Assembly: GCA_963170055.1 (NCBI GenBank)
Contig: CAUJGJ010000003.1
Span: forward strand, 1,362,869-1,426,868
Reading direction: 5' to 3'
Length of the DNA: 64,000 nt
Source: Halisarca cf. caerulea
Taxonomy: Eukaryota; Porifera; Demospongiae; Chondrillida; Halisarcidae
Made by a program: the position numbers and the translations under genes. Under the pieces are notes generated by a model. The model did not search any database. It was not told the DNA's origin and saw only the letters and a program-made list of their open reading frames with translations. Shown piece after piece: positions 1-64,000 of this stretch. Numbering within the stretch: position 1 is the stretch's first letter; each line of letters starts with the position of its first letter.

Positions 1-299
1 TTTGGCATTGTATCTCAAGTTTGTGGTGAGTCACTCAAGTGATTAGTAATGTAGAGGGGACTAATTCCGAACAGTTCATTACGAACACCGCTTCTCCTGA
101 GTCCAGCAACTAAATTTGGAGGTATTTTAGCCTGGCATTTCTTAGACTTAGCACTAATACAGGACATAACAGCTGTAGAAGAATAAAACTTAGATCATTC
201 GGTGTCGGCTAGGAGATACCCTGCTCGAAATTAACAACTGCTCGGAATTTGTGCCTTCTACCTTTAAGTTACACTTTGATTACTATAATTTCACAGTGG
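1..299. other. No gene recognised
   Basis: AT-rich sequence with no open frame that looks coding and no inverted or tandem repeat that I could pick out. It runs into the dispersed repeat that starts near 300. Confidence 0.5.
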
Positions 300-800
300 T
301 GGTTACCTCTTCAGCCAATGGCAGGCAGGGTTCTATCCAGGGAAGGTGTGTATGTGGGTGAGGTTAGCTTCCACCCGAAAATCTCCAGCTTTCCTCCCCA
401 AACTTCCAATTGTAGTGCAAAGTACCATAGAGAAGGCCCTACTTGAGTGTCAAAATCAACCTTAAATGGTGTAAAATGGCCTGAGATACCACCTTATACA
501 ACCTAAAACTCATTCTCCCTGAGGGGAGCATATCCCAAGACCCCCTACCTACATCCGCTACCATACCACATACATCACAGCACTGTATGTGTTTCATAGA
601 CATTTAGGGTACCACATATTCTTTACATATCTACCCCTAGTGTACTATACACGTGGGTTAACAGTTGTTATTACCCTGAAAGAAACCCTGCTACATACTA
701 TATACAATACATACATTAAAACTACGATCATGCAGGAAGCTTCCCCACCCAAAATTTTTATCCTGTATTGCAATCTGGCTGGAATGAACGGGAAGTTTAA
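300..800 (+). repeat. Dispersed repeat family R1, copy 1
   Basis: The stretch carrying TGTCAAAATCAACCTTAAAT, followed by an accTTATACAACCTAAA block and a run of short pyrimidine-rich words, recurs at 5712-6120 (same strand) and in reverse at 3840-4255 and 35155-35365. The copies align over several hundred bases with many substitutions and small indels, so this is an old interspersed family. I saw no clear inverted ends, coding frame or poly(A) tail, so the class is unknown. Confidence 0.65.
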
Positions 801-992
801 TTACTACTAGGCTGTGTAAAGTTGCAATACTTTTCTTATGGGGGCGGAGTAATTTAGTATCATGGCCAAGTGCTGTATTTGGTCATTTCAGATCAAATTT
901 GTCATTGAATATGTTCATCCTGGTGTTCTCAGGAGAGGAGCATTGATTTCAGTTCTGACATTTGCTTCCAAGCTGATATCATAGATTTTCTA

Positions 993-1112
993 ATGTGAAC
1001 TATGCTTGTTAAGTGGGAAGTATCAAATCTCATCATGTGGGCCACTCCAACCATGTGAGCTATGCTTGTTGAGCGGGACGTATCAAATCTCATCATGTGG
1101 GCCATTGCATAT
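993..1112. repeat. Two-copy tandem repeat, 60-bp unit
   Basis: The unit beginning ATGTGAACTATGCTTGTT is repeated once, 60 bases later, as ATGTGAGCTATGCTTGTT. Both copies continue through TATCAAATCTCATCATGTGG, with only a few substitutions between them. Confidence 0.8.
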
Positions 1113-1160
1113 AATGATGGTGTGGTGAATGGTATATTGTCACATGGCTGCCATACAGCC

Positions 1161-2630
1161 TACCGTATGTACCGAAACTTGTGCGATACCAGGGCAAATT
1201 TTTAAGGAATTTTTCAGATTGCCCTGTGGGCAATCTGAATGTTATTCTAGGTTGCCCCTGGTGAATTCAGGTTGTCCTTTAAAATCGGTGCAAAATTCGT
1301 GAACATTTCAGTCCATGGAATTTTCCTGCTATATGATTGGTGATATGCAAGGATACAGTACTATCTATGCATGTAACGATGGATGGATATATAGGTACAA
1401 AGTGTTAAACTTGAATTACTGTATGTGCAAAAAGAGAATTTCAAAGTTACAAGGGTAGCTTTTAGTTCTTTAGTTAACCAACTGTATGCTAATTGCTAAT
1501 GGATACTAAAAAATGTTGCCATCACCATTGCAAACTTCACTGCTGTCATCAAGGTCATCATCAGGGTCATCTTCTACCATAGATACTAAAACATGTTTCA
1601 GTATATATCCATACTTCTACATGGCCTACTCTTGGGTTTGTAAGGGGCTAAATTAATTTTGACTTGTAAACAAGCTGAAGCAACACCCCACTCTCGAATT
1701 CATAATTGCGCTCGCTGAATGACCAAAAGGAGAAATTTTGACCAATAACGTTACTATATGATTGACCGAAAACAACGGAGTTAGCAGCTGCACGAAGAAA
1801 GACGAATTGTGCAATAATGCGACATTAGGTCACATGCTCAAAATGGCGATTTCCTTCAACGAACGATCTCGACGGTGAAAGCAGGCTTACCTTGTTCGAA
1901 TTTAATGCGGAACGTAAGGCAATGTTGATATTTTCATTTTTCCTATATTGTGGTTTACTTATATCTGCCACTAGCTGTCCTACAACTATAGGTTGCCCAG
2001 GGGGCAAGTCAGTTGGACATTTGTGGTTGCCCACAAGAATATTTGGTCGTCTCGGACAAGCGGACGACTGTTAAAAATTTTCCCTGGGTACTGAACTTTC
2101 ACAGTTGCCAACTTTTGAGGAAAATTTCGCGGACAGCTCATCCATTCTATGCATAATTTATTCAATATCCGCCGACATTAATAACGAAACTGCTGTTAAT
2201 TTATTGCTTCTGTCTTTTGAGAGTTCATCGCACAACACCTGTGCTGTAGAACCAGGTAAAATACCCTCCAGGGAAGTAAAATTGGACGATTGACCATCCC
2301 ATGATCCGCTGATGAGTCTCGGGCAGAATTCTTGTTGAAGTAGCATAGGGTTGACATAGTTATGGTTAAAACGAACGGAAATTGTCTGGAATGGCAAGAT
2401 GGCACAAACGAATCTTAGAATGTTGCTGCTGTGCACTCAAAATGAAGAAAAATAGTTGATAGAGCAAAGGTGCTCTGACGAATATTGTGCAATCAGTGTA
2501 CCTCCGGCCATTTTGACTCCACGAGAAAGAAGACAATGCTGATTTCTGCAGATTATACTTATTGCAGATGCCCACTAATCCATGAAAACCATGAAAGTTT
2601 AGTACCATGAAAGTTTCGGTCCATATAGTA
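1161..2630. mobile_element. Decayed inverted-repeat element, about 1.47 kb
   Basis: The left end TACCGTATGTACCGAAACTT and the reverse complement of the right end, TACTATATGGACCGAAACTT, agree at 17 of 20 positions. The right end continues into a motif matching the terminal repeat of the element at 21034-22300, with most CpG changed to TpG or CpA. The ends begin with TA, compatible with a TA target duplication. No transposase remains inside. The short frames on both strands (1825-2436) do not resemble a known protein. Confidence 0.5.
1965..2074 (+). repeat. Dispersed repeat, related to 13435-13550 in reverse
   Basis: GGTTGCCCACAAGAATATTT followed by GGTCGTCTCGGACAAGCGGA is matched on the opposite strand near 13435-13505, where the core TTGTCTCGGACAACCGGATG is recognisable. 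This is an interspersed repeat of unknown class. Confidence 0.5.
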
Positions 2631-2796
2631 CTTTGCCACAACCAATCACAGAGGTGAAGCAGCTGCTCTATAGTGCTCTATCATAGAGTATAAATGGGTA
2701 GAAATCAGTAAGGAAGTGAAATGACATTCGGGAATGAAAGAACTGTACAAAATGTGGGAAAAGGAAGCCTTATTTAGTGTACACTCATGGTTAACA

Positions 2797-3560
2797 TACG
2801 GTACCAATCACTTAAAAGTTTCTAAATCGTATCGTTTGCACGGCGTATTCTCTGGGTACCATCCCTCGAAACGTACCGTTTTTATCAATGTACCGTACAA
2901 TGTCATGCATGGTACGATAGAAAATATGGCTGAATTCAATTGAATATGGCTGTTTTTGCATCACCTGGTGGGATAATAGCCACACATTTGCTGAAAGCTT
3001 GATGAAACAATGCAAAGTTTGGTATGAAATGTATAACGGTTTAGTTATCCAAGTTGGTGTTGTTTTTTTGGTCTATATGCGAATGAAATGATTTGGTTTC
3101 GCTCAGTATCGACCAAGGAAGAAAAGAAAGCGCCGACTATGCAGAAGCTTCTAAACAAAGAAGGCCTAGTAGCCAGCATATTTGGAATTCGCAATTTTCC
3201 ACGGCGATATGAAGAAACAAACAATTCTTCACAAGCATTGATCAGGTAGGCTACATACCGCTTTTAGCAATATTATACGCATAGTTCAGCGCAATGTTAT
3301 TTTGAACTTACACAATTAAGTTATTTCTTTCGACGAAGAAAACGACTAGATATCTCTATAATATAAGTTTCTCTATTGAAGGGAGAAACCATCTGAAGTC
3401 TTAACACTTTTCGATAGAAAGTTAGTGACTCGGACATGAACGCTACGATTGAAGCATACAGTGTTGACGGCGTCTTTCTATACTAAACGTAACGTTTTCA
3501 AAACGTATCGTCAGCGTGTAGACGATACGATTTAACAACTTTTAAGCGATTGGTACCGTA
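2797..3560. mobile_element. Inverted-repeat element (MITE-like), 764 bp
   Basis: The left end TACGGTACCAATCACTTAAA continues for about 45 bases. Its reverse complement lies at 3515-3560 (TACGGTACCAATCGCTTAAA read from the right), with only a few mismatches. Both termini carry TA, as expected for a TA-targeting superfamily such as Tc1/mariner. The interior has no convincing transposase frame, so it is probably non-autonomous. Confidence 0.75.
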
Positions 3561-3839
3561 CCTATGATGTGTACTTTTTGGATAGCATGTATTTCTTACC
3601 TGGAGATACTTATAAGACTAATCAATAATACCGTATAGCCGGAAAGGTTGGCAGGAAGAAAATTGGGCGAATTGTACCCGAATTTAAACATTTTCACTTG
3701 GGCGATTACCTCCAGGGACACTATAATTATATTCATAATCTATGAATAATAAGATGGGTGCAGCTGTGGTCTTGGGGATCGACATTCGAAGATCGAAAAG
3801 AGTGTGCACTGCTCGTTCGTTATTGCCGTCATTTAAAAT

Positions 3840-4255
3840 TTTGGCAGGAAGCTTCAGCATGCCTGTCATGCAAGGCATGCACACCAGTGATTTTGTTGCA
3901 TACATATTGTATCTGTTAAACACGGTTTATTTCAAGATAACAATCATGCAAGGGGCCAATAACAAACTCTTAGATGTCTATAAAACACATGCAGTGCAGT
4001 GATGTATGTAAGTAGGTGTAGATATATGTATGTGATATTATAGGGGTATACAACTAGGGGGTCTAGGGATATGGTTTCCCTGAGAGAATTTAAGTTTTTA
4101 GGCTATATATGGTGGTCGGTATCTGACGCCATTGCTCGAGACCATTTAAGATTGATTTTAACACTCAAATAAGGCATTCTCAATATAGTAATTTGCACTA
4201 CAGTTAGAAATCTTTTGGGGTGGAAGCTGGAGATTTTGCATTGGGATGAAAGCTT
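3840..4255 (-). repeat. Dispersed repeat family R1, copy 2 (reverse)
   Basis: Read on the minus strand this matches the copy at 300-800, including the block around GAGTGTTAAAATCAATCTTA and the upstream word CAAAATCTCCAGCTTCCACC. It is diverged and truncated relative to copy 1. Confidence 0.65.
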
Positions 4256-4587
4256 TTGTGATTGAAGCAAGCAGCTACGTACACATAGAGTAAAATTATG
4301 CGTGATGTCATGAAAATGGCTGCCTAGTCGGGAAGAAATTCAGAACATCAGTGTTAAGTGTTTCCAGCATTTCAGCATGTACAGGAGCTATTTTGGGTTG
4401 AAACAAAGATTAACTAGTGATGCCTCTTGATCCTAAGTAGGGGGACTTGTCTTTGGTTAATCATTTAGTGAATTTGACCACTTAGCCTCTGGGAAGCGCC
4501 AAATAAAAATACTAGAAGTTACTTAAAAGTGAAGAGGCAACTAACTCCTCTGCCTCATAGCTAGTTACGCCCTAGCACACAGGCACT

Positions 4588-4781
<194 letters not shown>

Positions 4782-5159
4782 CATGTATGCACATTATACA
4801 CACAGGTACTCATTTTATTACTATCGCAGGTATGACATGTGCCTTTTCAGTAAACAGAGGGGCATTGTGTGGTTTGCAAAGGAATTCGATTGAATAATAA
4901 CACGTTTTACTGATCATGTTGGTCAGGCGTATGCTGTATGAGTAGCCTGAAGGATAATATTATACGCCCTTTTACTCTCAACCAGATGAATATTATATCG
5001 AATATCGTGTATTAGTCTGGGCATAAAGTGTTTTCAAGATATTCTAATAGGTATTCTTTTGTGTTGGGAGGAGTATCAATTTCACTGATTGTTACATTTG
5101 TCACCTTTTGCTGGTGACGTCATCATACCGTGTGACAACCTTGTGATAAACAGCCAGAG

Positions 5160-5510
5160 AGAGACTTCTTCAATGACTGCAGATTCTTTAAAAACCCGGT
5201 CATCTGAACGGTTGTGTAGAGGAGCCATGTCGCGGGAGTTAGATCACGATAGGTAAATCTAAATTTTCACCGTGGAGATTTTGATAGCATGCCCCATTCC
5301 CGACATGTGCACAAGTTTGTGGTTTTGCTTTGGATGAAAAACAACGTTTTGGTAGACATCTCAGGAATGAAGAGGAATGGTAAGTTCTCCAACGGTGAAA
5401 ATTTTTGATATTGCTGTTGTAAGGTTCTGAACAAAGTATGGCTGCTCAAAATGATGGTTTACATGACCGGGTTTTGCACTAAACCTAATTTTAAGGTCCG
5501 AATCTGTGGT
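5160..5510. repeat. Decayed fold-back (nested inverted repeats)
   Basis: Two pairs of inverted words share one centre near 5335. AAAACCCGGTCAT near 5191 pairs with ATGACCGGGTTTT near 5463. AAATTTTCACCGTGGAGA at 5261 pairs with TCTCCAACGGTGAAAATTT at about 5385, with one indel. This is the pattern of an aged palindromic MITE. Confidence 0.55.
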
Positions 5511-5711
5511 TGTCTTTTCGGCTTCGCGAAGCTGGGACAACAAAGTTAAGTCAACTATTGCAGCGTTGAATAGTTGAATTAATGCTCTGTATGCTTCTTG
5601 TACTACATAAGTGAACTAAACGGAAGAAAAGTGGGGGGTAATTTCTGCCGACTTTAGGGCGGCCATTTTGACTTCTGCTCACATGTGCACATGTCACACC
5701 TGCGATGGACA

Positions 5712-6120
5712 ACATCCTACTTGATTGTCAAAATCAGCCTTGAATGATCTAGAATGGCCTCAAATACAACCTTATACAACCTAAAGATTTTCCTGGGGGG
5801 ACGTGTCCCTGGATCCCTTAGTTACTTACGTATATACCCCTGCACTCCATATACATATCTGCATGCACCTCTATCGGTACAGGCATGTGTTTTATAGATG
5901 TCTAGGATATCACATATGCATACATGTATCTCCCCCCCCCCCCCCACACACACACGCTATAATTTGTAATTACCCCACCACCATCATCTTGAAAGAAAAC
6001 CTGCTATATGTATAATATTTGCATCAAATCTATGTGCATATCTTGCGCGGCAGCCATTCACTGTAGTATACTCAAGCCCATTCTTCCCCAAAATTTAAAT
6101 CCTAGATAGAACCCTGCCTT
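5712..6120 (+). repeat. Dispersed repeat family R1, copy 3
   Basis: ACTTGATTGTCAAAATCAGC and the following ACCTTATACAACCTAAAG match copy 1 in the same orientation. Similarity continues through a long C run near 5932 to CCCAAAATTTAAATCC, which corresponds to the end of copy 1. Confidence 0.65.
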
Positions 6121-6259
6121 TATAATCAGACAGTGATAGAGTTCAGAAAAAATGTCGGATGTATACTCAGGTTGTTGGATTACAGAGAATAACTTAATTT
6201 TGGCAAATAAATAAGTTGACTAGCATACGTATGTATTAATATGAGTGTATGCACTATGA

Positions 6260-7018
6260 CACAGGGTATTTATAACCGTCCGAAAATAAAATGCAAAAAT
6301 GGCCGTCTTGAAATAGCTTCACAAATTATCGATCGTTTCTACTTCGTTGACAAGATTTTCGCCCAGTTCTTCTTACTGAACGAAAGTTGTATATATTCCG
6401 CGCATGTTGGTACTTAACTAGCGATTGTTTCTATTGTCTGAAGGAAGATAGCCACCTAGGAATACATAGCAGTTTTAGACAAACTTCGCCTTGGTTAGAC
6501 CTTAGATCCCTCTCAATTCCCATCAAACAACACGGAAAGACAGAACAAGTAGTGAGCTATCTGAAAATCGTTCTGGGCTATAGGTTATAATCTTCCGTAA
6601 GATAGTTATAACCGAAAAACCTGTTTTTTCACCCTTCAAACGGCCAAAATTTAGCATAAATGGTCCAATTGCGAAAAACTGCTTGATTGTAGCACTATGC
6701 CCGGAACGATTTTCGCAAACCGAAACATCTTAAGATTCCATCGAAGTTGGATTTGGTGAGATTCGAATGCATCTGAGGTCTAACCAAGCAACTTCATCTT
6801 CGCCCTCAACAAAACTGCCATTTTCGTGACGTTTCACGGATACGTAGGCAAAACGTCACAAAAGTCGCCTTCTTCCCCCATTCTGTTGATACGTGAAATT
6901 TCGTACGTCATCCGATAGACGCCAAATGACGCATTTAAAACAGCTGCTAATTGTTGACGTAGAAAACAAGCACCGCCCACAATCGGAACAAGCAACAGAC
7001 GGTTATAAACACCCTGTG
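6260..7018. mobile_element. MITE-like element, 759 bp, 21-bp inverted ends
   Basis: The left end CACAGGGTATTTATAACCGT(C) and the reverse complement of the right end, CACAGGGTGTTTATAACCGT(C), differ at one position. The CAGGGT terminus resembles hAT-type ends, but no 8-bp target duplication is visible, so the superfamily is open. A diverged relative with the same inner sequence (ACAAGCACCGCCCACAAT) occupies 15091-15730. Confidence 0.75.
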
Positions 7019-7179
7019 GATGTGCCATTAGTGAGGGTGTATATACACAGTAAAATAGAAACTATTTAAATGTAGCTCATAGCCAAAGGTTGTTGCAAAT
7101 GCGACTAGTCTAGTGGCTTTAAATTTTTTTATTTCGTATATTAAGTATAAGCGCTTGGTAGACTAAGCCCATGGAGAGG

Positions 7180-7480
7180 GTGATGTATATGTATATACAA
7201 AATGCTGGATGTACATTAAGTGACGTTTTCTGTGATCATCACTGATGCTCTGTCACATGCTAGCTTGTGACCTTACTCACTGTTCTTTGGAGTTTTGTTT
7301 TCAGCTGGGTGCTATGTGAGGGAACAAGCTGGAAACCTTTTATGGCGAGCCAATTTTGCAGATCTCGGCTTTGGAGAGGAATGGTCAATGCTGCCACATA
7401 GAAAAAAAATTGTGTTTTGTTATAGGGATTCATGTGAAAAAATGGGAGAGACTCCCTGCTCAGTTTAAGGCAAAATTGCA
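7180..7480. repeat. Dispersed repeat shared (inverted) with 22900-23250
   Basis: Words such as GGGTGCTATGTGAGGGAACA and CAAAGCCGAGATCTG occur here and, on the opposite strand, inside the element at 22630-23363. This is probably a partial or decayed copy of the same MITE family. I did not find its termini. Confidence 0.55.
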
Positions 7481-7499
7481 AAAGCTTATGGGAATAAAT

Positions 7500-8925
7500 A
7501 CAAGCCCCTTTGCATGCAACATAACCTTTCTCCTTCAGTAATTATCAACATAGATAAAGCACCTGTATGATCCAACATGCCATCCAGGACCACCATTGAC
7601 AAATGCAAGAAAGATATCTTAATCTGCAGCAATGGTGCATGTAAATGGCACTTTAAAGTTACATGGGTTGGTGTACCAAGAATGGTACACGAACCCATCA
7701 GTTACCAAGATCCTTAATGTGGCATCATCATAGGTGTAGGAACCAAGGCACTTGCCCCCACAAAATGAATGGGGGGGGGGGGGGGGCAGTGTCCCTACAA
7801 CCCGAATTATCATATTAGTACAAAAATTCTTATAACAGATGTTTTCAACAATATACCATATATTCACTGTTTTCACTCGGCAGGTATAGGCCTACCTTCA
7901 AGTGTGAAAGAATTAATGATGGCTACACGACGAGCAACGTATCCTCTCAAAGTTGCAAACTGTGCACCAAAGAGCTAAGAAAAGCACTTTAGCGTTCTTT
8001 TCGCTACATTTTAGGGTTATTCAAATCATTATAGGTGCATATAATAGCCAAACTCTACAAGTTCGTCAGCTCTTTAAGTATTTGTCACTCTACTCCAAAG
8101 TTTCGTCAGCCATTCTCAGAGGTGGAAAAACAACTCTAAATTCTCTTGTAGGATGGATTTTTCGTGAAACTAGGTGTGACGAATTCTTAGAGAATATATG
8201 ATACTAGCTATTTAGGGCGTTAAAACTATACTTGACCCTTGTAAAAGCCAATTTTGATAAAAAAAATACCTACCTAACATGTTAGAACCATAAAATTGGA
8301 ACTGACACAACCAGTAGTGCTCGGGCGGCCATTTAATTTTAGTCACATGCAACCAATGTGTTGCATATGTTGCCAGTCTTTTTGCTTGTATAAGCGAGTG
8401 GATTTGTTATGCTGGGCACTGATTTTGTCTTTGAACTCCTAAAGTAATGAAACAATTAGTAGATTTGCTGCCAATTCACACAGACAAGGACAATTTGGTA
8501 GCTTCTGCTGAAGAAAAATCTTCACTTACATATATATGTGTTTTAACTTTGTTTGCAAACAGTCAGTTTAGCTTTTTCTTTTTGTGTCTTAGACAGCATG
8601 TGTAATTCATATAGTATGATAGATCTTGGGTGCACATGCACGGTTATATATAAGTGACACTGTGTTATGTCTAATACATTTACAGTACATTGAAATCAAT
8701 AATGAGCTACGTTCCTATAGATCTGTAATATTCACCCCAACTTAAAACATCTTCCATACACCTATGAATGTATATACTCCGGTACCATTTTAAATGAAAC
8801 TATATGAACAGAAACATTGTAAGTGGATGAAGTCTATGCAAGTTCAGACAATTATAAATATCATATGACATAGTACATGTATAATACTGTATATGGAGTG
8901 CATACGTAATTATAGAATATTTGTG
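7500..8925. other. Non-coding stretch before the gene A Ig exon
   Basis: No recognisable gene, RNA or inverted-repeat element. It contains a poly(G) run near 7770-7787. If gene A has upstream signal-peptide or Ig exons they may lie here, but none could be recognised. Confidence 0.4.
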
Positions 8926-8961
8926 ACTTGAAGTATTTCTTTTTTATCGATACTTTTGCAG

Positions 8962-9330
8962 GTCAAACAGCAGTTGTGAGTGGTACCAACTTTGTTAATG
9001 GTAGTGGATTATGTTTTGGTGATCAACAAATGAAGGAAGGGACTCCATTCATAGTATGTACACCTTCAGGATTTCCCCCAGATGCGGTCAATTATGGTAT
9101 ATTATGGACCCTTGATGGTTCTCAATTGGGTCTGGGTGCTGTGAACAGCATGTATCCCGATCGTATTGATGCTTTGGATTCACAAGCAGGGGTGTTTCGA
9201 CTGAACATCCTCAATGTTACTAGTTTTGGAGTGTCCTCTGTTGCCTGCAGTATATCTGCTTTGAACAGTAGTTTTGTTCAAGTGGGAGTAACACCAACAT
9301 CAGCACCGGAGAATATCTCTGTTGTTAACG
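8962..9330 (+). CDS. Receptor gene A, Ig-like domain exon
   Basis: This 369-base exon is phase 1 at both ends. The acceptor is ACTTTTGCAG and the donor is AACG/GTAAGTACT. It encodes one immunoglobulin-like domain: the first core cysteine in FIVC, a tryptophan in GILW, and the second cysteine in a VSSVAC context after FRLNILNVTS. It has several N-glycosylation motifs (NGS, NVT, NSS, NIS). The paralogous exon of gene B (41222-41590) has exactly the same length and matching boundaries. Together with the FN3, EGF remnant, linker and transmembrane exons downstream on the same strand it suggests a type I membrane receptor-like protein. Start-of-gene exons were not identified. The domain call is firm, but ligand and function are unknown. 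Confidence 0.85.
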
Positions 9331-10518
9331 GTAAGTACTAGTGAAGATAATATTTTAGGTATAATGACATGTCATATTTTGTCAAAAGTTTGCTACCCAC
9401 AATGTGTGTAGCAAACTTCTGACGCATTAAGATTTGAATGAAGAGAAATTTGACTAAACGAATAGGTTTAACCTTAAAGTAGATTAATGTGAATGTTTTT
9501 GCTGGTGTAAGCCTGTACACATAAGTCTTTGCCACTCAAATGGCATAGCTTGCTGATCTGCAGCCTACCAGAATAGGTGAATATGGTACCTCTCATAGCA
9601 AGCTTAATGCTAGCACCGTATGCACTTTAGACCATAAATGTTCGATCTTTTTTGATGATGGCTCTGTCTAAAGTGGGGAGTAGGTAAGTAATAGTTACCA
9701 CATGGCTCCTTGGGGAGTTAGTCTATCAAGACATGGAATCACCGTTGCTAGGAGTAAGAAGATAATGTACTGCACTTAAAACATAGTAGAAAATATATTA
9801 TGTAGTTTACATCCGCAATGATCACCAAAATTGTATTAGTTTGCTGACAGGTGGTAGTTGTTTATCTGTGTGTTTATCGAATGCAATTATCAATTGAAAC
9901 TGATCCGCATGCAGATGAGAGTAAAGTGTGTTTAAAATGTTAGTGAAAGGAAATAGGGTTAAATAAGGTGGTGCTCCTTATGCATTAAAATAGCATTTTT
10001 TATTCCTAATAATTAGTCTAAAGCCGAGTTCACACTATAGAGCCGAATCTGGATTGAATCGTGTTCACGCTACGATTTCTTGCCAAGCCGATCCAGATTG
10101 AATCCGGATTGGCCGAACCACCTCAGGAGGTGGATTTGATCCGGATCCACCTTCGATCTTGATTGAGTACATTGATCATGTGACTCCAGAATGTCATTGG
10201 ATAGCTCCGCTGGCACCAATAATCTCGCAGTCGATCCACTTCAGTTGATATTTAGTAGTTCTTTTGCATTTTAATTGTGTTTTATACTTTTTCGTTCACA
10301 ATGCTCATCATTAGGTGTGATTGGATGTCATTTGAACCTTTTTACATATTCGGCTTCATAGTATGGTTCAGGGTCAGGGTATCATTATTTATACTGGGGA
10401 GCCTTTAGCCATTGGCTATTCTTACAGGCACCCAGTCAACAAAGAAAACAAAATAATACAAAACAGATCAGGGAAAATTGCAAAAATAATTGGACATATT
10501 ATATATAAAGAAGTTCAG

Positions 10519-11433
10519 TCAATTGATAAATTTTCTCCTGGAGTCATTCATCCAATAGTAAACGAATATGAGGAGGATGCAGGTCAATACAGGTCTGGTC
10601 ATTAGTATGGTTCTTGTCAGCATAGTCATTTGTGGATTTGACCAATCGCTCAAGGGCAGAATCATCGATAAAGAGCTGGACCAGATCCAGCCCTGATACC
10701 TGATCATCAGCACCCTCAGGAAGATGTAGACCGGGAACTTGGAGAGGTTGGAATGTGTCTGCTGCTATATAGTCTGAGTCCACCTGGGATATAGGTGCCG
10801 AACATGCTGGAACTGAAAATTTTCAGTCTCATCACTCCTTACTACGTATGTTGCTTTCCCCACTACTTGTTCCACCTTCTTCTTCAATTGGCTCGTGTTC
10901 CCTTCCCACTGAATAATCGCTGCTACGTCTGTCTCCTGACCTTGTGCCAACTGCACAGTTACTGCTTGTTTGCTCTTCCTGAAGCTGAATGTTCTGCACC
11001 ATCGCCGAAACTCCGAATTTTGCTCTTTTAGCTGTCAAGTTTTGATCTGATTCGATACCTCACGACTGCAATTCATCCTCTGACCCTTCGGTAGATGTTG
11101 CGCTGCTTCTACTGTCCGTACAAAAGTAAGCGAGAACCTCTTCCATTGAATAGAACCGTTGGCGAGTATCTTCTTTGGAAGCCCTATGCGTAATTTAATA
11201 AATTATGCGAAAATAATGGTTCTTCACTCGGTGAACTGGGAGCATTTTTCGAAGGCAGTTTTTGCAGCCGTTTTGCAACTATTTTGTTAAAGCTTTGCAT
11301 CGCAGATAAGTGTTACTAATGTATTATCATCTTGTGCAAATGATTTATCGTTAGCTGTGCCGCTATCGTAAGAATAAAATCTGGAAGTTGTGGAACTGTA
11401 GTTCCCTATTTGTATAGGGCACGGGTCAGAGGG
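10519..11433 (-). pseudogene. piggyBac-type transposase fragment (5' half)
   Basis: On the minus strand a start codon at 11146 opens an acidic frame (MEEVLAYF, then a serine-rich and glutamate-rich stretch) that is soon stopped. Further fragments in shifting frames follow. One contains GLDLVQLFIDDSALERLV and STNDYADKNH, which resembles the start of the piggyBac-derived transposase domain. At the 5' side, the sequence from 11405 ends in GGTCAGAGGG immediately before TTAA (11434-11437), as expected for a piggyBac terminus and its TTAA target. The other end and the catalytic core are missing. Family recognition is by eye. Confidence 0.5.
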
Positions 11434-11484
11434 TTAAAGTCTTCTTTTCTTCCAGCAGCCATTTTTATTTGCCTACTTCCTGTC

Positions 11485-11555
<71 letters not shown>

Positions 11556-11607
11556 CGACAGGAAGTAGGCAAATAAAAATGGCTGCTGGAAGAAAAGAAG
11601 ACTTTAA
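11434..11607. repeat. Perfect 54-bp-arm palindrome with TA core
   Basis: The left arm 11434-11487, starting TTAAAGTCTTCTTTTCTTCC, is the exact reverse complement of 11554-11607, ending AGAAGACTTTAA. The arms are separated by about 66 bases of (TA)n. Both outer ends are TTAA. Confidence 0.95.
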
Positions 11608-12142
11608 CGTATATATATATATATATATATATGAATAGCACGTTAGACTTCCAGAATACGTAATGAAAATAATATAAAAATATCCAGAGTTGCCTAACTG
11701 GTCAACAACTGGTTGAATTCATCCTCTTTGCCATATTCCGTTGCCTCCTGTCATTGATTATCAATTATAGTGGCTATTGATATCAATTTACTCATTTTGA
11801 TGCAATTGTACACAGGTATTTGTTTTAGTTTAAAAGCAACTTAAAATTGGCGGCCCATTGCAAGTAGATTGAATTAAAATGTGTTTCTAGGTAGGAAGTC
11901 CAGTATGGACTGGTTTAGTTTTTTTCTCATCTTCAACCAAAAGTTTATAATGTTACGTATGAATTATCAATATGCCTTTACAGTTGTGATTTATTGTAAT
12001 TTATTGTAATGCTTATGGCTTAAGGAGGGCACATTGTCTAGTATGACATCATGCACTGTTACTTTTGCTTGAAAAGCAGTTTTGCGCACGAATATTTATG
12101 TACTTGTTATTATGTAGGCATGCTATGGTTTTGTTCTATTAG

Positions 12143-12436
12143 CTGTCCCTGCTCCCGAGATGCCCAGAGTTACTCCTTCCAACACAAGTGTAGAGGTTAC
12201 AGTCAGTAAACCAAGTGGACTGTGTGAAGGTCTTAGGAGTAGTCAGATAACCTATGAATTCAAGGTGTACAGGAGTAATAGTTTAGTGACAACTGAGAAT
12301 GTAACCACCTCTGGACCAACTGCAACTGCTAACGTATCTGGTCTCAACAGTGGTACAGAGTACAGAGTTGAAATTCAAGGAATTATTAATGTGGTCAGCC
12401 AGAGTATGCCAGTATCTATGACCTTTAATACATCTG
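12143..12436 (+). CDS. Receptor gene A, fibronectin type III exon
   Basis: This 294-base exon is phase 1 at both ends. The acceptor is TTCTATTAG and the donor is TCTG/GTATGT. It encodes a single FN3 domain: a proline-rich start (VPAPEMPRV), a YEFKVYRSNS strand, TATANVSGLNSGTEYRV (the conserved L-x-P/G-x-T-x-Y turn of FN3), and the G-strand ending SMTFNTS. It is very close to the gene B exon at 33369-33665: roughly the first 60 residues differ at only about four positions. Extracellular location follows from its position before the transmembrane exon. The domain call is firm, but the binding partner is unknown. Confidence 0.85.
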
Positions 12437-12666
12437 GTATGTTTGATGTACTTATGTGTATGTGTACTGGGTTTATGTGCTGCCACGCATGCATTTTCTT
12501 ACCAATGGATAGTTGAGTACATGCTAATATTAATAATACCTTCTTATAATACTCCAGGAACACACATACATAGATTATTCACTTCTGTCCATTCTAGCTA
12601 CAATACATACTGGCAACAATGACATTGTCATATAAATCATCAAATTAGTTTCTATGTTTGCTTATG

Positions 12667-12802
12667 GATATTGATAAATGCAGTTCTAGTACAACTAATA
12701 TCTGACACGTTTTTTTGTAATAACACTATTGGAGGTTACATCTGTTCATGTCCTAATGGTTACGTCTTAGAATCCAACAATTTCACCTGCACAAAAAGGG
12801 AG
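12667..12802 (+). pseudogene. Receptor gene A, dead EGF exon
   Basis: This is nearly the same DNA as the intact EGF exon of gene B (33001-33132), including GGAGGTTACATCTGTTC and CAACAATTTCACCTGCA. It cannot encode the domain: the position of the AG acceptor is changed (TATAG in gene B, TATGG here), a TGA replaces the third-cysteine codon, the following bases are shifted out of frame, and the donor is GTTGAG rather than GTGAGT. Gene A is therefore either spliced Ig-FN3-linker-TM without EGF, or is a pseudogene. Confidence 0.8.
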
Positions 12803-13340
12803 GTTGAGTAGAATTCAGGTCTGTATGAGCTGGTAGGCATAGTGTAAAGAACTTTCCATAAAGTATAGTATACGGGTTAGCTGCTGTCCAACCGGACATA
12901 TTGACACAAAAAAAATTGGCAGATTTGGACTCTTTTTAGCTTTCGGTGAATTTGATTTAGTAGGTGATCTGCTTAGTTGATAATCATTTTAATTTATCGC
13001 TGATGTCATCATACTTCAAAGGGTCCGCCTAGGTAGTAAACTTGTGGCTGTCCCTGCAGTCAGAGAAGATTATTATTCTTACGTACATTCACCTGAACGC
13101 CTATGTGTGTTTCCCACCAACGTCACATCAATCAATCATGCATGTGAACTGCCACAGACAGCAACAATAATGGTCTAAAAATGATAACTACTACTGAAAT
13201 TGGTGAAAAAATTCATTCCACAGAACCCAGCTAGTGCACAAACATTTATAAAGAATGATTTAGAATAATGCCATTTATCTTCTCATTGAAGCTGTTGTTG
13301 AAGTACCAAGGTATATCCTTTTTTTCATGTAATTTTACAG

Positions 13341-13376
13341 GGCCTCGTACTACAGCAAGTCCACCCACAAATTCAG
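13341..13376 (+). CDS. Receptor gene A, short Pro/Thr/Ser linker exon
   Basis: This 36-base exon lies between TTTTACAG and TCAG/GTATAG, phase 1 at both ends, and encodes GPRTTASPPTNS. Gene B has a counterpart of 39 bases at 27053-27091 (ELPTTSPPLSSPA). Such a segment would be a juxtamembrane stalk, probably O-glycosylated. The assignment rests on splice signals and the paralogous exon order. Confidence 0.65.
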
Positions 13377-13399
13377 GTATAGTGTTTATTATGTACATG

Positions 13400-15090
13400 G
13401 TTTGCAAGGATATTTCTTGTGTTTATTTCGTGCATGATTGTGGCAGTCATCCGGTTGTCCGAGACAACTAGATTTATTGTGGACAGCCAGAAATATCCAA
13501 CCTAATTGCTCACTGGATGACCCACATCTAGGACAGTTTAAAGTTCTGAATGAGCACCTAATATAGGAACAGAACCTCATTTTAGAGCAAATAACTGCCA
13601 GGATGTAATGCTAGGATATATGGTATACACTGAAAAAAGTTTACGTGAATTAATTTTATCATGTTGAGATCACTGAATCTTCCCACTGTGTTCCCGAATA
13701 TTTCATGTCGTGATCCTGAACAGCCTCGATTTTGTCCTGATTTCGTAGAGGGTCCAGTGAAAGCACTACAGTGTGGACAGCATTGACATTCTTACTTGCT
13801 GTTGCGAGCAATTTCACCAGGTAGCCTTTCTTCTGACTCTTCCACTACATTTTCCAGGTAAAAAGAGGTTCCATACATAATTATTTATCACAAATGCTGT
13901 CTACTCTAACAAAATCTTTCAGATGTTTGCAAATGGAAATATGTGAGATGGCAAGAGCTGTTTCGACGAATACTTAGAAGGGTAATGGTGGGCAGCCATC
14001 GTTGTTTCAGTATATTTTCGTTTATTTTCATTATACAGTTGCGCGAGTGCTTACAGTAATGCAGCGCCCTGCACTGTTTGCTTGCTTAGACAAAAATGAA
14101 ACTTTAAAGTGAATTTCAAATCACCAGTGTTCAGTTACGCTAAAACAACTCAGTTGGAACATGCTAGATATTCGGGTTGAGTATCTATGATTTGAGCAAC
14201 TTAAGGCACAGTACTGGCCGACTTCATGAAACAAATGCTATTATACACTAAAGACTTTGGTGCATTACAATACACATAACGTAGCTTGCATACTACTTGT
14301 CTAGACAAGTGTCATGCGTAAGCGGATTCCTAGTTTATCTACGGATCTAAAGAATATTCCAAACTTGTACGTTTGATATACGAGGAGACATCTTTGTGAT
14401 GATGTCATCAAGCATGTGATATCGAAGCCAAAGAAGTGTGATACTGTCTGAACCCTATAGGTGGTATTTCGTTCACACTGCAGTTTACTCTTGATACTAC
14501 TATCCACAGCCTATACACAGTGTTAGCCCATGCAAGTCCACAGAAAAGCATTATCTTTCCGTCTGTCTTGCATACTGTCAAGGCCATGCAAAATTATAAT
14601 TTTACATTTCTAGTCCCCTTTGAGGTCAAAACTTTTAGGGAAAAAAGAAAAAAAAAGAAAATATAGTGAGTATGCTGGCTCAAACCCTCACCAAAAATTG
14701 TAAACTATCAAGTAAAGCATTGTGCGCTCAGCATGAACACATGCACAACCATTGTGTTATTGTGGGACTAGTGGCTTTTTGGTTCCATATAGACATGCAT
14801 GCACTCCATGTGCTATGCAAATTTGTATTTTTCAACTTGCTTTGCTTCAGCTTTATATAGTATCAGTTTACAGATAAGGAATATACTTGCTGAAATGCAT
14901 TTGACTGGATTAAAAATTAAAATAAAATAAAAAATGTCTGGTGGCCTGGTCAATTTTCAGAGATGGCTAACAATAATGAATAAACCTGGAATAATTATTG
15001 TATGTAATTATAGGCAAGCAGAAGTAGTTTGTGTCGTGTGCTGTTATGAATGACTTTTAGCCCGCATATTGTAAATTCCTATACTATATG
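13400..15090 (+). other. Gene A intron sequence
   Basis: Non-coding sequence between the linker and transmembrane exons. It includes the reverse relative of the 1965-2074 repeat at about 13435-13550. Otherwise nothing recognisable. Confidence 0.5.
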
Positions 15091-15730
15091 CACAGGGTAC
15101 TTATAGCTGCCTATGAGAATGGCATCAAAATGCATGGCTGTCACTGAAAAGTTGCTCAAATACTTGATGTTTTCTTTGTAATGTATACAGATAGGTGCAG
15201 GCTTGGTCCATATACTAGATTAGAGTAGTGCATATTTACTTGCTACAAAGCTATAACAATAACGGTAACCCTTTTCCAAAGGAAGAGAAACCATGTTGAA
15301 AAATAGCTGTTTTTTGACAAACTTTGCCTTTACCATGGTCAAAATCATTGAGGATTTTTATAAAATTAGCATCACAAGGAGGACAAAGTAGCAAATTAAC
15401 CATTCAAAAATTGTCCGGGGAAATATGTATATGACATATGCCAGACTAACAAAAACTGAAAGTGCAATGATTAGAAGAATTTTTGACCCACAGCAAAGCT
15501 AGTGTTTCTTCGACCTCAGAAAAACAACCCTTTTTATGATGTTTCACATAATATACATAGGTGCAACGTCACCAAAGTCGTCATCTCTTTCCGTTCTTTT
15601 GATCCATGAACTATCAAACGTCACCAAAATACGCTGAATGACGTTTCAAGAACTGCCACTAATTAATGACATTGAAAACAAGCACCGCCCACAATTTGAA
15701 CAAGCAACAGGCAGTTACAAACATCATGTG
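15091..15730. mobile_element. MITE-like element, relative of 6260-7018
   Basis: It starts CACAGGGTACTTATAGCTGC and ends GGCAGTTACAAACATCATGTG, a degenerate inverted pair. The interior shares ACAAGCACCGCCCACAAT and neighbouring sequence with the element at 6260-7018. It lies 36 bases upstream of the gene A transmembrane exon. Confidence 0.6.
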
Positions 15731-15766
15731 TGTATAGATTATCATAACAATATTATCGCTTTGCAG

Positions 15767-15885
15767 CTCTCAGCGGAGCAGCAGTTGGTGGTGCTCTTGG
15801 AGGACTTGTCCTGGTCATCCTAATTGCTGTAGTTATGTGATAGCGGTCTTCTTTTGCATCAAATCCAGAAGCAATTCTGTAAAAG
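15767..15885 (+). pseudogene. Receptor gene A, frameshifted transmembrane exon
   Basis: The acceptor is ATCGCTTTGCAG. The first frame encodes a glycine/alanine-rich hydrophobic helix (ALSGAAVGGALGGLVLVILI) and then stops at TGA (15838-15840) before any cytoplasmic tail. Shifting by one base just before the stop recovers a juxtamembrane tail (FFCIKSRSNSVK) that parallels gene B (IFICCLKFRNSSAK). The exon is 119 bases long, whereas a 1-1 exon must be a multiple of three, and gene B's is 114. Either gene A is a pseudogene or it now makes a tailless membrane protein. Confidence 0.75.
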
Positions 15886-16655
15886 GTTTGAAATTCCTTT
15901 TTTGTGTGTACTGCTACTTAAATAATATAAATGTGATGTATACATATTGCTGCATAATATGCATGCTCCTCCAGGCTTCTATCATTACTCATAACTGATT
16001 ATCAACTGAGTGGCCAGTGAGCAATGAATGAAGCCTGGTGGACATTCTCCCCATCATAGGTAGCTGACTTGTTTTCAATTTATTTACCCCAATGTGTCCT
16101 TTAAATAGAAGTTCCACTGTATGTACCATACATGCTCAATATTTGCAGAATAAAACGTGCTGGCTGGACTGCGACACATATCCGGCCACAGACACGACCA
16201 GCGTACATCACGTCATGGTGGGGCTCGCTCAGGCTCGCCCCAGTAAGCTACGCGCGGATCTAGAGCCACCTGCCAGCATTTTTTAGTGTGCTGACGTATT
16301 ATATGTATACAGTATATTATCGCTAGAAGCAGTACATATCTGATCAATGCTTGTGAAGAATCATTCCTGTTTCTTTATTTGCCGCAGAAACTTGCAAATT
16401 CCAAATATTGTGGCGAATAGGTCTTCTTTGTTTAAAAGCTTCTGCATAGTCGATGATTCCTTTTCTCAGATCAATACCGATCCGAAACCTAATCATTTCC
16501 TTCGATTATCATTAAACTTTGCATTGCTTAATTAAGTGCTCAGCAATTGCATAACTATTATCACAGCAGGTATTGATGCAAAAAGACATATTTATAATTG
16601 AATTTGGCCATATTTTCTGTTACCTATATGATATGCTGAGGAACAATATGTTTGG

Positions 16656-17006
16656 CAGGGGCGAATCTAGCCTGATATTTTAGGGGGCCATGGGATAGAT
16701 GGAGTAAACTTACTCTGCCTTTTCACCACGTGTAGCTAAAGAGTACAGCAGTTTTTAACGTATGTGCCTATGATGTCATAAAAATGGCCGCCAATGGCCA
16801 AAAACTGATTGTAGATCATCAAATTTGATATTTAGTACTTGATAATATTTATCCTAGAACGTTTCTTATAATGTTGATTTGCAATATTAAGGCACTAGAT
16901 AGTATTAGCTGTAGAGTTTAGAGCAATATAAATATTTTGCAAAAACTTTCAGATCTGGGCAGGAGGAGCCCAGGCCCCCAAGCCCCGCCCCCTAAATCCG
17001 TCCCTG
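16656..17006. mobile_element. Short inverted-repeat element, 351 bp
   Basis: The left end CAGGGGCGAATCTAG and the right end read in reverse, CAGGGACGGATTTAG, differ at three of 15 positions. The flanks share TTTGG (16651-16655 and 17007-17011). The CAGGG ends are hAT-like, but a five-base duplication is short for hAT. A degraded relative may start near 34109. Confidence 0.65.
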
Positions 17007-17220
17007 TTTGGAGGGAGGCATACACGCTTATCTCCCACGACCACATGTTGAACCACTTTAATGGCTTGTAATACGTTATTCGCTGGTTTTAACATGTATT
17101 GCAACTCAGAGTGCTTGACTTGTGTTCTGTATGAAGCTTATCGACCATGCATGCATGGAATTGTACATTATCTCCTGAGAACAGTCATTTGTTCAAGTAA
17201 TTTATGTTTTCTTCTTTCAG

Positions 17221-17307
17221 AGCTTAACTCATGATGCTTATGCTAGGTCAAGGGCTGAAAAGATAGATGTAGATACTGATAGTGTGTATTCTTATGCTAT
17301 CATTTAG
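17221..17307 (+). CDS. Possible cytoplasmic tail exon (gene A)
   Basis: After a good pyrimidine tract and acceptor (TTTTCTTCTTTCAG), a 28-codon frame ends at TAG (17305-17307). It encodes SLTHDAYARSRAEK then DVDTDSVYSYAII: acidic with three tyrosines, reminiscent of SH2-binding tails of membrane receptors. It is on the same strand and downstream of the gene A transmembrane exon. Its phase (0) does not fit a direct join to that exon, so an intermediate exon would be needed or the assignment is wrong. It shows no similarity to the gene B tail. Confidence 0.35.
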   Translation, partial: SLTHDAYARSRAEKIDVDTDSVYSYAII

Positions 17308-17659
17308 TCGATTGATATAGTATATGATATTTAATAATATTTTATATTATTATGTACTATATTATATTAAATCATTTATTCTGGCCATGCTAGTCTATAG
17401 TGGCACTCGAATTACGTAGCTGTTATATGTCATCAACAGCACATCAATATATATATACACATATTGTGTTACAGTAATTGATGTGTCATTTCTGGTTTAC
17501 TGCTCTCCAAATGCTCTAGACTGCATTGTAGATTGAACAATTGAGGTTAATAACAGCCATTCTTTGAGCCTCCAAACTAATATAAAAAGAAACCTTTCCT
17601 TTGGAAAACTTAAAACTGCGGGTGGGGTATCCCCGAATTTGATTACTACAGGCGAATTA

Positions 17660-17955
17660 ATATATTTCAATCTGGAAATTAATGTGAATATACATAGCAT
17701 TGGACCTTCGGTCTCTAAAAATATAACAGATAAAAATGACATACAAATTGTGCACATTTATACACATTACCAAGAACTTACAACAAATTATAGTCTTAAC
17801 ATGCTCTAATACATGTGAGGGCTCCACTTTCACAATAGATGTATCAAGGTCACTATGTCCCATAGCGAGTGCTGTTGCATAGGCAGAAGAAAGTTGCATC
17901 TGAACAGCATCAGCTTCAGAAGGATCATCATAGATCACATCTCCGTCCACTGGTC
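17660..17955 (-). pseudogene. Second copy of the gene B tail exon, altered 3' end
   Basis: On the minus strand, after CTATAAAG, this exon reads GP-DGDVIYDDPSEADAVQMQ and continues closely parallel to the exon at 23732-23901. The region that encodes the last tyrosine motif and stop in gene B has lost about 27 bases. The frame therefore runs on through normally non-coding sequence (ending near 17660) instead of stopping after QDWYKS. The duplication includes flanking non-coding DNA (TGTAGATTGAACAATTGAGG near 17527, matched near 23443). It could be an alternative terminal exon, since its phase matches the gene B transmembrane exon, or a dead duplicate. Confidence 0.6.
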
Positions 17956-18060
17956 CTTTATAGACTCACTATCCAAGCTATTACTGCTATCAAATGAATT
18001 TAATATAACTTAAAGAATTAATGCAAAGAAAGTTACAGCCTGATCTTTGTATAATATTTA

Positions 18061-18130
18061 CCCAAGCTCTGACCTAGACTGGCAAATGAGAATCTGTAGC
18101 CAGCTGTACGTGGTGACCCACTACCAAATA
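18061..18130 (-). repeat. Dispersed repeat matched in reverse at 26832-26888
   Basis: CCAAGCTCTGACCTAGACTG and GTGACCCACTACCA here correspond on the opposite strand to TAGTGGTAGTGGGTCA and TCTAGGTCAGAGCTTGG at 26832-26888. Confidence 0.6.
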
Positions 18131-18149
18131 CTTAGACTAAGTGTAAATT

Positions 18150-19270
18150 AATGTACACAGGTATCTGTTTCATGAAGCTAGACATTATAGAATTGAACCA
18201 CAACACTAAATGACAAATAGAGCTCATCAAAACATAACGTACACTACATGCACATATTATCCTAGTGAATATTCTGAACACACAAATACAACAAATGTCA
18301 TAATCATCATGATATTATAAAGTTCATATAGGAGAACTTTGAAAACTGTGGCAGACTATCACATGGCATACTGGAGTTGTATATTGCTAGAAAACAATAT
18401 TCAATCAAAGTATAATTAATGGATTGTAAAGAGATTGGTGAGATCATGGTCAGACAGACCATTGGCATAATATTCCGCAATGAAATACCTTGCTCAAAGT
18501 CTACAAGTTACGTACATGTCAGTAATATCTTCATTTGCCAGGGACAAAGAAAACACTATAGAGTGCATGCACTTAGTACACATTTTTTGGTAGCAACCGG
18601 ATCCAGTGTACGGATGTTGGCAGACACATGATCCGTTGATACACTCCTGCTCCAGGACTGTATTGCCTAATTATGTACCTGAAGTTTCAACAGACAAGAT
18701 ACGCATGTACACACACTATAATATAAAGGTCATGCATCCTTGCATGACGTGCATGTGCATATGTATGCGACTCACCTATAGCTACATGCAATAACAATCT
18801 AACCAAGCTATTACATATCTTGTGGAAACAGAATTTTATCACATTCAATTGTAGTATGTGAAGTGATGCCCTATGGCAGTAATATTCCTTCGCAATATTG
18901 GAAACTTCCCCTCACATTCTGCTTGCAATGAATCACATGTACAGAGAAATATTCCCTAAGGCTTCTATTCAATATAGACTTTGCCTTACGTTGCGAAATA
19001 CACACATGCACCATACAGTAGAGTGCTCTTTAATTGCAATAATATAATCCTATTTATAGTGAATTGCTAATTTCAACTCAAATCAAAAACTCTGGAATTG
19101 GCATGCAGACTGGGCCATGCATAATACTATGCTATAACCTGTACGAGCTATCAGTCAGAGATTATTTAAATTATTATATATACTATATAATTATAATTTA
19201 TAATTTAAATCCTATAACCTTATAATCATGTGCAAGGCTCAATTTACTTTGCACGGCCTAATTGATCAAG
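18150..19270. other. Convergent intergenic stretch, nothing recognised
   Basis: AT-rich sequence between the gene A side and the gene B side, with no coding potential that I can recognise and no inverted ends. Confidence 0.4.
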
Positions 19271-19271
19271 T

Positions 19272-19272
19272 G

Positions 19273-19354
<82 letters not shown>

Positions 19355-19368
19355 ATATATATATATAA
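19272..19368. repeat. (TA)n microsatellite
   Basis: A long, almost pure TA tract interrupted by TATGTATG near its end. Confidence 0.97.
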
Positions 19369-20282
19369 TAATATAGCTCTTTGATAAGTTGATTATGTAC
19401 AGCAGGCACATATATACACACATGCATACATTAATGAATTCAAAATTTATTATAATAATGTGTTTTATGCGTATATATATGGTGGAACTTGCAGGCCGAC
19501 CCCTTGCATGAATTGTAGATCATGTGCACCCCTAGCTCTTTTATTATAGATACATGCATGCCATGCACATGCACTGCATGGAGCCCAATGATTCTCCATG
19601 TTTCATGATCACCCTAGTCTGCATGGTGCAACTTCAACCCTACAGCCTTCTAATAAAGACACTCTCATATAATCTGAACAGTCCCTTCTGGTCCCAAGAG
19701 GTCCAGTATAATAGAGTCAAATACAATATAATATAATTGCACTGTATGACATTGCATGCACTATATATTATAATAACCCTAACACACTTCATGCACCTAT
19801 ACATATTGGGGCTTTCAAGCCCAATTATTTTATTTATCAAAAAACCACACCATGTGGGCAACATCTGTGCAATACAATTTATGTGGCTGCTTCAATCAAG
19901 AATGAAAAATGCTATTATTATATTATAATCCACAAGAAATTCACATACTGCATGTTATTATACTGTATGCATAATCACTTTTGACTTATGCAGATATATA
20001 TGTAGCTCCCACAACAGGTATGATTTCAACCCAAGCGCAGTATAAATATTACATAACATAATGGTACCTCCAAATAAAGGACACTTTAAATTTGGGGACG
20101 ATATATTTTCAGCTAATTTAATTGTGTTTCTATTTACTATAATTATGAGAGCTCAAGGTTTTCCTCAGAGTCTTCAGAAATTCAAAAGTTTCATTAATTT
20201 AATATATACATTCTAGGATCGAATTTACAATTATACTGGGACAGTATAAGTCCTGCCCTTTGTAGAGAGCAGCTTAATTATT

Positions 20283-20971
20283 ACAGCCTTTCAATTGGTT
20301 AATTTAACGGATGTTTCATTTCATTTGATGGACGTTTCAATATGTAACGGAAGTTCCATTGCAATTAATGCATTTTTCATTGTAATTAACGGAAGCGCTG
20401 TAGCTCAAATACCCAACTTTACTCATGCAGGACGCTTCGTTTTCGAAGTTCTTAAACTTTAGTTTTCATATTTAACACTTTCCTTAGGAGGTTTCCGAAG
20501 ACTTGAGCGTTCACGAAGAAATTGTTCGAGAGGTACCGCTTCGATGGGAGAAATCAGAAATAAAGAAAAGTTTACAAACTTTCAGGCCCTTATTTTGGAA
20601 GCATAGGGGTTATATGAAAGCGTATGCCGAAGATTGAGTAATGTGGTGCAGGAAAATTGTGAATGGTGGGTGAAACATTTACCTGTCTTTCTCGGTGCCT
20701 TGTGGAGCATTTTAGCCACGGGCTACCGTCTAAAGAGACGTCCCTTGTCCAAGGACGAAGAAGTAAAGCATTTGAAAACAAAATTTAAACGCGCTGAGAA
20801 AAGTTTGTTTTTAGCCTTTAGATTTTGCTTCAAATTTACTCCAAACTAGTACAATAGCGCTTCCGTTAATTGCAATAAATATCCATTAATTGGAATGAAA
20901 CGCCTGTTAAATGAATTGCAACATCCGTTAAATGAAATGAAAAAAGCGTTAAACCAATAGAGAAAGACTGT
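20283..20971. mobile_element. Inverted-repeat element with repeated subterminal motif
   Basis: About 120 bases at each end form a diverged inverted repeat (ACAGCCTTTCAATTGGTTAA at left, ACAGTCTTTCTCTATTGGTT at right in reverse), ending inward at AACGGAAGCGCT on both sides. Each arm holds an array of related words of the type TTAACGGATGTTTCATT. The interior has a 71-codon frame (20634-20849) that I do not recognise. Confidence 0.7.
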
Positions 20972-21033
20972 ATTGGGGGGGACTGTAGCCCCTCTAGCCC
21001 CCATGGTTCCTACACTTATGCTAGTATATAACA

Positions 21034-22300
21034 TACCGTGTGCTCGGAAATTTTCGCGGTACTAAATTTTCGCGGACGCAACACTTGAGGATTTTCGCGG
21101 TACTAAAATATTCGCAGATGCAGAATTTCAAATTCGCGGATCTTAGATTGGATTTTATATTAGCTCAACAATATGTAATCCTATATAAATTATGCACTGA
21201 AAAATGGCTGCTCTGTTTGTTAGCGTGGTTGCTAGTCCGTGGAACGGTTATCAATACAAGTGCAAATTGTTGCAGTTAATCTTCTCCAGCTGCCTAACAG
21301 ATTTTAGTCAGATATGGAGCGTGTGATGGGGGTAAAGAATACTTGATCAACATAACGGACGAGAAAAAGCACAGTATACGCAGGTGAGTTATGTCCAATT
21401 TTGGACATAACACAAAATGGCCGACACTTCTTAGGTACTAAAACTAACCCTCATTTTTTCCTTTCTGCAATGGGTAGTACTGGCATGAACCTACTAGTCT
21501 ACATTACAAACACATTGAAGTGATGTTGGTGTTCTCTTTAAGACAATCTGCAAGTCGAACGTCCCACAACACACAATTTCTTCGGCTACTGTCGAAAAGA
21601 CAAAAAAGCAAAATCGCGGTGGTAAAAATCTCAGCTTCTGAACACGCCATTAGGTTCAAACGACTCCTTAGATACATAAGTGCCCTGAAAGATTCCTGGA
21701 GCCCGGTAGCTCAAAGCACGGCTGTTATGTCCAGGGGTTTCCGTCATTTTCGGGGGTCTCCAGCCACAAAACACGGGACATAACTCGAACGGTAGAAGGT
21801 ACAAAGCTCCAGGAATCTTTCACCGCAGTTTGGACTATTGGGAACCCGATGGCACTATTGCCGTTGCTCCGAGTTGAGATTTTTACCACCGCGATTTTGA
21901 AATAAAATTTCCACTCGAACATCTCTCTTCTTCAGACTACAGTCACATGCTGTCACGTGTTTTACGAAAGAGTCCGAACATATTTTTCGTATTCTCGCGT
22001 ATACGTTTAGTTTGCGCAGTATCTGCGCGTGACAAACCCATGCGGTTAGCGCTATAATGAAATTCATCGAGTGAAACCGTATAATGTTACACTTATGGCT
22101 GAAAACGGACATAACACACCTGCGTAATATACGAAACGTTCGACACTCCTGCTTCTTTGTTCTTTGCTAAGACTCCTGTGCATAGCGCGGAACATAAAGG
22201 GTCGTATAGGATTTTCACGGATTTAATTTTTCGCGGATGCCATGCAGTACCGCGAAAACCGCGAAAGTTTAGTACCGCGAAAATTTCCGGGCATACGGTA
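21034..22300. mobile_element. Inverted-repeat element (TACCGT ends) carrying a nested element
   Basis: The left 42 bases (TACCGTGTGCTCGGAAATTT then TCGCGGTACTAAATTTTCGC) match the reverse complement of 22259-22300 at about 39 of 42 positions. A TA at each edge is compatible with a TA target duplication. Related termini occur at 52086-52641 and, decayed, at 1161-2630. A second complete element (21377-22126) lies inside. Confidence 0.8.
21377..22126. mobile_element. Nested MITE, 750 bp, with internal 25-bp palindrome arms
   Basis: The ends TACGCAGGTGAGTTATGTCC and, in reverse, TACGCAGGTGTGTTATGTCC differ at one base. Further in, 21609-21633 and 21875-21899 are perfect 25-base inverted repeats, so the element is largely palindromic. 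The termini resemble those of the element at 22630-23363, indicating a family. No coding capacity. Confidence 0.8.
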
Positions 22301-22382
22301 GCTAGCTGAACAAATCCATTCTTTTATTATTATCTAATTAAATAATTAATCATGATACTATTATTATTATTAATGTTAAATC

Positions 22383-22388
<6 letters not shown>

Positions 22389-22419
<31 letters not shown>
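22389..22419. repeat. (AT)n microsatellite
   Basis: A pure AT dinucleotide run. Confidence 0.95.
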
Positions 22420-22423
<4 letters not shown>

Positions 22424-22629
22424 GACAATAATACATGCATGAGCACATACGTACTTGCAGACTGAGAAGTTATCAAGAATTATGAAGTATATAACAAATA
22501 ATTATATATTATTAAATTTAGATAATATAGTCAATCTGCGCAGCTGGTTGTGTCAATCTATTGTGAAATTCGAATTATGGCCAATTGTAATTTAAGCTGT
22601 TATATAATAATATTATTATAAACAACAGA

Positions 22630-23363
22630 TACGCAAGTGGGACATGTCCATGCTAATTCGGAGGTGTGAAAATTTCGGTCTTTTTTACAGCTTCTGTTCT
22701 CAACTTGTAGTAGATGCAGAGAGTCAAACAAGGGATCAAGATGTAGGCAGACATGTAGACGTTCGTACGATTACCTTCTTGGAAGGCTTGCTTTTATCGC
22801 GAAGAAGCTACTGAGGTTTTCCTAACCCCTACTGAGAAGCGAAACACTCTGGGTGCTACCTGACGGAACGCTTCCAAGACTATTTTTTAACATAAATTGC
22901 TATAACAAAACATTTACTAACTTTTCAATGCGGGTGAGTTGACCGTTCCTTTCCAAAGCCGAGATCTGATCCATTGGGCCTCAAAAGCCAACATTCAAGC
23001 TCCTGTAACTTGGGACAGGAACAAAATCTCTCACCCGCATGGAAAAGTTGTATATTTCCGATGGCTCGAAGTTGACACCAAGAAACTGTCTCCAGCTTGT
23101 TCCCTCACATAGCACCCAGCCGAAAACTATGATTCAGAAGAAACATCGAGTTAGGTCACAAGCAAGTATGTGACAGAGCAACCGTGACGACAGAAAACGT
23201 CACTAAATGCGGATTCGCCATTTGTATACGCACGAATATTAGTTCGAATCATGAGATAACTGCGTGACTAATAACTTGTAAGCGCGCCCAAAAATTACAA
23301 TGTATCGCTATGCAAACTAGGAAGCGCTATCATAACAGATCCTGGACATGTCCCACATGCGTA
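22630..23363. mobile_element. MITE, 734 bp
   Basis: The ends TACGCAAGTGGGACATGTCC and, in reverse, TACGCATGTGGGACATGTCC differ at one base. TA lies at both extremities. The interior shares sequence with 7180-7480 in inverse orientation. This is the same family style as 21377-22126 (TACGCA, then GTG, then TGTCC). Confidence 0.8.
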
Positions 23364-23731
23364 CACTATAATTGACACACGCATGCATGGCCATGGTTTC
23401 CATGCGAAATGTGTAGACTATATTATTATATAGCACTGTAGATTGAATAATTGAGGTTAATAATATAATATAATATTATAGTCATTCTTATACAAAGCCT
23501 TCAAAACGATATATCCAAAAAAATTACTTACAAAAGCTTGAAAGTGGGTGTGACCCCGGGACAATGTATATTATTTTCGAAATTCGTAAATTCTTAAACA
23601 CATGCATACCACTGGATATATGGTCTTTAGAAGCATAACACACAAGATGATCATAATATTATAATATTCGTACACAGTATAAAATATTGTCAAAAACTAC
23701 CATAAGCATAATATTGTAGTTATGACATGCT

Positions 23732-23901
23732 CTAAGACTTGTACCAATCTTGGTAAGCAGGTGAGGGCTCCATTTTGACATGTGATGTATCAAGGTCACT
23801 TTGTCCCACAGCAAGTGTTGTTGCATAGGCAGGAGAAGGTTGCATCTGAACAGCATCAACTTCAGAAGGATCATCATAGATCACATCTCCACCCACAGGT
23901 C
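23732..23901 (-). CDS. Receptor gene B, cytoplasmic tail and stop
   Basis: This terminal exon lies on the minus strand. The acceptor is ATCAAAAG, and the first two bases complete the glycine codon split by the transmembrane exon (AAA G/GA). It encodes about 56 residues, acidic and proline-containing, with tyrosines in VIYDDPSE, SPAYATT and SPAYQDWYKS just before TAG (23732-23734). Such motifs are typical of tails that recruit SH2 or PTB proteins when phosphorylated. That role is inferred, and no exact ITIM or ITAM consensus is present. A duplicate lies at 17660-17955. Confidence 0.75.
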
Positions 23902-23949
23902 CTTTTGATCTTATAGAAATATAGAAGTAGCAGTAATAGAAATAAATAT

Positions 23950-25400
23950 AATAATATTAATCATACTTGAATCTTGCATGATTTACATTTCACATCTATG
24001 GTAAACAAATACTGCACACTCCTATATCATTAAGTGATTGAGGACTGTGCAAGGTGGCTAGTCTAGCTGCTATATAGCCCTGGGGCATGCATATATATCG
24101 GCTAAACTAGCTGGTGGTATGCAGAAGTCACAAACCAAACATGGCTCAATGTGGAGACATGTTTGCAATGACCAACCTTTTTCTTTATACTTTTCACCTT
24201 GATGTTGACCATAGGCATACATTATAAGCTGGGTTATTGGTTCAGAGAAATAAGCCACCCTATCCAAGTCTCTAACTCATAAGGTATTAAAGCCTAAATG
24301 ACAGTCAGTGGGAACCTTATGGGGTGTAATCGACAATATTTGATTGTCATCATACAGTACACCATATGTGGTCCAAATATTATATTGAAAAGAGCGACAT
24401 CAGATACAAAATAACGTTAATTTAAGGATTTAATATTATCCTTCAAATATTGACCTTATTACCAAGTCTGCATTCAGCAAGTACGTACCAGTGTGATAGT
24501 AGTCATAAATCAATGGTCACAACCAGCTGAACTCTTGGGTATGCACACAGATAAATTTGGTCCAAATTTACTTCAAAATGGATGTGAATGTAGCTTAAAG
24601 AAATCACAACACCTATAATGGCCTTGTCACACACACAATATGTGTAATCAACACATGTGGCTTGTTATGAATAACATCAGAAATTAAGGTCTTTCCTTCC
24701 AACTAAACTTAGTATATAAGATATACAACACGTTTTATCACTTTAAACAGTTTAGCGAGGTTATAACTGTTTCTATTGCCAATGGGAGCCCAATTGAGAG
24801 GCTTCCCATGCATTTTGCAGAGTACACTTCAATCTCACAGCCCAGAACTGATATATATTCCAAACACAAGTTGCTTTATTTCAAGGCAAAAGAACAGTTG
24901 TGCACATCTATAGCAAACAAGGACTTGGATATGTGTGCACTCTAAGATAGGCCTTGAACCATTTCAGTCAAAGTGTAGACAGTTTAGCAAAATCTCCAAA
25001 TAAATTTTTAATCTTGTCCCATTTTGACAGTCTCATGCCTCTGTTGGAAACTCATCGATTCATCTTACAAGGCCTAAAGTATCTTGAATGTTCGCTGAGT
25101 CATTCTTATACAATTCGATAACTGTCAGGATTGGCAATATAATTATTATCATTCAGGTCACTCAATAAGTCAACCATGCATGATGGCAGCCATTTACATC
25201 ATAGTCTTGTTCTCAGACCCACGTACAAGCTATTGGCTCTAGGAATGAGAGTAGCTACAGGGGCATAGCCAGAACTTTAAAAAGGGGGTTTCCGATTGAA
25301 AGAAGTTATAAAGTGTAATACTGTATAGCGGATAATTTGTACAAACTAGTATAATACTCTTCAGCATGTTTTTGTAAATCCTTTGAAAAGAAATGACATT
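23950..25400 (-). other. Gene B intron sequence
   Basis: Intron between the tail and transmembrane exons. No coding signal or clear element was recognised. Confidence 0.4.
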
Positions 25401-25419
25401 GTTTGTAAAGTGCTACCTT

Positions 25420-25927
25420 CACTTTCATCTCCAAATATTGGAGTATAAACAGAATCAAATTTAAATTGATGCTTCAAAAGTTTGACAATCATAGTCATAA
25501 CACATTGCTGCTCTAGTTGAATGACATGTGTAACTTGAAACAGTTGCTAGTATTTATAATCTCTAGAACCTATCCAAAGTTTCCTGGTTATTATAATATA
25601 GAGAAAACTGAAATAATTTAAAGTATTTCTAATCACCATGCTGAACTTATGTTGTGTAATATCTACTGTACTACAGTGTACTGTAATATCTACTGTACTA
25701 CAGTGTACTGTAATATCACTTTCATCTCCAAATATTGGAGTATAAACAGAATCAAATTTAAATTGATGCTTCAAAAGTTTGACAATCATAGTCATAACAC
25801 ATTGCTGCTCTAGTTGAATGACATGTGTAACTTGAAACAGTTGCTAGTATTTAATCTCTAGTATTTAATCTCTAGAACCTATCCAAAGTTTCCTGGTTAT
25901 TATAAAATAGAGAAAACTGAAATAATA
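25420..25927. repeat. Direct duplication of about 200 bp, with a short tandem repeat between
   Basis: 25420-25618 and 25717-25927 are near-identical (both start CACTTTCATCTCCAAATATT). The second carries an extra repeat of TAGTATTTAATCTC. Between them TAATATCTACTGTACTACAG is present twice in tandem. Confidence 0.9.
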
Positions 25928-25952
25928 TAATATTAATATACAATATACAGTA

Positions 25953-25990
25953 GAATGTGACCCGTGTACTACAGTACACGGGTCACATTC
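25953..25990. repeat. Perfect 18-bp palindrome next to the assembly gap
   Basis: GAATGTGACCCGTGTACT, two bases, then its exact reverse complement. The N run begins ten bases later. Confidence 0.95.
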
Positions 25991-26000
25991 TAATTAGGTT

Positions 26001-26200
26001 NNNNNNNNNNNNNNNNNNNNNNNNNNNNNNNNNNNNNNNNNNNNNNNNNNNNNNNNNNNNNNNNNNNNNNNNNNNNNNNNNNNNNNNNNNNNNNNNNNNN
26101 NNNNNNNNNNNNNNNNNNNNNNNNNNNNNNNNNNNNNNNNNNNNNNNNNNNNNNNNNNNNNNNNNNNNNNNNNNNNNNNNNNNNNNNNNNNNNNNNNNNN
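26001..26200. other. Assembly gap (200 N)
   Basis: A run of exactly 200 N. The round size suggests a placeholder rather than a measured gap. It lies in the gene B intron between the tail and transmembrane exons. Confidence 0.99.
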
Positions 26201-26452
26201 AGCAATGATACGTTGTGACATCATATGGCTGCTGGAAATGGCCACCCATTGCACGATGTGATTTTAGAAAGTGCAGTGTTTGAGACAAGGGATTTTAACC
26301 TGCAAGGATAAACCATAAGCACCTCACACAGTTAACCTTTCTTCTTTCTTTAGTCTATGAGATGATTTCTTCTGAACATCTAATTTGTATACAAGGGTAC
26401 AAGAACAGGTTAGTGGTAGGGACTAAAATGATGTATTAAAAGGTAAAAATAC

Positions 26453-26566
26453 CTTTAGCTGAACTGTTCCTGAATTTCAAGCAACAGATAAAAATCAAAA
26501 CTAGACATGCCACAACGATGATTAAGGCAATTCCACCAACAACACCACTGACTACTGCTCCAATAT
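26453..26566 (-). CDS. Receptor gene B, transmembrane exon
   Basis: This 114-base exon is phase 1 at both ends (acceptor CTATACTCAG, donor AAAG/GTATTT). It encodes a small-residue-rich start (IGAVVSGVVGG), a single membrane helix (IALIIVVACLVLIFICC) and a short basic juxtamembrane segment (LKFRNSSAK). It is the intact counterpart of the broken exon at 15767-15885. The order Ig, FN3, EGF, stalk, helix, tyrosine tail makes gene B a type I single-pass membrane protein. Confidence 0.85.
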
Positions 26567-27052
26567 CTGAGTATAGATCAGAGAATAATATTACAATATA
26601 ATTATGATTGTAGAATCTGATGCTGGGAAGCTCTTTCCTCCTGCAAACTAGCAAGGCAAAGCTATAATAATACAACAATTTACGCACATACATCATCATA
26701 ATTATATAATAACAGACGTCCATGCATGCTCTGCTTCGGTCACAATTTTAGCATCTGATTGATGTAAATTAATAAACCCGTAGGCTGACCTATTGTCTAT
26801 TTAATTCACTCTGTACAAGGACTGCCTGTCTAGTGGTAGTGGGTCAACATTGAGAGACTCACTTGTCAATCTAGGTCAGAGCTTGGCTATATATGGCAAA
26901 TAATACTGGTATCGTAGCAGAAATAACTCAAGAGAATCAAAATTAGCAAGCACATAAAATAAAGAAGTAATCTTTGGATATGTAAAACAGATCGCTTGAA
27001 AAACATAACTAAAGTACATTTGCAATAATTTGAACACATATCTTAGCCTTAC

Positions 27053-27091
27053 GTGCAGGTGACGAAAGTGGAGGTGAAGTAGTTGGCAGCT
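27053..27091 (-). CDS. Receptor gene B, Pro/Thr/Ser linker exon
   Basis: A 39-base exon, phase 1 at both ends (acceptor GCATGTAG, donor GCAC/GTAAGG), encoding ELPTTSPPLSSPA. It parallels the gene A exon at 13341-13376 and lies between the EGF and transmembrane exons, so it is probably the extracellular stalk. Confidence 0.65.
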
Positions 27092-27181
27092 CTACATGCA
27101 GTAGGAAAGTGATAAATACATGTTATTGAGCAAGTTACATGATTGGTATTAATTAATATCAACATTGCAATCTATTATGTG

Positions 27182-27184
<3 letters not shown>

Positions 27185-27230
<46 letters not shown>
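27185..27230. repeat. (AT)n microsatellite
   Basis: A pure AT tract in the gene B intron upstream of the linker exon. Confidence 0.95.
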
Positions 27231-27234
<4 letters not shown>

Positions 27235-28099
27235 GTTTTAAACTAAATGGAATGAATTATTATGATTTTTTGCACTGTGACACAAAATTCAGCAAATAGA
27301 CAAAAACACCATGTACATACCCAGGTCAAAATTGCAATCATGTTTGCAGGACAAAACAACCATGTTACAACCTTGATTTGACTAGCTTTCCAGCCATGTT
27401 TCATGGCTGTTGCAACAAGATTTTAACTGAAATGATATCCACAGACCATTTACATGTTTGAAACAAGCAGGTAACCACCATGCATGCTTATTAATATTGT
27501 ACAGAATTTACCAAGAAGAGAAAAGCATAGAGTCCATAACAGTATAGAAATTGCAGACTGGTATAAGGCAAAATGGGCATTGGTCTGGACAGACAGGCAT
27601 AAGGCTAGACAGCCAAGACTGCATGGGTTCAGCATACAAATTCCTGCATCATGCATATGGGTTATAATGATGCAATGTTATTCAAGTTGAAAATGAGGGA
27701 TGTATTGGAATTTTCACAATGCACTCAGGGCACAAACCTCTGTCTTAAAGGGTTATACCAGACCTAGCTGTGCATCATCTCTAGCCCATTGCCCCTCTGT
27801 CCTTACCTATCTAGACCTATATACCCCTCTGGTCCAACACATGCATGCATGCTTATCCACAAGTCTGTGTAGCCCGATGCAACAATCATCTCCACCTTAT
27901 TACCACAAAGTACTTTTTGGGACTAATGGCTGCCAGTGATTCCTAATACATCCGATGCTGGCTAAGCCTTGTATTTACAGGCCTATACTCTGTCACAGTT
28001 TGTTGTGTGCAGCTTGCTTAGTTTAACCTTAGTGTTGTAGATACAGATCATTTCCAAGGGGTTCATGTCTAAGCATAAGTGTTATAGGATCTGTGGTCT

Positions 28100-30900
28100 A
28101 AGGATGTTCTTAGCTTCCGATGTGGACTGAAAAAGGTGACGTCACGTGATAGCAACGTGCCTTCTACGCATGCGTGAAGGAAAGCTACATTCAAATTCGA
28201 AGGTACAGAAAGAGCATGGAAAGAAAGCTAGCGTATAGCTTGGTTCTATAAGATGGCATGCATGTATGACGTGCTGCCTTGGAGCGACTCGAACCTGAAA
28301 ACGAACACACGTGGTGATGTTCATATGGAAGAGAAGCCGAAATTTCAATCTTATAAAGATGTTGGAATTGGTTCTCCGTGATCTTAAGTAAGTTTCAGCG
28401 CTGCCATTTGTTAGGTGCTATTTGGCTTTAGCCATCAATATTATAACATTTCGAATGTCTGTTTTTCTAGATGACCGAATCAAGTTAAATTACTCAAATA
28501 ACAGCCGGCTGAATATGGAGGTAACAAAGAAACGTATACTGGATGGAGAGATACGTAAAGATGCCGTAGTAGACGAAACCACCTTATCTTGCATATGTAC
28601 AATGTCAATGTTGAGCAAACCTCATTTTTCAAATTTTATCTTGTAAATGTTTGGATGTGAATTTCAATACAGTATTGATGAGGATTAAATTTCATTCTGT
28701 ATTATAGTTTAATAATATAACATATAGTATGTATTAGTATAAATTATTCTATACCAGCTGTATAGCAGAAAACATGGTAGTTACTTGCTGTCGACATGGT
28801 AGTTACATGGGAGAAACATGGCAAATACAGTTTCAATTTCAAGGTGTATAACTGCCGTTTTCTTCCCTGTAACATGCAAGTTACAGGCTTGTTACCACAT
28901 TGCTAAAAACATTCTTGAAACATTGTAGAATGTGGCAAGTTCTTTTGACCTGGGTATGTACATCATTGCAGTCAACTTGTTTTCCTGCACTTAATTATTA
29001 TGCAGTATGCATTTCATTGACATTGAGTTGTGTGGGATGGTCACGTGCCAGTAACTTGAATCAGCTTAGGAAGCTCTATGACAAGCAAGTAAAAGCTCCC
29101 GACCTTAGACAACTATACACATCACGTTTCTTTCTCGGAATTCTAAGCATTGGTTTTTGGATATTAGTGCTTTCTTTGGCAGGTTTGGATAAAATGTGCA
29201 TGCGCCAATTTAAGGACAAACTAGATTGTGGAAGTGCAGAATCTAATGTTGAGACATTTTGACAATCTTTTAACTCCTTCATTTAGAATCATGGGGCTAT
29301 GTAAAAACATATACTGAAGGTTTGGTATATTATAAAGTAGTGTAAGAAGATTGACTTATAGGCTTAGAGAAGCCTTCTTTACTGGGCAAATTTCTTTGTA
29401 AAAGGTATAAATCTAGATGGTGGTCCATAACCAAGTCCATAACTACAGAAATTTATAAAGAGTGATTTCCAAAAGGTAAAGCTAAATTTTCACTGCTTAT
29501 ACTTTTGATTGCTTGTTCTGCTCAAGTTGAGTCACTATTTCTTGTCTTGTCCTGGCTCCACCTTTTCCACTGAAACTGTTTTCACGACACGAGTACAACT
29601 TGTATGCTGCTGGTAGGATTGTATGTGACATCACTATATTTTACCAAAGGAAGATAACTTTCATCAAAAGAAAATTTAATTGAAAATCAAGATGGTAGAT
29701 ATCTCCGATTTTTAGCATGGAACTCTGAGGTATTGTTCCCAAAGGGCCAAACCCCTAGAATCCAATTGTGCAATGGATAAATTTCCTATAGGATTACCAT
29801 TTTGGGTTGGACAGTTTCAGATAGCATGCTCAGATATATTTATAGGGTACACGTATGCATTAACGAAATTAATATTAAAGCGTAAGTAGACATTCTTAGA
29901 ACAAATGACTTGAGGACATCAATATGTGAGCAGAAAATGAGAATTCAGGTACTTCTCAGCCAAACGTCTGACCCAAACCTTTTTGGGTCAAACCAAATGC
30001 TAAAATGGTCGGACAATGTCTGAATGCTCACCATTATTTCTAACACTGCTAGTGACCCTGGAATATCCCACAAATCCTTGGACATAACAGCCATGTAGTA
30101 GAGCCTGAAGACCCTGAATTGGATTTAGTAAGGTTGGTACCTGTGTGTTTTCTTGAGCCTAATTTTGTGTTCAAAAGCACAATTTAGTAACTTAGTTTCA
30201 ACCAACGCACTTTGGCATTTTTATGTTCTTGACAGTCAGAAAAAAGTCATCATGCAAAGTTTGTGACCCTACACATTATTCTAAAAGACATAGACTTGGA
30301 GTTTTTAGGGTATCACTACTCATACACATGCAAAACAGATCAATTGGTTTCACACCTTCAATAACAGCGGCCATTTTTTTAGGTCTTAAATTAGACATTT
30401 ATTATTTACGTACATATTCTGCAAGTAATAGTTATTGTACGACCAGATGTACATTGGTGTATTAAATTTTATATATTGCCGGCTCAAGTCCTGGGTTGAG
30501 TGGTATAAAGAACCAATGCATGCATGGGCGGATCCAGGGAATGCATAGTTAATTGTTCATACAATAGCTTAGTGGGTGCTAAAGTTAGTTCTCTAATCAT
30601 ACACAGTCTGAGTTGATTTGCGTCACATTGGGAGTGTTTTTGGTTATAACTGCACTATATTTTTGCATGGTATATTGACTATTGACGAAAGTTAATTGCT
30701 ATCATAACACATGAGCACTTGTTTGATACTGCACACTTTTGCTCCAAAAGTGTACGATATACGTTGCAAATGCACGCTTTTTCCTTAATGTTGACCACAA
30801 CCATATAACAAGCGATATAAGATATAATTGATATGCTGGTGTCTATACAACAACTCTTACTGGCGCAATAGAGCATGTTATAATTAATGTTTCAAAAGCA
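28100..30900. other. Gene B intron sequence, no confident gene
   Basis: Open frames exist (+ strand 28422-28646 and 28900-29262). The latter has a hydrophobic segment near FFLGILSIGFWILVLSLAG. I recognise no domain and no consistent exon set. They could be unrelated small exons or chance frames. Confidence 0.3.
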
Positions 30901-30905
30901 AAATT

Positions 30906-30916
30906 AATCATATATA

Positions 30917-30987
<71 letters not shown>
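30906..30987. repeat. (AT)n microsatellite
   Basis: A long AT run that ends exactly at the element starting at 30988. Confidence 0.95.
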
Positions 30988-30990
<3 letters not shown>

Positions 30991-31180
30991 TCAGACCTCA
31001 CTTATCCGCACATCCATTCTGCATGGATTAATTAAATTGCGAATAAAGTGAGGGAACTGGATAAATGAGGGAGCAGTAGCATAGTGTACAGTAGGACTAT
31101 GGCAGATTTGTTCCAATAAAATCTATTGAGGAAGGTGAGGGAACTGGATATCTGAGGTGCGGATAAGTGAGGTCTCCCTG
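30988..31180. mobile_element. pogo/Tigger-like MITE, 193 bp
   Basis: The left end CAGTCAGACCTCACTTATCC and, in reverse, the right end CAGGGAGACCTCACTTATCC differ at two positions. TA flanks both sides. CAG...GACCTC ends with a TA duplication are typical of pogo/Tigger-derived MITEs. It is inserted at the edge of a TA microsatellite. Confidence 0.75.
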
Positions 31181-31431
31181 TATTATATATTTATACATGC
31201 CGCAATTTTGACCAAATGTCATTTTACATGTTCATTGTATAAGATTAGATTGTATCAATAGATTGTATAAGATAAAAGTGCTTGATTTTGTTATTTTATG
31301 TGCAAAGGATTACCTTCCTACAAGTGTAGAATACACTTTAAAACAAAAAAAATCTTGATCAATAGTGCGAACACATGCACTTAGTGACTATTTACATACA
31401 AATTAAGCACAAAGTCATCACATACTGTATT

Positions 31432-31515
31432 AGTCCTGCGAACGTTCCCATGTAGCCCCACTTCCACCTGCCAAATGGCGGGCAGAAGTGGGGCTGGCAG
31501 CGAGACTAACACTGT
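31432..31515. repeat. Small hairpin-forming sequence
   Basis: AGCCCCACTTCCACCTGCC and GGCGGGCAGAAGTGGGGCT form an imperfect stem around AAAT. Flanking words (TAGTCCTGCG, CGAGACTA) may be degenerate element ends. Confidence 0.4.
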
Positions 31516-31964
31516 ACAGCCCTAAAATCAAACCTATGTCCCAAGAAGCATACACATGCTACAAATACTATACTACATCACAACATCATATACAAAACAC
31601 TCAATTAATTAGAGGCACTTTTGCTGTAAAATACCAAGAAAAGAAGTCACAGTGAATAATAGCAACCTTCCTTGCACATATGGAATTAATATCCTTATAA
31701 ATTTGGCAATCCGACTGTACTCACAAATAGCATTAAACCATAGCATAATACAGTATATGTACGTACATCACTTCATAGAAATTCACAAATTGCATGATAT
31801 GGTGCACAAGTCAGCTTGTAATGCACCCATAAAAGTGATAGCATGAAGCCACATGAACCTATATAGAAAGTTTCAGCACAATGTCATATAATATCTAGGA
31901 TTGATACTGAAAAACACGGGAACTCTACTCTAGTGCAAATTTGTTTACACCCAAAAACTAATGG

Positions 31965-32237
31965 GGGGGGGGGGGTGCTGTTGGCTCAGTAGGTTAGCAC
32001 TGAAGTCAGTCAAGCATTGGACAGAAGGCATCACTCCACCTGTGTGTCATTTGGAGTTTTTTTTTCCCTGCACCCCCCTGCCACCAACCTGGGACAGCTG
32101 AGAAGATGACCTACTGCAGCCACCAAACAATTATTTGAATTTGATTTAATTTGATTGTGTGTGTGAGCGAGTGTGTGGGATACTGGGGGCCTTAGTAGTA
32201 GCCTCTGGTTAATGGCCACCCAGTTATAAAATAAGAA

Positions 32238-32268
<31 letters not shown>
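31965..32268 (+). mobile_element. SINE-like retroelement with (ATT)n tail
   Basis: TGGCTCAGTAGG (31982-31993) fits the pol III A-box consensus TRGCNNAGYNGG. About 250 bases downstream the sequence ends in (ATT)n (32237-32268). A good B box was not found: the best candidate, GGCATCACTCC, is degenerate. A tRNA-derived SINE is therefore likely but not proven. Confidence 0.5.
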
Positions 32269-32269
<1 letters not shown>

Positions 32270-33000
32270 AATAAGTTTATAGCTTTCATAAGCAGTTTTT
32301 GATGCACTTTGATATGCTAGGTATACATTGTCATGAGGAAGTAGTCAAAAAGTTAGTTAATCCCATTTGTTTCCATGGCCAGAAATTAGAAGCCTGCAGA
32401 TGGTGAATTGAGGTATGGCCATGCAACATCACTAATATAATTTTAAGATGATTATTTTCTTATTAGTTACATGGTTTTCATCGTCTATTCAACTTTTTAG
32501 GAGAGCCCTGGAAATACACATGTTTTTCAGTACCACATGCAATTGCATAACATTCTGCAGGTGATGGCACAGTATCCTGCCATGCAGTATTACGTAATTC
32601 TTAATGGAGCAGCCTTTTAGGCATAACAGCTCCAAGACCTGTAGAGTGGAACCCTTCTCATCTTCCATTATGCAGGTAAAATTGGCAGTGACATTACGTA
32701 TGTCACACAAACGCATAATATTATTATACAGTTAAAACCACTGTTTAAAGGACACCTCCAAAATGTAGCCACCTCCTTCAAGACGACATCTCTGTTCTGC
32801 ATGGCCCATGAAATCCCTCACTTTGACATGACATCAATTGTGTACATTTAAAACTCTGACTTAAGGATATACCCCTTACAGGACAGTTTATATTATGGTT
32901 CCAATAGTGTCCTTATATTACATATATGTAGATGTTTTATACTATAATATGGGAGGATAATATACAAACTCAATGACATACAGACCTAAATACTACTCAC
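32270..33000 (-). other. Gene B intron sequence
   Basis: Intron between the linker and EGF exons. A minus-strand frame at 32489-32716 contains TANFTCIMEDEKGST, vaguely Ig-like, but it has no convincing splice sites. Confidence 0.3.
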
Positions 33001-33132
33001 CTTCCCTTTTGCAGGTGAAATTGTTGGATGCTAAGATGTAACCATTAGGACACGAACAGATGTAACCTCCAATAGTGTTATTACAAAAATGTGAACAGTT
33101 ATTAGTTGTACTAGAGCTGCATTCATCAACAT
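33001..33132 (-). CDS. Receptor gene B, calcium-binding EGF exon
   Basis: This 132-base exon is phase 1 at both ends (acceptor GTTTATAG, donor GAAG/GTGAGT). It encodes DVDECSSSTTNNCSHFC then NNTIGGYICSCPNGY and ends at FTCKRE. All six cysteines of an EGF domain are present in the C-x6-C-x3-C-x8-C-x1-C-x10-C style order. The DVDEC start plus the N-T-x-G-x-Y segment mark the calcium-binding subclass. It lies between FN3 and the stalk. The gene A copy at 12667-12802 is destroyed. Confidence 0.9.
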
Positions 33133-33368
33133 CTATAAACAAACATCATGTATACCTTGATGATTACCATTTAATTCACTCAAAATTACCAGTACATAGG
33201 ATACGGACAGAAGACAATAGTCTATATATTTCCTGAAGTATCAATATATGAGGTAATATACATAGAACCACCCACTTGTAAAAATTACATGTATAGTAGC
33301 ATGCAATCTCACCATACAATGTACATAAAAAGCAATTTTATTCAATAATTAATATACATTAAACATAC

Positions 33369-33665
33369 CAGGTAATGAATTGAAGGTCACAGAAACTGGC
33401 ATACTCTGGCTGACCACATCGATGACTCCTCGAATTTGAATTCTGTATGCTGTAGTGATGCTGAGACCAAATAAGGTAGCAGTAGCAGTTGGTCCAGAGG
33501 TGGTTACATTTTCACTTGTCACTAAACTATTACTCCTGTAGACCTTGAATTCATAGGTTATATGACTACTCCTAAGACCTTCACACAGTCCACTTGGTTT
33601 ACTGACTGTAACCTCAGCACTTGTGTTGGAAGGAGTAACTCTGGACATCTCAGGAGCAGGGACAA
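33369..33665 (-). CDS. Receptor gene B, fibronectin type III exon
   Basis: This 297-base exon is phase 1 at both ends (acceptor TTTATAG, donor CCTG/GTATGT). It encodes an FN3 domain parallel to gene A: VPAPEMSRVTPSNTS, YEFKVYRSNS, then TATATLFGLSITTAYRIQIR and SVTFNSLP. The N-terminal two thirds are almost identical to gene A at protein level, and the last third has diverged. A (TG)n tract starts about 60 bases upstream. Confidence 0.88.
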
Positions 33666-33724
33666 CTATAAATAAACACAATAAACTATTAGTCCAAAAT
33701 AACTCCTTATGCATTATTTGTACT

Positions 33725-33776
33725 GTGTGTGTGTGTGCGTGCGCACGCAAGTGTGTGTGTGCATGTGTGTATTTGG

Positions 33777-33817
<41 letters not shown>

Positions 33818-33822
33818 TGTGT

Positions 33823-33885
<63 letters not shown>

Positions 33886-33972
33886 TGTGTGTGTGTGTAT
33901 GTGTGTGTGAGTGTGTGTGTGCGTGTGCGTGTGTGTATGTGTGTGCGTGTGTGTATGTGTGTGCATGTGCTT
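33725..33972. repeat. (TG)n microsatellite
   Basis: A long interrupted TG tract in the gene B intron, responsible for spurious His/Thr and Cys/Val frames on both strands. Confidence 0.97.
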
Positions 33973-34482
33973 GCTTAGCTACAGAGTGTTCATTTACATG
34001 AATTTCCATACAAATTCATCATTCAATGATTTCTACAGCATATACAGAGTTAACATTTCGCTCAATCATAGTATTGATGTTATTAACAAAAATCCAAATG
34101 ATTCACTGGGGCAGATCCAGGGAGGGAGCCTTGGGGACTGAAGCTCCCCCCATCTTCAAAAGGTACCTAATATTTAACACTGGTAGAGTTATGGAAGATA
34201 TATTTGGGCATGCCTTCTTACTAGGAAATTAGCTAATAGCTTGAAATTATCACATAGCTGGTTTTATGAACTATTATTTGCTTACAAGTGCCTAAAATGA
34301 ACTCCAGTGTCATATTTTCAGAGCTAAGGTAGCCACTGTCTTTTCCATGTTGCTCTGAGTCTATAAAATGGCTGCTAAAGCACTAGGGGGCATCACAGGA
34401 ACAGGAACAGCTACATACAAAACACAATAGAATCCGTGATATACGTATGTACGTACTACAATTGCAAGTGATTGACGCATAC

Positions 34483-34504
34483 GTGTGTGTGTGTGTGTGT
34501 GTGT

Positions 34505-34565
<61 letters not shown>

Positions 34566-34572
34566 GTGTGTA
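34483..34572. repeat. (TG)n microsatellite
   Basis: A second TG tract in the same intron. Confidence 0.95.
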
Positions 34573-35154
34573 ATTATCTGCATAACTGTCACATTATATT
34601 TCTGAAGCAATTCATCATTGTACATTTTCAGCAGGGTCAGCCATGTGCTCAATCACAAACAATTCAAGTACACAACACCTATAGTATGTTAAAAACAATA
34701 CTGAAGTATGTTCTGAACCGATGTTCAAATGTTCCAACAGCGATGCTAGTGTGTATGAGGCAAGAGATAATCACTATCACTCCACTCTGCAGTGCTTTTT
34801 GCAGCTGTTGGAGACTTTAAAGTGCATAGTACACCAGCTCTTCACATCAGTTTGGAACACATTGCAGTTACATGTAGGGCATTACAGAATAGGATGATTC
34901 TTCTGAATTACTGAATAACTTCCCACACATAACATTTAGTATATGAGAGGATTCATTTGTATTGTACTAATTGCTACACATTGTGGTTAGAATAATCATG
35001 ATTATCAAGGGGGGAACCAGAAAAAAATAAGGGGGGATCACCATCTATATTATTGGTAGATCGCAACTTTACAGATCCTGATCTGAAATTCGTCCTACAC
35101 AGTAGCCTGTTTACAGTATGTACAGTATGTGGTGTCCTAGACATCTGTAAACTC

Positions 35155-35365
35155 ATGTATATATGCAGTGGTGTAAGGAGATGCAGATATGCATGTGGTA
35201 TTGAAGTTATGGATGTATTGGGGTCAAGGGGAAATTTGAGTCTTTAGGTCAAATGAGGTGGTATCTGAGGCCATTTTAGACCATTCAAGGTTGATTTTGA
35301 CACTTAGTAGGGCCTTCTCCATAGTAATTTTGCATTACAAGTTAATGCCTTGCATCTTCCGCCCT
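35155..35365 (-). repeat. Dispersed repeat family R1, copy 4 (reverse, partial)
   Basis: Read in reverse it contains AAGTGTCAAAATCAACCTTG and TCAGATACCACCTCATTT, matching copies 1 to 3. Confidence 0.65.
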
Positions 35366-35929
35366 TATAGGATGGGCCAATCTATATAAATATTCTTACC
35401 TAACAGTCTACATCACATACTCTAACTTATATAGTACTCTACAAGGGTGATCACTTAGTGAACCCCTGTCTTGGACTTAAGGACTTCCCAGCCTAGCCCG
35501 CTAATATATTTCCTGACATCCGATGTCAGAGTTCACAGTAGCTTCCCCTTGACATGAAGCTGCATACATAATTCGTACTTTGCACCTGGGGGTCAATACT
35601 CATCCCAAGTCACTCCTATGAGCCCCAGGTCAAAATATACTTACAAAAAAATACAATATTATTAATATTACCTACTATTTATAATAAATTTTGCATAAAG
35701 TATAGAAATCCATATTCAACCTAACAACATAATATAATTTTAAAGTATTCTCATCCATATCTATGAGCACACATCTACCAACATATTATTTCAGGAAAAT
35801 TCTGCAGTAAAGCCAAAATGTGATCCCATCTAGCAACCACTAAATTTATGTACGTACATGCCTCAATAAGAATTGAAACATGGTATACTTCCATGTTGCT
35901 GTGATTACAAGGAAATGTATGCAACAAAC

Positions 35930-36193
35930 TAAGCATTTCATTGGATAAACCCTGCATGTGATTTTTAAATAGCAGCCTCTTGCGAGCCAACAGCAAATTA
36001 ACAGGTAGACTTGGGAAACATGACGTTAAACCTAATGCAAGTCAAAATATTAAACAAATATTATACTAATATATGTTGGGTCAGGTGCTCCTGATGTAGG
36101 GAAGCTGCATGCTGATCATGTAGCTGTCTGGACAAGCATCAGTGAGATGGATCTATTCCGCTGGTATATATCTATATCTACATCTATCTATCC

Positions 36194-36250
<57 letters not shown>

Positions 36251-36458
36251 CATAATATATATATATCGCACAAGAACACTCACCGGAGATCCACAATCAT
36301 ATCACAAACTTTGTCAACGGATTAGTGTAACTATTCAGAGATTTAACTGTCTATCCATCATCAGTAGCAGTAGGCATGCTATGGACTCATTATTGGATTG
36401 ATTCATCTGTATTTATATCATATTTTGTTTTCGGCTGTGTTGTACTGATTTCTGTCTC

Positions 36459-36493
<35 letters not shown>

Positions 36494-36595
36494 TATTAAT
36501 ATAAATATAACAGAACACTTAAATTAAAAGAAAACAGTCATGATTGTATCAGAACACCTAAAATTAAAAGGAAATAGTCATGATTGTGAACTACA

Positions 36596-36651
<56 letters not shown>

Positions 36652-36797
36652 TAAGCATTTTATTGGATAAACCCTGCATGTGATTTTTAAATAGCAGCCT
36701 CTTGCGAGCTAACAGCAAATTAACAGGTAGACTTGGGAAACATGACGTCAAACCTAATGCAAGTCAAAATATTAAACAAATATTATACTAATATATA
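35930..36797. repeat. Direct duplication (148 bp), copies 720 bp apart
   Basis: 35930-36077 and 36650-36797 both run from ACTAAGCATTT through AAACCCTGCATGTGATTTTT to TTAAACAAATATTATACTAA, with about three differences. Between them lie an (ATCT)n tract (36183-36250), an (AAT)n tract (36462-36490) and an (AT)n tract (36599-36650). Confidence 0.9.
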
Positions 36798-36806
36798 TAT
36801 ATATAT

Positions 36807-36812
36807 GAGGAG

Positions 36813-36854
<42 letters not shown>

Positions 36855-36860
36855 CTCCTC
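36807..36860. repeat. Palindrome with TA core
   Basis: GAGGAGTCAT, a (TA)n core, then ATGACTCCTC, a perfect inverted pair. The duplicated block at 36650-36797 ends just before it. Confidence 0.9.
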
Positions 36861-36960
36861 CAATGATCCCAAGCTTATGTAATTATAATTGATTGTCGTG
36901 TCCGTTAAAGTTATGGGATAGTCGCGAGAAACAGAGAACCTTGGTTTCATCCTCTCACCG

Positions 36961-37709
36961 TTAAAGAATCCAGGAGGGTAGCCACTGGGCAGACCCTGCA
37001 TGTTGCACCCAATCCTGCATGCCACTGAGAGGTGACATGTTGAATCTAAGGTCCCCTGGTCTGGTGTTAGAAACTCTAGCATCAACAAGCATGCAGCCCA
37101 TACCATGTGATTCATGAATGCTGGGTCTGATGACAGCCGTAACTTTTACTTTATGTGCTGTGTCAGAGAAGCTGTGATTGATGACTGGAACTGGCCGGGT
37201 TGACATGCAGCTGTTTGCTCCCATGCTCCCATGCAGCAGGATATCATATAATATGATGTGTGAGGAATGATGGGATTGAAGGAACAAGCAAGGGCTGCTA
37301 ATACTAGAGAATAATCGCAAAGCTACTGGATGTAGGATTCTATAGTAGAGACAGAGAGACCCTCTGCACCTAGATAAGCCATGAACAGGGTTACCTTCTC
37401 CTTCGTCACTGGAGAGGTGGCAAACAGCAGGGAGAATGCCACGTATGAAGACCAGCCAGTCTTGTACACCCATTGGGTGGAGTTTGCAAACCCTGCAGCT
37501 AAAAAGCCAAGAACTCGGCCCTCCAGCAGATACAACCAAACAAAGGGCGCTTGATTCTCGCAATCGTGATCCAAGACACAGTCCCGTGCTGTACATGTAT
37601 CTTCAACTGCGCATGCACTCTCATACTGGTCCTGCCACCAGCTTCTATACCTAGCTAGGACAAGCACCACGGGGCTACATATACAGGCTTTAACCCCAGT
37701 CAACTCCAT
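36961..37709 (-). pseudogene. Tyrosine-recombinase-type fragment (N-terminal domain)
   Basis: The minus-strand frame 37323-37709 ends with a segment of the type found in the N-terminal SAM-like domain of tyrosine recombinases: WVYKTGWSSYVAF, then PVTKEKVTLFMAYLG and GLSVSTIESYIQ. The frame then stops. Another open frame (from 37596 to 36961) overlaps but I recognise no catalytic R-H-R-Y part in it. It could derive from a DIRS/Ngaro or Crypton element. Only the domain resemblance is supported. Confidence 0.45.
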
Positions 37710-37999
37710 TAAATTCCATACACTACTGTGGTAACCTGGATCTCTGGTATGACTTCGCTACTCAGCAAGCTAACAATCATCACCTTTGCCACTGTTACAA
37801 TTGCACAATTGGACAATAGTATAACATCATTTTGCTAATAACATGGCGAATTCAGCAAAAGGAAGCATGGTAAATCTACCTGAAGGCTACAGGCTTGGCA
37901 TAGAAAAAGGACTATTGATTGCTGCATGATTTTGGTACCAATGGTCATTAAATTTATTTTACTCAAATTTACATAGCTTTAAGACAGAGTGATTCTCAA

Positions 38000-38459
38000 G
38001 ATACTATTCTTCATTCAGATCTCATGAAGCTCAAACGATTGCAAACATCTGGAATGCGACTCATTCTAAATGAGCAATGGACATGAGATCCAGGCTGGGA
38101 TGGTAGTCCATTGAAAACAAATTTAAGATGTAGAGACTGATTTGTGTAAAACAGTATGTTGATGATGATGGTTGTAAATGTGTAAAAATGTTCACTACCA
38201 GGAAGGAAATGGGTCTTCGGAGTTCAAGAGACTGAGATACTGATCTGTTTGTACATACTCCACATACTGATTGCATGATGAAATCATTTCTATTTAAGGG
38301 ATCTACCGATTGGAACAATTTACCTATTAATTTGCGTAAATCTTCTGATCTTAGTTTTAGGACAGGTCTGCTGAAATATTTTAACAGCATGTAACTAATT
38401 TAATATCATATGTTTGGAAATAGATTGGTTTTAATTATAATTTGTTTCAGTTACACATT
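38000..38459 (+). pseudogene. LINE remnant, end of ORF2 and start of 3' UTR
   Basis: On the plus strand, fragments resemble the extreme C-terminus of a non-LTR retrotransposon reverse transcriptase: DLMKLKRLQTSGMRLILN near 38020, and later FKGSTDWNNLPINLRKSS followed by a short tail ending near 38391. Frameshifts and stops separate them. The 3' part continues at 39256 after an inserted element. Confidence 0.6.
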
Positions 38460-38668
38460 TACGGTACAAGAAATAAAAAAGTTGACGTTTTACGGCCGTA
38501 GTACGGCCGTACTTGGCACCGTAATAGGACCGTACTAAAAAAAAATTACGGCCGTAACAAAAATTACGGACTTGACCGTAATACGATATGCGCCCCGAAT
38601 TTAACGCCTAGGTGAAGGTCGTAAGATCAGCGAATTTGGTCAGTGCTTCTTTCTGTGCTTCCAAGTAT

Positions 38669-39030
38669 GGTTTACTCCGACTACGGTAGGCACGGAAAAT
38701 ATGTTACCATGCGAAGAGTACAGTTCGCGAAGTTCGCTTGAAGTTCGAACGAAGTTCGTTCGAAGTTAGAACGAAATTTCACGTATTTCGGTAAAGGTTT
38801 GCACGAAGTTCGAAGCGAAGTTCCACGTACTTCGGTAGAAGTTTGCACGAAATTCGCTCGAAGTTCAGAGGAAGTTCGCTCGAAGTTTTTTTGCGAAGTT
38901 TGCTTCAAAATGCATGGTAACATATTTTCCGTGCCTACCGTATGTCAAACAAAGGATCGTTTACTACCGACGCCTTGGAGAATCCTACGAGGCAATCGTG
39001 CGACATCTGGAGGATGAAGGCCACGGGCAA
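38669..39030 (+). pseudogene. Tc1/mariner-type DNA-binding fragment, split by an insertion
   Basis: An ATG at 38669 starts MVYSD and then meets the nested element. Immediately after that element the frame resumes with VKQRIVYYRRLGESYEAIVR and HLEDEGHG, the pattern of the first helix-turn-helix of Tc1/mariner transposases. Without the insertion and one TA the frame is continuous for roughly 35 to 50 codons. No catalytic domain remains. Confidence 0.55.
38682..38942. mobile_element. Nested small MITE, 261 bp, with GAAGTTCG repeats
   Basis: The ends TACGGTAGGCACGGAAAATA(TG) and their exact reverse complement are about 31 bases long. The inside is an array of GAAGTTCG-type words (also GAAGTTCGCTC, ACGAAATTCGCTC). 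TA is at both edges. Confidence 0.88.
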
Positions 39031-39255
39031 CGAGACAACGGGAGAAGAGTTGAAGCGCGTTCTGCAAAAAAAACGGCATTCACGTTTGTGCCAGGACCGC
39101 TGTGGCGTGGAGGAAGAAGCTTTTTTAACGCCCGTAATTTTGACGAAATACCGTAGTAAATCGAAAAACGGGTCCGTAGTACGGTCCGTTTTAGGACCGT
39201 ACTTAGAAAAACGGTACGGCCGTAAAACGTCAACTTTTTTATTTCTTGTACCGTA

Positions 39256-39520
39256 TTACAATTAATTCTACTTTCATGTAGTTTAATCTGTTTGTTCTTA
39301 TACCACCATTAATTTATAACCTGTGTGTGCGTTATCCACTCAATTACCATGTTCGTTTGTTGTCTATTATGTTGCATTGTTTATTTCTCTTTTTCCTCAA
39401 TTTTGCATGGTTCTCTGTTTTTGTGTTATCTACACTTATCATTATGTCTGTTTGTTGAATATTGTTTTTCCTTTTTGGTTCCCCGTTCATACCAGCCATA
39501 TTGTGCTGATGGGGTTACCT

Positions 39521-39565
<45 letters not shown>
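39256..39565 (+). mobile_element. LINE 3' UTR with (AAT)n tail
   Basis: Continuation of the retroelement at 38000-38459, ending GGGGTTACCTTT followed by (AAT)n at about 39522-39565. Confidence 0.6.
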
Positions 39566-39572
<7 letters not shown>

Positions 39573-39754
39573 CACCTGTTGTTTTTGTCTATGATAATGA
39601 TAGTTTTAGTATTAATTCATTATTTTACTTTAGAGACTTGGGGGAGCCTGTGCCTATACCCCCCCTCCCCCCTCCCTCAAGTTCCTACCATGTAGAACAC
39701 ATTATAAAAATTAATGTGCAAATCTCACAACATACTTCACTCTTCTACTCTTAG

Positions 39755-39970
39755 CAATGGTGCTTTGTTTGTCCTATATAAATTGCCACCACAACAGATG
39801 TTATCTTACAGGTTACAGCAGACACTAGTAACATTGAGAAAATTTTGTCAAAATTCCCCTGCATGGTTCTGTTATTCATAACATCTAACCATCTGGAACA
39901 CATTGCATTTACTTGATCACTGCCCAAGACAAAACCAATATTTAATACTCTATTGCATCCAATGAATGAC
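39755..39970 (-). pseudogene. Degenerate Ig-like exon in gene B
   Basis: The minus-strand frame contains QGNFDKIFSM and VSAVTCKITS, which align with the FRLNISDVTN...VSSVACRIAA segment of the gene B Ig exon. The first half is poorly preserved and there is no good splice pair. It is a decayed tandem duplicate of 41222-41590. Confidence 0.55.
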
Positions 39971-40299
39971 ATGTTAATACAATAATGTGGACAAACAACA
40001 ATGCTAACATTTAGCTTGTTTTAATATATGAGGGGTGCCATACCCACCTACTCCGGCAGACTAGAGCAGCAAGCTATTTCAATGACAAAGACTTAACACA
40101 TATATGTATACGTATGTTGGCACAAAATATTCCCATTCAACTTAGTGCATTTTGCTTGGAATAAACCATTTTGTTTAGTCCAATCTCTCTTATATTCTAA
40201 TGGGTCTGAATTTTGGCACACTGTCTCAGTGTGGGTAGCAAATTTTTGAGAGAATACAATATTCCATTACCCAATTACATGCAGTAAGATATATTTGCT

Positions 40300-40338
40300 A
40301 ACCACTATTATGTACATATTATGTACATAATAGTGGTT
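40300..40338. repeat. Perfect 18-bp palindrome
   Basis: AACCACTATTATGTACAT, three bases, then its exact reverse complement. It abuts the donor side of the degenerate Ig exon at 40342. Confidence 0.95.
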
Positions 40339-40341
40339 TAC

Positions 40342-40590
40342 TTTAACAACTGGGATACTCTCCACTGTTAATAGTGGTGTTACTCCCAATGGAACTAAAC
40401 CGTTAAAAGTTGATATCCTACAGGTAACAGATGATAACTCCCAAACTAGTAACATTGAGAATACTCAGTCGAAAATCATGTAGTTGTGAGTTCATAGCAT
40501 CAATTTGTCAATGATTAGGATACATGGGTTCTCCTTGACCCTCATTCAAGTCAGAGACACCATTAATGGTCCAATATACAACATAACGTT
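40342..40590 (-). pseudogene. Second degenerate Ig-like exon in gene B
   Basis: Read on the minus strand, VVYWTINGVSDLNEGQGE followed by PMYPN aligns with the tryptophan-containing middle of the Ig exon. After stops, ELSSVTCRIS and GVTPLLTVESIPVV align with its end. A weak donor (AAA/GTAAAC) sits where gene B has AACA/GTAAGT. Confidence 0.65.
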
Positions 40591-40599
40591 TAAAGCTTA

Positions 40600-41220
40600 T
40601 TAATAATAAACAAGCAACTATTTATCTCTACAACAATGTTATCAGGTTTATGAAGGGGTTTCATCCTTCAGCTTTGTATTTTTCGCCTTCGTTGCAATTT
40701 TGAAGTAATTTGCTACATTTTGGCAGAGTTTCAATCACGGTTTAGTATTATAATAACATATTCTCAAGTAATTCTAAACAAGGGATGGCAGTCCCACGGG
40801 CTTTTACCCGAATTACGTACTTGTATTATAAAATAAATAACTGCAAAAAAGTCTAAGAGCACATGCAGCTGCAGGTTGAAAGAAGGTACATATGTAGAGA
40901 AATTTGTTTGCATGGAATGGGAGGTGGGGGTGGGGTTCTAAAGTAATACATCCCATACTACCACTTAGTAGCACTCCATTATTTACGTTCAAGTTCACGA
41001 TATTGTTCTTCATCTGCAGATTACAGTACTCTTTTCTGCCACTCAATTTTTAGAAAAATGATGATTTCCTGCTATTTTAATCAACAAACGTATGAATCAC
41101 TAATATTTGTCAGTAAAAGGGTTCAAACAGTGTGGTTAAAAATAAAAATGTTATTTCTGGCAAATACGTACGTACACATACAGTAACAATAAAGTACTGT
41201 GCTACATACATATTCACTTA
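40600..41220 (-). other. Gene B intron sequence
   Basis: Nothing recognised between the intact and the degenerate Ig exons. Confidence 0.4.
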
Positions 41221-41221
41221 C

Positions 41222-41590
41222 TGTTAACAACAGAGATATTCTCCAATGTTGATAGTGGTGTTATTCCCACTTGAATACCGCCACTGTCAAGAGCTGCTAT
41301 CCTACAGGCAACAGAGGACACTCCCAAATTAGTAACATCGCTAATGTTCAGTCGAAACTCCCCTGGTTGAGGGCTGCCAGCATCAACAGGATACATGCTG
41401 TTCACTTGAACCACAGTCAAGGCAGAAGAAGCACCATTAAAGAACCAAAATATGTTATAATTGGCCACATCTCCAATGAATCCTGATGATGTACATGATA
41501 TGAATGGAGTCCCTTCCTTCAGTTGCTGATCACCAAAACAGAATCCACTACCACTGACATAGTTGGTACCACTCAAGACTGCTGTTTGAC
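41222..41590 (-). CDS. Receptor gene B, Ig-like domain exon
   Basis: This 369-base exon is phase 1 at both ends (acceptor ATATTTACAG, donor AACA/GTAAGT). It encodes an Ig-like domain: GQTAVLSGTNYVSGSG, cysteine in FISC, tryptophan in IFWFF, then FRLNISDVTN and the second cysteine in VSSVAC. It is the first recognisable exon of gene B. No signal peptide exon was found upstream, so the gene is 5' incomplete in this annotation. Compared with gene A, similarity is strong at the start and around the second cysteine but weak in the middle. Confidence 0.85.
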
Positions 41591-41934
41591 CTGTAAATAT
41601 AAATTGAATAGTTACTGTATGTACGTATCTGGAAATAATATAAAACAATTAAGTCATAAAATTTCTACATACGGTAGATGAAGTTGTATGCTGTACATCG
41701 AGAAATTATCATGTAAAAAACTGCTACGCAAGATCTCGTGCGTGTGCCCCCATCCCTCAGACGAGGAGGTAGGTGTAGGGTAATAGGTAAGAGGAGGTAC
41801 TACAATGATGTTCACCAAGGAGGACTTGAAATTCCTTGAACATTTATGATACGTAAATGATAATAATAATATTAATCTTTGTTGTTGAATAATATTCCTT
41901 ACAGTATCAATTTTTGTGGTTTTTCCTACCCATG

Positions 41935-43236
41935 AAATTATTTTAACGGCAAATTTTCCCGATTTACGGTATATATGTAAGTACACATAAAATAATATTA
42001 TGATATTGTTGTTTGTTGCCTATACTGGATGCCCATGTATGCAAGGGATGACAAATGGTCAATCACTAAAAATCATTAGAACGAGGTGGGTTTGTATGTT
42101 GCACAGGTCTGAACAGGGATAAAGATAGACATACACAAGGCTATAGATGTGCGTAGGGCCAGGCATACATGGGGCTAGACGGGTAAGGGGTCTACAATGC
42201 AAAATTCACTACTCATGCCCAGGCCTGCAAATGCAGACAATTTTAGACTCAGGCTACATCAAAACCTAGTCCAACCAGCTGGACTATTATAATCAAAACA
42301 GTGTTTCTTGTCTGTAAAGAGTGGCTTGATGCATGTATAATTTAATATAAATACTTTATATTCACTAGACATAATAATATTGTTCATATGAACTGTGTAC
42401 TAACCAAATATCTACTACAGTAACTTATTGTACAACACAATTAATAGTCTTCAAAATTGGCTAACACACTCAGGTGCACAAAACAATCATACCTTGCACC
42501 AAAGACTTTAAAAGCCACAATCCAAGAAGGGGCCAGAAATAGATGATAAATGCCATGTTAAACGCTCTCCTACATTATACGTAATAGCATATTAATAAAT
42601 ACAAATGAAAACATCTATCACTTCTAGTACCATGAATTTCAATGTTAGATTAGTGTGAACTTCTTTAATTATGCCAATTGTCAAATGGGTTAATGGACTT
42701 CACTCTCCAAAGGGGAGAGGGGTAGTGAACCTACCTGACTGACCTATATGACTAACAGTTCCCACACACTCAGCACCACTCAGCATGCCTGCACAGAGGA
42801 GGGACTCAAGGAGAGCATCCCTGGTATAAAGAGGGACAAGGACACCGCCCCAGGTATGACCTCTGACCCCTGACCTCGCACCTAATAAGTGTTAGCGGTT
42901 TTAGTAGCATTTCTGTGGGTACAGACCTGCGGGAGAGTCTGAAGAGCGGTTACCATGGTACCAGGGGGTCGATCACACCTGGGATCAATGACCCAAACAC
43001 CCTCTTTTCATGCTCTACTAGAAGAGCGGAGATTCCTTAAAAAATATTTAAAAAGTTGCCGTTAAAATTAGTTTAACAGCAAATTTTCCCGATTTACAGT
43101 ATATGTACGTAAGTACACATAAAATTAATATTATTATTATGATATTGTTGTTTGTTTGCCTATACTGGATGCCTATATGTATGCAAGGGATGACAAATGG
43201 TCAATCACCAAAAATCATTAGAACGAGGTGGGGTTG

Positions 43237-43314
<78 letters not shown>

Positions 43315-43460
43315 TGCACAGGTCTGGACAGGCATAGAGATAGACATACACAGGGCCATATGTAGATGTGCATAGGGCCAGGTATACATGGGGCTAGATG
43401 GGCAAGGGGTCTACAATGCAAAATTCACTTTTTATGCCCAGGCCTGCAAACACAGATATA
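41935..43460. repeat. Duplicated block of about 310 bp, copies 1.1 kb apart
   Basis: 41935-42240 and 43070-43455 match closely (both contain CAGCAAATTTTCCCGATTTA or its one-base variant and GGGATGACAAATGGTCAATC). In the second copy a long (TA)n tract (about 43238-43308) sits where the first copy has only GTATGTTG. The left copy has TTTACGGTA at its start, possibly an element end. Confidence 0.9.
43238..43308. repeat. (TA)n microsatellite inside the second duplicate
   Basis: A pure AT dinucleotide run, absent from the first copy of the block. Confidence 0.95.
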
Positions 43461-44278
43461 AAGGCTGAGATTGCGACAATGTGGTCACACCTATCCACGC
43501 AAGCTCTGTGGGGCTCCGCATCACATCCGACGTCATGTAACTATGTCTACAGATTACATAGCTATGCACTGCACTTATCGCATAGGGCTGACTTACCTAA
43601 TTGTTATGTGGCTGGGTGATTACGAATGACGCCATTAACTATAGCCAATCTCTGAATACCTATCTAGATCATTGGGGCAAGCCTAAGCGAGCCCCACAAT
43701 GGCATGATGTACGGGGGTTGTGTCTGTGGCTGGCTGGATATGTATGTATGCATGCATATTTGTGTCGTACATTCAGCCGACAAAATTTTTCTCCTAATTA
43801 TTCTGGCTACATAGCTACAACTTTCGGGGATGAGGCCTGACTCAGAGTGCTCTCTGCTCTTTCTTTGTGTGTTTCGCTTGCTCAACGGGCCCCTTCCCTC
43901 TTTTTTACCTGGCCCTTTCCTCTCTTTTACCTGACTGTTAGTTTGGGATCGAATGAGTGAATGCGGCCGTGCTTGTCTTTTAGTAACACAAATGCGCATC
44001 GATTACTCACTATTGGCTGCTGATGACAAGGTAAACAGCAAAATTTGAGGCAGGAAAAGGCATCAACAGATCCACTTTCCCTGTCTCCTGTCTTCTATAA
44101 TTGTGTTGTACCATAAAATTAATACTAATTTAATGTAGTCAACTTAACTTCAAGTTAGTTATAATTGCAAGCCAACATTGACACATATTGAAATAGGATT
44201 GACTGCCCCACTTAAGCTTATAAGCTTGATGGCATCAGCGTAATACTATATATAATGCTAAATCCCCTAAAAAACACT

Positions 44279-44326
<48 letters not shown>

Positions 44327-45500
44327 ACACACATAATATATACTAGTTGTGAACCAAGTTCAGAACCTCGCGATTGCTAAAATGAAACTTGAATTTTGAA
44401 ATAGAAATTGAATTGTGTTGAATTCCATTTTGACTGCTGCTTTTGAATTCAAAACTGATGTGTGTGCTAATGCTTTGAGTTGTAATGCTAGATTGAGTGT
44501 AATGGTACTACAATGGCCATGCAGATGCAAAGTTAGCAGTTTTGTTGTTTACTCACTTGCCACATGCTTGCAAGACACAGTGTGTAAACTACAGCCATCA
44601 GTACTCGTGAACAAGGCTGTACGACAGTGTAACATTTGTAATTTGTAACATTTGACATTCAATTTGGTTGAGTCATGCATCAGTGATTGACACAAATCTG
44701 TTGAGTTTTTATTTCTTCTGGTGACACTGCAATAAATTTGCAAAGTAAATGGTCACTTTTCATTGTATATGATTCAATTGAATTGCAATGCTTGGTTCAA
44801 TTTGGCCTGCTTGAACATTCAAATTGACAATAGGACTGAGCAATGCATGTGACATGTACCACTGCACATAATCTGCACAAGAAACCAAGTTGCAGTCCAT
44901 GGTGCTAGAAGTATCATAATTATGCTTCCTCAGCATAATACTATTGTCAATATATACCTGGACATATGTATTCGTGGACCTTGTCAATGATTAAAATTCT
45001 GAATCAATAATATTGTAATTCATGTACCACCACACAACTGCATAAGTGATAGAAACAAAGTTGCAAACATTTTTCGTTTATCATTTGGTTCTATTTGAAC
45101 AAGCAGTCTGTTTTTTTTCAAGAAGTCTTTAAAATTTCTTTTGAATCCATGAACTTCATATTGATTGAACATACATCACACAATGTCATATATAACTTGC
45201 TGCTCATACGTACATGAAATTTGTTTCTGTTATGTGTCGCCAATCTGCATGACATTGTGTTTTAGATGATTTGTACTTCAGTGCACTTAAATTTGTGGAT
45301 TTGACATAATATTATTCAGGTGCCTGGAGTACAGTTGTGACACAGGCTGCTGTGTATAAAATGGGTTCAAATTTTGGGTTACATTAGATTTGTTTCATTG
45401 TGATGAAATCCATGGTTTCTGCAAAGGGTTATCTTCAGACACATGTCACATGGTATAATTAAGTTAAAATCAGAATCTAACAAATATACATAAATGTGCA
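43460..45500. other. Non-coding stretch with (CA)n(CG)n tract
   Basis: No gene recognised. 44281-44332 is (CA)n then (GC)n then (CA)n, an alternating purine-pyrimidine tract. Confidence 0.45.
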
Positions 45501-45502
45501 TA

Positions 45503-45994
45503 TACCGTATATAATGTAATTTTTCATCAGAGCAATTGTCAGGAAAAAAACATCATTTAGAATGGAATTGCAAGGTTTCTGAAAGGTGGCGAATAATTGG
45601 AATGGGGGGACAAATATTTAGAATCAACGACGGCGAATTAGAACCATAGAAAAATGGCAGTTTCTAGCTTGAGAACTGTTGCGCCTGTTCGAGGATACCA
45701 CTTATACAACGAATTTCGAATGAAAAATGAAAATCTTCCATGATTCGATGATTACTCGAACAAAATAAAAATGACAAATATAAACAAAGGAACAGTGATT
45801 TCTCCAGTACGGTATATCAATGGCACAACAAATGGCAGAACGAAGGTGGCCAGCCTGCGTGACGAATAATTAGGGTCTCTGACATACGTAGGATTAAAAC
45901 ACTTGCTATTTCATCATCAATTAGAATGCTTTTCATCCCTTTTGGAGCCCATGACGAATAATTGGAATGAAGAAAAATTAGAGCATATACAGTA
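45503..45994. mobile_element. MITE-like element, 492 bp
   Basis: The left end TACCGTATATAATGTAATTT and, in reverse, the right end TACTGTATATGCTCTAATTT match at most positions and both go on into TTC. Subterminal words of the type GAATAATTGGAATG recur near both ends. TA lies at each edge. Confidence 0.6.
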
Positions 45995-46274
45995 TATAAT
46001 CATTTACCCTATCAGTTTGAAAGTCCACTGATGTCACATTATAATAATATTTGGCATACCGGTGCAGGTTCCATACATGAACTACATACATCTCTCAGAC
46101 TAAGACTTCAACAAACAATAGTCAAGGTGAATACATTATGTACTCAATTAAATGTTTTCCTTGCTGTATTGCATGTATAATTTTAGAAAACGGCATACCG
46201 GCGATACCAGCGAAAATGAGCTGCATATATATATCAGGATGTTAAATGAAATGTGAAGTGTCAGTTTACATTCG

Positions 46275-46437
46275 ATCAGGAACGTAACAAATAATTTGTA
46301 CAAAATCAACACACACAACGTTTCGGCCACGTAGGCCTTCATCAGCTGTATAAAACATTTTATGCAGCTGATGAAGGCCTACATGGCCAAAACATTCTAT
46401 GCATTGATTTTGTACAATTGATCTGTTACGTCATAGA
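46275..46437. repeat. Fold-back repeat, about 80-bp imperfect arms
   Basis: AATTTGTACAAAATCAA...GGCCTTCATCAGCTG is mirrored by CAGCTGATGAAGGCC...TTGATTTTGTACAATT around a short AT-rich loop near 46358, with a few mismatches. Confidence 0.8.
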
Positions 46438-46439
46438 AT

Positions 46440-49180
46440 TTGTTTGAGTTATATTATATCATAAGTCAACGTAGCAATTAGTCTCTATCATATCAGATAT
46501 AATCACACATTGCAGATTATGTCAATCAAATATGTATAATTTTATCACATGATGGTGCAAAGTGGTGTACATGAACAGTAGTTAGTCAAATCAAGTGTTC
46601 CAAGTACAGTGGAGTAAAAGTAAAACAAAAGTACAGTAAAATAACTTTAACTTTCAACTTTAAGTGGAACACAAGAACAAAAGTGCGCAACACACGAACA
46701 ATATTGAACTGTAATTTGTCAATCAATACCTTTTTATGACACATTTCAATTTTCTTACTTCTTCTCGCTAAATCCTTTGTTACGAAACCATAGATAAAAC
46801 TGACATGTTCGACTACAAGCAAAACGGGCTGCCAGTTTATTGGTGAAATTTGCAGCAGTGCGTAATTCCTTTATTTTGTCATTTTTATAGCTTGTCCTCG
46901 AACAAAGTTGCCAGAGAAAGAAGACGTCCTATAGACTTCGTCGAAACAACAAAGAAAGCAAACAGAGCAGTCTTGGAGATAGCGCCATATAATCTACACG
47001 TGTCCTTGCGCATACGCAGTGGCAAAAAAGGTGCCCCTAAAGAAGCCCGACACAATGGCTGACACAATGGCTACTCAATTCGATCGCCCGAACAACAAAA
47101 TTGTGAATCCTACTGTTTAGCGGAAGAAACTTGAAAATCGCTGTAGAAGATCTATAGAAGTTTTAGACATTATTGTGCAATAATAATGAAGATTGTTAAA
47201 TTTTTCGTATCAGTCAAGATGGGACTGTCAGGGACCCAAACGTAAGTGACTTTGGGCGAGTTTTGTTTAATACCCAGTGGGGAAATGCACATAAAGTTTA
47301 CCTTATCACATAGAACACGTTTGCCCGCTTCTGTTATTGCCACTTCACTGCCACTTTACTTTATCACCGACTTGCAACTTGCGCACAAAGAAACGACATA
47401 TTGGCCAAAATATACAATTAAGTGCGTGGGCTTCTCGATCAGACTCCCCTATACGACGGAAACAATCAACCTCGCTAAACCGCTCGGTAAATAATGTACA
47501 CACAATCACACAAAGCCCAGAGTGGGTAGCCACCATTGAAGGCCTATCAATAATCGTGAAGCAATCAATAATCGTGAAGCAATGAGCTGCTCATCAATCA
47601 TTTTTATGCCTCAGTCTCGCCCCATGCATGGTGGTAATCATCTGCCTAGTATAAAATATACTTTGAAATCAAATGAACTGTTTTACTTGTCAGGCTGTAA
47701 CTGTACGTATAGTATAAGAAGTCAAGGAACCAAATATAGGGTTGAAATGATTTTTGAAGACTGATTAATGTCCTATACATAACTTTGTAGCTTCGTGGTG
47801 ACATATATCAATCAGTTAATCAATAATTACGTATTTCAGTGCATCATGCCATCTAAGGCCCTAGGACCTAGTGTAGTCCCATGCAGCACAGTGACTGTAC
47901 ATACCATACAATGAACACAGCAAGATAAAACTAGAAAACTAATGATAGTGCACATAATTAACGAAAAAGTAATCAGTTTGCATGCTGATTGGAATCCAAG
48001 CATATGGGATGGAAAGCAAGGGCATATATAGTTAAATTATAGGGTATAGGCTAGAAGAGTATGGCATGCTTAGAATGATAAAATGTTATGCCACATAAAA
48101 TGATATTAGATTTAATTTATGCATAATAATACTGCAATATCAATTAAATTGAATAATTATAGCTATGCAAAGTAAATGCAATAAAGTACAATTTATAACA
48201 GTAGCATTGATGTGCTATATTCTTTATTGTGGTACCTTTCAAAAGACTGTCCTAGTCTCCATGTTTACGGGGAGAATTTAAGCAGTCTGGTACTTCTCCT
48301 CCTAAAAGTTTGTTAATGTCGTGGTATGCTGCGACACTTTGATGTCAGGTGACTATATATGACCGCACATTTCAAGGTGTGAATGTGAGCTTGTGAATGA
48401 GCGCTTTGTATCTGCTATCTTGTTGCTCTGAGTATTTGGCGTTAGCCTCTATTATCCGCACAGTCGCTTACCATTACGGTTTTGCCATTTAGCTTGAGCA
48501 GTTACAAGCCATCTAATCATTCACACAATGCAGAGACATTTTCGTATCCTTACCTACCTACTGGGTACGGCAAGACTCTAAACTACGAAATTCTGCCAGC
48601 ACCATTCAACCTGCTACAATCGAGTAAGCAAAGCGCATCGTTCTAGTCGATGAGGATTAATTAACGCTTTTGGGAAAGCTCTAAACAGACCTCACAGCCG
48701 TAGAGAGAGTGAGGAACGGTCAACACAGTCTGGTCCTAGTCAGCCCTTAGAACCTCTACTACAATCACGTTTTGAGAGAGATGCTGTTGTTGTTGTGCTA
48801 TTTTTTATTGTTTACTTCTTGCGGTCAAATTAACGAACGTGGGTGGAAGAGTTTTTGGCAGGATAAGTATTGGACCCTTTCTCGGCCTGTGTGGGTGAGA
48901 AAGGGTCTGGCTATGCAAGACTAAGACTGTCCCTTGTTTTAAAGTTGGCTTTACTAGACAATTACACTAATGATCCATGTTTAGCTATAATTATTCCAGA
49001 ATTAAAGGTAACTGCTGTATTTGTTCACTCAATTACACAGAATATAATGTATATACTGGCATATGTGATACATACATATGTATGTACTTGAAATGCCCAC
49101 CGCCATATACATATATTAAGAACATACGTACACAAGTTATTCTAATGATATAATAATATTAATTTGAGTGTAGAACAACT
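46440..49180. other. No confident gene
   Basis: Contains a possible first exon (ATG at 47188, then GLSGTQ followed by GTAAGTGA at about 47241) without any supporting downstream exon, and a short 16-bp tandem repeat near 47550. Nothing else was recognised. Confidence 0.35.
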
Positions 49181-49185
49181 GCTAC

Positions 49186-49312
49186 AATGAAAAATAGACC
49201 GATTGCAAAATGACTAAATAAGTACATGCTTCGGGATAGTTGGCTAATGACAGTCAAACTACAATGAAAAATACACGAATTGCAAAATGAATAAATAAAT
49301 AAGATTCGGGAG
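49186..49312. repeat. Short tandem duplication
   Basis: ACAATGAAAAATAGACCGAT...GACTAAATAAGTA is repeated about 74 bases later as ACAATGAAAAATACACGAAT...GAATAAATAAATA. Confidence 0.65.
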
Positions 49313-50336
49313 CAATAAGATTCTGGAGCAAGGGGGTGATTAAAAAAGCAAGTCTCTCTCTATATGCTGAAGCCAAAGGATTCCTGAGTCTTAACAGGCA
49401 AGCAGAATCATATATGGAGAGGTGAGTTAATTTTTACAGAGGGCATGCAATACTCGGCATGTTTCTTGTGTTCAGCATCATTGACTACATCCCTATTTAT
49501 CTGCTGAAGACTGCTACAATTTTGAGCTTAGGTGAGTGGGCAAATTGCATCCTAAAAACATCCCTGAGGTCATGGGTACCGAGTCAAGTGGATCGCAGTG
49601 TGTGTACGCAATGTTGAAGATCATACAGTGGAGTTTCTATAGGGTGAGGCTGGGTAACTTGAAACGGATGGGTAGATAACTACAGGTATTCGTCCGTATC
49701 GTCAGGGCAGCTTAAAATTGTATTGTCAGTATTGTCAGGGCAGCTTAGTAAAGACCTGATTGAAGTTACTCCAATCATAGATGTTCCTACTGGAATTGAG
49801 GGTGAATAAGAGCGACACTGCGGGCCAACTATAAAGAGTCGAAAATTTACACGATCAAACGAAGATTGAGGTCAGAGCTGGCCTTGCAAGTGTTCCATTC
49901 ATACAGCTAAAAAGATTCTTGGATCAACTATAAAGAGCGGACAACGGCCATTTCTTCATGATGACGCAACATGACGTCATGCACGTGACCTCACCAAGCT
50001 CACTAACACCCTGACAGTCGGGACACGCAATGATGACGTCATACAATGACGTCATGGGTCGGGAAAGGAATAGGTTTATAGGGTATTTGTTTAATGTAAA
50101 CATGCAATGATAATCGATGAATATTAATCAGCGTGCATTTACAGATAAACCAAAATTTACAGCAAATCATATGGAATAAATTACAAATGACGTAGCATGC
50201 ATTTTAGCGCGAATTTTGAGCGATTTTCAGCGATTTCCAGTCTTGCAGTTTTGCCTTACTTGCTTTGGAGCTTTGCAGCCTTATAATCACAACTTTTTTG
50301 CTTCTTTTGGGAAATTCTTCACTTTTTCAGTAAACC

Positions 50337-51251
50337 ATGCCACTTATGGCTCTTGGACCAATTGTCTTTGGACCCATTCTTGCATTAATTCGGTGGTTTC
50401 AGTCAAATGGTCTCATAGCAGACCCTTTGGCCTGTCCTGTCTGTTCCACTCCTTCTTCAAGAGTTAACATGATACTGGAGCCCCGTGAAGATGTTAGTGA
50501 CAAGTATAGGTGGAGGTGTACTCAATGTCAAAACAGACTTTGCTTGCGAAAAGGAAGTTTCTACTACAACTCGAGACTTCCGTTACAGAAGTGGATGATT
50601 TTGATGCACTGTTGGGCATATGAGTACCCTGTAACCACGGCTGCGGTGGAAGCAAGTGTCAGTGAGGGCGCAGCTGTACAGGTGTATCAGTATTTGCGTG
50701 AGGTGTGTTCCACCACACTGATAAACACCCCTATCATCCTCGGTGGCAACCAGACCATTGTTCAGGTGGACGAATCCCTTTTCAGGCATAAGCCCAAGTA
50801 CCACCGGGGGCGAGCAACCTCAAGTGAACAATGGGTATTTGGACTGGTTGACACCTCCACCAAACCAGCAACTGGATACATGGAACTAGTCCAAAGCCGT
50901 GATGCACAGACCTTGCTCCCTATTATCCAGGCACACACGGCACCTGGTACAATTGTTCACTCCGATCAGTGGAGAGCATATAGCCAGGTGCCAACTTTGC
51001 CAACTGTGTCTAGCTATGCCACGGTGAACCACAGTGTGAACTTTGTTGACCCTGTAACAGGAGTGCACACTCAACACATTGAGAGCTACTGGAGTAGGGT
51101 CAAGAGGCGTTTCAAGGCCATGAAGGGAGTGAGCTCCACACAGTTGGCAAGCCACCTTGACGAGTTCATGTGGCGTGAGAGATGGGGAAAGACAAAGGAA
51201 GAGGCCTTTACCAACATAATGAGGGATATTGCTACTCAGTATCCAGTGTAG
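50337..51251 (+). CDS. Merlin transposase (IS1016/IS1595-like DDE)
   Basis: An intact 304-codon ORF centred in the Merlin element. Residues 33-64 form a zinc ribbon (C33-P-V-C36 and C61-T-Q-C64), expected for DNA binding. The catalytic DDE triad can be read as D145 in VQVDESLF, D210 in IVHSDQWRAY and E249 in QHIESYWSRVKRR; the H-x2-S-D and I-E-x2-W-x3-K contexts are those of the IS1595/ISXO2-like family. It would excise and insert the element in the nucleus. No introns are needed and length is normal for the family. The ATG at 50337 gives the full zinc ribbon. An upstream start is not supported because the same frame is not open. Confidence 0.92.
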   Translation: MPLMALGPIVFGPILALIRWFQSNGLIADPLACPVCSTPSSRVNMILEPREDVSDKYRWRCTQCQNRLCLRKGSFYYNSRLPLQKWMILMHCWAYEYPVTTAAVEASVSEGAAVQVYQYLREVCSTTLINTPIILGGNQTIVQVDESLFRHKPKYHRGRATSSEQWVFGLVDTSTKPATGYMELVQSRDAQTLLPIIQAHTAPGTIVHSDQWRAYSQVPTLPTVSSYATVNHSVNFVDPVTGVHTQHIESYWSRVKRRFKAMKGVSSTQLASHLDEFMWRERWGKTKEEAFTNIMRDIATQYPV

Positions 51252-51486
51252 CAGATCGAGTCTTTCCTCATCTTCTGTACCCGGCGCTGTGGCTGTTTAG
51301 TTCACGTTTGTGTTGCGCTTGTAGAACCACAATTCTGTTAGTTGCTGGCTTCTTTTGATTGTAATCTTTTGATTCTGATTGCAGATTCTCATAACATGTC
51401 TTATTCCATCAGCCCGCTGCACAGTTAGAATAGACCACTTCCCGCGAAGTCTTTAGCATCCTTTTCACTGACATATAGCGATAACG

Positions 51487-51663
51487 ATGCCCGTATGGCT
51501 GCCAAGCCGTCGAAACGACCGTTCTAAAGAAGACGGAGCGCCAAGTATGTCCGTATGGTTGCCAAACGGTCGAAACGACCGTTCTAAAGAAGACGGAGCG
51601 CCAACTATGTCCGTATGGCTGCCAAACGGTCGAAACGACCGTTCTAAAGGAGAGGACGTTCAC
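51487..51663 (+). repeat. 60-bp minisatellite, three units, inside the Merlin 3' part
   Basis: The units start at 51487, 51547 and 51607 (the last shortened). Each contains the hairpin AACGGTCG-AAA-CGACCGTT (first unit with one change). On the plus strand the 60-bp unit is an open 20-codon repeat beginning with ATG (MSVWLPNGRNDRSKEDGAPT type), giving a 69-codon ORF at 51487-51696. Coding use is uncertain. Confidence 0.9.
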
Positions 51664-52085
51664 TCAAATACAGCCGACGTACTTGCCCTGAAATAGCCAC
51701 GGACGTCGTCGGATGACGTCATCAATGTTTGCCCGTTTTGTTAGGGTGTTAGTGAGCTTGGAGAGGTCACGTGCATGACGTCATGTTGCGTCATCATGAA
51801 GAAATGGCCGTTGTCCGCTCTTTATAGTTGATCCAGATTCTTTATTTACGTAAATTCAAACAAGTATTTCTTCCCACCTTCCTTTTCGTACGTATCTCTC
51901 CGTATCTCTTCACCTATCAGTTTCGCCAGCGAGTGCCAAGTCTAAACTTCTGAATTGGTCCTCTTCTTTCCTCACACCGTCACCTACTCTACCCAACTAG
52001 AATACAAATGTAACAAATTTGGTATTCCATCTCATTCTAGACTGCAACATCACAGACCGAGTCACAGACCCAACTCCGCCATTTT

Positions 52086-52641
52086 CTCCTTACGTCAGGA
52101 AATTTTCGCGGCTAATAATTCTCGTGGTTTTCGTGGTTCGAAAGGATCTGCGAAATTATTCATCCGCGAACATTAATGAAAAAATGGCTGCTGACGGGAT
52201 CATGTACCGCTTTTGCTTATAGAAAATGTTTGCATGCAAAAATCGATCGCATACAATGTACATTGCTTAGATTATTCGTTTACCTTTCCTTGGGTTCACT
52301 TTTTAAGCTTTAGGAACGTAGCACCGATTGAATCTTCACCGACAGTCTTCAAGCTTCCGCAACGTCGACAAATAACTGCTAAGAGGACTACATTCCACCT
52401 ACTAGATCTTACTAGTTCACTCTTAACAGATTGAAATACTAACTACACCTATAGGATAAACGAAGAAAGACACAATTTCGTTCATTGGGAGAGGCAAACG
52501 CTTAGAAAACAAGAAAAGACCTTTTGTTGCATTATCTGTAGGCAGAGCCCGCGAATTTATTTATCCACGAAAATTTATGACCCCCAAAAATGAGGCGAGC
52601 CGCGAAATTTTTGTACCGCGAAAATTTCCTGACGTACGGTA
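52086..52641. mobile_element. Inverted-repeat element, relative of 21034-22300
   Basis: The right end read in reverse is TACCGTACGTCAGGAAATTT, then TCGCGGTACAAAAATTTCGC. The left end near 52091 reads TACGTCAGGAAATTTTCGCG with the outer few bases altered. Inside, further TTCGCGG and CCGCGAA words lie near both ends. The core CGGAAATTTTCGCGG motif is shared with 21034-22300. Confidence 0.7.
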
Positions 52642-52810
52642 TGTGACAGGGCCTAGGAAAACGACCCTTATCGCGCCCGGTGTCACAGCTATTTGGGCCC
52701 CCCAGTGATTTGGTTCCCCCAGGCCTAAATCACTAGGGATACAGGGCCCCCCGGAACTAAATCACTGGTACTCACACTCTAGAGAAAGGAGCCCCCCCCC
52801 CCCCCCCCCC

Positions 52811-52985
52811 TTAGTGAATTAGACCCCCCTTCATGTAAGTGGCCTTATATATAATTCTTCCATGCAACTTCACCCCCTTAGTGAATTAGACCACCTTCAT
52901 ATAAATGCAACTTCATGCACCCCCTTAGTGAATAAGACCCACCTTAATGTAAGTGGCCTTATATAATTCTACCATGCCACTTCAC
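52811..52985. repeat. Three-copy tandem repeat, about 60 bp
   Basis: CCCCTTAGTGAATTAGACC, then CTTCATGTAAGTGGCCTTAT, occurs three times with small indels, following a run of about 23 C (52790-52812). Confidence 0.8.
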
Positions 52986-52989
52986 CTTA

Positions 52990-53400
52990 CCTCACCGTGG
53001 TCAAAGCATGCATGATAATAAATATTCTGTATGCATATTAGACTTATAGTAATATATACTGTATAGACTATTATATATATAGGATTAAACAACCCCATGC
53101 ATGCACAATTGCAACCTGCAGCACATGCAGGCCCTTTCTTTTTTGACACATACAATATAATGATTAGTGATTTGAAGCATACATGCAAGACATTTCCTTG
53201 TTCAACAAATTATATTATAATTATAAGCAAAGATAATTAAATATTTAGTATTAAATGTTACAGTAATGACAAATAAGTACAAATTTTAAACTTCATATTA
53301 TAATATTGCACACATCTATTGCCAACAAAAATGAAGTGACTTAATTAGCTTATGCCATAATTACTACAATATTATAACACCAAGTCATTAAAAATGGAGT
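52990..53400. other. Spacer downstream of the Ginger-like gene
   Basis: AT-rich 3' flank. No element terminus (inverted repeat with a CCGG or CCGT target) could be identified. Confidence 0.4.
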
Positions 53401-53403
53401 TGG

Positions 53404-54766
53404 TCATGAACACTTCCTACAAATCCACCCAGATGTAGTATATTTAGGGATAATTTCGCATCCTTCATGAAACCAGTCTCCACAAGCGTCACACTGGATC
53501 ATCCGCCCTGCTTCTTGAAGGCGACAGTGGCAGTAAATAGGTATAACCTCTAATTCCATCACCATTGGTCCTCGTGGTCTCCTTCTCTTTGAAGGAAAAG
53601 GGGTTAATAGTTTATGTTCGAGACAAGATAGAAGATGGCTCCTCATCTCAGCCTGGTCAAACATTACATATACAGGATCCATGCCATTGCAAATTGCTGT
53701 TGCAAATGCAACAGCAAAAAAGCCACAGTCTGAGCCACTTACTTGCCGCTGAACATTCATGAACGACAACCTTATGTGTTCATGGGGAGACAACATTAGA
53801 GAACAGATCTGGTTGTTGTCTTCCCTGGACATGGTGGTGTATAAGCTGTCGTAAACCAGTACAGATTCTGCTCCCTTGTCACCAAGACCCATTGTTGAAA
53901 TGGTTGTCCAGTGAGATGTAGTATGTAGAATTTGAACAAATTCTCCTCTCGTGACACTGAAATGATGTCCCTGCCCCAAAAATGTGTGCTGGAGTCCTCT
54001 AACACTAAATTGTTGCTTCAAAAGATTTTGAGCAGCATTTATTATGTCATCACTCAGCCACTTCCGAGTTGAAAGGAGAATGTCCTTCTCTGTTCTTGTG
54101 AGCTGGATGTCCCCAATCTTCACCCAATTCCAGCGACTTGATGTCTTTCGACGTTTTGCGGCAACAGGTGAAACAGGTAGTACCTTGTGGCGTTTCGCAG
54201 TAACAGGTGTAACAGTTTGTATCTTCTGATGTTTTGCAGTAACAAGTGAAACAGATGGTACCCTCTTAAGTTTAGTAGTAACAGGCGAAACAGGTGGTAT
54301 GCAAGTCAAGGTGGTCTTGGTAGGGAATGAAGTGGAGTTGGCAGCGAGATTGGGAGATGTAGGCTTGGCAGGGACACCAGGTGATGTAGGCTTGGAAGGG
54401 ACACCAGGTGATGTAGGCTTGGTAGGGACACCAGGTGATGTAGGCTTGGCAGGGACACCAGGTGATGTAGGCTTGGCGGGGACACCAGGTGATGTAGGCT
54501 TGGCAGGAACAACGGGAGATGTAGGCTTGGCAGGAACAACGGCTGATGTAGGCTTGGCAGGAAATGCGGTGGAGCTGGCAGTGACAACGGCAGATGTAGT
54601 CTTGGTAGGGATTGAGGTGGAGTATGCAGGGACAACTGCAGATGTAGTCTTGGCAGATATAACGACAGATGTAGGCTTGGCATGGACAACAGCAGATATA
54701 GTCTTGATGGGGACCGAGGTAGAGCTGGTCACCTTAAAAATGGCTGAAAATGGAGACGATGTACTC
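53404..54766 (-). CDS. Ginger-like gene, last exon: repeat linker, Ulp1 protease, PHD finger
   Basis: The acceptor GTATCCTCAG puts this exon in phase with the preceding one. Numbering from the methionine at 54732: residues 1-150 are Thr/Ser/Pro/Val-rich, with a 9-residue repeat (PTSPGVPAK) repeated about seven times. Residues 205-375 are a Ulp1/C48-type cysteine protease with H274 (SHWTT), D295 (VYDSLY), Q330 and C336 (QVSGSDCG) all present. Residues 398-441 are a complete C4HC3 PHD finger (C401, C403, C414, C417, H422, C425, C438, C441) ending at the stop. Known Ginger1 transposases carry Ulp1 or OTU protease C-termini. The substrate (SUMO or other) and histone binding are inferred only. Confidence 0.85.
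54340..54640. repeat. 27-bp coding minisatellite
   Basis: GATGTAGGCTTGGCAGGGAC-type 27-bp units, about ten, encode the PTSPGVPAK repeat on the minus strand. The length is a multiple of three, so copy-number change keeps the frame. Confidence 0.95.
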
Positions 54767-54914
54767 CTGAGGATACAAAAAGATTAACACAAGTAAGACT
54801 AGCTACGTATACATAATATAGTCTTGGAATACAATCTTCTTTGGTACTTATCAGATGTGTGTATGCAGCTGCATATGGACATTCTGACACTGGTCAGAAC
54901 ATGCATATGCTTAC

Positions 54915-55306
54915 CCAAATTCTTTCTGAATTTCTACAGTATCCATGGACAGCAATGACATAACCCATGACTGGAAGTGGCAAAACTGTTCCCCTGTGAG
55001 GAAATAACAATTCTTGCCAAAGACATTACCAATTTGCACATCTTCCTTGGATTCGTATTCTTTAACTACCCATAGGTTTAGTAGGTCACTGCTGAATAGT
55101 ACATGATAGCTGAAAAGCTTTGAGTAGGTCTCCCTAAATTGGCTAAAATCATGTTCCAAGGTATCATTCATAATAATGAATGATTCCGTTTCTGGAATGG
55201 TCACATCAGTTATGGGTTCACCGCACCACTTGTGGTAATTCAGCCAATGAATAACTTGTGTGCTTGTAAACATAGGAAATTGAGAGGCTGTGGCATATTC
55301 CTTGAG
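54915..55306 (-). CDS. Ginger-like gene, exon of unknown domain
   Basis: A 392-base exon (acceptor CTATTTACAG, donor TTTGG/GTAAGC). It enters in phase 0 and leaves in phase 2, fitting both neighbours. It encodes about 130 residues, including QVIHWLNYHKWCGEP, an aromatic-rich middle (YSKLFSYHVLFSSDLLNLWV) and GEQFCHFQSWVMSLL. I do not recognise the fold. It might be a transposase C-terminal region or a substrate-recognition segment for the protease. Confidence 0.7.
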
Positions 55307-55562
55307 CTGTAAATAGGGAACATGGGTTGTACAAAGAATCAAAAGTATAAACATATATATTACCCATACATGATAACATTCAATTTGCCACAATCACATT
55401 TACACAGGGCTTTTCTAGCTACCCACAGCGTCCCAGAATTAGAAATTGACAAGTACGTAAAAGATAGCATGCAGAATTGCTTCTTTTCACCATTTTCCCC
55501 ATATATAGGTGAGGGCCATTATAATACCTTGTGTATATACCCTGATGAGGAGGAATACTCAC

Positions 55563-55680
55563 TGGTGGATGCTGAAACCTCCAGGGAAAGTGGTGCTCCA
55601 AATCATAGTCACCATGCAGCAGAGCTCCAATGTAGTGATCATCCAACAACATTTCTTGCAGCATTGTTGCAATCAATTTT
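55563..55680 (-). CDS. Ginger-like gene, short exon (5' boundary unresolved)
   Basis: Open minus-strand segment MLQEMLLDDHYIGALLHGDY then EHHFPWRFQHPP, with donor CCACCA/GTGAGT in phase 0, joining the next exon in frame. I could not find an acceptor that fits the phase left by the exon at 56283-56390, so an exon may be missing between them. The DDHYI...LL pattern resembles the start of Ulp1-related domains in transposon proteins, weakly. Confidence 0.5.
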
Positions 55681-56282
55681 CATCTCATCAACGGTTGATA
55701 TGCTTGTCACATTACATATACTAAAGTGAAAGTAAATGATAACAAATACACCTGCATTAGGGTACCGATAGCTTCATCTTGGTATATTATACTATTCATT
55801 TTGCATGCATGCCTATTATCCTCATATATAGTGCAGAGGCATAGGAGGCATTCTGAATGGGGTAGGCCACGCATATATGCATACAAGGTTGGGGTTGGTT
55901 GTCTGTGTGTGTTGTGGCCTCAATCACTTCATGCAAAAAAGTACTTGTAGCTATTAAGAACAGGCTTATTAATAATTACTTGATTCACTGTGACAGTTAT
56001 ATATAGTGTTGATTTATAGCTGCTGCAATCCCCCACAAAACAGGACTGCTTTTGAGATTGGGTGGAGGATTTTGAATGGGTCAAAAAGAAAGCTGTGTTG
56101 TGATTGCATTTTCACTCAAGGAAAATAAAAACTTATATATAGCTAATTTCAAAAAGTGGGGCAGCCATAGCCTCCCTTGAACACTCCTACTCCTATGCCT
56201 AATAGTATATATAGCGATACAACAATTTCATTGATTCAGAAGTAGAGAAACCACAAGGTCTATTATAGTGGCATGCACATAC

Positions 56283-56390
56283 CCAGGCCCGAATGTTTCA
56301 TATGCAGCCATTTCCTTAGTTGACTCATCAATGTGACTGAATTGTGACTGTCTCACTTCCACGGACTCAGAAACAGATGTATTATCACCA
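56283..56390 (-). CDS. Ginger-like gene, short acidic linker exon
   Basis: 108 bases, acceptor ATGTATAG, donor CCTGG/GTATGT. Its first base completes the serine codon begun in the previous exon. It encodes SGDNTSVSESVEVRQSQF and EMAAYETFGPG, with no domain. It links the integrase to the C-terminal modules. Confidence 0.6.
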
Positions 56391-56485
56391 CTATACATGT
56401 TGATGGAATGGAATAAAAACAATGAATACAAACGATTCATGTCAATGTGCCGCAATATGTTCTGTAGCATACATATAAATATTAC

Positions 56486-56691
56486 CTAGTATCTCTAAGA
56501 CTAGAAAAGTATTGCTTCAAGCGTTGATGGTTGTAACGTTTTTTAAGTAGTTTTCCATCTTTGTTTTTCAGTTGGTAAAGATCATGATCAAACGCTTCTG
56601 CCACTGTATAGGGACCTAGCCACTTGCTGTCCAGTTTCCCACCTTTCCGTGTAAGTTGTAATGAGTTTTGGACAAGTACTGTGTCACCAAC
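56486..56691 (-). CDS. Ginger-like gene, GPY/F-motif exon
   Basis: 206 bases, acceptor GTTTTGCAG, donor ACTAG/GTAATA. It encodes VGDTVLVQN...KLDSKWLGPYTVAEAFD then LYQLKNKDGK. LGPYTV is the GPY/F signature of gypsy-type and Ginger1 integrases, here a small SH3-like DNA or chromatin-contact domain following the catalytic core. The phase fits on both sides. Confidence 0.85.
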
Positions 56692-56782
56692 CTGCAAAAC
56701 AAGACAAGATGTAGATAAACATATGCATGCCACTTATATAACTTGCAGGTGGAAGATATAATATTGGAAGAAGCACACTCAC

Positions 56783-57199
56783 TGCAAATCTGTGGACTTT
56801 AGGGAGACAATTGTCATACCGATTCTTCTGCTTTGTCTGTTCTTTTAGAATGTTCTTATCAACTTTAGAGAACACAGCCTTCCTCAAATCCAGGCTCTGC
56901 TGGACAGTTTCATCGATCAATACAGAATCAGTATGTGCACTGTTATCATCAAGCGATATACCACTAGTTCCAGGCTCCTCACTAGTAGCCATGGTGCCTA
57001 CATTCACATCCACAGGTAAACGCATGTCCCATTTGTGAATTAGGTAAAATGGTGAATATTTAGTGGAGGCCTGCTTGGCAGCACAGTAACCCATTAATAT
57101 AGAATCCACCTTTGTATCCCAGTCATCCTTACTTTCTTCACACAACTTTGCTAGGCTACGCTGTAAAGTCTGGTTCATGCGTTCAGTCAAGCCATTGGT
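56783..57199 (-). CDS. Ginger-like gene, integrase exon with catalytic Glu
   Basis: 417 bases, acceptor TCATTATTTAG, donor TTTGCA/GTGAGT, phase 0 at both ends. It starts TNGLTERMNQTLQRS: the E after NGLT is the third catalytic residue of the integrase DDE. It continues with the KDDWDTKV and YSPFYLIHKW segments that follow the core in this family, then a less conserved acidic linker. Confidence 0.88.
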
Positions 57200-57276
57200 C
57201 TAAATAATGAGATGAACAAAAAATAATCATAATATAATATATACTATTAGTCTATATTGCAAATATGTATACAAAC

Positions 57277-57408
57277 CTGAGGATGATAAGCACTGGCTAT
57301 TCGATGCTCAATTCCAGTTTTTTGGCATAGTTCTTTATTTAAATTGTTGACAAACTCCTTTCCTTGATCAGAGATCATAATTGAAGGGCAACCCATTCTA
57401 CAAATCAC
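57277..57408 (-). CDS. Ginger-like gene, integrase exon with second catalytic Asp
   Basis: 132 bases, phase 0 at both ends (acceptor GGTACTAG, donor CCTCAG/GTTTGT). It encodes 44 residues including MISDQGKEFVN (second catalytic aspartate) and HRIASAYHPQ, standard landmarks of gypsy-type integrase cores. Confidence 0.88.
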
Positions 57409-57477
57409 CTAGTACCAAAAAGGCATGGTTAGCATGATTAAGGTTACAATACATTACATATATGCATGTCAACTCAC

Positions 57478-57723
57478 AGAATAGATGAACTGAGCAATAC
57501 TTGCAGCACTCTTATCTGGTAGAGGAGCAGCTTCAACCCACTTTGTAAAGTAATCACTCATCATGGCAATGTATTGGTTTCCACTACAAGACCGAGTGAA
57601 GGGACCAACCAGATCAATTCCAACCTGATGCCACTCCTTTGGCTTCACTGGAAATGGGTGCAAAGGAGCAGTTGACTTCTTTATTGTAGAGTTGCCTCTT
57701 TGGCATTTTTCACAAGTTCTGAC
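57478..57723 (-). CDS. Ginger-like gene, integrase exon with first catalytic Asp
   Basis: 246 bases, phase 0 at both ends (acceptor TTTCATGCAG, donor TATTCT/GTGAGT). VRTCEKCQR supplies the second half of the H2C2 zinc finger. HQVGIDLVGPF holds the first catalytic aspartate, followed by SDYFTKWVEAAPL. Confidence 0.9.
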
Positions 57724-58047
57724 CTGCATGAAATGTATACGTAACGAGAAATAATACAGTACGCATGATGTTATAATTAAGTAACTCCATTTGCGAGCTT
57801 GGTCATCTTTTTGTAATAAGGAAGTGTAAACAATTACTACTTTTCACCCAATCAAACTTTCTGTTCCCTGCCACAAGCATGCACCTTTGAGATGAGATTG
57901 AGTTTGAGATTTCAAGTGTGGTACTGTACCACTTTATTGTGCTTTAGTAACTTCCATGGATATATACTTAGGTACAAACACATGCACACTTACATCGGCA
58001 AACAAGTGGACATGGACACATTTACATGCACATACACACATACGTAC

Positions 58048-58189
58048 ATATTCAGTTGCATCTGTGTAAAGGCCTGGCCAGTAGTACTTGTGTTGCACAA
58101 CACTCAATAATTTGTCACGCCCGAGATGACTAATATCATGTGTTCTGCTCAAAATTTTCACTTGTTCTTCCTTCTTTTCCACGACAAGT
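58048..58189 (-). CDS. Ginger-like gene, H2C2 zinc-finger exon
   Basis: 142 bases, acceptor ATTATTATAG, donor GAATAT/GTACGT. RTHDISHLGRDKLL gives the two histidines and YYWPGLYTDATEY the linker to the cysteine pair in the next exon, making the N-terminal H-x3-H...C-x2-C finger of retroviral-type integrases. It fits in phase with the next exon. Confidence 0.88.
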
Positions 58190-58379
58190 CTATAATAATA
58201 TCATATACAATCATTATACTAAGCGATTATAAATACACCTTGACACTGAACAACAATACCTATAATTAATACAGTCTATATATAGTATACATAAGTGCTT
58301 CGAAGTTTCTGTAACTCGCCATGGAAAATTAACACACATTGTGAATAAACTACGCGTATTGAAAGCAATTTAAAATCTA

Positions 58380-58435
58380 TACTACTATTAAGTAAAATCT
58401 ATACTACATAAGTAAAATCTATACTACATAAGAAA
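58380..58435. repeat. 21-bp tandem repeat, three units
   Basis: AAATCTATACTACATAAGTA-type units occur in an intron of the Ginger-like gene. Confidence 0.85.
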
Positions 58436-58516
58436 AGCATGCACATGCACTGAGCTATATAATATACTACAGTTACTATGCATGCATGCAGCGTGTAATA
58501 ATAAAATGCAACAAAC

Positions 58517-58622
58517 CTTGGTGAATCTGTGCCTTTTGGTCCAACATAGTGAAGATGTGAACTATCCACAACAAAGGCCTTGGCACGTTTTCTTAGAGCT
58601 CGTTTGTTTTTTTATCGTAACC
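58517..58622 (-). CDS. Ginger-like gene, most 5' recognisable exon
   Basis: The donor CCAAG/GTTTGT joins in phase with the zinc-finger exon. It encodes RKRAKAFVVDSSHLHYVG, the basic and aromatic lead-in seen before the zinc finger in gypsy-type integrases. With the most obvious acceptor (CTTACAG at 58623) the frame meets TAA beside an A7 run. One base more in that run would keep it open, so either a homopolymer error, a real frameshift or another acceptor is involved. Upstream exons were not found. Confidence 0.55.
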
Positions 58623-59315
58623 CTGTAAGTGAAGGCAATTTGAAAAAGATGAAAGGCATAATATAGCTGCAATAATAATCAGAACATGAAGTAAGCCAGA
58701 ATGGGTATAAAAATTGCAAGGAGCATTGGTTTCAAAGCAATTTCCATAGCCCATGCAGTTATATAGGTTCAGCCCAACATTGGTTGTCCACCAGTCACCT
58801 CAGGGTAGCATCCATTTTTCTTATAGTTGAATAAGGCTGCATAGTATAATCCTCCATTGTCATTCATGGTTCTGTACTAATTCCCTCGAAACGAGAATAG
58901 ATCTCTTAATTACTCAAACACTGAAATGACTGAGAGGACTGAAAGGATAAGTGAACAGCAAAGTAAAAGCTACTTAAATACTTGGTGGCACAGGAAACCA
59001 CAAGATGATGAAATACAGATCAACTAAATATATTCTTAGATGTGGTTGGTCTCTTAGACAACAGAAGGAAAGTGAAAGTGGTTACTAGGAGATAGAAAGG
59101 TGGTACAACAATAACTGATCTAAATGTAGTGTAATTATAAACAGCAATGTGATCAGGAATCAATGGATCAAAGAAAAAGGAAGTGTCATGTTACAGAAAG
59201 GACATGAAATTGGAATGATTAAATCTAACCACAAAACCACAGCCACATGAATGTACAATCACTGAATAATTAATATACGGGGGTTGATTGTCATTACTAT
59301 ATTCATGACAAACAC

Positions 59316-60441
59316 TTACAAAGCTTATGGATGTGACGATATCGATCCCTGTTTGATACAGATCTGTTCTCATGCCCCGTTCACCCACCTTACTACCTTG
59401 TATCAATTGTGCATGACCACAAACTCCATACCCCACCAATGGAAAGTCGACCATTAAATCATCCTTATCCACAAAAAAGGTAACCATTCCCTTATATCAA
59501 ACTACAGACCAATCTCACTACTCTGCATCTACTACATGAATCTACATGAATCTACACATCTACATGAATCTACTATTCTTAAAACAATTATATTTCAAAA
59601 AATCATCGACTTTGTGCGACCCCAGTTATCACCTCACCAATTTGGCTTTTTATCAAACCACTCCTGCCTGACAAATCTCCTTACCACCTATACACTGCTA
59701 TCTCAAAATCGCTGGACAAAGGTCATACTACTGATGTCGTCTACGTTGATTTTACTAAGGCATTTGATACTCTACCCCATACGAAACTGCTTAATAAACT
59801 ATGGAGAATTGGTATCACTGGCCCTCTCTGGCTATGGTTTAGGGGTAATTTAGAAGGCAGGCAACATTTTGTGCAAATAAATGATACTCAATCTTCCTGT
59901 CTACCTGTCCTGTCTGGTGTGTGGTATGTTTACGGAATGCTCTTCAACCTATCAACATTGATGTACCTTTCAACTTCATCAACATCATCTCATTAAATTA
60001 AAAACTCTGTGGAATAGATTTAAGCATAACTTTGACCCTTCCAATATATGTACATACCATTGTGTCTGTCCCTGTTCCCAGTGCCACTTGATTCCCTAAT
60101 GACCATTTAACCCATCTTTCTCTTTTCTGTAATTACATGAGCCCACAATTATGCACCTCAATTTCATGCCTTTTAAATCAATATCTTTCCACTATCTATA
60201 TCTATGGTCTCGATTATTCACATTAATGAGCCTGCAACATACATGTTTATTTCATGCAGTTTAAATCCAACTGTCACTCATGACTCACTTAAATTCATTC
60301 ATCATGACTACCTATAACTCAATCACCCGTCACCCTTTAATGTCTCTCTTTCCTTATTTCTGGCTGCACCAGTCCATGGTGTCAGACCATCAGTCACCCA
60401 CTGTGTGACTGTAAAGCATTAAATAATAATAATAATAATAA
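59316..60441 (+). pseudogene. Truncated, internally deleted LINE (reverse transcriptase)
   Basis: Plus strand. Landmarks in order: IPHQWKVDH, KKGNHSLISNYRPISLL (RT block 1), PHQFGFLSNHSC, then after a frameshift VYVDFTKAFDT (RT block A with its catalytic aspartate) and ending PVLSGV. The next landmarks of the palm (YADD region) are missing. The sequence jumps to a C-terminal CxxCxxCxxCH-like stretch (NICTYHCVCPCSQCH) and then a 3' UTR ending GTGACTGTAAAGCATTAA with (AAT)n. It is a CR1/jockey-type retroelement by motif. A short CTACATGAAT duplication lies near 59536. Confidence 0.8.
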
Positions 60442-61240
60442 AGCTCTGACACAGGGGTAAAACATGTGTAACACTGAAAACATGTTGTGTATGTTGTCAA
60501 TCTTCTCAAGTGCTTCACTGATTCTGTCATTGAGCTTTTTACTGGAGGGCTTTTTGTGGTGGACAGGGTGGTGGCAATGGTTTGGCCCAGGAACTTTGCA
60601 AAACTCATGCAAAACATCATGCTCTCATTACAAACACATGCACATAGTCAATGCCGGGCTATGTTCTGGTGGTCATAGAAAGCTAGGGATCTGGTTTGAA
60701 TTACATCAAACACCAACAACAGTCCTTAATTAACTTTACTAATTGCAAACATAGATAATACATACATAGCAGTGGAACGAGGTGGGGTATATTTTTCGGA
60801 CTGCGTCGGACCGGACCGGACCGTCCGGTCCGTTAGTATAACGGTATAATTTACGGACCACAAGAAAAAGATGGCAACGTAGGTTGAATATAATATTATA
60901 GATTCACGATGAGATCAAGTTTAGAGTGTCTATGATGTGATGTCAGCAAGTAGTTTGTAAGGGCTAGCTATGTGCAGGCGAAGAACTTTAGGTCAGTTTC
61001 TAAGATCCTAGTTCTGTTATGTGTTCAATATTAACCCCGTTCTCTACGTGTATGTGACTAGCTGTGGAGCTAGTGCTTTACATTTGTCTCTAGTTCTCTA
61101 GTTTGGTGTGTATAACCCAGTAACTGATGCTTTTCCTGGGGTGTGATCAGTTGTATAAGCTTGTGAACCAAGAATAACTTAATGTTTAAACTGTGTAGTG
61201 CTATGTAACACTGCTCAATGCACATTAGGTCCTATATTAT
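60442..61240. other. Spacer between LINE and MULE gene
   Basis: The minus-strand frame 60394-60612 (KKPSSKKLNDRISEALEKID) looks like a possible exon, but no splice partner was found. Near 60805-60850 is a (GGACC)n/(GGTCC)n-like inverted cluster (CGGACCGGACCGGACCGTCC). Confidence 0.35.
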
Positions 61241-61249
61241 AATCTCATC

Positions 61250-61350
61250 ACTTATACTTCTATTACTACTGGCTACACCACCAGTTAATCTTGAGTCCAT
61301 CAGTCACAATGTGACTGTAAAACATCGTAATAATTATAATAATGATAGTG
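61250..61350 (+). mobile_element. LINE 3' end fragment
   Basis: CCATCAGTCACAATGTGACT then GTAAAACATCGTAATAAT matches the 3' end of the LINE at 59316-60441 (CACTGTGTGACTGTAAAGCA). This is a 5'-truncated copy. Confidence 0.65.
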
Positions 61351-61412
61351 ACTATGTATACGTATTATATTAGTTGTAGTACATATTAGACTGAAAGATA
61401 AACTTAAATCAA

Positions 61413-61794
61413 TTAAACTGTTATGTGTTTATACATACTACAAATCCAACTAATACCAGAATCCATGAAATATTTACTAGGTACATTGCAGCATTCTTTG
61501 TGGTACCACATCTTGCAATGTTCACACTCAATCATCCGTCCTTCTTCAATTCCTCGGCATGTACAATATATGGGGACACTTGTTGTCTTGGAGTAGCGCC
61601 ATTTCTTGAATTTTTCTGATGACTTGAATGGCTTCATTAAGCCTTCCTCTATTGACTCAATGAGGTGTCTCCTAAGGGATCCCTGATCAAAATCTCTGCT
61701 TAAAGGATCTTCACCCATGGCCATGCTCACGGCATTTGCTATGGCAAAAAGTCCACAATCTTTAGTCCCTGCCTGCTTCTGTACATTTACAAAC
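61413..61794 (-). CDS. MULE gene, last exon: Ulp1 C-terminal half and PHD finger
   Basis: The acceptor TTCATTGTAG is in phase with the exon ending at 61873. It encodes FVNVQKQAGTKDCGLFAIAN (the Gln and catalytic Cys region of a Ulp1-type protease), FDQGSLRRHLIESIEEGL, and a PHD-like finger: PIYCTCRG, RMIECEHCKMWYHKECC and SWICSMY before the stop. It parallels 53404-54766 closely in order. The last zinc ligand is Tyr (TAT) instead of Cys (TGT), so the finger is probably impaired. Confidence 0.75.
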
Positions 61795-61872
61795 CTACAA
61801 TGAATTGCATGTAGTACATACCACATAGAAAGGGGTAATTCAGTATATAGAATTAATGCTGTGTTTCCAAAC

Positions 61873-62454
61873 CTGATTTCAATGGCATCCTCTTTTGTCT
61901 TCATTATGGTTGCTATTTGCCTCTGAAGGCAAGTTGGAATCTTCTGTGATTGTGGGGGTGCTGTGTCATATATTTCCACTGCACCATCCTCACTGAATTT
62001 GTTAGACACGCATACCCAATGCGATCAGTTAAATCGATTAATTTAGACCTTTTCTTTAGGGTTTGATTTCTTGAGTAGATGGGAGCGGGCGGTAGCACAG
62101 GACTGGAGGAGGGAGGCAGCACAGGACTGGAGGAGGGAGGCAGCACAGGACTGGAGGAGGGAGGCAGCACAGGACTGGAGGAGGGAGGCAGCACAGGACT
62201 GGAGGAGGGAGGCAGCACAGGACAGGACGAGGGAGGCAGCACAGGACAGGACGAGGGAGGCAGCACAGGACAGGACGAGGGAGGCAGCACAGGACAGGAC
62301 GAGGGAGGCAGCACAGGACAGGACGAGGGAGGCAGCACAGGACTGCAGGAGGAGGGAGGCAGCACAGGACAGGACAAGGGAGGCAGCACAGGACTGGATG
62401 AGGGAGGCAGCACAGGATTGGACGAGGGAGGCTCTATATGGGATTGAATACACA
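61873..62454 (-). pseudogene. MULE gene, linker exon and broken N-terminal half of Ulp1
   Basis: The acceptor TATACCAG joins in phase 1 to the MULE exon. It then encodes an 8-residue proline repeat (PPSSSPVL type). After KKRSKLIDLTD the frame must shift by one to read SHWVCVSNKFSED and VEIYDTAPP, which carry the catalytic His and Asp of the Ulp1 domain. Compared with the module at 53404-54766, roughly 60-75 residues between the linker and the SHW motif are missing. The protease is therefore truncated and out of frame with the transposase, unless an undetected splice corrects it. Donor ATCAG/GTTTGG. Confidence 0.65.
62075..62440. repeat. 24-bp coding minisatellite
   Basis: About fourteen units of the GGAGGCAGCACAGGACTGGA-type 24-mer. 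The unit is a multiple of three and lacks stops in several frames, so five long shadow frames overlap it. On the minus strand it encodes the PPSSSPVL repeat of the MULE protein. Confidence 0.95.
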
Positions 62455-62511
62455 CTGGTATATTTTTGCATATTAGAATTGGTGTATATGTTTAAATGAA
62501 ATATGACTTAC

Positions 62512-64000
62512 CGTTTCCCAACTTTGTAGTTTCTTCTAAGATAGCCACAGGTCTGCTCAGTTCTGATTTTGTAGCCTTTTCTTCTGTCTGTGGCATCTTC
62601 CCTTCTGTTGTTGGAGTCTTCTCCTCTCCCACTACAGTTCTAACTTTGGCATCTGGAGCTGCCTCTATTTCATCATCCGCTAGAGGACCTTTGCGACCTT
62701 TTCTCTTGGCACATTTGGGCCTCACATTTCTTCGAAGTTGTGTCATTGTTATTGTTCTTTTCTTGCTACCCACGGTCATACCCATATACAGCTTTGCAGC
62801 TATAATGTGGTAGCATTCACCTTTGGCGGGGCAAGTACAGGAGGGTTTGGGGAACAGCTTCACAGCATGAACGTGTGTTGTGCCCTGCACCATAAATGCC
62901 TTATGTTGTGCTTCATATGTGCAGTGGTTGTTCTCAAGAATAAGACGTGCTCTGGCTATTTGACTCCCAGGGACCATGTCTTGTTGGTTAAGTATAGCCT
63001 GCTGGGGTTGCACTTGCTCATTGATACTTGGTGGCAACTCTTGTGTGACAGTCCCATTTTCAAGATCACGTTCATTGTCTTCTTTGCATTCATTGTCACT
63101 GGTACAATCACCATCTTCATTGCTGGGTGTACTATGCCTTTGTGCTGCCAGTTTCTCAGCGATATTCTCAGGTGCAAAGCAATGTACCAACTCCATATCT
63201 TCTGTATGTATGGCCAGTCCCTTGAATGCACTCAGCAGAGTATACTGTCCAAGTCCTGCCAGACCTCTCTGTATCTCATTGTTGTAGTAGCACTGAAGGA
63301 AGTACAGCGCAAGTACTAGAGAGTCTACTGTTTTCTTCTTTCTCTGAACAAGATTCTTGATAAGAGTGTTGAACCCCTCACTTTGGTTGGTTGTTACCCC
63401 ACTGTATCCATTATAAACACCCAAGGGCTCCAAGATCCACCTACCAGCAGAAGACATCACTTCTGGGGCAACTTTCTCCTCATAGTACTGTACAAATGCA
63501 TGACTCCATTTCCTACTGACTTCTCTGTACAGTTGTTCATACTCGTCTTGTGTTGGTGACATTAGCAACCTCTTCAAATCTTGGGTGTAAATGCTGCACT
63601 CACTGGTTGTTGCCCCACGCTGCTTGAGCCAATACCTTGCTGCACTCTGGAGGTGGTTCCAGCATCTCAGATGCGCAACTTGTGGAAGACAGTTGGTGAT
63701 AGCTTTGATTATATTTTCTTCTCCATCTGTGACTAAAGGTACTCCAGGTACTCCCATGATCTCAGGAACCTCTGACGCAATAAAACGCATGAGAACCTCA
63801 TGGGCATATTGTGTCCGTTTCTCGTGGATGAGAAATGCCACAGGCATTACTGGTGCTTGCTCAAACAATGTATGCTTGAACAGCAGTGGTGAAATGTAGA
63901 AGTCGCCCATATTATAAGTTGTGTCATAAGACAACAGCTGTTGCTGCTCTCTAGAAATGCTCATTAGAGCTCTAAATTCCTGCAGGATAGCCCTGTGTGC
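62512..64000 (-). CDS. Mutator-like (MULE) transposase with SWIM finger, 5' end off window
   Basis: Open from the window edge to the donor GGAAACG/GTAAGT. The frame stays open upstream of the methionine at 63964, so that is not the true start. Numbering from 63964: the first catalytic Asp is probably D14 (LLSYDTTYNMG), the second D80 (PLVTDGEENI), followed by LRCWNH (C101, H104) as in MULE transposases, and E196 (TTNQSEGFN). A SWIM zinc finger follows (C376-x-C378 ... C384-x-H386 in PSCTCPAKGECYHI), then a basic nuclear-localisation-like stretch (RNVRPKCAKRKGRKG) and an acidic tail. It would act as a cut-and-paste transposase. All three catalytic residues are present, but the N-terminal DNA-binding part is not visible here. 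Confidence 0.88.

Follow-up and report, generated by a model that had tools for sequence, protein, structure and literature searches.

Two transposase genes of unrelated classes lie next to each other on the minus strand of the stretch of Halisarca cf. caerulea DNA analyzed here (the window, 64,000 nucleotides), and in both of them a tandem-repeat linker is followed by a Ulp1-type cysteine protease and a PHD finger. This raises the question of how the two genes became neighbors and how they came to share a C-terminus. The account considered rather probable as a whole is that a Mutator-like element (MULE) is nested in a Ginger1 transposon, and that the Ulp1-PHD tail is a swappable cassette found on three transposase superfamilies, where it would help transposition.

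A Mutator-like element nested in a Ginger1 transposon

Element A is a Ginger1 DNA transposon with TGTCA termini and CCGG immediately outside. Its in-window part reaches from the 3′ terminus at 52681 to 64000 (minus strand) and is interrupted by element B (60781-66021), and by extrapolation its 5′ terminus falls into a run of Ns at about 66.4 kb. The CCGG flank on the target-site duplication side is located at 52677-52680, outside TGTCACAGC. In an exact search of 13 A-family loci, this TGTNR-type sequence in inverted orientation was found at four 5′ ends (L002-L005) and four 3′ ends (L010-L013), with CCGG outside it at all eight, and was not found at L006, L014-L016, and L019. One A-family copy, C355 (L005, L011), carries CCGG at both ends.

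On the minus strand, element A encodes an integrase with H2C2, DDE core, and a candidate GPY stretch, followed by the linker, the Ulp1-like domain, and the PHD finger. The integrase exons (56283-58867, exon ends picked by eye at GT/AG) contain the H2C2 domain at 58189-58048 (Integrase_H2C2, PF17921, 60.5 bits, cut-off 25.5) and the DDE core at 57723-57478, 57408-57277, and 57199-56783 (rve, PF00665, 40.9 bits, cut-off 32.6). The candidate GPY stretch at 56691-56486 was read by eye as GKLDSKWLGPY, with Pfam SH3_Tf2-1 at 17.7 bits against a cut-off of 30. This agrees with the Ginger-type integrase of the initial annotation. The N-terminal exons, starting with the ATG at 58867, are inferred and their frame is apparently disrupted; by eye and from the window copy alone, a disruption in the A-run near 58.6 kb is probable, in addition to one near 55660 that is seen in the alignment with the C265 and C290 copies. 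According to the same alignment, two exons at 55720-55563 and 55306-54915 (span 54915-55720) bridge integrase and tail in the other copies. The low-complexity linker (54150-54766) consists of 27-bp, 39-bp, and 48-bp arrays found by TRF, the 27-bp repeat being located at 54355-54706. It is followed by the Ulp1-like protease domain with its H-D-Q-C residues (53587-54117, placed by catalytic residues, profile, and model) and by the PHD finger (53407-53544; PF00628, 29.1 bits, cut-off 24) with the stop codon at 53404.

Element B is a MULE with 43-bp inverted repeats. The whole element spans 60781-66021 on the minus strand, of which 60781-64000 is inside the window and the remainder continues in L009. 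Its 3′ terminal inverted repeat (TIR) is located at 60781-60823 (43 bp, an 88% TIR in the C290 copy), and between the TIRs of the C290 copy the two copies of B match at 98-99.6%. The left target-site duplication of the window copy (60773-60780) is degenerate or shifted by one base, and the right one (66022-66029) matches the unoccupied site of L005. In the C290 copy, the target-site duplication CGGTTATG flanks the element on each side, and TIRs are combined with an 8-11 bp target-site duplication, as in MULEs. No match to the 3′ end of element B was found in L089.

The gene of element B encodes a MULE transposase with DDE residues and a SWIM-like motif, a linker, a Ulp1-like domain, and a PHD finger. 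It starts beyond the window with an ATG at 65598. The transposase exon (62512-64000, on to 64341) was found by genome search and PF10551. The DDE core lies at about 63847-63212 (PF10551, E 9.9e-06, 26.4 bits vs. cut-off 27.6) and the SWIM-like motif near 62845-62805 (PF04434, 13.4 bits, cut-off 19.6). The DDE residues and the SWIM-like motif agree with the previously annotated Mutator-like transposase. The linker exon (62021-62433) holds a 24-bp tandem repeat with 14.3 copies at 62087-62432 (TRF), i.e., 14 repeats compared to about five in the C290 copy. In both elements the linkers are tandem repeats, as had been described. About 363 bp present in the C290 copy, including the N-terminal half of the Ulp1 domain, are deleted from the window copy, which retains the C-terminal half (61590-62024, with an intron at 61872-61795). 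The PHD finger follows at 61437-61565 (PF00628, 28.8 bits, cut-off 24). The claim that both transposases read through into the tail stood in part: neither window gene is read through to an intact tail, but in the C265 and C290 copies of element A the integrase is read through to the tail. Both window tails are damaged, and therefore the window copies do not display the working form.

The two genes had been taken for a tandem pair. However, element B is nested in element A, between the 5′ terminus of A and its gene, since in five A-family loci without B (L002-L006) the B-flanking sequences are contiguous, with window positions 60768/60774 running on directly at 66025/66012. These empty sites rule out the tandem reading, and the adjacency of the genes is due to the nested insertion. 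An insertion of Ginger A into the CCGG-rich inverted repeat of B was also considered and rejected, as the loci without B show the reverse nesting.

The Ulp1-PHD tail, its carriers, and its exchange among sibling elements

The Ulp1-PHD modules of A and B are homologous, with 63 of 177 residues identical (36%, E 7e-34). Their previously noted relatedness was confirmed, and the four motif pairs quoted for it (FVNVQ/FMNVQ, DCGLFAI/DCGFFAV, FDQ-x-x-(M/L)R, and PIYCxCR) were all found in the translations. The Pfam scores for Ulp1 (C48) are below the cut-off of 20.7 (13.5 bits for A, 17.6 bits for the B remnant), and the assignment was based on three other lines. A profile of relatives matches yeast Ulp1 (1euv, 3.3e-8), a SUMO protease and the best listed match among proteases of known structure, as well as SENP1 and, in the PHD part, PHF2 (4.6e-15). 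The residues H75, D96, Q131, and C137 are invariant in 15 of 15 aligned sequences, and the AlphaFold model of the domain has a pLDDT of 88.4. By profile, residues, and model, the tail protease is predicted to be Ulp1-like (C48). The PHD fingers of both elements score above the PF00628 cut-off; PHF2 is their best profile match, and PHF8 and DIDO1 are among the top ones. These three proteins are H3K4me3 readers.

The tail is common in this animal genome. It was listed at 145 places, 84 of which extend to the PHD finger and 61 stop short, and at 106 of the 145 an integrase or MULE match within 9 kb upstream is missing. The carriers found belong to three transposase superfamilies, Ginger1, MULE, and P-element-like. 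Where labels were assigned by distance, some may refer to neighboring Gypsy integrases; visual inspection revealed a GPY-like stretch in A's family, L024, L028, L030, and L063/L086, the remaining Ginger-labeled rows having only a nearby integrase match. One uninterrupted frame joins an integrase match to the tail in L028 (794 aa) and L030 (621 aa), and a SWIM-like region to the tail in L049 (534 aa). Among the outside proteins, the MULE protein P0044 has a Ulp1-PHD tail with both domains below the cut-off, and P0058 a PHD finger above it. In the third carrier, a P-type helix-turn-helix domain (HTH) and the tail occur in one protein (P0093, P0103). The HTH (PF12017, cut-off 23) scores 24.6 bits in L092, 23.8 in P0093, 25.9 in P0103, and 27.3 in P0095, and no match to a catalytic domain was found in Pfam. 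This HTH (Tnp_P_element) is common to P-element-type transposases, from which the third carrier differs by the C-terminal Ulp1-PHD.

Within B's MULE family the tail has been exchanged, as a DNA-level mosaic in which transposase and terminal repeat were kept. L088 shares 88.5% DNA identity with L090 in the transposase, although about 240 bp of the L088 transposase are missing from L090, whereas its tail gives no blastn match to L090; compared to L091, the transposase shows 70% and the tail 80% identity over 840 bp. In windows of 100 bases, L088 is nearest to L090 until about position 3200, which lies in the linker, then to L091, and after about 4400 again to L090, which it matches near the 3′ end. 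Informative residues group L088 with L090 rather than L091 at 108:27 in the transposase and at 10:65 in the tail (Fisher p 1e-21), and two further triplets show the switch (p 3e-25 and 1.6e-7). The exchange took place through recombination in the linker. The tail of C226 shows 99% identity to a second locus, C265, and the DDE there is no less similar to B. With three superfamilies carrying the tail and an exchange within B's family, the proposal of a reusable add-on was well founded.

Origin and putative role of the tail

Three trees of the tail were compared. The 50-row tree contains the 55 module rows without five short MULE rows (L051, L075-L078). For the 49-row tree, 23 of these 50 rows were removed as near-copies and 22 outside proteins were added, chosen from 88 (P0004-P0091) with at least 150 filled columns; in the 27-row tree, unlabeled rows and P0021 were left out. 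In the 17 runs of the AU test, only the grouping A+B had been fixed beforehand, by the initial annotation, and all others were chosen after the trees had been viewed, which makes their p-values optimistic (all runs: 0.014; 1.4e-14, 0.056, 9.5e-13, 0.008; 0.015; 0.39, 0.057, 0.093; 0.31, 0.22, 0.031, 0.27; two groups under two models, 0.24 and 0.063, then 0.25 and 0.33).

The B tail falls within a set holding Ginger tails, supported by 96/96, 99/97, and 93/88 in the 50-, 49-, and 27-row trees, and both B with L048 and L049 are placed with Ginger tails in all three best trees. A tree in which B and L048 are moved next to the MULE-type clade is only 3.0 log-likelihood units worse (AU p 0.39), which weakens the case for a capture from Ginger to B. 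When the Ulp1 domain is used alone, B groups with L048 (100/99), ten MULE-type tails form a set at 99/96, and no starred set unites B with Ginger; the columns of the PHD finger are too few for a tree of its own to be informative. A capture of the tail across superfamilies is likely. It is an even call whether the Ulp1-PHD is a mobile cassette that has crossed at least three DNA-transposon superfamilies, exchanged via the minisatellite linker, with the B lineage having swapped a MULE-type for a Ginger-type tail. This last step, in which the B lineage would have given up the MULE-type tail seen in its siblings for a Ginger-type one, is less certain than the others; if true, it means that tails evolve independently of transposases and element ends.

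The tail could instead have been gained once or a few times per superfamily from a common host or mobile Ulp1-PHD donor and then inherited, with recent exchange within superfamilies only. This is a serious possibility, though we consider it the lesser one. The P-like tails form a single clade (100/97, 49-row tree), and in the same tree the outside MULE tails P0027, P0036, P0044, and P0058 fall on the side of L072-L074. A single MULE clade is compatible with the 27-row set (AU p 0.24) and with the labeled 49-row set without P0021 (0.27), but it is rejected in the 50-row set (0.008) and in the labeled 49-row set with P0021 (0.031), and the position of B, L048, and L049 among Ginger tails in the best trees speaks against it.

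In the preferred account of a swappable cassette, Ginger1 element A was hit by MULE B between its 5′ terminus and its gene, and both families encode transposase, flexible linker, Ulp1-like cysteine protease, and PHD finger in one protein. Through the PHD finger, the transposase may be docked on open chromatin that is probably methylated at H3K4. The protease may remove SUMO or a related modifier, either from the transposase itself or from silencing or repair factors nearby. A protecting or targeting role of the module for the transposase is plausible, and its benefit to transposition would be the reason why the tail is retained and exchanged. The protease might also cleave its own transposase polyprotein and free the PHD finger or the linker, with no action on SUMO. 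This seems rather unlikely. In its favor, the catalytic residues are kept in a domain remote from SENP1 and Ulp1, and the linker immediately precedes the protease domain; against it, a SUMO protease (1euv) is the best listed profile match among the proteases with a known structure.

That the two neighbors are specially linked, by a swap of tails or through adjacency, is very improbable. A and B lie side by side with tails 36% identical, and the grouping A+B+L048, which is fairer than A+B, is 24.6 and 23.1 log-likelihood units worse with AU p-values of 0.056 and 0.093, above 0.05; a sisterhood of the two tails is therefore disfavored, short of a rejection. However, the best 50- and 49-row trees separate them, the grouping of A's family with B alone gives p 1.4e-14 in the 50-row set (a constraint that also breaks the tie of B to L048), the identity of the A tail to several other tails (39-43%) exceeds that to the tail of B's C290 copy (35%), and this copy has a tail of the same kind although it lies at a different locus. 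A swap within Ginger, suggested by an inversion of integrase and tail ranks, was discarded when the inversion disappeared with a longer query. Equally improbable are separate host genes downstream of the transposons, since the different frames of integrase and Ulp1-PHD in window A, the second opened by an ATG, are outweighed by the read-through in the C265 and C290 copies, the single-frame fusions L028, L030, L049, and the P-like proteins, and the location of the tails inside the element ends, repeated along with the elements.

Relation to published transposons

In Bao et al. (2010; PMC2836005), Ginger1 transposases with Ulp1 or Ulp1 and PHD (e.g., Ginger1-9_HM of Hydra) and Mutator transposases with Ulp1 from hydra, lancelet, and plants are described, and the shared Ulp1-PHD of both is aligned in Figure 1e; the pairing of A- and B-type tails is therefore not new. 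Like these Ginger1 elements, element A has H2C2 and DDE, TGTNR ends, CCGG target sites, and a C-terminal Ulp1 and PHD, but it differs in its host, its tandem-repeat linker, and its damaged window copy interrupted by a MULE. Likewise, element B is a MULE with a Ginger1-homologous C-terminal Ulp1-PHD, but unlike the Mutator cases reported there, its sibling MULEs differ in the tail, and the switch is visible at the DNA level in the linker.

Rehavkus elements (Dupeyron et al., 2019; PMC6446971) are related to MULEs and have 9-bp target-site duplications; as far as the described features go, they share with B a PHD finger and a minisatellite, which in Rehavkus is found close to the C-terminus. In B, the repeat belongs to the coding linker that separates SWIM from Ulp1, and the word "protease" is absent from the main text of that paper. 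Ulp1 peptidases are also reported for two groups of Crypton elements (PMC3212892), for which the authors suggested domain shuffling; these have a tyrosine recombinase and occur in oomycetes and related hosts, and the accessible part of that account contains no mosaic. In a literature search, no publication was found on a P-type transposase with Ulp1-PHD or on a tail swap. As far as this search shows, the tail swap among MULE siblings and the P-like carrier are new.

If the swappable tail is real, the reason why transposases carry Ulp1 domains becomes testable by comparing siblings with the same transposase and different tails. It would also be a warning that transposons can be misclassified when accessory domains are used as the criterion, and that trees built from these domains can be misleading. 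Should the tail be a cassette that unrelated transposases retain and pass on to each other, deSUMOylation combined with chromatin reading would likely promote transposition quite generally in the genomes of animals.

Element A and the MULE inserted in it

Gene A in the window (G000:C3:1362869-1426868; 194-Mb genome, 454 contigs) was identified as a Ginger1 transposon. Its minus-strand exons encode an H2C2 domain (60.5 bits) and an rve domain (40.9 bits), both over the cut-off, a GPY stretch identified by eye and a PHD finger (29.1 bits). The A-like integrase exon was found at six further loci (92-99% identical), and A is 96-99% identical to its copy on contig C355. An exact search for TGTCACAGC in 13 A-family loci located eight ends: the 5′ end in each of L002-L005 and the 3′ end in each of L010-L013. 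CCGG lies outside all eight, and no end was located in L006, L014, L015, L016 and L019. These ends and sites agree with the published marks of Ginger1, TGTNR ends and CCGG/CCGT sites (PMC2836005).

The 3′ terminus of A is at window position 52681. Its 5′ terminus is expected near 66.4 kb, where it is concealed by a run of Ns of about 5 kb immediately upstream of B (about 4200-9200 of L009, the region continuing beyond the window; about 66199-71200 in window numbering). Near the 3′ end lies a sub-terminal tandem array (52806-52986) with units of about 70 bp, whose copy number varies among A-family copies. Within the 5′ part of A, a non-LTR reverse transcriptase-like fragment (SNYRPISLL, FTKAFDTLPH) was recognized by eye on the plus strand at 59458-59996, of which the portion from 59800 onward lies in sequence common to other A-family loci. 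Additionally, a 305-aa open frame on the plus strand at 50334-51251 has, by eye, the look of an ISXO2/Merlin-type transposase.

Gene B, which the initial annotation paired with A as a tandem neighbor, is a MULE sitting inside A. Its copy on contig C290 spans 5,456 bp between 43-bp inverted repeats and is flanked on both sides by CGGTTATG; B itself occupies 60781-66021 in window numbering and is 98.3-99.6% identical to that copy in the long matches. In five A-family loci (L002-L006) B is absent, and window position 60768 or 60774 joins 66025 or 66012 directly. The target itself is visible in L005 and L006, and around B one copy matches and one is degenerate. The adjacency of A and B is thus a nested insertion and not a tandem gene pair. 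The transposase exons of B are open. Its second exon (L009 3058-3261; window numbering 65057-65260; DWKADGYRWFQNG...FRKVVYHL...LIQYL) resembles a CG-1-type DNA-binding domain by eye, and Pfam gave no CG-1-type match for it.

The Ulp1-PHD tail and its carriers

The C-terminal modules of A and B are related, as had been proposed, with 36% identity over 177 aa (E 7e-34). In an alignment of the A module with 14 outside proteins, H75, D96, Q131 and C137 are invariant. The best 60 of 125 profile hits include yeast Ulp1 (1euv, 3.3e-8) and SENP1 as well as the PHD fingers of PHF2 (4.6e-15), PHF8 and DIDO1, which are H3K4me3 readers. The AlphaFold model of the module has a pLDDT of 88.4 and a pTM of 0.87.

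The view that each gene continues through the linker into its tail holds for two other copies of A, but both window tails are damaged. The integrase frame of A stops near 55640 and an overlapping frame starts at an ATG at 55664; in the two copies examined there, on C265 and C290, the frame continues into the exon preceding the linker, so the A family encodes a single fusion protein. Window B lacks about 363 bp present in the C290 copy (4578-4940) and with it the N-terminal half of Ulp1, and the leftover Ulp1 is out of frame relative to the linker.

Searching the genome with the A module gave at least 153 matches, the 150 listed ones lying in 145 places (pieces up to 2 kb apart merged), and with the B module likewise at least 153 matches. 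Among the matches listed, the PHD finger is reached in 84 of the 145 places, and an integrase hit lies upstream in 25, a MULE hit in 13, both in 1 and neither in 106, as judged by hits within 9 kb on the same strand, a distance-based label that can mislabel carriers. Many A-module matches (query about 3-184) form a Ulp1-only group ending before the PHD, with frames mostly of about 190-440 aa, e.g., C448:1339075, C79:3072115 and C114:2021515.

Uninterrupted frames join a Ginger transposase to the tail in L028 (794 aa) and L030 (621 aa), a MULE SWIM-like region to it in L049 (534 aa) and, furthermore, a third transposase class to it (L027, L031, L032 and L034). A P-element-type HTH was found over the cut-off in L092, the upstream part of L032 (24.6 bits), and the outside protein P0103 (1227 aa) combines P-type HTH, Ulp1 and PHD, each over its cut-off. 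Three proteins distantly related to the P-like one (P0169, P0172 and P0173) carry 'Em...' gene names, which we take to denote Ephydatia muelleri, a sponge. Outside proteins of the MULE kind have the tail at their C-terminus as well: P0044 (MULE 38.8 bits; Ulp1 20.5 and PHD 19.4, both under their cut-offs of 20.7 and 24) and P0058 (MULE 36.6, PHD 25.6; no Ulp1 match in the Pfam scan).

A CXC-like cysteine cluster lies between linker and Ulp1 in L028 (CECRMRCATKKCPCRKKGSSCGSQCHPG) and in proteins P0004, P0006, P0007 and P0008. Directly upstream of a Ulp1-PHD module, L020 carries a domain of the caspase type (Peptidase_C14, 39.6 bits, over the cut-off) and a cysteine-rich CXC-like stretch, at about 2-480 and 777-1239.

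Trees of the tails and exchange among B-family MULEs

In a tree of 50 modules from this genome, the eight A copies form a separate clade (100/100). A clade of B, its copy and the MULE L048 is nested in a set that includes Ginger modules (96/96), and the tails of L071-L074, elements with a DDE 69-74% identical to that of the B transposase, are placed apart from it. The main split (99/91) of a 49-row tree, with near-copies dropped and 22 outside proteins added, separates MULE-type tails and four unlabelled rows from Ginger and P-like tails, which are joined by P0021 (an outside MULE on a long branch), B, L048 and L049. The expected grouping of the A and B tails was rejected by the AU test for the two alone (1.4e-14), but not at 0.05 together with L048 (0.056 and 0.093). 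A single clade gave 0.014 and 0.057 for B-family MULE tails, and 0.008, 0.031, 0.27 without P0021, and 0.24 and 0.25 for all MULE tails; placing B and L048 next to the MULE-type clade gave 0.39. Given these mixed outcomes, a Ginger-type origin of the B tail is suggested by the best tree, short of proof.

The strongest evidence for tail exchange is at the DNA level and independent of deep trees. Four B-family MULEs were compared: L088 (C226), L089 and L091 (both C3) and L090 (C216). L088 and L090, which lacks about 240 bp of transposase, share 88.5% over 1,429 bp of transposase and 82% in a 202-bp stretch at the 3′ end; blastn found no match in the tail. L088 and L091 are 70% identical in the transposase, 80% in the tail (840 bp) and 89% at the 3′ end (76 bp). 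L089 and L091 share 78% in the DDE, with no DNA match in the tail. In 100-base windows L088 is nearer L090 to about 3200, wherever L090 is present, nearer L091 at 3200-4000, ambiguous to about 4400 and nearer L090 beyond; the first switch point falls in the linker, a tandem-repeat array in L090 and L091. From this pattern, L088 seems to be an element of the L090 type whose tail was replaced.

Residue counts reverse between transposase and tail: 108:27 and 10:65 for L088-L090 against L088-L091 (Fisher 1e-21), 82:41 and 9:124 for L091-L089 against L091-L088 (3e-25), and 32:57 and 65:21 for C290-L089 against C290-L091 (1.6e-7). Protein identity in DDE region and tail is 88% and 29% for L089-L091 and 75% and 81% for L088-L091. 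A transposase tree joining B to L089, the grouping favored by their tails, is disfavored (p 0.015). L088, L090 and L091 match the 3′ end sequence of B at 86-89% identity, and L089 shows no match there. A misassembly of C226 is argued against by a second locus on C265, whose tail is 99% identical and whose DDE is as close to B as that of C226 (71% and 72% for the two loci).

Relation to published elements and proposed function

Bao et al. (2010) tabulated Ginger1-9_HM with Ulp1 and PHD, and aligned these domains of Ginger1 and Mutator transposases, remarking on the sharing (PMC2836005); the shared module noted initially is real but already published. Ulp1 shuffling has been suggested among Crypton groups (PMC3212892), and Dupeyron et al. 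described PHD and minisatellite in Rehavkus (PMC6446971), in a main text in which the words protease, Porifera and sponge are absent. In the literature searched, outside which lie most subscription journals and Repbase, no paper was found that describes sibling MULEs with swapped tails, or Ulp1-PHD on P-like transposases. New here are the nested-insertion explanation, the third (P-like) carrier and the direct evidence that tails were exchanged.

Bao et al. suggested activation of DNA repair factors as a possible role of Ulp1 and OTU domains (PMC2836005), and the Sleeping Beauty host factor HMGXB4 is regulated by SUMOylation (PMC10138897). In the tail, the protease would strip SUMO or a related modifier, either from the transposase or from proteins of silencing or repair, and the PHD finger would keep the transposase on active chromatin. 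The linker holds 14 repeats in B and about 5 in its C290 copy. Such a repeat-rich linker may absorb length change and recombination, so that tails would be exchangeable with neither fold broken.
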